Assembly (NCBI GenBank): GCA_014381305.1
Contig: JACNLW010000016.1
Location: 1 to 33,464, forward strand
DNA: 33,464 nucleotides
Source: Planctomycetota bacterium
GTDB lineage: Bacteria; Planctomycetota; Phycisphaerae; Phycisphaerales; SM1A02
Direction: 5' to 3'
Both the position numbers and the translations under genes were made by a program. The notes under the pieces were generated by a model, which saw only the letters and a program-made list of their open reading frames with translations, made no database searches and had not been told where the DNA came from. Shown piece by piece: positions 1 to 33,464 of this stretch. Positions within the stretch are counted from its first letter, which is position 1, and each line of letters starts with the position of its first letter.

Positions 1-60
1 CAGGTCCGGGGGTCAGGTCCGGGGGTCAGACCCCGGGGTCAGGTCCGGGGGTCAGACCCC
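1..60. repeat. 13-bp tandem GC-rich array, truncated by window edge
   Basis: Four 13-base units and part of a fifth run head to tail: CAGGTCCGGGGGT at 1, 14 and 40, and the variant CAGACCCCGGGGT at 27, with a degenerate CAGACCCCTGGTG at 53. The CAGACCCC variants create the palindromic core GGGGTCAGACCCC. The array touches the left edge, so its full length is unknown. From memory, GGGGTCTGACCCC-type palindromes are scattered between genes in several bacterial groups as REP-like elements; I could not verify that here. Confidence 0.85.
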
Positions 61-61
61 T

Positions 62-125
62 GGTGAGATAATCGCAAACTATGCAACTTGATTCTATCGG
101 GGCAAACTGATGCGATTAATTCACC
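62..125. repeat. Imperfect inverted repeat (15-bp arms, 34-base loop)
   Basis: Bases 62-76 (GGTGAGATAATCGCA) pair with 111-125 (TGCGATTAATTCACC) with two mismatches. The right arm is the start of the longer repeat at 111-135. The short sequence GCAAACT also recurs at 74 and 102. Together with the tandem array to the left this looks like a compound intergenic repeat element rather than coding sequence. Confidence 0.7.
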
Positions 126-135
126 CGCGGTCTAA
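111..135 (+). repeat. Left copy of 25-bp inverted repeat shared with window right end
   Basis: This 25-base stretch, with core ATTAATTCACCCGCGGTCT, is matched exactly in reverse complement at 33421-33445. Its second half, TTCACCCGCGGTCT (120-133), is repeated in tandem at 141-154, a 21-base period. A diverged copy lies upstream of aroC near 25799-25820. It is intergenic, just upstream of the plsC-like gene. Confidence 0.85.
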
Positions 136-136
136 A

Positions 137-171
137 TTTATTCACCCGCGGTCTTGTGGTAGCATGGAAGT
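137..171 (+). promoter_or_regulatory. Possible promoter of the plsC-ruvA-manC-ruvX operon
   Basis: TAGCAT (160-165) resembles a -10 box and lies six bases before the GTG start at 172. A weak -35 candidate, TTTATT (137-142), sits 17 bases upstream and overlaps the second tandem repeat copy. No well-spaced Shine-Dalgarno sequence is present, so the message may be leaderless. The match is weak and rests on eye inspection. Confidence 0.3.
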
Positions 172-885
172 GTGATATCAGAATGGATTGTGTATGGGGT
201 TGCAGTGTGGCTTTTGATCATGGCAATGATCTATTGGCTTGCACTTCCTGCAATGGGACGACGGGTAATGGGCGATGGTCCGTCTGCGATAGTTTGGTTT
301 CTAAACTGGGCATACGTCCATTTTTTTCATCGACTCAGGGCATCAGGAACCGAAATTGTCCCAGATACCCTCGCAGCGGGACCGCTCGTCGTAATATGCA
401 ACCACCAAAGCCCAATTGACCCTCTATTGGTGCAAGCAAAATGCCGTTTTAAAATTCGCTGGCTCATGGCGGAAGAATTTATGCTCCCTGCCGCCGATTT
501 TGTGTGGAAACTTGGCGAGATTATTCCCGTTGCCCGAGATGGAAATGACACCGCAGGGCTTCGCACTGCGCTTCGCCATCTTCGCAACAATGGTGTCATC
601 GGCATCTTCCCAGAAGGCGGAATCAAAGAACCACGAAATGCTGTGCACCCATTTTTAGAAGGCGCCGGTGCGATGATCGCCAAAACCAATGCCAAAGTCC
701 TTCTCGCCATCGTCGATGGCACACCCCAAAACGACGATATGGCAAAGGCGTTGATAGAGCGATCTCATTCAACAGTGAAATTCGTTGAACTCCGCTCTTA
801 TCCCGAAAATGCAACGGGAAAAGAGATAACCAACGAACTTCGGAGCCGCATTGCTGAAATAACTCGTTGGCCATTGGTAAACTAA
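172..885 (+). CDS. plsC: 1-acyl-sn-glycerol-3-phosphate acyltransferase (PlsC-like)
   Basis: Predicted inner-membrane acyltransferase that would transfer a fatty acyl chain to lysophosphatidic acid to make phosphatidic acid. The 237-residue protein starts with a hydrophobic segment (about residues 5-27). It has the family's block I, NHQSPID (77-83, catalytic His78 and Asp83), and block III, FPEGG (146-150). The length fits short bacterial PlsC proteins. The start is GTG at 172; the frame is closed by TAG at 160, and the only alternatives are further in (GTG 190). It is first in a tight plus-strand run with ruvA, four bases downstream. The exact acyl acceptor cannot be told from sequence, and lysophospholipid acyltransferases of other specificity share these motifs. 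Confidence 0.85.
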   Translation: MISEWIVYGVAVWLLIMAMIYWLALPAMGRRVMGDGPSAIVWFLNWAYVHFFHRLRASGTEIVPDTLAAGPLVVICNHQSPIDPLLVQAKCRFKIRWLMAEEFMLPAADFVWKLGEIIPVARDGNDTAGLRTALRHLRNNGVIGIFPEGGIKEPRNAVHPFLEGAGAMIAKTNAKVLLAIVDGTPQNDDMAKALIERSHSTVKFVELRSYPENATGKEITNELRSRIAEITRWPLVN

Positions 886-889
886 CAGT

Positions 890-1507
890 GTGATTACTCG
901 ACTACGTGGAAATCTTGTTGCTATCGAAGAAGGCAAAGCAATGGTTGCTGTTGAAGCGATCACGTACGAATTGCTCATCCCTTCCGCAGATGTCGAAAAA
1001 CTACTTGATCAGCTTGGCAGTTTGATCGAGTTTCACACAATGCATTACTTGGAAGGACAATCGCAGGGCTCATCGTTCATTCCAAGACTTATTGGTTTTT
1101 CATGCGATAGAGATCGTGACTTTTTTCAACTCTTTACAACGGTAAAAGGAATCGGAAACCGAAAAGCACTTCGCGCTTTGATTCGACCCTTTGGAGAAAT
1201 CGCAGCTGCCATCGCAAACAAAGATTCTTCTGCGTTGGTTTCATTGCCCGAAATTGGAAAACGTTCTGCTGAAACAATCATCGCTGAACTCAGCGGGAAA
1301 ATAGACAATTACATTGGTGATGTTATGCCAAATATCGAAGTCAAAATCCCAACTTTTGGCGAAGATGCTATTGCAATGCTTATACAACTTGGCGAATCTC
1401 CCCGAGATGCTCGAAAACTTGTGCGGCTTGCAATAGACAGAGAGCCAACAATTGAAACTGCAGATCAACTTGTTCAAACTTCATTCCAAATTAAAGGATC
1501 ACAATGA
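890..1507 (+). CDS. ruvA: Holliday junction branch migration protein RuvA
   Basis: RuvA binds four-way DNA junctions as a tetramer and loads the RuvB motor for branch migration in recombinational repair. The 205-residue protein has the expected three parts: an N-terminal OB-fold region beginning MITRLRGNLVAIEEG, a middle domain with two helix-hairpin-helix motifs (VKGIGNRKALRAL, and LPEIGKRSAETIIAELSGK around residues 109-135), and a C-terminal three-helix domain of about 50 residues. It starts with GTG four bases after the upstream stop. Its TGA overlaps the next gene's ATG (ATGA). ruvB and ruvC are not in this window. Confidence 0.92.
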   Translation: MITRLRGNLVAIEEGKAMVAVEAITYELLIPSADVEKLLDQLGSLIEFHTMHYLEGQSQGSSFIPRLIGFSCDRDRDFFQLFTTVKGIGNRKALRALIRPFGEIAAAIANKDSSALVSLPEIGKRSAETIIAELSGKIDNYIGDVMPNIEVKIPTFGEDAIAMLIQLGESPRDARKLVRLAIDREPTIETADQLVQTSFQIKGSQ

Positions 1508-2577
1508 GACATGCAATGATTATGGCTGGTGGGAGCGGAACGCGGTTGTGGCCGATGAGCCGTGGCGAAACTCCCAAACAACTCATTCCGCTCTTTGAGG
1601 GCAAATCTCTTCTACAAATTGCCGCCGAAAGACTCGATGGAACTGTTGACCCTACAAATCGTTGGATTTGCACAGGCCAAAAACATTGTGATGTTATTTG
1701 CCAATCGTTGCCAAACTTTTCTCCTGCACAACTCATCGGTGAGCCCGAAGGACGCGACACCCTCAACGCAGTTGGTTTTACCGCAACTGTGTTACACAAA
1801 CTTGATCCAAATGCAATTTTCGCTGTTCTCACCGCGGATCACATCATTCGCCCGCAACAAGAATTTGCAAAATGTCTTGACGTTGGTTTTTCATTGGTTG
1901 AAGAAGATCCCACGCGGTTTGTCACCTTTGGCATCACACCTACATTCCCTGCTACTGGGTACGGATATGTTGAACTTGGTAACACCATTGCTGAGGGCGC
2001 AAATGCTTGCAAACGTTTCGTAGAGAAGCCAGACCTTGCGACGGCCGAAGAATATGTAGCATCTGGAAATTTTGCATGGAACAGCGGCATGTTTGTATTT
2101 CATTGCAAAACCGTTCTTGATGCGATCACAAGAATGCAACCAGAGTCCGCAGCGGGACTCGCGCTCATTGGCGAAGCGTGGGGCACACCGCAGCAAGAAG
2201 AAGTACTTGCACGCGTTTACCCAACACTTCCAAAAATTAGTGTTGACTATGGCATGATGGAACCGGCAGGAAGTGATGCAAACATTTCAATATGCACTGT
2301 GCCCATGGATGTGGAATGGTTAGATGTTGGTTCGTGGCCAAGCTACGGAGAAACACTGACACCAGACAAAAATGGCAATTGCAGCGACACAAGCAGTTAC
2401 ACGATCGATTGCAATCGCACGCTTGCTGTGTCGGACGATCCCACGCACGCAATCACCATGATTGGGTGCGATGACCTGTGTGTGATTCATACAAAAGATG
2501 CAACACTTGTATTTCCTGCATCAGAAGCACAAAGGGTCAAAGAAATGCACACAAAGGTTGACCCAAAATTACAATGA
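1504..2577 (+). CDS. manC: Mannose-1-phosphate guanylyltransferase
   Basis: Predicted to make GDP-mannose from mannose-1-phosphate and GTP, a precursor for surface polysaccharides and glycans. The 357-residue protein carries the nucleotidyltransferase signature GGSGTRLWP (9-17) followed by a PKQ motif at 24-26, the family motif FVEKPD (170-175), and a DVGSW motif near residue 275. It lacks the C-terminal phosphomannose isomerase domain of longer bifunctional enzymes, so it is the short, transferase-only type. The ATG overlaps the ruvA stop by four bases and AAAGGA just upstream is a credible ribosome binding site. Its own stop overlaps the ruvX start. A related hexose-1-phosphate specificity cannot be excluded. 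Confidence 0.88.
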   Translation: MRHAMIMAGGSGTRLWPMSRGETPKQLIPLFEGKSLLQIAAERLDGTVDPTNRWICTGQKHCDVICQSLPNFSPAQLIGEPEGRDTLNAVGFTATVLHKLDPNAIFAVLTADHIIRPQQEFAKCLDVGFSLVEEDPTRFVTFGITPTFPATGYGYVELGNTIAEGANACKRFVEKPDLATAEEYVASGNFAWNSGMFVFHCKTVLDAITRMQPESAAGLALIGEAWGTPQQEEVLARVYPTLPKISVDYGMMEPAGSDANISICTVPMDVEWLDVGSWPSYGETLTPDKNGNCSDTSSYTIDCNRTLAVSDDPTHAITMIGCDDLCVIHTKDATLVFPASEAQRVKEMHTKVDPKLQ

Positions 2578-2993
2578 GATTTCTTGCAGTAGATCTGGGA
2601 GACAAACGCACGGGACTTGCCATTGCAGATGAAGATCCCAACATTGTGCACCCACTTGTTGTATTAGAAATTCCAATCGGTCCCCTGCTTCTTGCTGCAA
2701 TCGAAAAAGCAATTGGCGAACATGGCGCAGAAGCGATCGTTCTTGGACTTCCACTAGATATGGATGGCACTGTTGGACCAAGAGCAAAACTTACCAAGGA
2801 GTTTGGCGAAAAAATTGCATCGCAAACTTCACTGAAAATCCACTACCAAGATGAACGGCTTACTTCGGTAGCAGCGGAAGAGCATTTGTCACAGAGCGGT
2901 CGAACACACAAACAAAAAAAACGTGTGAGAGATGCGCTCGCAGCCGCAGAAATTCTTACTGATTTTCTTGCAACACGAACCCACAAACAGTAA
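2574..2993 (+). CDS. ruvX: Putative pre-16S rRNA nuclease / YqgF-family RuvX
   Basis: Small RNase H-fold protein (139 residues) of the YqgF family, linked in other bacteria to 16S rRNA 5' maturation and formerly called a Holliday junction resolvase. The nucleotide-binding start LAVDLGDKRTGLAIAD contains the catalytic Asp7; GLPLDMDGTVGP (58-69) and the DERLTS motif (93-98, second acid) follow; Asp120 is the likely third acid. The length is typical. It overlaps manC by four bases (ATGA). Its 3' end runs 38 bases into the convergent gene at 2956, with no space for a terminator. Confidence 0.9.
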   Translation: MRFLAVDLGDKRTGLAIADEDPNIVHPLVVLEIPIGPLLLAAIEKAIGEHGAEAIVLGLPLDMDGTVGPRAKLTKEFGEKIASQTSLKIHYQDERLTSVAAEEHLSQSGRTHKQKKRVRDALAAAEILTDFLATRTHKQ

Positions 2994-3555
2994 ATTCACT
3001 GTTCGATTGAGCGAAAACTTCGCACGCCTCAACACTTGTTGCAATCAGAATAATTTTCCGTATTTGTAAATCTGTTGGAACATTTGATGTATCGTCAACA
3101 ACACAACAATCAATGCGTGGCGCAGGTTCCTCTTCTATTTGCACCGGGAGATCTGCGTGTATTTGATCTTCTGGAATATCTGCGTGGTTTACAATTGTTT
3201 CTTCGATGATACCTTCCGAACTTTCTTTCATTTGCCACAGGTGTGTACATAGCCAAGGCAAGCCCCGAACGTTCGGGTCGTACATCAGTCGTTCGTATAA
3301 AGGGAGTAAGGAATCGGCATCACTGAGTGCAAGTTGAAAATCACCAAACTGTGAAACACTTGAACTTGCTTCTGTAAACACGAGCGCTGCCATTGCGTCT
3401 ATAAGTTCATCCATCGTTGCACGAACTGTCACAGTCCCATTTGAAATTGAAATCAAATCTTCTGAAGATGTAGACTCAACAAATTGATACGGTCCTTCTT
3501 TGGATTCTTCGATCCACTTCTCACCGTCACGTGCGCGTTTTCCTTCACGCATCAT
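2956..3555 (-). CDS. Degenerate 6-phosphogluconolactonase-like protein
   Basis: This 199-residue protein resembles the DevB/Pgl type of 6-phosphogluconolactonase but seems to have lost the active site. The stretch FGDFQLALS (70-78), PLYERL (85-90), then PW..THLW (100-107) and an IRET/VDHADIP-like helix (IEETIVNHADIP, 117-128) follow the family in order. The family's GGSTP loop reads DADSL (79-83), and the DER motif after HLW reads QMKE (108-111). The region holding the family's GMGxDGH motif is shortened and reads DDTSNVP. It is about 40-60 residues shorter than usual. I chose the ATG at 3555 because it gives an ATGA overlap with the upstream esterase; the frame stays open upstream to 3621 inside that gene. 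Catalysis looks unlikely; a binding role or decay are both possible. Confidence 0.62.
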   Translation of the reverse strand: MMREGKRARDGEKWIEESKEGPYQFVESTSSEDLISISNGTVTVRATMDELIDAMAALVFTEASSSVSQFGDFQLALSDADSLLPLYERLMYDPNVRGLPWLCTHLWQMKESSEGIIEETIVNHADIPEDQIHADLPVQIEEEPAPRIDCCVVDDTSNVPTDLQIRKIILIATSVEACEVFAQSNSEFTVCGFVLQENQ

Positions 3556-5063
3556 TGGACTGGTTCTGGCCCAACCATTGGCGCTTGAAAGTTTGTTAAT
3601 CCAAGCCTGCGTGCAAACCATTCGTCCATTTCAACAATAACCATTCCTCTGAAAACTGCGCCATGATCTCCGCCTTCAACTACTCGAATCATTGCGTCAA
3701 AATTTTTCTCTTGAAAAAACGCACCAAGATCAATGACTGGTTGTTCGAGATAAAACGTATCTAGTCCGCCTGCAATAATATTAATCTTCCCAGAAAGTTT
3801 CGGCGCAAGTTCCTCCCAGTTATCTTCAAGAACTTTCCTGATGTCGTACTGTTTCCAATGTTCCACAACTTCTGGACTCACTGCACCAGTTTCTCGGTCA
3901 TACATTTTTAGGGGTCTGCCATCTTCACCTTTTTGACTAAAAACCCACTCAAAAGACCCAAGTTGTCCACCGTCGACAAGTACCTCTTCCATCTTAGAAA
4001 ATTCTGGTGCAAACAACACCGCCTGTTCGCCCATTCTTGCAATTGGTCTTGGATTCCCATCTTTATCAAAAAGCATATTTGCATTTTCTTCATACAAGTC
4101 TGCTGTTTGAAAATAATGGAAATCAAGTGGATCTGGAGCAAGTGACCAAACACCATCAAAAAAGTCTGGGTTTTGAATGAGCAACCAAAGCGAAGACCAA
4201 CCACCGGAAGAATGGCCCGACAAGTATCTCTTTTCTGCTGAGCCGCCAAGGTTATATTTTTTTTCTAAAAAAGGAATGAACTCTTCCATCAAGGCTGTCA
4301 TTCGCGGTCCATTGTTTTCTGAATCAGCAAAGACATGATGCCCGCCGTAACAGTCTGCATTGAGAATCACTCTGCATACTTGGTCATCGTAATACGAAGC
4401 GGTGTACATCATTTTCATAAATCGCCCACCGTAATGATCGCTACCAAATCCACCAATCCAATACATCACTGGATATGGTTCTTCTCGATCTGGATCGTAG
4501 TCGTCCGGAACGATGACACACGCCCCATGGTCTATATTTCTTCCATAAAAGTCGCTGAGCAAATCACTTTTTGTTTCGATCAGACGTAAGTTCTTATGTA
4601 ATTTCCAACTTCGTTCAGGAACTGGGTTGTCGATGACCAACTCTACAGTACCTGCTGTTTGTCCATTTCCTTCAAACGAAACTCCCGGTCCATACAAACC
4701 CCCAACCGCTGCAAGTTTTGATGAGTCTTGATTCCGACGCAAGAGTGCAACGGCTTTCCATGGGCCTTCGCCTATTGACGATGGAGGCCCTGACATATTC
4801 CTTGCGTTTTCAGCAACTATGAGCGGAGTATCCTTTGCCCAATTTTCTACATCAAGAGAATAGAAAGGTTCGGCGTGCATCCAATTCGGCCCGCCGAGTA
4901 GGGGAATCTTTCCTTTTGTCAACATAATGTACAAACGCCCAGAGACTGAATCGCCTCCATCACCGTCATGCGTGACGGAGAATTTGAGCTCTGTGGTGGA
5001 TGGTTCGACTGCGGGGACTGGGTCTACAAATAATGCCGATACGATAAGAAGAGCTGTAAGCAT
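3552..5063 (-). CDS. Secreted esterase-fold (alpha/beta hydrolase) protein
   Basis: A 503-residue protein with an N-terminal hydrophobic signal peptide (about residues 1-18), so probably exported. The central part resembles the putative-esterase family (enterochelin esterase / feruloyl esterase D type). The nucleophile elbow is GHSSGGW, the preceding strand is PYPVMYWIGGFGSDHYGG, and a late GGDHGAV supplies a likely catalytic His. The first 150 or so residues form an extra domain of unknown role that begins by describing a beta-rich fold (LKFSVTHDGDG). The substrate is unknown. It lies four bases after ctaA and overlaps the next gene by ATGA, so it is probably cotranscribed with ctaA, but nothing in the sequence ties it to heme synthesis. 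Confidence 0.75.
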   Translation of the reverse strand: MLTALLIVSALFVDPVPAVEPSTTELKFSVTHDGDGGDSVSGRLYIMLTKGKIPLLGGPNWMHAEPFYSLDVENWAKDTPLIVAENARNMSGPPSSIGEGPWKAVALLRRNQDSSKLAAVGGLYGPGVSFEGNGQTAGTVELVIDNPVPERSWKLHKNLRLIETKSDLLSDFYGRNIDHGACVIVPDDYDPDREEPYPVMYWIGGFGSDHYGGRFMKMMYTASYYDDQVCRVILNADCYGGHHVFADSENNGPRMTALMEEFIPFLEKKYNLGGSAEKRYLSGHSSGGWSSLWLLIQNPDFFDGVWSLAPDPLDFHYFQTADLYEENANMLFDKDGNPRPIARMGEQAVLFAPEFSKMEEVLVDGGQLGSFEWVFSQKGEDGRPLKMYDRETGAVSPEVVEHWKQYDIRKVLEDNWEELAPKLSGKINIIAGGLDTFYLEQPVIDLGAFFQEKNFDAMIRVVEGGDHGAVFRGMVIVEMDEWFARRLGLTNFQAPMVGPEPVQ

Positions 5064-5067
5064 ATTT

Positions 5068-6375
5068 TTATTGTACGCGGGATGTCCTTCTTACCCAAGC
5101 CAAACTTGCGACACTTGCGCCAAGAAGTAACGCGCCGTTTGCTTGATGCAGTGTTGTGAGCACAACTTCGTACACGGGGATCGAACTTCCCGAATTTAGA
5201 AGGATCGCGATGAGGGCACCTCCCCCTAACAACAACTGCAATCCAACGAGGGCGAGCAATAATTTGCCGTATGTGTTCAACACCGTGTTTTCTCGAGCTA
5301 CAAGTCGTAGTCCAAAAAGAACAACCACTAGAAGCACAACAAACGCAACAAAAATATGTGTATATAAAATGTGCGTGGCTTTTGGTGCAAGTGTTTCATC
5401 TCCTAGCATGTGGCGGTAGACCGCACCGAGTACCAGCTGCAAGACCATCGCGGAGACTAAAATCCAGCCAAGACGAACGTCTTTTTTATCTGCATTGTTG
5501 TCAACAGAACAATTCTGCCAAGTAGGCGACATCATCGCTGCAATCCAAACAAATCCTGCAAAAATCAGTTGCCCAACAACCCCATGCAAAACACCGATCC
5601 AAAGATTTGGGCTGAGCATTTCCCGATCTTGACTCATTGTCAAATGCCCAGTCACGCGTAGCCCACCAAGCAGCCCTTGGGTGCATACCATCAAAAACAC
5701 AAGTGTCGCAACTGCGCGAACAACGCAGTTGGAACTCCACCGCCATGCAACAACAACCATCACAAGCGAGGCAAGCCCGACGTACATGCCAGTGAGCCTG
5801 TGCGCATGTTCAAAGAACACACCTTCGTTTTCAGGCGAAACCATTTCTGTCAACGGGTACAACAACATGTTATGTCCGTAACTGTTTGGCCAATCCGGCA
5901 CTGCAAGGCCAGCTTCAAGTCCAGTCACCAATCCACCAGTTACGAGCATTAGAAATACCAACACGGAAGCCATAACAAAAAATTCGTATTGCCAATCAAC
6001 TGCTTTTGAACACGGCCCCATGTATCGACCAATTCTCGCACCAGTAAAGGTCAATCCTATTGAGCCACCAAGCAAGATGCCAAACCACAGGAAGCCTTTT
6101 GAAATCACTTCCTCGCTCCCACCAATCATGCTGCCGAGCAACATGAGGTTCAAAAAAGCTGATATCCCGCCAATCCAAAGACTTTGTGCTGAGCTGCCGC
6201 CACATCTAGTATGTATGACCCCAGCGAGAACCAAACTAAGCCCTGCAAGAACAAAAAGTACCTCGCCACTTGCGGGGCCGGCGAATAAAAGAGAGATGTA
6301 ACTCAACATCCACATCGCTGTTGTTGCAGCAAATGATAAAGTGAGTGTTCTTGCAATTGAGTTTTGTGTTTTCAT
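5068..6375 (-). CDS. ctaA: Heme A synthase (COX15/CtaA family)
   Basis: Integral membrane enzyme that oxidises the C8 methyl of heme O to the formyl group of heme A, needed by the A-type oxidase encoded to the right. The protein has about eight or more membrane segments. Family landmarks are present: AVPDWPNSYGHNMLLYPL, FEHAHRLTGMYVGL with conserved histidines, LHGVVGQLIF, ILYTHIFVAF and TLHQANGALLL. The longer open frame reaches 6480, but I chose the ATG at 6375 (435 residues, beginning MKTQNSIARTL) because the extra 35 residues would run across the divergent ctaB start. Some 39 bases separate the two divergent starts, so they probably share a control region. Confidence 0.9.
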   Translation of the reverse strand: MKTQNSIARTLTLSFAATTAMWMLSYISLLFAGPASGEVLFVLAGLSLVLAGVIHTRCGGSSAQSLWIGGISAFLNLMLLGSMIGGSEEVISKGFLWFGILLGGSIGLTFTGARIGRYMGPCSKAVDWQYEFFVMASVLVFLMLVTGGLVTGLEAGLAVPDWPNSYGHNMLLYPLTEMVSPENEGVFFEHAHRLTGMYVGLASLVMVVVAWRWSSNCVVRAVATLVFLMVCTQGLLGGLRVTGHLTMSQDREMLSPNLWIGVLHGVVGQLIFAGFVWIAAMMSPTWQNCSVDNNADKKDVRLGWILVSAMVLQLVLGAVYRHMLGDETLAPKATHILYTHIFVAFVVLLVVVLFGLRLVARENTVLNTYGKLLLALVGLQLLLGGGALIAILLNSGSSIPVYEVVLTTLHQANGALLLGASVASLAWVRRTSRVQ

Positions 6376-6414
6376 AATGAAAGATACATATACTACCTTA
6401 GTTGAGGCACAATT
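6376..6414. promoter_or_regulatory. Divergent ctaA/ctaB control region
   Basis: Only 39 bases lie between the divergent start codons, so promoters for both heme genes must be here or extend into the coding sequence. The AT-rich TACATATACTA (6385-6395) contains a -10-like TATACT at 6389-6394 for ctaB. GAGG at 6404-6407 is a plausible ribosome binding site seven bases before ctaB. I do not see a convincing -35 box for either direction. Confidence 0.4.
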
Positions 6415-7356
6415 ATGAATGACCAAGAAACTACAATCCACATAGAGCATGACAAAGACGGACAACAAGGTCTCATTCAAGCCTATTGTGAGTTAACAAA
6501 AATTAAGTTGAGCTTGCTCGTGGTCATGAGCACCGCTGTTGCTTTTGTTATGGCAAGTGAACTCGGTATTGATTGGCTTGCATTTCTGTGGACGGTTATT
6601 GGTACTACATTAAGTGCAGCCGCAGCAGCAACCTGGAATCAACTCTTTGAACAGAAACGAGATGCGTCGATGGCTCGGACGCAAAATCGCCCAATTCCAT
6701 CTGGTCGAATCTCAACTGTGCACGCTTTTGTTGTTGGAGTACTTCTTACATATGGTGGACTCGCCACACTCGCCTTTGGAGCAAATCCAGCTGCGGCCGG
6801 CGTTTCGCTGCTCACAATTCTGACGTATGTGTTTGTCTATACGCCTCTCAAGCCAAGAACGACATACAACACCTTCATTGGCGCAATCGTTGGAGCATTC
6901 CCTCCCCTTCTTGGCTGGGTCGCTGCAGTTGAAACGCTCAGCGGCGGCGCTTGGATTTTAGCGGGCATTTTGTTTTTATGGCAAATTCCGCACTTCCTTG
7001 CACTCGCTTGGAAGTACAAGGACGATTACGAACATGGTGGATTTACGATGCTGCCATCCCTAGACTCCGAGGGCGAGTTAACTGGTCGAGTAAGTGTGCT
7101 TGCAGCAGTTTGTTTGATTCCACTCTGTTTACTTTTCACAAGTGAAGGCGTTGCTTCTCCCCTCTTCGCAATTGGAGGATCACTACTCAGTGCGTGGTTC
7201 ACTTATGTATCCTACAAATTTTGGCGCAATCCAAACAACACAACGGCAATGCGTATGTTTCTTGCAAGCATTGCATACCTTCCACTGCTCTTTATATTAA
7301 TGTTGTTCACAAGGGAATATGTTAACTTTACGGTAACACTTACAGGTACATCATGA
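6415..7356 (+). CDS. ctaB: Protoheme IX farnesyltransferase (heme O synthase)
   Basis: UbiA-family membrane prenyltransferase that attaches a farnesyl group to protoheme to give heme O, the step before CtaA. The 313-residue protein has about eight to nine membrane segments. The first Asp-rich region is NQLFEQKRDASMARTQNRP (75-93), matching the COX10-type N...D...R.xNRP pattern, and the second is KYKDDYEHGGFTMLP (about 201-215). It is divergent from ctaA, and its stop overlaps the DUF3179 gene by ATGA. The local set (ctaA, ctaB, sco, ctaCD, subunits III and IV) makes the role in heme A supply clear. Confidence 0.93.
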   Translation: MNDQETTIHIEHDKDGQQGLIQAYCELTKIKLSLLVVMSTAVAFVMASELGIDWLAFLWTVIGTTLSAAAAATWNQLFEQKRDASMARTQNRPIPSGRISTVHAFVVGVLLTYGGLATLAFGANPAAAGVSLLTILTYVFVYTPLKPRTTYNTFIGAIVGAFPPLLGWVAAVETLSGGAWILAGILFLWQIPHFLALAWKYKDDYEHGGFTMLPSLDSEGELTGRVSVLAAVCLIPLCLLFTSEGVASPLFAIGGSLLSAWFTYVSYKFWRNPNNTTAMRMFLASIAYLPLLFILMLFTREYVNFTVTLTGTS

Positions 7357-8411
7357 CTGATCAAAATATACGGCTAACATTCCGCGGTGGCGGTTGGGTA
7401 CTTGTGATGACAGGCATCGTCCTGCTTGGCATCGTTGCATGGGCAATTGCACCAGCAGTACTGCGGATGACGAACCTCCCACCAGGTGACAACCAAACCA
7501 TCGAATCGTACAAATTTGACCTCTCCAATCTACAAATAAGCAGGGATTTAGTGGTTCCCGCGATGCGTCACCGAAACATGTCCCCTGTCGTCACAGAACC
7601 AATTATTCTTTCGCCGGAAGAAATAAAACAAAGAAACAGTTCCAAGCGTGACCCACTTGTCGTAAGCAAAGATATTGTCGTGGGGATTACAATGAATGGA
7701 GAAACACGCGCGTATCCACTTCATTTTTTACATGTCCATGAGATAGTAAACGACACGCTTGGTGGCGTGCCAATTTCAATCATTTGGCACTGGCCAAGCG
7801 GACATCTTGCTGTCTTTGAAAGAACAATAGGTTCAAGTGATTTGCAATTTGCAAACAGTGGACTCGTTGGCAATGGGGGCATGTTGTTTTATCCACTTCA
7901 AGAAGAGGTTGGCGGTGAACAACTTTTTGCTTCAATGCTTGGCAGATCAATGAGTGGTGACGACGTTTCGCTTGTTCAAGTTCCTCACGATCTTGTGAGT
8001 TGGAAAAATTGGTCAACACAACATCCAAACACTACAGCACTCGGGCCGAACAAGCAATTAAAAAAGAGGTATCGCAAGGCAAGCCCTGAATTATATTTTC
8101 GTACCGAGAAAATTTACTTCCCAGTTGCACAAATGCCAGAAAGTGAACTCAATCCAAAAACTCCAATCATTGTTTTACATATAGACGGTTCTGATTTTGT
8201 CTATTCAATCCCGGCGCTTCTTGAAGTGGCTGGCGATGATGGGCTGTTTCAAGACCCAAACAACTTCCACGCTTTTACTGTACAAGACAATCCTATGACC
8301 GTTTTGGTTCAGAACCCCCAAGGGCAAAATGCATTAACATCAACTGCATTGTGGTTTGCATGGCACGCAAACCATCCAGATGCAACGATCACTTCTTTAT
8401 CGCAAGAATAA
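7353..8411 (+). CDS. Membrane-anchored DUF3179 protein lacking cysteines
   Basis: A 352-residue protein with one N-terminal membrane segment (about residues 15-37), so most of it should be periplasmic. The body matches DUF3179: GETRAYPLHFLHVHEIVND, GGVPISI, FANSGLVGNGGMLFYP, HPNTTALG and a final WFAWHANHPDA. Most DUF3179 proteins I know carry a CPLC-like cysteine pair after the GG.P strand; here the same place reads WHWPSGHLAVF and the whole protein contains no cysteine. Its start overlaps the ctaB stop (ATGA), so it is translationally coupled to a heme O synthase. The family's function is not established. Its 3' end overlaps the convergent oxidase subunit III gene by 15 bases. Confidence 0.75.
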   Translation: MTDQNIRLTFRGGGWVLVMTGIVLLGIVAWAIAPAVLRMTNLPPGDNQTIESYKFDLSNLQISRDLVVPAMRHRNMSPVVTEPIILSPEEIKQRNSSKRDPLVVSKDIVVGITMNGETRAYPLHFLHVHEIVNDTLGGVPISIIWHWPSGHLAVFERTIGSSDLQFANSGLVGNGGMLFYPLQEEVGGEQLFASMLGRSMSGDDVSLVQVPHDLVSWKNWSTQHPNTTALGPNKQLKKRYRKASPELYFRTEKIYFPVAQMPESELNPKTPIIVLHIDGSDFVYSIPALLEVAGDDGLFQDPNNFHAFTVQDNPMTVLVQNPQGQNALTSTALWFAWHANHPDATITSLSQE

Positions 8412-8963
8412 GATCACAATAAAAAACAAAATCCAAATACAACAGATGAAATCCCAGTACGTCACGAGTAGTGGCACAAGGGTTTTGTGTTTGGCGTATC
8501 CATGTCTTGTTGCGACAAGACCAAGTGGCACAAGGCCGCCAATCACATGCATGCCATGTAAAAACATAAGTACATACAGTGCCATCCGTGCGATTGCTAC
8601 AACATTTTCATTTTGGCCAACTGTTGTTAACTCATGATGCCATTGCATTGCGGCAACCACTTGCAGCCCAAGGAAGGTCAAAATAAGGACGGAGACTGAC
8701 CACATCCATACACCATGCCATTCCTGTTTAATTTTTTGCATTGCGATCGTACTGAGTAAAATTGCGCCCGTGCTCCACCAAAGTGCACTCGGAACTGGTG
8801 GCAATTGGGGCCAATTCTCAACCTGTGTTCTAATAACGACAATTGCCAATACAGAAGCAAGAAGAAAGACAGCGATCGAAGAGATAAACCACCGCATCCC
8901 CAAACGCAGCGCACTTTCCTCTGAACCCCCACTGGAAAACACACCCTTTTTTTGATCTTGCAT
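8397..8963 (-). CDS. ctaE: Cytochrome c oxidase subunit III family protein
   Basis: Membrane subunit III of the heme-copper oxidase, which stabilises the catalytic core. The 188-residue protein has five predicted membrane segments, the short form typical of bacterial caa3-type and bo3-type oxidases rather than the seven-segment form. Family features include QVVAAMQWHHELTT, then FLHGMHVIGGLVPLGLV and a final YWDFICCIWILFFIVIL, equivalent to the usual HGxHVxGG and YWHFVDxVW regions. The ATG at 8963 shares one base with the subunit IV stop (TGATG), better than the TTG one codon upstream. It is the last gene of the respiratory operon and overlaps the convergent DUF3179 gene tail to tail. Confidence 0.85.
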   Translation of the reverse strand: MQDQKKGVFSSGGSEESALRLGMRWFISSIAVFLLASVLAIVVIRTQVENWPQLPPVPSALWWSTGAILLSTIAMQKIKQEWHGVWMWSVSVLILTFLGLQVVAAMQWHHELTTVGQNENVVAIARMALYVLMFLHGMHVIGGLVPLGLVATRHGYAKHKTLVPLLVTYWDFICCIWILFFIVILFLR

Positions 8964-9355
8964 CAATGTGCGTCTTTAATTTTATCCATTGCCGCAGTAA
9001 CTGCCGGCGTATCGCCTTTAATAATTTCAGGTTGATACTCCATCGTGTCCATCAGAGCCAGTCCAATAAACAAAACTACAAACAAAATAGATCCTACGAA
9101 AACAAAGCCAATAAAAGGGCGATCCCAACGAAGGTGCATAAAGTACAAACCAACAAAAGTTGCTTTTACCGTTGCAACGAAAAGTGCCATAATGATTCCC
9201 ATTTCAGCGATGTTGATTTCGGTAAAGTCATACCGAGAAACCCACACTGTCACTGCCGTAAGAAAGAGGAGCAGGCAACAAATTGCTGTAAGAAATTTAA
9301 TGGGGACAATGTGTCCCACTTGTATTTCGTCATGATTATTCTGAGGTGTTGTCAT
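8963..9355 (-). CDS. ctaF: Cytochrome c oxidase subunit IV family protein
   Basis: Small accessory membrane subunit (130 residues) with three predicted membrane helices, as in prokaryotic subunit IV of caa3- and bo3-type oxidases. The segment ATVKATFVGLYFMHLRWD is the family hallmark, followed by a hydrophobic helix with FIGLALMDTMEY. The cytosolic N-terminus is polar and His/Asn-rich. It starts 17 bases after ctaD, the widest gap inside the operon, and its stop overlaps the subunit III start. The role is structural; deletion is usually tolerated in model organisms. Confidence 0.85.
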   Translation of the reverse strand: MTTPQNNHDEIQVGHIVPIKFLTAICCLLLFLTAVTVWVSRYDFTEINIAEMGIIMALFVATVKATFVGLYFMHLRWDRPFIGFVFVGSILFVVLFIGLALMDTMEYQPEIIKGDTPAVTAAMDKIKDAH

Positions 9356-9372
9356 AATAGTAACTCGCTTGT

Positions 9373-11052
9373 TTATTCACCAGGGTGAACGGCATCCTTA
9401 CGCCAGTCGTATCCCTGCTCTTCTTCGTTCCATTCAAGAACGCTGAAGTCGTAACAGTCTCCTACTTCTGGTTGTTCTGCAAAGTTATCCCATGGTGGTG
9501 GTGAGGAACATTGCCACTCTAAACTGCGTCCGCCCCAAGGATTCGCAGGTGCTTTTTTGCCTTTGAAGATCGAATGGATCAGATAAATTGCAATCACGAA
9601 AAACCCGATCGCTAAAACAACAGAACCGATGGTAGAAACAATGTTGTAAATCTGAAACTCGGGGGCGTACGTTGCGTACCGCCGTGGCATGCCACGAGAA
9701 CCCATCATAAATTGGGTAAAGAAGGTCACGTTGAAACCTACAAAGACAAGGGCACATGCAATTCTGCCCCATAATTCACTGAACATTTTCCCCGTCATCT
9801 TTGGCCACCAGTGATGGATTCCGCCAATGAATCCAATAAGGGCAGAGCCCATCATGACGTAATGGAAGTGCGCAACAATAAAGTATGAGTCATGCAGGTG
9901 AACATCGGTTGCAAGGGTTGCACAGTACAAACCAGTCAGCCCACCGATACCAAAGATAAAGATAAACGACAATCCATAGAGCATGGATGTGTTTAGCGTA
10001 ATTGAACCTTTATAAAGTGTTGCGAGCCAGTTAAATACTTTTACTGCCGATGGAATAGACACACTGAATGTAATCAAGGAAAAGATAATGTTTACGAGTT
10101 GCGATTGGCCAGCTGTAAACATGTGGTGACCCCAAACAAGGAAGCCAAACATTGCAATTGCGATTGAACTATATGCAATAAATTTATAACCAAAAATATG
10201 ACGGTGTGAGTGTACTGCGATGAGTTCACTGACAATGCCCATCGCTGGAAGAATCATGATGTACACAGCGGGATGAGAATAGAACCAGAAGAAATGCTGG
10301 TAGAGAACAGGATCACCACCGAGTGCCGGATCGAAAATACCAATGCCGAATGCGCGTTCAACAATCAACAATAAAAGCGTGATTCCAACGACTGGCGTTG
10401 CCAACACTTGAATAATTGCTGTTGCATACGTCGCCCATAAAAACAATGGCATTTTGAACCATGTCATACCTTGAGGGCGGAGCCTATGAATGGTGACAAT
10501 AAAGTTCATTCCTGTGAAGATTGAACTAAATCCGAGAATGAACGCACCTATCAATGCGGGAATCACACCACCCATCGAAGACGCTTTGTCAATACTGTAT
10601 GGGGTGTAGAACGTCCAACCAGTATCAAGACCACCACTGGCGAGCGAGATCAAGAAGAATACTAAACCGAACACCCACAGATACCAACTAAAGAGATTTA
10701 GTTTTGGGAACGCAACATCCTTTGCCCCCAACATGATTGGCAAAACGAAATTGCCAAGTGCTGCAGGTACTGCGGGAATAATCACCAAGAAAACCATAAT
10801 TGCACCATGTACGGTGAACGCTTGGTTGTATTGGTCTTGCGTCAACAATGCACCTTCTGGCGTTAACAAATGGAATCGAATGAGCATTGCAAAAAGACCA
10901 CCAAGCAAGAAGGCGGTAAGGATGCATATTAAATACATGATTCCGATCCGCTTGTGATCAAGTGTGAATAGCCAAGACTTAATGCCCTTGGTGTGGTTGA
11001 GATAGTTGTCACTCATGCTCAAGTTATTGTGTTGTGCGTCGGTCGTTGTCAT
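9373..11052 (-). CDS. ctaD: Cytochrome c oxidase subunit I, A2-type
   Basis: Catalytic subunit that reduces O2 to water and pumps protons. The 559-residue protein has about twelve membrane helices and all metal ligands: His82 and His397 for the low-spin heme, His395 for the high-spin heme, and His260, His309 and His310 for CuB, with the cross-linking Tyr264. The CuB region reads YSHPAVY (258-264). Replacement of the HPEVY glutamate by YSHPxVY is the signature of the A2 subfamily. Asp112 ([11 protein letters not shown]) and Lys338 ([10 protein letters not shown]) match the D- and K-channel entry residues. The start ATG is two bases after the ctaC stop with GGAG upstream. Confidence 0.96.
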
Positions 11053-11054
11053 CG

Positions 11055-12146
11055 CTACTCCGTTGGTGTTCCGTCAGGATTTACTGTGATGTTGCCATTT
11101 GCATCGGTGACGTCACGAAGATGTTTAAACATCTCAATAATGGCGGTAATTTGTTTTTCTTTAAGTTGACCTTGGAACGATGGCATCGAGCCGAGGTACC
11201 CTTGCACAATGTGTTTTTGTGGGTTCAATAGTGATTCTCGAATATAGTTTTCAGGCTCACCGTACTCTGTTGCATCGCCAATAAGACCAGAGAGTGATTC
11301 ACCATTTGTAAATTTCACCTGTCCACTTTTTACACGATCCCACAAACCCTTAAAGGTGGGACCTGTACTAAGAGAACCGTCTAGTGAGTGACAGGAAGCA
11401 CAACGGTTGTACAAACGATTAATCGCATAGGCTGGCAACTGGCCAACTGACATATCTTCATACTCATTTGCAAGTTTTGTCATTGTTGCAGCAAACTCAT
11501 CTGCAGGAATTACATGAACAGTTGCTAGCATCTTCGAGTGGTCCTTGCCACAATATTCAGTGCAGTTCAGCGCGTACTCTCCAACTGCAGTAGCTTCAAA
11601 CCAAAGCGATGTGTATCGACCTGGGATCACGTCCATTTTAACGCGAAAATCAGGAATCCACACACTGTGCAAAACATCATTTGATGTCATAAGAAGTCGA
11701 ACTGGTTTGCCGACTGGAACTGTCAACTCTGCAACTTGCGTTGCACCATATTCAGGATGGTCAAACGTCCAAGACCACTTTTGTCCCGTTACCTGTACTT
11801 CGTAGCAACCCTCTGGTGCTTCGCGTAAATTTAAATACCCTCGCATTCCGACAGTAAATATGACAACAACCAAGAGCAATGGAATAATTGTCCATGTCAG
11901 TTCAAGTGCAGTGTTGTGTGTTGGGCCTGCACACACCATGTCTGGTGATTTTCTTCTATATTTAATACAAAACACAACCATCAACCCTACGATCAATGCA
12001 AAAAAGAAATAACAAATCCAAGTGATGACGTTGAAGGTGAGATCTACTCCACCAGCTGTTGTCGATGCTGCACGTGGCAACCAAAAGTTACCATTGTCAA
12101 CAGGCGTCGCGGTTGCAAGAAGAATGTTCGTGAAAATCGAGATCAT
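11055..12146 (-). CDS. ctaC: Cytochrome c oxidase subunit II with fused cytochrome c (caa3)
   Basis: Electron-entry subunit of the oxidase. From the ATG at 12146 (363 residues) it has two membrane helices (about 37-62 and 82-103), a cupredoxin domain with CuA ligands His160, Cys195, Glu197, Cys199, His203 and Met206 ([12 protein letters not shown]), and a C-terminal cytochrome c domain with CASCH (249-253) and a likely axial Met321 (GSMPSF). A fused cytochrome c makes it caa3-type. I preferred this start because it gives an ATGA overlap with sco; the frame is open upstream to 12278 only because it runs inside sco. An N-terminal hydrophobic stretch may be a signal peptide. Confidence 0.94.
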
Positions 12147-13009
12147 GAGATAAGTCCTGTTGAACTTTGAGGTACGGAGCCTGAACCCCTGTCTGTGGGA
12201 TTCATTCGGCTCAGAATAAAGATACCGCCAGCAAGAATAACCAGCGTGAAGATACCTGCCATCCGCATCAATTTCCACGCACTTGGCGTAAAACTGTTGC
12301 TGTCAGGGTCGTATTGGTAACAATTAAATAACAAAAACGTATCAATGAGTGAACCGATTTTTCCTTCGGATGCCTCAACCAAGGCAAGCCTGAGGTCGCG
12401 TCCTTGGAATTTTACATCGTTCATATATCGTGATATTTTTCCGTCTGGTGTCAAAAACATGATGCTCGACGTATGAAGGTACTCACCGGTTTTCGGATCA
12501 AAGACATATCCGAAACCAAGCGTATCAGCAAGCGTCGTAATATTTTTTTGGTCACCTGTGAGAAAATGCCAACCATCCGAAGATCCTTCTCGGTCATACT
12601 GCTTGAGATACCCCGCTTGATTTTTCAAAGCAAGTGGTGGTTTTTCGTCTGGGTTGATGCTTACAGTAACTATCTCGAAGTCACTTCCTAAATCTAACTT
12701 CATTTCCTTCATGCCAGTTGTTAAACCGTTGAGGGTAAGGCTACACAACATTGGACACATGTAGTAGTTCAAAGTAATGATGATTGGTTTTTCACCATTG
12801 ATATATTTCGCAAGTGTTACAGCATTTCCTTGTGCGTCCACAAATGAAAGATCGAGGGGCACTTGATCTTCTAAATTTTGGGTGATGCCAACCCCATCAA
12901 GTGCCTCTACTTGTTCATCGGCAAATGTTGGTCCCGCTTGGGAACTATGAGATAAACCACATATCAATATGGTTGCACCAACAAGCAAATTAGACCAACA
13001 GCGATGCAT
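12143..13009 (-). CDS. sco: SCO1/SenC copper chaperone for the CuA site
   Basis: Thioredoxin-fold protein that delivers copper to, or keeps reduced, the CuA site of subunit II. The 288-residue protein has an N-terminal signal/anchor (about residues 5-25), the copper motif CPMLC (85-89) with the distal His179 (LHTSS), and, less usually, a second hydrophobic segment near the C-terminus (about 246-264), so it may be anchored at its C-terminal end. It lies two bases after the small membrane protein and overlaps ctaC by ATGA, consistent with CuA assembly. Confidence 0.92.
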   Translation of the reverse strand: MHRCWSNLLVGATILICGLSHSSQAGPTFADEQVEALDGVGITQNLEDQVPLDLSFVDAQGNAVTLAKYINGEKPIIITLNYYMCPMLCSLTLNGLTTGMKEMKLDLGSDFEIVTVSINPDEKPPLALKNQAGYLKQYDREGSSDGWHFLTGDQKNITTLADTLGFGYVFDPKTGEYLHTSSIMFLTPDGKISRYMNDVKFQGRDLRLALVEASEGKIGSLIDTFLLFNCYQYDPDSNSFTPSAWKLMRMAGIFTLVILAGGIFILSRMNPTDRGSGSVPQSSTGLIS

Positions 13010-13011
13010 TG

Positions 13012-13353
13012 TTACTTCGTATCCCCTGCAATAATATCCATTGCATCTTGTACTGGGATGACAAGACGATGCGTTGTCTTTCCAGATGCTTCATCATGTT
13101 TTCGTATCCAGCGGGCAGATTCTTCAAGCACTGCATGTTGCGCTGCCCTAATCATGTCCCGTTGTTCAAACGTAACATTTATATTCTTTGCTTCTGCTTC
13201 AGTCATCACTGAGCGATAGTAAATTCCAGCAGTAATTGCAACTGTAGCGATCATTAAAAAAGCGCCACCGAGACCGATTGCCCACGTTGCCCAACCGTCT
13301 GGGTCTTCGTGATCCTCTAAGTGATCGTTTGCGTTATGGTTATCGTGACTCAT
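13012..13353 (-). CDS. Small single-span membrane protein of the act/cox operon
   Basis: Unrecognised 113-residue protein. The first 20 residues are rich in His, Asp and Asn (MSHDNHNANDHLEDHEDPDG), followed by one membrane helix (about 21-45) and a soluble, probably periplasmic, alpha-helical tail with many charged residues and no cysteine. It starts 13 bases after actF and ends two bases before sco. The position between the last quinol:cytochrome c oxidoreductase subunit and the copper chaperone suggests a role in assembling or bridging the two complexes, but this is inference from context. A metal-handling role for the His-rich head is only a possibility. Confidence 0.75.
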   Translation of the reverse strand: MSHDNHNANDHLEDHEDPDGWATWAIGLGGAFLMIATVAITAGIYYRSVMTEAEAKNINVTFEQRDMIRAAQHAVLEESARWIRKHDEASGKTTHRLVIPVQDAMDIIAGDTK

Positions 13354-13366
13354 CTATCATAAACCT

Positions 13367-14647
13367 TTATGCATTTTCAAAGTGTAGTGCTTCATCCAAT
13401 CGAGGATCAGCAGATGCGACCAAGTTACAAGAACGAAGATTGATCAGTGTGCCACCGCAAAGCAGCGCAAACATGCCAATCACACAAGTAAAGTTCACCA
13501 AGGTAAAACCATATCCAACTGATACTTCTCCACTGCTGACGAGGTTTGCAAGTTCGTTGTAACTTGACGCTTCAGCAATTGCTGTTTCAGGAATCACAGG
13601 AAATACTAACCAGTAAATGTCGACGAAGAACATGAGTACCATCCATGCAGCGATCACTGGCAAAGTACATCGCCATCGCTTCGTCCATCGTGTAATCAAC
13701 AAGAGGAACGGAACTAGGAAGTGTCCAAACAAAAGCAGGAGCGAGATAGATGCCCAGCCACCCAACTGCCGAGTAATGTACCAACCGGTTTCAACTGGAA
13801 GGTTTGCATACCAGATAAGCATATATTGACTAAATGCAATGTACGCCCAAAACACAACACCAAGACCGAAGAGCCATTTGCCTAGGTCATGGTAATGTTC
13901 TGTTGTAATTGATTTTTGCACATGTCCCGTTTTTTGTAGGTAGCGCGCCAACAAAATGATCGATGCAAAAAATCCTGCCATTGTTGCTGACCAAAAGTAG
14001 ACTGGAAACATCGTACTGAACCATTTTGGTTGCAATGTCATCATCCAGTCGATTGCAGCATAACTTTGTGTGAACGCGTAAAGAATCATGCAAATTGGTG
14101 CCCACTTTTGCATTTTGTGCGTCCACTTCACATCGCCATCAGCGTCTTGTGCTGTAGACCATTTAAAATATAAAGAAGCGACGACGGCCCACACAACAAG
14201 ATAGAAAACAGCGCGAGCTGACCAAAATGTTGGCGAAAGGTACGTCGCTTTTTTATGAAGCAGGTGATCATGTTCCATCAGTTGGGCATTTCCCCACTGA
14301 TAGAGAAGATCGCCCTCACCCTTGAGTACCATGATAAGAATTGGTAGAAAAAGAACCCACATCCATTTCAAGTTCTTTGCGATTGCTTCTGCAAGACGCC
14401 TAACTGAAATGGACCAGCCCGAACGAGTCATGTGTTGTAGTAACACAAAAAACATTGCTCCTAATGCAATTCCTACTGCAACCATCCATGCAAACAGGTA
14501 TGACTTCCAAAATGTAGTCCATTCACCTGAGCCAAGGGCGGCGCTCAAACCTAAAAACGCTGCACCAACACCCGCAAGCGCTGGGCCAGCCTTCTTTGCA
14601 ATTCCGCTTAAGCGGAGATGATCATTGTTGATATCAGCAACTTTCAC
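13367..14647 (-). CDS. actF: Alternative complex III membrane subunit ActF
   Basis: Polytopic NrfD-like membrane subunit of the quinol:electron acceptor oxidoreductase (alternative complex III), 426 residues with about ten predicted helices. It is a second, diverged relative of ActC. The segment FTQSYAAIDWMMTLQPKWFSTMFP (here broken as FTQSYAAIDWMMTLQP then KWFSTMFP) is typical, as is the C-terminal DPRLDEALHFENA. The start is GTG at 14647, overlapping the actE stop as GTGA. In known complexes ActF packs beside ActC in the membrane domain; whether it binds quinone or moves protons is not settled by this sequence. Confidence 0.9.
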   Translation of the reverse strand: MKVADINNDHLRLSGIAKKAGPALAGVGAAFLGLSAALGSGEWTTFWKSYLFAWMVAVGIALGAMFFVLLQHMTRSGWSISVRRLAEAIAKNLKWMWVLFLPILIMVLKGEGDLLYQWGNAQLMEHDHLLHKKATYLSPTFWSARAVFYLVVWAVVASLYFKWSTAQDADGDVKWTHKMQKWAPICMILYAFTQSYAAIDWMMTLQPKWFSTMFPVYFWSATMAGFFASIILLARYLQKTGHVQKSITTEHYHDLGKWLFGLGVVFWAYIAFSQYMLIWYANLPVETGWYITRQLGGWASISLLLLFGHFLVPFLLLITRWTKRWRCTLPVIAAWMVLMFFVDIYWLVFPVIPETAIAEASSYNELANLVSSGEVSVGYGFTLVNFTCVIGMFALLCGGTLINLRSCNLVASADPRLDEALHFENA

Positions 14648-15396
14648 TTGTTGCTCCCTTCATCTACTCGAGGTAACGAATCTGCATTCGGAACGGTCGA
14701 AGCATCTGCATTTTGTGAAAGTTGCAATGCTTCGATATACGCAACAATTGCCCATCGATCTGCAACAGGTATTTGCGAACCATGAGCAGCCATCGTTCGA
14801 ATGCCATTTGTGATGGTGTTAAATATTTGCCCAACTGGTTGTGCTGCAATCATATCTTCGTGTAAGTTCTTTGGAGCGACCCATGTGGTCCCGTTCACAC
14901 CGGTTTCAACAAGTCGCTGGGCACGGTGATGGATAACGCCATCTCCAAAGCCGCCGGCGCCGTGACACGGTGAACAGAAGATATTAAACCGACCCTGTCC
15001 ACGATCGAGCAACGGTCGATCAACTGTAATCTGATCAGGAAATGTTGTCGCCCATGCTTCATCAACAATTCCCATGAAAAAATGCGTGTCTCCAGTCATT
15101 TCATTACGGGCAACTGTTCCTTCGACTTTTGGTCGCATTCCTCGACCATCGTTGAACATTGCATTCGCTTCTTGCGAAACAAACTTTGGCTGATTGTCCA
15201 TATTTTGGATGAAGTGTATTCTTGGCTTGTCGTTGTACACACCTTCGCTACGTGCACGAAAAACAAATGCAAGAATCATAAACGCAATACTCGTCATCAC
15301 GACTGCGCCCCACTTGATCCACAGAGGCATCTCTTTAAAGTCGGCAAGGAATGGTTTCAATAAATCATCAATAATTTGTTTGATCAAATTTGTCAT
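14644..15396 (-). CDS. actE: Alternative complex III monoheme cytochrome c subunit ActE
   Basis: A 250-residue protein with an N-terminal membrane helix (about 29-48) and a periplasmic cytochrome c domain. The heme attachment motif is CSPCH (141-145), and Met202 in GIRTMAAHGSQIP is the likely sixth ligand. It should accept electrons from the ActA hemes and pass them towards the oxidase. No lipobox is seen, so it is held by the helix rather than a lipid. The ATG shares one base with the actD stop (TAATG), and its own stop overlaps actF. Confidence 0.9.
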   Translation of the reverse strand: MTNLIKQIIDDLLKPFLADFKEMPLWIKWGAVVMTSIAFMILAFVFRARSEGVYNDKPRIHFIQNMDNQPKFVSQEANAMFNDGRGMRPKVEGTVARNEMTGDTHFFMGIVDEAWATTFPDQITVDRPLLDRGQGRFNIFCSPCHGAGGFGDGVIHHRAQRLVETGVNGTTWVAPKNLHEDMIAAQPVGQIFNTITNGIRTMAAHGSQIPVADRWAIVAYIEALQLSQNADASTVPNADSLPRVDEGSNK

Positions 15397-15974
15397 TATG
15401 CATCCAACTCAATAATTGATTCAGGTTCTAGAGTGTGAAGGAACGCTTCAACTTCACTTCGAACAAACTTAGGATCACGCGCTTCAATCACAAGGAAAAA
15501 TCTGTCATCAGTTGCTCTCGCCAAAGCTGGGTGCTTCAACGTTGGGTGATAAAACATTGGAAGTTTATTCAAAATCAATGTACCAAAAACTGCGGTAAGC
15601 GCTGAAAACAAGACTGTCATTTCAAACGCAACTGGTACGAATGCAGCGGGACCAAGCAATGGCTTGCCTGAAACATCGAACTGATAGCCAACAACAGGGA
15701 CAAGTGCCCAGAGGTCCACCTCTAATGAGTTTGTAAAAATTTGCAAACAACATGCGGCAATAAAGCCCGTTACTCCTGCACAAAAGACAATAATTGGAAG
15801 GATGGTCATCTTAACGCCCATCGCACGATCCAAACCGTGCACTGGAAATGGAACGAGGCAATCAAACCATCTAAAGCCAGCGTCCTTTACCTTTTCTGCT
15901 GCATGATAAATACCCGGAGTTGTCGTGAACTCTGCAGCAAGGCCATATAGTTTTTTAGGTCTTTCCTGACTCAT
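15396..15974 (-). CDS. actD: Alternative complex III subunit ActD (DUF3341)
   Basis: A 192-residue subunit with two central membrane helices (about 57-79 and 115-138) flanked by soluble ends, as in the DUF3341 family. The N-terminal domain shows the family's [21 protein letters not shown], then [21 protein letters not shown], and the C-terminal half has [12 protein letters not shown]. It carries no cofactor motif and is thought to be structural in solved complexes. It overlaps actC by ATGA and actE by one base. Confidence 0.9.
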
Positions 15975-17431
15975 GCGTCTCCCTCCTCTAGTGCAGCTTG
16001 TGCATCAGTCTCAGGTGTCATTTCGTTGTAACTGTGCCCATGTCCATGCGGATCTGCCGCTGGCATAATTGCTTTGATTTCAGCAATTGCGAGTACTGGG
16101 AGGTACCTGATAAAGAGCAAGAAGAAAGTCATAAACAATCCAAAACTTCCGAAAAATGTCATCACGTCAACCCATGTTGGCTCAAAGATTCCCCAACTAC
16201 TTGGAAGGAAGTCGTTGGCTAGCGATGTGACAACAATCACGAATCGTTCAAACCACATACCGACGTTCACCACCAAAGAGGCGATGAAAATAATCATAAT
16301 GTTGGTTCGCGCTTTCTTGAACCAGAATATTTGTGGTGTAATAACGTTACAACTCACCATGATCCAGTACGCCCACCCATAAGGGCCAAATGCTCTGTTA
16401 ATAAACGTGAATGATTCGTAGAGTTCGCCGCTATACCACGCAATGAAAAATTCCATTGAGTAAGCAAAACCAACTATCGAACCTGTGAAGAGAATAATTT
16501 TGCACATGTTTTCAATGTGCCGCATCGTGATGAAGTTTTTCAATCCCCATAATTCGCGTGCAGGAATCGCAAGCGTGAGCACCATCGCAAAGCCTGAGAA
16601 AATTGCACCTGCAACAAAGTATGGCGGAAAGATTGTCGTGTGCCAACCGGGAAGTTGTGCAACTGCAAAGTCAAAGGACACAACACTGTGCACTGAAAGT
16701 ACCAGTGGTGTCGCAAGTGCTGCCAACAATAAGTACGCTCGTTCATACCGATGCCAGTGCCGCATCGATCCACGCCACCCGACTGCAGCGATGCCATAGG
16801 CAATTTGCTTGATCTTCGTTGTTGAACGATCTCGCATCGTTGCAAGATCTGGAATCATGCCTAAATACCAAAACAGAAGTGAAACTGTGAAATACGTACC
16901 AACTGCAAAGACGTCCCACAAAAGCGGACTTCTAAACTGCGGCCACATATCCATTTGATTTGGGATTGGGAAGAGCCAATACGCTAACCAAATTCGACCA
17001 ATATGAATGCCGGGGAATGTCCCCGCACAAATGACAGCGAAAATGGTCATCGCTTCTGCAAAACGATTGATTGCGGTTCGCCACTTTTGTCTAAAGAGGA
17101 AAAGGATTGCAGAGATCAACGTTCCTGCGTGACCAATGCCAACCCAAAAAACAAAGTTCACGATTGGATATCCCCACATCACTGGATTGTTGTTTCCCCA
17201 AACACCAACGCCTGTCACGATGAGGTATCCGATTAAAACTCCGAGCATTGACATCATTGAGAAAGAAATCGCAAGTGCAACCCACCATGATTTTGGTGGT
17301 TTTGCAGCATCATTCCCTTTCAGAATGTCATCCGTCACTGAACCAAAGTCAGTGTGGTTCAAAATCAACTGTGGTCGATTTTGCGGATCTTCGCCGGTGT
17401 TATTCAATTGATTGGCTTGCAGCGTCGTCAT
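15971..17431 (-). CDS. actC: Alternative complex III quinol-oxidising subunit ActC (NrfD family)
   Basis: Membrane subunit of 486 residues with about ten helices in two four-helix bundles, of the NrfD/PsrC family. This is the likely menaquinol binding and oxidation site near the periplasmic side, next to the Fe-S domain of ActB. Recognisable stretches are [60 protein letters not shown] and [16 protein letters not shown]. The C-terminus has an HGHGH stretch. It overlaps both actB and actD by four bases, so expression of the membrane and Fe-S parts is tightly coupled. Confidence 0.92.
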
Positions 17432-20400
17432 CCGTGATGCGATCCTCCTGCTCCATTGGAGCCGTCGACTGGATTTGTCAGTCTTGCGAGATATTTCGTT
17501 CTTGTTTTTAAATTCAATTCTTCAAGCATTTCATATCCACGATCACTTTCGTGCAATTTGCTAATTCGGCTTTCCTTGTCTAGCAAATCTCCAAACACAA
17601 TTGCACCGGCTGGGCACGCCTGTTCACAAGCCGTGACAATTGCGCCATCTTGCAGTGCAATACGTGGATCCTTTGCTTTTTGAGCATCAGAAAGTTTTAC
17701 CCAAGCATTCTTTGCAGCTATTTTTACTTTTTGAATTCGTTGCGTGCAATACGTACATTTTTCCATTACGCCGCGCATTCGCACAGTAACTTCTGGATTG
17801 AATTGCATCGCACGTAATGTTTTACCACCAGATTGTGATTTGACGTAATAGTCGGGTTGCACTTGCAACATCCCCGCTGTCCGAAGTGGGTCTCGCCTGA
17901 AGTAGTCAAAGTAGTTGAATCGTCTTACCTTGAACGGGCAGTTGTTTGAACAATATCGAGTACCCACACAACGGTTATAGACCATCGTGTTGAGTCCATC
18001 TGTATCGTGGACAGTTGCAGCCACTGGGCACACTTCTTCACAAGGCGCGTTTTCGCAATGGGAACATGTCATCGGTTGAATCGCAACAGCGGAAAGTTTG
18101 TCGCCATCCCAACCGCCATGTCCATCACTTTCAAACGCAAAGTAACGATCTATTCGAAGCCACTGCATTTCACGGCCCATGAGCACTTGTTCTTTGCCGA
18201 CAATTGCGATGTTGTTTTCTGCTTGACATGCTGTCACACAAGCATTGCAACCAGTGCAAGAGGAGAGGTCAAACGACATACCCCACTTGTATTTCGCACC
18301 TTCAAATTGTTGTTCTTCAAACATCGAGAGCGAGTGCATTGTGTGACCAACATGCTGCGCAAAATGCGGATGTTCTTTGTATTGATCGAGTGTTCCTTCA
18401 CGGAATAACAACGGCAATCTCTCTTGTGTGCCTTTTCCGGGGGTTGAATCAATATCAAAATGCATTTGCGTTGTAGCAAGTGGATATGTATCGCCCGTGG
18501 CGGTGATTTTTTTTGCGTTTGCTGACCAAACACCGTTGCGGCGAAGAGGGTAGATATCTGTACCAGCACCTTTGCTCACACGGCCGGCGAATCGTCGCCC
18601 ATACCCAAGTGGCAAAATGACAACATCATCCGCAGTTCCAGGGACAGGCAAAGCCGCTATCGAAACAGTTTCTTTGGCAACTTGGATTGTAATGACATCA
18701 CCCTGTTTCACTCCAAGCTGCGCTGCAGTTGCGGGTGACATCACAGCGGCATTGTCCCAAGTGAGTTTTGTAATTGTGTCTGGAATTTCTTGCATCCAGC
18801 CATTGTTACTGTGGCGGCCGTCCCAAACTGAACTTGATGGGGTGAAGACTGCCGTTACACCGATATCATCCGAAATAGTAACTGGAGTAATCTTTCGATT
18901 CACTGGAGGTGATTCAAGTGATGCAGTGTTCTTAACAATGCCATCATGAACTGCTGTTCGCCACTGGGGATCCCACGCTTCATCACCTGCACCAAATGTT
19001 GCACGAACCAGTGTTTGTCCATCCGTTGTTGCCAAACCAGAAATTGTTGCTAACAATTCGGATGGTGTTACCCCATCGAACAGTGGACGAATGAGTGGTT
19101 GCCCAATACAAACCGTCCCGTCCGCACTTTTACCATCGCTCCATGATTCGAGCCAATGCGCTCTATTCACGTGCCATTTGCATGCTTGTGAAGTTTCGTC
19201 GTTGTACATCGACAAGTGCACCGACAAAGGAAGTGATGCAAGTAATTTTTCAAATTCTAGTTCTGCTGGAGCGTCAAACGCTGGATTGCCACCGATGACA
19301 ATGACTGATTCGACTTGCTTAGATGTAATCATCTCAGCAAGATCTGAAATTGAGGTTTTATAAGTGGAATCCAATGTTGTGTATGAAACTGTTTGACCGG
19401 CTGCACCGATCGCTTCATTAATACTTGCAACAAGGTGATGCACTGCTGGTGGCTGGCTTGCACCAGCGATCAGGAGCCCGTGCCTCCCCGCATGTTTCAG
19501 ATCTGTAATCACACGATCAGCCCATGCTTTTTCATCAGCTGAAAGTTTTACACCATCGCCGCCTACAAAAGCTGATCCAATTGCTGTTGCGATTGCTGTT
19601 ACCCTTGAGGGTTTCACAGCAATTCGTTCATCTGCATTTGCACCTGTCAGCGAAAGTGATGGCTCAGCAATCCAAACACGGTTCATTGATCCATGCGAAC
19701 CATTGCGGTTCGTTGCCCAGCCCCGAGTATTGGGCACCTGTGTCGGACCCGCACCAAGAAAATCGTTATCGAGCGAAACAATGGCTGTAGCCTTTGCAAA
19801 GTCGTGCACAGTTTTCCATTGACCTTTAAATGCCAATGCCAAACCTCTTCGTTCATTTGTGTTTGCAAGGGGATCGTATGTCACCCAAACTGCGTTGGGC
19901 ATCGACCGCATAAACGCGCGTCGCATCCGATGAAAGGTTGGTGAACTTGATTGTTCACTAAGGACTGCAACAGAGCTTCCATCGTTTGGAAGGTATGAAG
20001 CAATCCATTCTTTAAATGCAGGAAGGGAAGATTTTTCGCCATCGTAAGTTACGCCGCGACTTCGATCAGGATCATACAAATCTAGTATTGCTGATTGTGT
20101 AAAACTGTCTGTTGCGCCTTGGCTATCTGGATGCGAAGGATTGCCTTCAATTTTTGTTGGACGTCCATCATTGCTTGTGACAAGCACGCCTTGCGCAACG
20201 CCACCAAAATCAAAACACGTTGCGTAATGTTCAGCGATGCCAGGCATGGTGCCTTCGGGTCGATGTGCGTAAGGAACAATATTTTCCTTTGGCCAGCGAC
20301 GACATCCGCCTACGCCTAAGCCCGCGAGCGCCATTGATGCGCCCATGATTTTTAGGAAGTGTCTGCGATCATTTCCCGTTGCGAGTAACTCACTCGCGCC

Positions 20401-20511
20401 ATCAGGGAACTCATCTTGTACTTTCTTTCGGAAGAGTGGTGATTCGACAACCTCATCGAGGCTTCGCCACCATGTTCGACCAGTGTTTTTCTGTTTTTTC
20501 ACCGATGACAT
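17428..20511 (-). CDS. actB: Alternative complex III Fe-S / molybdopterin-like subunit ActB
   Basis: Large periplasmic subunit of 1027 residues. Near the N-terminus, [16 protein letters not shown] resembles a twin-arginine signal and is followed by GGC, a possible lipid attachment site. The middle resembles a molybdopterin oxidoreductase fold, which in studied complexes holds no molybdenum. The C-terminal part has the cysteine sets for four Fe-S clusters: [48 protein letters not shown], and CTYC with [10 protein letters not shown]. Known complexes hold three 4Fe-4S and one 3Fe-4S. I chose the ATG at 20511, with AGAGGA nine bases upstream, over TTG at 20520. It overlaps actA by 13 bases and actC by four. 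Confidence 0.94.
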
Positions 20512-21164
20512 GTTGAGCAATCCTCTGATGGTTGAAGGTCATTATGTGTACGCCATAGCGCGCTGTTTTCAAGACGTTCTGCTGCTGACATATCTAGTCC
20601 CCACTCGAGTTGTGTGACAAGGTCGGGATTACGAATATGCGGATCGGGGTCGCGGTGACATTCAAGACACCAACCCATGCTTAGTGGTTCATGTTGATAC
20701 ACCACTTCCATTGTGTCAACGCGACCGTGACACGAAACGCAACTTACACCTCGTGTCACATGCGCACTGTGATTAAAGTATGAATATTGCGGAAGGTCAT
20801 GCACGCGAACCCATTCGATTGGCATCCCAGTTTCGTAACTTTCAAAGAGTGGTTGAATTTTGTCACTCTGTGGATGAATTTGAGCGTGACAATTCATGCA
20901 CGTTTCTGTTGGTGGAATTGCTGCGTGTTGTGTGTACTCAACGGTGTTGTGACAGTACCGACAATCGAGACCAAGTTCACCAGCGTGCATTTGGTGACTA
21001 AACGGTATTGGTTGCTCTGGCATGTACCCAACATCTGTTGCTTGCGGACTAAATCCATAAGCAACCACGATCGCCATATACAAAGGCGCTGTCATCCCAA
21101 TGACGATTGCAGCCGGCAGTGCGAGGTTCGTCCATTGAGGAAAAGTAAATCTAGATTCAGTCAT
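20499..21164 (-). CDS. actA: Alternative complex III pentaheme cytochrome c subunit ActA
   Basis: A 221-residue protein with an N-terminal membrane anchor (about 15-36) and a periplasmic domain with five CXXCH motifs: 68-72 (CRYCH), 89-93 (CMNCH), 142-146 (CVSCH), 166-170 (CLECH) and 216-220 (CSTCH). Five hemes fit the ActA of known complexes, where they carry electrons from the ActB clusters to ActE. The protein ends one residue after the fifth heme motif, and the codons for that motif overlap the actB start. It is the first gene of the operon; a promoter candidate lies about 90-115 bases upstream. Confidence 0.93.
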   Translation of the reverse strand: MTESRFTFPQWTNLALPAAIVIGMTAPLYMAIVVAYGFSPQATDVGYMPEQPIPFSHQMHAGELGLDCRYCHNTVEYTQHAAIPPTETCMNCHAQIHPQSDKIQPLFESYETGMPIEWVRVHDLPQYSYFNHSAHVTRGVSCVSCHGRVDTMEVVYQHEPLSMGWCLECHRDPDPHIRNPDLVTQLEWGLDMSAAERLENSALWRTHNDLQPSEDCSTCHR

Positions 21165-21245
21165 TGTTTGCTTGTGAGAATGTTACTAGAGGGGTGTGTA
21201 TTGAAGACAATAAACACGATTCGCATACGACGAACGTGCCATGAA

Positions 21246-21265
21246 GCGACACATCATAGTGTCGC
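21246..21265. promoter_or_regulatory. Inverted repeat centred on the putative act -10 box
   Basis: GCGACAC (21246-21252) and GTGTCGC (21259-21265) are perfect 7-base inverted arms around a six-base loop. The loop is exactly the putative minus-strand -10 hexamer of the act operon. No T-run follows on either strand, so it is not a standard terminator. It has the geometry of an operator for a dimeric regulator, but the regulator is not identified. Confidence 0.5.
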
Positions 21266-21280
21266 CTGCTCTATGTTCAA
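21253..21280 (-). promoter_or_regulatory. Candidate promoter of the act-cox operon
   Basis: Reading the minus strand, TTGAAC (21280-21275) is a -35-like box, followed by a 16-base spacer and TATGAT (21258-21253), five of six matches to TATAAT. Transcription would begin near 21246, leaving a leader of about 80 bases before actA. The prediction is by eye only. Confidence 0.4.
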
Positions 21281-21332
21281 GTGATTTTGAGTCTCAATTC
21301 ACAAAGTCGTGAAGATCTGAATTTTCACTTTT

Positions 21333-21352
21333 CCTAGAAATGTTTTTCTAGG
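21333..21352. repeat. Hairpin overlapping the tatD stop codon
   Basis: CCTAGAAA (21333-21340) and TTTCTAGG (21345-21352) are perfect 8-base arms with a four-base loop. The tatD TAG stop lies inside one arm. On the minus strand the hairpin is followed by AAAAGTGAAAA and not by a T-run, so it is not a canonical intrinsic terminator for tatD; it may still block decay or act with a factor. Confidence 0.55.
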
Positions 21353-22121
21353 TTTCAAGATTGAAAAAGTTCACCGCGTTTCGATCCAGCGTTTGCTCGA
21401 AAGCATCCGTATCGGCGCCCCGCAATTTCGCGAGAAATGCTGCCGTATGCGTGACGTACTTGGGTTCATTGGGCCGCGTTTTACGTACTGGCACGGGCGA
21501 TAAATAGGGCGCATCCGTTTCAACCATAATTCTATCCTCTGGCACAAGTACTGCTGCTTCAGCGACTTGCGGCGCATTTGGAAAGGTCACCACGCCTGTG
21601 AAACTGATCATTGCACCAAAATCGAGTATTTGTCGCGCTTCCTCAGGTGTCTCTGTGAAGCAATGAAACACAAACCGGTTTGATGCAAGGCTTGAACTAG
21701 AGAACACAGGAAGAAGATCGGCGACCGCTTTGCGACAATGAACGATTATCGGACGCGTATCGCCGTTTTGACCCTCAATAAGAGCGATGTGCTCTTCAAG
21801 CAACTTTACTTGCTTCGAAATCGGGGGGTTGTCATAATGCCGATCTAAGCCCAATTCACCCCATGCGACGCATCGCTTGCTCTTGGCTGCTTCGAGAACA
21901 AGGTCCCAGTGCCAATCACTCTCTGCATACAAAGGATGAATGCCAGAAGAGCAAAACACGCGAGAATCCGCCTCCGCAAGATCTTTAGCGGCGATTGCGT
22001 CCTCTGCGTCAGTTGCAACGGTAATCATCCTATTGACCCCTGCAATTTCGGCTCGGTCGATGACCTCCTGCTGCATAGAAAGGAGTTGTTTACTCGTTAA
22101 ATGGCAATGTGTATCGATCAT
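21348..22121 (-). CDS. tatD: TatD-family metal-dependent deoxyribonuclease
   Basis: A 257-residue cytosolic TIM-barrel hydrolase of the TatD/YcfH family, with Mg-dependent DNase activity in studied members. Metal-site landmarks are DTHCHL (3-8), GIHPLYAE, GELGLDRHYDN with its conserved Glu, IIVHCRKA, FHCFTE and the closing ETDAPYLSPVP, followed by RPNEPKYV. All expected His, Glu and Asp residues appear present. It lies 146 bases after the DUF1573 gene and probably has its own promoter: TACGAT (minus strand, 22133-22128) sits six bases before the ATG, with no Shine-Dalgarno sequence. Confidence 0.92.
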   Translation of the reverse strand: MIDTHCHLTSKQLLSMQQEVIDRAEIAGVNRMITVATDAEDAIAAKDLAEADSRVFCSSGIHPLYAESDWHWDLVLEAAKSKRCVAWGELGLDRHYDNPPISKQVKLLEEHIALIEGQNGDTRPIIVHCRKAVADLLPVFSSSSLASNRFVFHCFTETPEEARQILDFGAMISFTGVVTFPNAPQVAEAAVLVPEDRIMVETDAPYLSPVPVRKTRPNEPKYVTHTAAFLAKLRGADTDAFEQTLDRNAVNFFNLET

Positions 22122-22267
22122 GCAGGAATCGTATGCAACCTTGCGATGTTGTGGTTTCCACGCTTGTGGTTTTTTCCCATTTATATAGTAAGGAAGTGAT
22201 CACTGAAACGGCGGTCCGCATCGGTAAAATTACTCTCTCGCAATTTGAACGTGCTTGCGTGCTGAAC
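22122..22267. other. Intergenic stretch between DUF1573 gene and tatD
   Basis: No gene is supported here. Besides the -10-like TACGAT next to tatD, an AT-rich TATATA-type patch lies on both strands near 22180-22190, and a small CCAC/GTGG hairpin followed by six T residues occurs on the plus strand (22159-22176), with no plus-strand gene upstream for it to terminate. Confidence 0.4.
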
Positions 22268-23008
22268 TCAAGGGAGTGGGAATTCGGTATATGGCAACTC
22301 AATTGGCGCCTTTGCTTCGCTGACAATTGGAACTCGCAACGTATGATCGCCCACGGTCACTACCAACTCGCTTGCGTCTTCTATTTCTTTTTCAGTTGCA
22401 AACGAAAGTTGCATTGACCAATTCGCTGGCGTTTGTTGTCGCGCGTCATATTTATTTTTTATCTTCCACCGCTGCGTGCTTATCGTAACGCCGTCTGGCA
22501 GTGTAAATTCGGGCAAAGGTGGCTTGCTGTTATCGAACTGTTCTAGACCAATCGTAGCCATTGAATCATGCCCGTTTGGCTTAATCACTATTGGATAGGT
22601 TGAAATTCGCAGAGAATCCTTCAATCGTCCAACTGCGCTCAGGGTCAATATTTCAATCGTTCCATCCTCAAAGACAAGACGAATAGAGGACTTTCGTAAC
22701 TGACTTTGCCGTAACTTCAACTGTACGGGAAGGACCAATTCTTCACCATCTAAAACCAACTCTTGATACGCCTCTGTTGTTGTGCACCCACAATCGGGTA
22801 CAACATCGACAAGCACTAGATCGCGGCCGCTTTTGTTCGTCAGTGTGAAGGTGTGATTCACAACAGTTTTTGGGGGTGTGACCTCTATGAACCCAAAATC
22901 ATGTGTCTTTTCGCCCACAAGAACACTCGTAAACCAAATTGCTCTCACGAGGACAATGGATACAAGCACTACAGCACTTAGAATAATAATTGGTTTCTTT
23001 TTTGCCAT
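22268..23008 (-). CDS. Membrane-anchored DUF1573 protein
   Basis: A 246-residue protein with one N-terminal membrane segment (about residues 6-26) and a periplasmic beta-sandwich. The DUF1573 pattern is clear: HDFGFIEVTPPKTVVNHTF, TLTNKSGRDLVLVDVVPDCGC and TT. The CGC pair is the conserved feature of the family. The domain resembles cell-surface immunoglobulin-like repeats, is abundant in planctomycetes and Bacteroidetes, and has no assigned biochemical role. The second half (about 130-246) is not recognisable and could be a second such domain lacking the motif. A -10-like TAGAAT (23025-23020) and AGGGG lie just upstream of the ATG. Confidence 0.8.
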   Translation of the reverse strand: MAKKKPIIILSAVVLVSIVLVRAIWFTSVLVGEKTHDFGFIEVTPPKTVVNHTFTLTNKSGRDLVLVDVVPDCGCTTTEAYQELVLDGEELVLPVQLKLRQSQLRKSSIRLVFEDGTIEILTLSAVGRLKDSLRISTYPIVIKPNGHDSMATIGLEQFDNSKPPLPEFTLPDGVTISTQRWKIKNKYDARQQTPANWSMQLSFATEKEIEDASELVVTVGDHTLRVPIVSEAKAPIELPYTEFPLP

Positions 23009-23127
23009 GCAACACCCCTATTCTACCGTAGGAGTAGAAGTTACTGCCAAAACGGCACCGGCAATTATGCAAATGGCTGCTCTTTGATCCTTAATTATGG
23101 CACAATGATTGCAGGAAGATAGTACCT
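23009..23127. promoter_or_regulatory. Divergent control region between DUF1573 gene and clpB
   Basis: The 119-base spacer should hold promoters in both directions. For clpB, CACAAT (23101-23106) is a weak -10-like hexamer, with AGGAAG (23113-23118) as the ribosome binding site. For the DUF1573 gene, TAGAAT lies on the minus strand at 23025-23020. I see no inverted repeat of the CIRCE or HrcA type and no clear -35 boxes. Confidence 0.35.
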
Positions 23128-25749
23128 ATGAACATGGAAAAATTTACAACTTTATCCCAGCAAGCAATTTCCGAATCACTTGCCATGGCGACCTCGCTGC
23201 AGCACAGTGCGTTCACCCCATTACATCTACTCGCATCGTTGCTTGCCGACGAATCTGGCCCAGCAAGAATGTTGATCACTCGAAGTGGCGGCGATGCCCA
23301 TCGCATTGCTGAACTCACAACTGCACAACTCAACAGGCAACCGACCGTCACAGGAACGCAGCCGCAAACTGGTCCAAAAACAATGCAAGTTCTTACTTCG
23401 GCAATAGCATCTGCTGAAGCAATGGGCGACTCGCATGCGACAATCGAGCATCTTTTCCTTGGACTTACTGAAGTAAAAAGCGATGCAAAAGAAGTACTCT
23501 CACTTGGTGGTATTTCACAAAAAGATATCAAACAAGCGATAGAAAAATTACGCCATGAATCTGGTGTAGGGAACATCTCAGATGCTGGGGGTGACTCGCA
23601 ATTTGAAGCCTTAAAAAAATATGGAACTGATTTAACTGAAGTTGCAGCTGATGGGAAGTTAGATCCTGTCATTGGTCGTGACGAAGAAATTCGCAGGTGC
23701 ATGCAAGTTCTTTCTAGAAGGTCGAAAAACAATCCTGTTCTCATCGGTGAACCGGGCGTTGGCAAAACTGCAATTGCAGAGGGACTCGCGCAGCGGATCG
23801 TCAATGGTGATTGCCCAACAAGCATGAAGCAGTCAATAATTGTCGCCCTTGATGTTGGACAACTCCTCGCTGGCGCAAAGTTCCGTGGAGAATTTGAAGA
23901 ACGACTCAAAGCAGTGCTCAGGGAAGTAACTTCAAGTGAAGGTCGAATCATTTTGTTTATTGATGAGTTACACACAATTGTGGGTGCTGGTGGCGCCGAA
24001 GGTGCAGTAAGTGCAGGCAACTTGCTTAAACCTGCACTTGCACGTGGGGAATTGCGATGCATCGGCGCAACAACACTCGATGAATACAGGCAGCACATTG
24101 AAAAAGATGCGGCGTTTGAGCGACGGTTCCAACCGATCATGGTGAATCAACCATCAGTTGAAGATACTGTGGCAATTTTGCGAGGACTAAAGGCGCGATA
24201 TGAAGCACACCACGGTATTCGAATCCAAGACGGTGCACTTGTTGCTGCGGCAAAACTTAGCCACAGATACATTGCCGATCGTTTCCTTCCAGACAAAGCA
24301 ATTGACTTGCTAGACGAAGCGTCAAGCAAATTACGAATTGAAAATGATTCAATGCCAGCAGAACTTGATGAATTACGCAGACGTATCATGCAACTAGAAA
24401 TTGAGCGAGAAGCATTAAAAATTGAAGTTGATAACGATTCTAAAGATCGACTTGATGTTATCGAAAAACAACTTGCAGATCTCAAAGAACAAAACACAGA
24501 GATTACTGCGCGGTGGGATATAGAAAAAGCAGAACTCGAAGAGGTTTCTAAGGCGAAAATTGAAATCGATTCCAAACAAACCGAACTTGAACAAGCGCAG
24601 CGGCGTGGGGATTTAGAGGCTGCTGCAAAAATTCAATATGGTGATTTACGTGACCTAGCGGTTGAACTTGCTGGTGCTGAAGAAAAATTGCGCCAACGAA
24701 GAGAACAGGGATTAAACATGGTCAGTGAAGAAGTTGACGCTGAACAAATCGCCCAAGTTGTTGCAAGGTGGACTGGCATTCCTGCAACGCGACTTGTTGA
24801 AGGCGAACGAGATAAATTGCTTCGCATGGAAGAAGATCTTACGAAACGAGTTGTTGGACAAGACGAAGCAGTGAAAGCAGTTTCTGAAGCTGTGCGACGA
24901 TCCCGCGCGGGTCTTGGTGAAGAAAGCAAGCCGATTGGTTCGTTCCTCTTCTTGGGCCCAACCGGAGTGGGTAAAACTGAATTGTGTAAAGCGCTCGCTG
25001 AATTTCTCTTTGATACCGAAGAGGCAATGGTTCGCATTGACATGAGTGAATTCATGGAACAACACGCAGTTGCTCGGTTGATCGGCGCGCCTCCCGGCTA
25101 TGTCGGGTACGAAGAAGGTGGTCGTCTTACAGAAGCCGTACGCAGAAGACCTTACACCGTCGTTCTTTTTGACGAAATGGAAAAAGCGCATGAAGATGTT
25201 GCAAATGTACTGTTACAAGTTCTTGATGACGGCCGATTGACTGATGGGCAAGGCCGAACAGTTAATTTCTCCAACACAGTGATCGTCATGACAAGTAATC
25301 TAGGTTCTGCTGAACTTCTTGAACTCTCTGAAAGCGGTGCGAGTGATGCTGTCATTCGTGAAACAGTACTTGGCATTCTTCGAAAATCAATGCGACCAGA
25401 ATTACTCAACCGTATTGATGAAACTGTCGTCTTCCATCAATTGTCTAAAAAAGTTCTCGCGGGTATTGTTGAAATCCAACTATCACACCTCAGGACAAGG
25501 CTTGCCGACCGTGGCATTTCGTTGACGATTTCAGATGCGGCGATGGACATGATCTGCGAAAAAGGCTTCGATCCCCAATTTGGCGCTCGGCCTGTAAAGC
25601 GCGTGATCCAAAACCAGTTGGAAAACCCAATTGCAAATGGCATTCTCGCCGGTGATTATGAAGCTGGTGACACGATTTGTGTCGATTGCAACGCATCTGA
25701 TTTGTCTTTCACAAAGGGTGGTGACGCGCAAAATGCAGTACACGCCTGA
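23128..25749 (+). CDS. clpB: ATP-dependent protein disaggregase ClpB
   Basis: Hexameric AAA+ chaperone that pulls proteins out of aggregates together with DnaK. The 873-residue protein is full length: a Clp N-domain with two repeats (about 1-145), first ATPase domain with Walker A GEPGVGKT (207-214) and Walker B ILFIDE (275-280), a long coiled-coil middle domain (about 405-535) of the ClpB type, and a second ATPase domain with GPTGVGKT (about 610-617) and [11 protein letters not shown]. The short C-terminal domain follows. The ATG at 23128 is supported by AGGAAG nine bases upstream; a second ATG two codons later is possible. No CIRCE heat-shock operator is visible upstream. Confidence 0.96.
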
Positions 25750-25798
25750 TGTGATAATCGCCATCTGCAACCAAAGCGTGCATCTCTATTAAGAACCA

Positions 25799-25831
25799 CG
25801 ATTAATTCACTCTCCGGTCTTCGCGTACAAT
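25799..25831 (+). promoter_or_regulatory. aroC promoter candidate containing a diverged repeat copy
   Basis: TACAAT (25826-25831) resembles a -10 box and ends seven bases before the aroC ATG. Upstream, CGATTAATTCAC (25799-25810) is identical to twelve bases of the repeat at 113-124 and is followed five bases later by the repeat's GGTCT. TTAATT within it is a weak -35 candidate at an 18-base spacing. The repeat family may therefore contribute promoter sequence here. Confidence 0.4.
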
Positions 25832-25837
25832 GCATGC

Positions 25838-27010
25838 ATGGCACGACTTACATGTAGAACCGCCGGTGAATCGCACGGACCAGCATCGATCGCTTTGATT
25901 GAAGGAATTCCTGCTGATTTAAAGCTGGATGTTTCGTTCATCAACGCCGAACTCAAACGGCGGCAAGGTGGATACGGGCGTGGGGGCAGGCAGGCAATTG
26001 AATCTGACCAAGTCGATTTCCTCGGCGGTGTCCGAAACGGCACCACAACTGGTGCTCCGATCGTCTTGCAAGTTATCAACAAGGACAGCAGACTCAATGA
26101 TGCAGAAGCAACCCCTCCCATACATAAACCCAGACCGGGACATGCCGATCTTGCTGGGGCACTCAAGTGGCTCACCAACGATTGCAGAAATACACTCGAA
26201 AGAGCGAGCGCTCGCGAAACTGCGGCGCGGTCGGCCGCTGGTGCAGTTGCACGCTGCCTCCTAAGAGAGTTTGATATTCATGCGTTTGGCTTTGTCAGTG
26301 GTGCAATGGATGTCAACGCTGATATCTCGCCCACAACTGAAACGTGGAAAGACCTTCTTGCAGCACGAGACGATTCCGCTGTCTACTGTCCTGACGATGC
26401 AACGTGCAAAGCAGTTATTGAACATATACGAAACGCAAAAGTTGACAAAGATACAGTCGGCGGTTTTTGTGAAGTGCATGTTTTTGGGTGCCCTCCCGGC
26501 CTTGGAAGTTGTGTTGCTTGGCAAGACAAATTAGATTCAAGACTTGCCGGAGCAGTCATGGGCATTCAAGCATTTAAAGCAGTCGAAATTGGCATTGGAA
26601 AAATGTGCGGTTCAATTCGCGGCTCACAAGTGCACGATCCAATTGATTACTCCAGAAAGAATGCGTCACAATCTAATCTTGGATACGACCGACCAACGAA
26701 CCACGCTGGGGGCATTGAGGGTGGCATGACAAACGGCATGCCGATCGTTGTGCGTGGAACAATGAAACCAATCGCAACACTGTTGCAAGGCATGGATAGC
26801 GTTGACTTACAAACGGGCGAACCATCGCGAAGTGATTACGAACGTTCTGATGTTTGTGCACTTCCAGCAGCGAGTGTTGTCATGGAAAATGCAGTTGGTT
26901 TTGAAATTGCCGCTGCATTTCTTGATACCTTTAGCGGCGCAACCATGCGAATGGTTCGTGCGTCATACGATGCTTACAGAGAATCGGCGAAAGAGATTTC
27001 CTCGTCATGA
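25838..27010 (+). CDS. aroC: Chorismate synthase
   Basis: Flavin-dependent enzyme of the last shikimate step, converting 5-enolpyruvylshikimate-3-phosphate to chorismate. The 390-residue protein has the three family signatures: GESHGPA near the N-terminus, the middle RPGHADLAG...ERASARETAARSAAGAVAR region, and a C-terminal GG motif (GGIEGGMTNG) followed by PSRSDYERSDVCALPAA. Length is typical. The palindrome ATGCATGCAT over the start creates ATGs at 25830, 25834 and 25838 in three frames; only the last opens this gene. No ribosome binding site is seen, and the -10-like TACAAT is so close that a leaderless message is likely. It overlaps aroDE by ATGA. Confidence 0.95.
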   Translation: MARLTCRTAGESHGPASIALIEGIPADLKLDVSFINAELKRRQGGYGRGGRQAIESDQVDFLGGVRNGTTTGAPIVLQVINKDSRLNDAEATPPIHKPRPGHADLAGALKWLTNDCRNTLERASARETAARSAAGAVARCLLREFDIHAFGFVSGAMDVNADISPTTETWKDLLAARDDSAVYCPDDATCKAVIEHIRNAKVDKDTVGGFCEVHVFGCPPGLGSCVAWQDKLDSRLAGAVMGIQAFKAVEIGIGKMCGSIRGSQVHDPIDYSRKNASQSNLGYDRPTNHAGGIEGGMTNGMPIVVRGTMKPIATLLQGMDSVDLQTGEPSRSDYERSDVCALPAASVVMENAVGFEIAAAFLDTFSGATMRMVRASYDAYRESAKEISSS

Positions 27011-28452
27011 CCTTGATCGTTGCATCGGTGCACGGCAAACCTCCCACTACGGTAACCGGCGCTGATATGCTTGAAATTAGAGCTGACGATGTCGAACACG
27101 ATGAAGTTTCACGCATCGTACCTTCGCTGCTTGAAGCAGCAACCTTGCCTACAATTTTTACTATTCGTTCAGCTGCAGAGGGTGGAAATTTTTCTGGTGA
27201 TGACTCTCACCGTATTGCAATGCTGCACGCTGCACTCACTTCCTCAAAACCCCCAAAATACATTGACCTTGAATATGAACTCTTTGTCAAACAACCATGG
27301 CTCGTCGAGGAGTTACCCCTTGGCGATTGTGGCATCATTCTTTCTTGGCACGATATGGTGAGTCGACCAAGTGATCTCTTTCAAAAAGCTGCCGCAATGC
27401 AGGACATCGCTGGTATCAGCGTCGTCAAAATGGCGTGGCGCGCGCGATCCATTCGCGACAACCTCGATGCTTTCGAGTTACTACGTGCACGACAGCAACC
27501 AATGATCGCATTGTGCATGGGTCCCTATGGCTTGATGAGCAGAATTCTCACTCCCAAATTCGGGGGATTCGCTACCTTTGCAACAGTTGACGGACACGAA
27601 GCCACCGCAGATGGGCAACCCACAACAACTCAACTGCGTTCTACATATAACTTTGACCGCATCAACAAAGAAACAAAAGTATACGGAATCATCGGAGAGA
27701 ACGTCGCACACTCCGCTGGTTTGCAATTCCACAACGCAGCATTTGCAGCAGCGGGAACAAATGCAGTGTACGTACCGCTTCCAATCCCAAGTGGCTGGGA
27801 ACATCTCAAGGCGAGCACGCTTAGTCTTACGCACGATGAACAACTAGATTTCAGCGGCGCGTCGATTACAATTCCACACAAAGAAAATATGTTAAAACTT
27901 GTTCAAGAAGAACAAGGAGTCATCGAACAAGAAAGTAAAAAGATCGGCGCAGTAAACACCATTTCAACTGCACCTTCACACGCTGCAACAAACACCGATG
28001 CCCCTGCCATAACCACATTGTTACAAGCACCAAAACGAGTCCTCATTTTAGGCGGTGGCGGCGTTGCTCGCGCGGCAATTGCAGCGGCGATCTCACTCCA
28101 AGCAGAAGTTGTCATTGTGACTCGAAATAATGAACAAGCAATGGAACTTGCAGACGAATTCAAATGTAAGCACGGAACTGATGCGTGCAAGAATATAGAC
28201 ACTGTCATCAACTGCACACCAGTAGGAATGTCAGGTGGAGAAGCCGCCGGCGAAGATCCACTTGCCAACCTTGTGCCAACTATGCAACTATCAAAAGAGA
28301 TGACTGTTTTTGACACTGTGTACACGCCCGAAGAAACGCCCCTGCTCAAACGCGCGGCGAAAGATGGTTGCACCATCATCACGGGAAGCGAAATGTTTCG
28401 AAAACAAGCTGTAGCACAGCAACTGTTTTGGTCTACGGAGTATGTTGCATAA
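27007..28452 (+). CDS. aroDE: Fused 3-dehydroquinate dehydratase / shikimate dehydrogenase
   Basis: Bifunctional shikimate-pathway enzyme of 481 residues. The N-terminal half (1-215) is a type I dehydroquinase with Glu23, His115 (SWHDM) and the Schiff-base Lys141 (VVKMAWRA). The C-terminal half (about 225-481) is an AroE-type dehydrogenase: GIIGENVAHS, ITIPHKE with catalytic Lys292, GAVNTI, NTD with Asp331, the nucleotide loop LGGGGVARAA (348-357) and INCTPVGM. This fusion is also known from plants, chlamydiae and planctomycetes. Two differences stand out: the usual SxSPxxHN shikimate-binding loop reads HSAGLQFHN, and the loop between GAVNT and NTD is short. It is coupled to aroC by ATGA. Confidence 0.9.
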   Translation: MTLIVASVHGKPPTTVTGADMLEIRADDVEHDEVSRIVPSLLEAATLPTIFTIRSAAEGGNFSGDDSHRIAMLHAALTSSKPPKYIDLEYELFVKQPWLVEELPLGDCGIILSWHDMVSRPSDLFQKAAAMQDIAGISVVKMAWRARSIRDNLDAFELLRARQQPMIALCMGPYGLMSRILTPKFGGFATFATVDGHEATADGQPTTTQLRSTYNFDRINKETKVYGIIGENVAHSAGLQFHNAAFAAAGTNAVYVPLPIPSGWEHLKASTLSLTHDEQLDFSGASITIPHKENMLKLVQEEQGVIEQESKKIGAVNTISTAPSHAATNTDAPAITTLLQAPKRVLILGGGGVARAAIAAAISLQAEVVIVTRNNEQAMELADEFKCKHGTDACKNIDTVINCTPVGMSGGEAAGEDPLANLVPTMQLSKEMTVFDTVYTPEETPLLKRAAKDGCTIITGSEMFRKQAVAQQLFWSTEYVA

Positions 28453-29047
28453 ACGCAATCACATCTGCAGTGTTTTCTAAAGGTGCTTCCGATGCAAGGC
28501 GAACAATTCCAAACCTTGCACGCACATCCACACCAAGTGTATCAACACCAACAACGACGGGTGCTTCTACTTCTACATGCGCGATTCGTGTACATGCACG
28601 TATTACTTCAGCAACATCACCATTCAATTGTTTACACAACGTTGGCTCATCGCTTGCGATTTCGTTTTCTCGCTGTAACCCCTCGCCGTCGATAAACATC
28701 TCGTGAAACCGTGCTGCATCAATTGTAACTTTCGCCCATTGCACATCCGGCGGCTCACCGTGATACATTTGCCAGCGGTCTGCATACACGCCGCCGTCGC
28801 CTTGTTCTGAAAACTGTTCGAGTGTGACGTGCATTTCAATGCAGTCTTCTGCGTATTCAGGAACATACATCACGATGTCTTGTGGTTGAAGCATTGCGAC
28901 CATCGCTGGAATGATCATCGCACCATCATTGCCAATGACATAAGAAACATCGTGCAGGTGTTCTCCAAAACGTAATGTTCCCATTGTATTGCACCGTAAA
29001 AACTTCCACGCACATTCTAAAACTTGTTGTTCGTCGTACTCTTCCAT
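28433..29047 (-). CDS. PNPOx-like split-barrel protein with DUF2470-like C-terminus
   Basis: A 204-residue cytosolic protein. Residues 15-115 (MGTLRFGEHLHDVSYVI, then GAMIIPAMVAML, then WAKVTIDAARFHEMF) look like a flavin-type split-barrel of the pyridoxamine-5'-phosphate-oxidase-like superfamily. Residues 130-187 (EPTLCKQLNGDVAEVI, VVVGVDTLGVDVRARFG and IVRLAS) resemble DUF2470, the helper domain of HugZ-type heme-binding proteins, but the usual HMNxDH histidines are replaced (KQLNGD). Assignment is from pattern memory and is moderate. It starts five bases after the aminopeptidase stop with GAAGG upstream, and overlaps aroDE tail to tail by 20 bases. A heme or flavin role is not proven. Confidence 0.5.
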   Translation of the reverse strand: MEEYDEQQVLECAWKFLRCNTMGTLRFGEHLHDVSYVIGNDGAMIIPAMVAMLQPQDIVMYVPEYAEDCIEMHVTLEQFSEQGDGGVYADRWQMYHGEPPDVQWAKVTIDAARFHEMFIDGEGLQRENEIASDEPTLCKQLNGDVAEVIRACTRIAHVEVEAPVVVGVDTLGVDVRARFGIVRLASEAPLENTADVIAFMQHTP

Positions 29048-29052
29048 CGCAA

Positions 29053-30258
29053 CTATACCTTCATCGCAGCTTCAACTTCTGCAACTGTTTTTGGAATTGA
29101 TTTTGAAAGGTTTACATAGCCACCCTTCTTCACAACAATGTCGTCCTCGATGCGAACACCGAGTGACTCTTCTGGCAAGTAAATGCCCGGCTCAATCGTA
29201 ATCACTGCCCCTTCTTTAAGTGGAGCCGGAGTTCCGCAGCAATCGTGCGTTTCCAGCCCGAGATGATGTCCAATGCTATGAATAAAGTAATCGCCATATC
29301 CTGCCTTGACAATAATCGCGCGCGCAATTGCATCTAACTCAGCGAGTGTCACGCCCTCTTTGACAGCTCCAATGGCAGCTTCTTCAGCTTCTAAAACAAT
29401 TTCATATATTTCCGCTTGCCGATCACTAAATGTACCCGAGACAGGAACAGTTCGAGATATGTCTGCGCCGTACCCTTTAAAAAAAGCACCCGAATCAATG
29501 CAAACCAAATCACCGTCGACTAAATCTTGATCATTTTCCTTGTAATGCAACACTGTACTGTTCAATCCACCGCCGACAATTGGCGGGAACGCAGAACCCC
29601 GACCACCGGCCATTGCATATCCATGTTCAAGTGTGGCTTGCACCTGAAACTCATTCACGCCATGTTGCACAAATGACATCGCATTTGCGAAGCCAACAGC
29701 AGTCATGTCCACTGCTTCTTGAATTGTTTGAATTTCTCCTTCAGATTTCACGCTCCGCAACAATGGGATCGTCGAAGACTTGTCAACAATTTCACAATTT
29801 GGTGTCCTTGCTGATATTTTCTGAAAAAGTGCAAGATCTTGAGACACGTCTTGCATCACAGATGCGCTTGGCATCAACGTTGCAAATGTTTTGCAACGAG
29901 TTGCAATATCTGAAAGAACCAAAGGAAGTGAGCCGGTTCGCAACACCGTTGCAAAACCTGTTTCTTTGCGTAGTGCACTCCCAATTGATTTCCTCAATCC
30001 ATCCCACTGTTCCTTTTCGGGATCACGCGAAGTGAGAAACAACACTACGCGGCGAGCCTGAACAGGATTCGTCGGATCAAAAAGCAAGACGCCATCTGGT
30101 TCATTTGTAACACCTGTCAAATATTCGAAATGCGCGTGCGGTCGCCACGTAGTCTCTAAAGATGCATTCGATGTTCCAGAAAAAACAAGTCCTGCGCACC
30201 CATCGAGGGCAGACAATATTTTTTCTCTTCTTGCAGCATATTCTTGTTGTGTAATCAT
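29053..30258 (-). CDS. pepP: M24-family aminopeptidase (Xaa-Pro aminopeptidase type)
   Basis: Cytosolic metallopeptidase that would remove N-terminal residues preceding proline. The protein has 401 residues: an N-terminal creatinase/aminopeptidase-P domain (about 5-130) and a pita-bread catalytic domain with metal ligands Asp255 (CIDSGA), Asp266 (GADISRT), His331 (SIGHHLGLETHD), Glu356 (IEPGIYLPEE) and Glu371 (VRIEDD). All five are present. I chose the ATG at 30258, which follows the lpxK stop by four bases and has GGAAGG eight bases upstream, over a longer frame from 30282 that would overlap lpxK. Prolidase-like specificity is possible. Confidence 0.88.
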   Translation of the reverse strand: MITQQEYAARREKILSALDGCAGLVFSGTSNASLETTWRPHAHFEYLTGVTNEPDGVLLFDPTNPVQARRVVLFLTSRDPEKEQWDGLRKSIGSALRKETGFATVLRTGSLPLVLSDIATRCKTFATLMPSASVMQDVSQDLALFQKISARTPNCEIVDKSSTIPLLRSVKSEGEIQTIQEAVDMTAVGFANAMSFVQHGVNEFQVQATLEHGYAMAGGRGSAFPPIVGGGLNSTVLHYKENDQDLVDGDLVCIDSGAFFKGYGADISRTVPVSGTFSDRQAEIYEIVLEAEEAAIGAVKEGVTLAELDAIARAIIVKAGYGDYFIHSIGHHLGLETHDCCGTPAPLKEGAVITIEPGIYLPEESLGVRIEDDIVVKKGGYVNLSKSIPKTVAEVEAAMKV

Positions 30259-30262
30259 TTTG

Positions 30263-31243
30263 TCATCCTTCCTTAAAAACACTCAATAGCAGTGATTCAA
30301 GTTCGCCGCTTCCATCAACTATATCCAACACGAGATTTGGCACAACGATTGGACTGTGTAACTTTGTAAGATCAACAACGTCACGAGCCTTCACCCAATC
30401 TTTTAAAGTCATTACGATTGCGTCCACTTCTTTTGAAGCGTCTATCAAAATATCAATTTCCGGATCAGTGAAGGGTTGATGGTCGCCTGCTGGAAGTTGT
30501 CGTGCTATTTTCGCACCAAGACGAACAAGTGCTTCGATGACTGGTCCGGAATATCCAATGCCAAGTCGAACAGCAACTTTTTTCCCCATCAACCAATCTA
30601 ATTCCTCTGACGTTTCACCCTCGTGTTTATGGACATGTAGTTTCGTCCAATGGTGAGTAGTCCACGCGATTGGTTCTTTGCCTGACACCGCTACCACTTT
30701 CTTTGCATACGAGGGGTTTTTGTGAGATGTATGGCTCACAACAAATGCATCCGCGCGCTTTAGTCCTTCAATTGGTTCTCGCAACCAGCCCGCTGGCAAC
30801 ATCCGTTCCTCTAAAGCATCGCGTAAAAAATCTAACACCACGATATCGAGGTCACGATGCAATCGACGGTGCTGAAAGCCATCGTCCATTACAAAACAAT
30901 CTGCTTTCCCACCGTTAGCCAAATACGAAGTGATGTTTGCATATCGATCGCCACCAACTACGATGTCGATCTCTTGCAGCCTATCATGATACTCCACGAC
31001 TTCATCCGCTTTTGATGGATCAACCGAAGCGTACCCTCGCATCACAATTGCTGGATTGTGACCTGACTCTCGAAGACGCCGAACGATCCATGTTACCAAA
31101 GGAGTTTTTCCTGTTCCCCCAACAGTGATATTCCCCACAGAAATAACTGGCAATGGAACACGATAAATGCCGCGACCATGACCATACATCGCGTTGCGAA
31201 TTCGAACAATCAAGCCATACACCCACGACATTGGGTATGCCAC
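30263..31243 (-). CDS. lpxK: Tetraacyldisaccharide 4'-kinase LpxK
   Basis: Inner-membrane-associated kinase that phosphorylates the lipid A disaccharide precursor at the 4' position. The 326-residue protein starts with a hydrophobic segment (PMSWVYGLIVRIRN), then a P-loop GNITVGGTGKT (38-48) and the family motif DDGFQHR (120-126), with LPAGWLREP following. A lipid A-type outer membrane is therefore implied. The start is uncertain: I use the GTG at 31243, but the frame is open back to the maf stop at 31283-31285 and encodes plausible LpxK-like residues (QPLPTWLNC) with only a CTG as possible initiator; ATG at 31231 is the other choice. No good ribosome binding site is seen for any of them. Confidence 0.88.
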   Translation of the reverse strand: MAYPMSWVYGLIVRIRNAMYGHGRGIYRVPLPVISVGNITVGGTGKTPLVTWIVRRLRESGHNPAIVMRGYASVDPSKADEVVEYHDRLQEIDIVVGGDRYANITSYLANGGKADCFVMDDGFQHRRLHRDLDIVVLDFLRDALEERMLPAGWLREPIEGLKRADAFVVSHTSHKNPSYAKKVVAVSGKEPIAWTTHHWTKLHVHKHEGETSEELDWLMGKKVAVRLGIGYSGPVIEALVRLGAKIARQLPAGDHQPFTDPEIDILIDASKEVDAIVMTLKDWVKARDVVDLTKLHSPIVVPNLVLDIVDGSGELESLLLSVFKEG

Positions 31244-31282
31244 GCAATTGAGCCAAGTTGGAAGTGGTTGTTTCAGATCAAA

Positions 31283-31867
31283 TCACTTTCGAGAAAGTTC
31301 AGCGGTTAATCGCTCCATCGGAAGACCCATGACGCTTGTTGGGTCGCCCTGCCACGAAAGTGGCCAGCCAGCAATCAGTCGCTCGCTCAAATTGTACCCG
31401 CCAGCCTTGCCTTGCCACTTTCCACTTTGAATATATGTGTCAATGTCCGCATTTGAAATCATCCCTAGCGAAACAATTGTGGTTTCACAGCCTGATGATG
31501 AACTCTCGCCATGTATTGTTTTAATACACCACCCAGTGTGCACCTCGTGCGATCGATTGCACATCAGAAGGATCATCGACCGCGCCTCATCAGCGCTCCT
31601 TGGCTGACCAAAAATTTCGCCATCAACAACACAAACTGTATCCGCCGCCAAAACCGTTCCTCCCACTTGCTGATATGTGTTGACAACGCTTTGTGCTTTT
31701 AGAATTGCAAGCGACGTCACCCACTCTCTTGCAGGCATAGATCCACAGGAGAAAAGAGAGTCATCAATATTCGGAGAAACGGCAATCGCGGATATCCCCG
31801 CTTCATCAAGGAGTTCTCGTCTACGAGGAGATGTGCTTGCAAGAATCAGGGGGGGTTGCCAATTCAT
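31283..31867 (-). CDS. maf: Maf-family nucleotide pyrophosphatase
   Basis: House-cleaning enzyme that hydrolyses non-canonical or modified nucleoside triphosphates (dTTP/UTP, or m7GTP in the YceF branch). The 194-residue protein begins LILASTSPRRRELL (7-20) with the phosphate-binding SxSPRR motif, followed by VLAADTVCVVDGEIFGQP (72-89) and GKAGGYNLSER near residue 150, in place of the more common KAGAYGIQ. The substrate branch cannot be assigned with confidence. AAGGA eight bases before the ATG is a good ribosome binding site. It is first in the minus-strand maf-lpxK-pepP run and is divergent from the kinase. Confidence 0.9.
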   Translation of the reverse strand: MNWQPPLILASTSPRRRELLDEAGISAIAVSPNIDDSLFSCGSMPAREWVTSLAILKAQSVVNTYQQVGGTVLAADTVCVVDGEIFGQPRSADEARSMILLMCNRSHEVHTGWCIKTIHGESSSSGCETTIVSLGMISNADIDTYIQSGKWQGKAGGYNLSERLIAGWPLSWQGDPTSVMGLPMERLTAELSRK

Positions 31868-32002
31868 TGACTCGATCCTTGGATTTCAACGTACTTCAAT
31901 ACCTTTTGCAGTGACATTGCAGCATAGTACAGCCACCAGTTCCCCGTGTTTAGTTTCACCATTCACTTGACAGAGTGGTAGGATGCGTCCATAGTTAATA
32001 CC
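31868..32002. other. Divergent spacer between maf and the kinase gene
   Basis: The 135-base spacer contains the maf ribosome binding site (AAGGA on the minus strand near 31876-31880) and the kinase promoter candidate at 31967-31995. I see no other structure. Confidence 0.4.
31967..31995 (+). promoter_or_regulatory. Candidate promoter of the Ser/Thr kinase gene
   Basis: A perfect -35 box TTGACA (31967-31972) is followed by a 17-base spacer and CATAGT (31990-31995, four of six matches to TATAAT). Transcription would start at or next to the ATG at 32003, implying a leaderless message, in line with the absence of any Shine-Dalgarno sequence. TAGGAT at 31979-31984 is an alternative -10. Confidence 0.4.
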
Positions 32003-33307
32003 ATGAGTGACCAAAACAACAACCCAAGCAATGGACAAGAGTCCTCAACACCAAAAAGTACACGGAGCCCCGGAGCTTCTACATTTGGTTTTGACACCAT
32101 GCTTGGAAAACTTGTTGTTGAAAACGGGCTCATCACTCCAGAAGAATTAGCGGAATGCAATACGCTTTTAGAAGAAACTGGTGGGTCGGGATCTGGGCAC
32201 ACGCTGAGCGATCTTCTGATCAATCACAACTACGTCACGAACCGTCAAATCGACAGACTGCAATCTGACTTTGATACACGTAAATCCACCCAACGTATTT
32301 CTGGTTACAAAATCATTCGTAAGCTTGGTGCAGGTGCGATGGCAACTGTATTTCTTGCCCTGCAAGAAAGTTTAGATCGACCAGTTGCAATTAAAGTTTT
32401 ACCGACTAAATTTTCGAGCAACAAAGAGTTTATTGATCGTTTTTACAAAGAAGGTCGCGCCGCAGCAAAACTCAATCATCCGAACATTGTGCAAGCGATC
32501 GATGTGGGTCTTTCTGGAGAACACCACTATTTCGTGATGGAATTTGTTGATGGAATCACTGCCTTTGATCGGCTTGAAGAAGAAAAACAGCTCGGTGAAA
32601 AAGAAGCTATTTCTATTCTTCGACAAGTTGCATGTGCTCTAGAACATGCGCATGATGCTGGTTTCATTCACCGCGATGTGAAACCAAAAAACATCATGAT
32701 TTCATCTAAGGGTGATGTAAAACTTGCTGATCTCGGTTTGGCTCGTGCGATGTCTGACGTCGAAACTGCTGAGGCTGAAGCTGGCCGAGCATACGGAACA
32801 CCGTACTACATCAGTCCCGAACAAATTCGTGGCAAAATGGACATCACCCCCGCTGCGGATATTTACAGTCTAGGGGCGACGATTTATCACCTCGTGACGG
32901 GCCGGGTTCCATTCCCGGGAAAAAATCCTTCTGATGTCATGCACCGGCACCTCAAACAGGAATTAGTTCCACCTGATCACATCAACGAGTCACTTTCGGC
33001 TGGGTTTTCGCAGATTATTGAAATGATGATGATGAAAGACGTTACCCGTCGGTATACCAACGCTCGAGATTTAATTGAAGATATCGACGCTGTTGTTTCG
33101 GGTGAGCAGCCACAGTTTGCACAACCAACTTTAGATTTTTCTTTGCTCTCTGAGGTCGCAAAATCAACTTCATCTGGAGCGCCCGTCGCACCGCAATTGG
33201 AATCATTTCAAAAAAGTGGTGGAAACGAATTGACTTCTCTTTATCTCACGTTCCTCGTGATCAGCGTCATTGTTAATCTCATTTTGATTACTGTCCTGCT
33301 TGTGTAA
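32003..33307 (+). CDS. Membrane-anchored Hanks-type Ser/Thr protein kinase
   Basis: A 434-residue kinase. Residues 1-30 are polar and low in order. Residues 33-90 form a helical module (MLGKLVVENGLITPEEL, then LSDLLINHNYVTNRQIDRLQ) that resembles the N-terminal domain of type II secretion/pilus ATPases. The kinase domain (about 102-370) has the glycine loop LGAGAMATVF, Lys131, Glu150, HRDVKPKN (223-230, catalytic Asp225), DLG in place of DFG (243-245) and SPE in place of APE (271-273). One helix at 411-433 ends the protein, so there is almost no extracytoplasmic sensor. All catalytic residues are present and it should be active; the substrate is unknown. It is transcribed alone. Confidence 0.9.
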   Translation: MSDQNNNPSNGQESSTPKSTRSPGASTFGFDTMLGKLVVENGLITPEELAECNTLLEETGGSGSGHTLSDLLINHNYVTNRQIDRLQSDFDTRKSTQRISGYKIIRKLGAGAMATVFLALQESLDRPVAIKVLPTKFSSNKEFIDRFYKEGRAAAKLNHPNIVQAIDVGLSGEHHYFVMEFVDGITAFDRLEEEKQLGEKEAISILRQVACALEHAHDAGFIHRDVKPKNIMISSKGDVKLADLGLARAMSDVETAEAEAGRAYGTPYYISPEQIRGKMDITPAADIYSLGATIYHLVTGRVPFPGKNPSDVMHRHLKQELVPPDHINESLSAGFSQIIEMMMMKDVTRRYTNARDLIEDIDAVVSGEQPQFAQPTLDFSLLSEVAKSTSSGAPVAPQLESFQKSGGNELTSLYLTFLVISVIVNLILITVLLV

Positions 33308-33310
33308 AAA

Positions 33311-33346
33311 ACGAAAAACTCCCCCCCCGAACGAAAAACTCCCCCC
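33311..33346. repeat. Tandem duplication with C-tracts
   Basis: The 16-base sequence ACGAAAAACTCCCCCC occurs at 33311-33326 and again at 33331-33346, a 20-base period. The first copy has a run of eight C and the second six C. It lies just after the kinase stop and is non-coding. Confidence 0.85.
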
Positions 33347-33349
33347 GAA

Positions 33350-33376
33350 AATAAACTCACCCCCGGTGAGTTTATT
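33350..33376 (+). terminator. Perfect 12-bp hairpin after the kinase gene
   Basis: AATAAACTCACC (33350-33361) and GGTGAGTTTATT (33365-33376) are perfect 12-base arms with a CCC loop, 43 bases after the kinase stop. The stem ends in TTTATT with no further T-run, so it is terminator-like rather than a textbook intrinsic terminator. Its core recurs at 33399-33419, which also makes it a member of a small palindromic repeat. Confidence 0.5.
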
Positions 33377-33383
33377 GATTTCA

Positions 33384-33429
33384 GCGGTCTTTTTCCTTAA
33401 ACTCACCCCCGGTGAGTTTCTTAGACCGC
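33384..33429. repeat. Nested palindrome: second hairpin copy inside GCGGTCT/AGACCGC arms
   Basis: AAACTCACC and GGTGAGTTT (33399-33419, CCC loop) repeat the core of the preceding hairpin. They are enclosed by GCGGTCT (33384-33390) and AGACCGC (33423-33429), giving a longer stem with an internal loop. The outer right arm is part of the 25-bp terminal repeat. Confidence 0.75.
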
Positions 33430-33445
33430 GGGTGAATTAATCGCA
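33421..33445 (-). repeat. Right copy of the 25-bp inverted repeat
   Basis: This is an exact reverse complement of 111-135. It is followed by a small palindrome AATCGCACT/AGTGTGATT (33439-33456, one G-T mismatch in the stem) that overlaps its end. Confidence 0.85.
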
Positions 33446-33464
33446 CTAGTGTGATTTAGATCAT

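Follow-up and report, generated by a model that had tools for sequence, protein, structure and literature searches.

The window analysed here, a stretch of 33,464 nucleotides from a member of the Planctomycetota (GenBank assembly GCA_014381305.1, contig JACNLW010000016.1), holds an oxidase locus of the ACIII/caa3 type from a Phycisphaerales-like planctomycete, in which the gene for heme O synthase is followed by a gene encoding a DUF3179 protein. The features considered are the following:

5068..6480, minus strand: ctaA, heme A synthase, divergent, start uncertain (PF02628; loop-1 motif GLAVPDWPNSYG, without cysteine)
6415..7356, plus strand: ctaB, heme O synthase (PF01040 UbiA, 184.7 bits)
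7353..7356, plus strand: ATGA, the ctaB stop overlapping the start of the DUF3179 gene (read from the sequence)
7353..8411, plus strand: DUF3179 gene, cysteine-free product of 352 amino acids, ATG start (PF11376 match)
7392..7472, plus strand: single N-terminal transmembrane helix, residues 14-40 (helix in the predicted model)
7659..8048, plus strand: repeat 1, predicted Rieske-like fold, residues ~103-232 (structure models, repeat comparison)
7737..7742, plus strand: His129-Glu130, by spacing in the place of the His in the first Rieske ligand loop, CxH (column conservation, H-x16-C)
7785..7802, plus strand: WHWPSG, residues 145-150, in place of Y-C-P-L-C-D/G (alignment with other members)
8154..8378, plus strand: repeat 2, degenerate copy without ligand motif, residues ~268-342 (hhalign of the halves of canonical members)
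8397..8966, minus strand: small membrane protein, probably oxidase subunit III, its 3' end overlapping that of the DUF3179 gene (weak NCBIfam similarity)
8963..13009, minus strand: COX4, COX1, COX2 (with cytochrome c domain) and SCO1, convergent with the DUF3179 gene (profile matches)
13367..21164, minus strand: alternative complex III, comprising ActD, an NrfD-type subunit, an FeS/molybdopterin-like subunit and cytochromes c (profile matches)

The preliminary description of this DNA had placed the DUF3179 gene in a heme A/oxidase setting, joined to ctaB by an ATGA overlap. Both observations hold: the four bases lie at 7353-7356, and ctaB, ctaA, COX4, COX1, COX2, SCO1 and alternative complex III genes were all found nearby. 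The overlap suggests that translation of the two genes is coupled. The product of the small gene at 8397-8966 resembled subunit III with an NCBIfam E-value of 2.6e-5, a match that falls short of the cut-off, and gave zero matches in a Pfam scan.

As had been proposed, the framework of the protein is that of DUF3179: PF11376, its sole Pfam match, covered residues 102-288 with an E-value of 4.5e-32 and 112.1 bits, against a cut-off of 27. It matched zero NCBIfam models, and a PDB sequence search returned zero relatives for it and three chance-level matches for the DUF3179 alignment; the best named sequences, among the matches listed, were Phycisphaerales/Planctomycetota records. The replacement of a cysteine pair by WHWPSG and the lack of any other cysteine, both described earlier, were confirmed by alignment and by inspection of the whole 352-residue translation. 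The columns concerned read Y-C-P-L-C-[DG] in many other members, so that H146 of the window protein occupies the position of the lost first cysteine and S149 that of the second; the CPxxC motif in these columns is common in DUF3179 but forms no part of the Pfam definition. The membrane anchor was likewise recovered as one hydrophobic helix (residues 14-40 of the model), and a hydrophobic segment was present in 37/37 aligned members. Counts of charges around the helix gave 70 positive and 32 negative before it and 61 and 59 after it, a pattern that points only weakly to an N-in orientation.

To place the protein in its family, 215 DUF3179 sequences were assembled: 55 came from relatives (59 rows, less that of the window and three that were second fragments), 80 from the class and a further 80 from named genomes, one contributing set being the best 80 of 541 confirmed loci. 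Left out of the sample were 24 of the 25 rows with an in-frame TGA from one search, as well as the weakest or fragment rows. Removal of six duplicates or near-duplicates gave a non-redundant set of 209, and one further row was dropped from the tree, leaving 208. A DUF3179 gene was called linked when a match to a CtaB profile on its own strand lay no more than 4.2 kb upstream of its end; since this profile was built from planctomycete CtaB (E-value of 1e-5 or better), a very divergent ctaB beside an unlinked gene could escape detection.

Among the 209 sequences, 98 were encoded directly downstream of ctaB, 102 were unlinked and nine were undecidable. By record title, linked pairs occur in Planctomycetota, Acidobacteriota, Gemmatimonadota and others, and the linkage holds at about 30% identity across phyla. 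An ATGA or GTGA overlap was seen in 48 of the 98 pairs, and one further pair is fused. The first cysteine of the CPxxC motif (Cys146, in the numbering of the window protein) was missing in 97 of the 98 linked sequences, L108 being the sole keeper; the second (Cys149) was kept in 55, and 42 had neither, like the window protein. In the unlinked set, Cys146 was kept in 78 of 102, and a recognised ctaB adjoined none of the 68 sequences that have both cysteines and a decidable context. The CtaA loop-1 motif was detected in 63 of 102 linked loci (near-duplicates included) and contained a cysteine in none of the 63; the remaining 39, many of them too short to contain ctaA, gave no motif. A cysteine-less CtaA loop fits type 1.5 CtaA, a published class that lists Planctomycetes (PMC8239418, from excerpts).

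Two trees were computed with the window's own row outside both of them. In a FastTree analysis of all 208 rows, with the motif columns masked, one split with a support of 99 placed all 98 linked rows, ten unlinked and two undecidable rows on one side, and Cys146 was missing in 109 of these 110. A quick IQ-TREE of 79 of the 208 rows recovered a split lacking Cys146 (42 rows, L108 being the exception) with a support of 98, and 35/35 linked sample rows fell inside it; the split that best parted linked from unlinked rows had a support of only 22. The larger tree gave 5 changes for Cys146, 23 for Cys149 and 8 for linkage. L108 fell inside the clade beside an unlinked member with a support of 32, and may thus represent a reversion or a misplacement. 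A subclade of 14 rows (support 96) bears the motif W[HN]WP[ST][GA], one row reading HHWPSG, and comprises the window's genus and a few relatives. The window protein itself shows the marks of the clade: it lies directly after ctaB, it lacks Cys146, and its closest relatives, G005 (69% identical) and G002 (56%), are both inside the ctaB-linked side.

Ten members of the clade do not follow a recognised ctaB. Two of them (L092 and G328) adjoin oxidase genes, and the other eight had no ctaB or oxidase match within the stretch examined (4.4-18 kb); their neighbours include a FabA-like protein, methionyl-tRNA synthetase, an ABC ATPase and porins, and these genes therefore seem to have moved. Outside the clade, 13 rows lack Cys146 and have no ctaB link; 11 of these belong to a divergent family (f11), in which ten are also devoid of His129. 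An independent-pairs test of linkage against loss of Cys146 found five pairs (p = 1). Linkage and loss thus coincide at essentially one branch, representing a single event, and their correlation is not amenable to statistics.

Taken together, these results demonstrate a ctaB-linked clade of DUF3179 that is marked by the loss of Cys146 and not by the absence of cysteine. The preliminary description had envisaged a cysteine-less, oxidase-linked branch, to be checked by a tree. The branch stands, tied to ctaB and usually to an oxidase locus, with 98/98 linked rows on one side; its supposed hallmark does not, since the 21 rows devoid of any cysteine from the aligned start are scattered inside and outside the clade. 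Twelve of these are ctaB-linked, and the remaining nine include one fragment and two sequences with TGA at position 146. The clade may have a role in oxidase assembly.

Conservation within the lineage was followed in 61 genomes, namely that of the window (an assembly of 1.88 Mb in 114 contigs) and 60 relatives of its order. Of the 61, 42 have DUF3179 and 57 a ctaB match. Within the genus, 10 of 13 genomes, the window's included, carry the gene downstream of ctaB; in the other three, ctaB was at a contig end (G012), partial (G003), or undetected along with DUF3179 (G006). The order ctaA (divergent), ctaB, DUF3179 recurs across much of the window's family and throughout the six genomes sampled from another family, f5. 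Three families of the same order (f2, f4 and f6) possess ctaB without an adjacent DUF3179 gene, and the neighbour is therefore dispensable for heme O synthesis as such. A replacement gene behind ctaB was sought in 13 loci where DUF3179 is missing: in L284, L285 and L286 the genes inspected behind ctaB encode ABC-transporter ATPases and a COX4-like protein, with no obvious substitute among them, and in several of the others the placement of ctaB was unclean. The ratio dN/dS was below 1 in four of five pairs, the fifth having given no dS; the values were 0.030/0.114 (unsaturated) and 0.149/1.60, 0.158/1.81 and 0.228/2.03 (all three with saturated dS). The presence of the DUF3179 gene behind ctaB is neither chance nor decay; it is conserved under selection.

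In one MAG (Zod_Metabat.1143, locus L109) the two proteins are joined in a single in-frame product of 643 amino acids, with UbiA at residues 33-279 and DUF3179 at 347-565. Its CtaB part matched the heme o synthase model TIGR01473 with 261 bits, over the NCBI cut-off, and its DUF3179 part scored 198 bits; the usual membrane helix is missing between the domains, and there are no ambiguous bases at the locus. This is the sole fusion found. A second apparent case (G348, L276) was discounted, since a TGA stop divides its frame into two genes and the downstream one has a helix to itself. Enzymes of the UbiA type typically end on the outer face of the membrane. If the C-terminus of CtaB lies outside, the fusion places DUF3179 outside as well, which fits the one N-in helix that the protein has when unfused.

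The architecture of the DUF3179 domain was examined in canonical members. When their two halves were compared with each other by hhalign, a probability of 98.4 and an E-value of 9.1e-15 were obtained; DUF3179 is a duplicated domain, and the second repeat has no ligand motif. A model of the canonical repeat 1 (pLDDT 93.9) was compared with known structures by Foldseek, in which the first 15 rows were all of the Rieske type with non-significant E-values (0.08 at best), and by VIA, as a second look at the 977 chains ranked by Foldseek. In the latter comparison, 50/50 matches listed were Rieske proteins, NirD or Rieske-containing enzymes (Z 8.6-6.3), 22 chains reaching a Z of 8 or more; they comprise Rieske ferredoxins, Rieske subunits, arsenite oxidase small subunits, Rieske oxygenases and NirD. 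For the model of the window protein (pLDDT 92.6), the top six VIA rows were Rieske proteins or NirD over residues 113-220, with Z of only 4.4-5.0, and Foldseek with the full model gave zero Rieske chains among the 50 matches listed, again with non-significant E-values. With this model VIA also paired residues 285-327 with short parts of propeller and other proteins (Z ~3); these matches were set aside as common arrangements.

The spacing of the putative ligands points the same way. His129 and Cys146 are separated by 16 residues in 34/34 canonical DUF3179 members, and the same spacing lies between the CxH histidine and the CxxH cysteine in 20/21 Rieske domains; by this measure CPLC takes the place of the CPxH of Rieske proteins, and HE that of their CxH. 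Sequence profiles of DUF3179 and Rieske proteins showed no relation (hhalign probabilities of 0.8 and 2.3), and PF00355 was absent from scans of 34 canonical members up to an E-value of 10, which leaves predicted structure and ligand spacing as the basis for assigning the fold. Together these strongly suggest that repeat 1 of canonical DUF3179 has the Rieske fold. The ligands of the Rieske [2Fe-2S] cluster, C-x-H...C-x2-H, are absent from the window protein, which reads HVHE at residues 127-130 and HWPS at 146-149.

In the 98 linked sequences, residue 146 is S in 44, D in 21, N in 16, H in 14, and Q, A and C in one each; one of the first four is thus found in 95. His129, Glu130 and Asp134 are kept in 95, 85 and 98 of the linked set, and in 75, 75 and 64 of the 78 unlinked sequences with Cys146. 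Five unlinked sequences have an in-frame TGA at position 146, reading UVVC, UPLV (twice) and UPLT (twice), and DUF3179 has been tabulated as a selenoprotein with a UxxC/T motif (PMC9312934 and PMC13188914, both from excerpts). Given this use of selenocysteine, residue 146 looks like the reactive or ligating position of DUF3179. With Cys146 lost in the ctaB branch, both the usual Rieske cluster and thiol chemistry at this residue are impossible there. A changed metal or heme site could have been formed from the retained His129 and the polar residue 146.

The window protein is probably an overlooked helper in the building of the respiratory oxygen-reducing enzyme. Our main reading, to which we give a probability of roughly 50%, is that it is a periplasmic, cluster-less Rieske-fold accessory subunit of CtaB that eases the transfer of heme O/A to CtaA and the oxidase. 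The classical DUF3179 site would consist of a His and Cys-x2-Cys (or Sec-x2-Cys/Thr/Val) at the Rieske ligand positions; the CtaB-linked branch would have lost Cys146, probably the reactive residue, while retaining the domain as a docking or scaffold module. We infer that the protein would sit on the outer face, bind CtaB and act in the hand-off of heme. Placed there, it may hold CtaB near CtaA, and possibly near apo-subunit I, and so ease the passage of heme O/A towards the oxidase, much as TEF5/PSB33 aids photosystem II assembly. Excerpts of a published paper report a CtaA-CtaB complex and CtaA-CtaB fusions, and describe how heme A is inserted into oxidase subunit I after its synthesis as not known (PMC9145763). 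A wider proposal is offered as tentative: the whole of DUF3179 would be a Rieske-fold family that has so far gone unrecognised, with a new His/Cys(Sec)/Cys site in its classical members. One branch would then have shed this site and specialised as an outer-face subunit of heme O synthase that fills the place of SURF1/Cox11-type factors in Planctomycetota, Acidobacteriota and others.

SURF1 and Cox11 are the textbook oxidase helpers. In profile searches, neither SURF1 (PF02104) nor Cox11 was found in any of the 61 genomes, and Caa3_CtaG scored over the cut-off in 14; the window genome had zero matches to all three. One possible explanation, and the main rival to an accessory subunit of CtaB, is that the DUF3179 protein is a heme chaperone replacing SURF1, its extracytoplasmic domain binding heme O/A through His129, and perhaps through H, D or N at 146, and carrying it to subunit I. 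Those absences would suit such a protein, as would the conservation of His129 and of a polar residue 146 in the linked set, and SURF1 of Paracoccus is reported to bind heme A, probably via a His ligand (PMC9145763, from excerpts). However, relatives that have no linked gene are also without SURF1, which leaves no complementary pattern, and replacement by mutual exclusion was rejected on that ground. His129 is moreover equally kept in unlinked members with Cys146, the commonest residue at 146 is Ser, a poor heme ligand, and the window protein had no SURF1 match in the Pfam scan; we regard this explanation as unlikely. The absence of Cox11 could also be taken to suggest a part in handling copper for CuB or CuA, or a different metal site formed by His129, Glu130, Asp134 and residue 146, the first three of which are well conserved in the linked set. 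Against this, SCO1, which serves CuA, is already in the locus, His occupies position 146 in few linked members, and the window protein has no cysteine at all; the three conserved residues are also kept in the Cys-bearing relatives and may be structural. A metal-handling role is accordingly very unlikely.

Another scenario is that DUF3179 has a separate function and that its gene merely travels with a conserved respiratory locus. In keeping with this, ten clade members are found apart from ctaB, and for eight of these the stretch examined showed no recognised oxidase gene; an oxidase locus bearing DUF3179 could be inherited or transferred en bloc. Yet the linkage persists across phyla at low identity, with four-base overlaps and one fusion, and the gene still lies directly after ctaB at loci where oxidase genes were unseen beside it, L061 and L071 among them; a passenger gene is quite unlikely. 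That the protein is still a redox or thiol enzyme, with Ser, Asp, Asn or His in place of Cys146 and the second cysteine used in many members, draws on the retention of Cys149 in over half of the linked set. But the residue lost in 97 of 98 linked members is the very one that an in-frame TGA replaces in five unlinked members and that appears as UxxC/T in excerpts of PMC9312934 and PMC13188914, and 42 of the 98 are devoid of both cysteines, as is the window protein; such an enzyme is highly improbable.

A neighbour of CtaB that is conserved across several phyla, with one MAG in which the two are fused, is a concrete candidate for a helper in heme A/oxidase assembly. The fold assignment, for its part, turns DUF3179, with its selenocysteine members, into a metal/redox hypothesis: the classical HE/CPxC proteins would be expected to bind metal or to carry out thiol chemistry, and the CtaB branch to do neither through Cys146.

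Compared with known systems, the ctaB clade is closest to canonical DUF3179 (HE...CPLC), with which it shared an hhalign probability of 100 and an E-value of 1.2e-82 over 288 columns, the motifs HExxND, SGL and W..HP, and the two repeats; the window protein differs in having WHWPSG in place of Cys146/Cys149 and in its linkage to ctaB. The selenocysteine proteins are members of this family as well, and the five sequences read here share the position; residue 146 is strengthened there, whereas it is lost in the ctaB branch. NirD has the Rieske fold without the cluster, and the joint best VIA matches to canonical repeat 1 are two NirD entries (3c0d and 4aiv). The likeness to Rieske proteins and NirD lies in the predicted fold of this repeat and in the H-x16-C spacing of canonical members; unlike them, DUF3179 is duplicated and membrane-anchored, has no CxH/CxxH ligands, and shows no sequence-profile similarity. 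TEF5/PSB33 (LIL8) is described as a membrane-anchored Rieske-like domain without cluster ligands and with a role in assembly, but it is a eukaryotic chloroplast protein with C-terminal helices that serves photosystem II, and its likeness is an analogy only (PMC12164590, from excerpts). SURF1 and CtaM are extracytoplasmic or membrane helpers of heme A oxidases, and ctaM adjoins ctaB in S. aureus (excerpts of PMC9145763); SURF1 differs from the window protein in the lack of any profile match between them and in its absence from the genomes sampled. A literature search, in the portions of text it covered, found nothing joining DUF3179 with CtaB or with Rieske proteins. Judged from sequence, the window protein belongs to a known domain family and likely represents a new partner of CtaB.

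Cytochrome oxidase assembly factors were searched for in 61 genomes, comprising that of the window and 60 relatives from its order. Neither SURF1 nor Cox11/CtaG was matched in any of them (0/61 each); Caa3_CtaG scored above the cut-off in 14. Three further features were located in the window:

1-60: GC-rich tandem repeat, GGGGTCAGGTCCGGGGGTCAGACCCC in two copies, at the contig start
3552-5063 (-): putative esterase (PF00756), adjoining ctaA
8397-8966 (-): small oxidase subunit III-like gene beside COX4

The putative esterase lies beside ctaA, or beside the place expected for ctaA, in most members of the genus; outside the genus, this arrangement recurs in two or more genera belonging to the family (loci L032 and L059). 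Some genus members (the window, G002 and G005) carry the subunit III-like gene beside COX4; no match to it was obtained in seven other genus loci (L034-L036, L038, L040, L053 and L054), and in these COX4 directly faces the DUF3179 gene.

A divergent DUF3179 group, family f11, comprises loci L263-L267, L269, L270 and L272-L275. Cys146, the first cysteine of CPxxC, has been lost in this family, as has His129 of the HE motif in 10 of its 11 tree rows; no recognised ctaB was found upstream of these genes.

The Cys146 codon was an in-frame TGA, the selenocysteine-type codon (U), in all five such DUF3179 genes read:

G031 (genome), contig C453, 10318-10800
G035 (genome), contig C207, 6181-6666
G106 (genome), contig C3, 254373-255017
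L110 (sampled locus)
L120 (sampled locus)

An in-frame TGA occurred in 25 rows of the DUF3179 search listing, 22 of them from family f19. The motifs of the five genes were UPLV, UVVC and UPLT. The UxxV form, as in UPLV, is not among the DUF3179 selenoprotein motifs quoted in table passages of PMC9312934 and PMC13188914, where the published motifs are UxxC/T.
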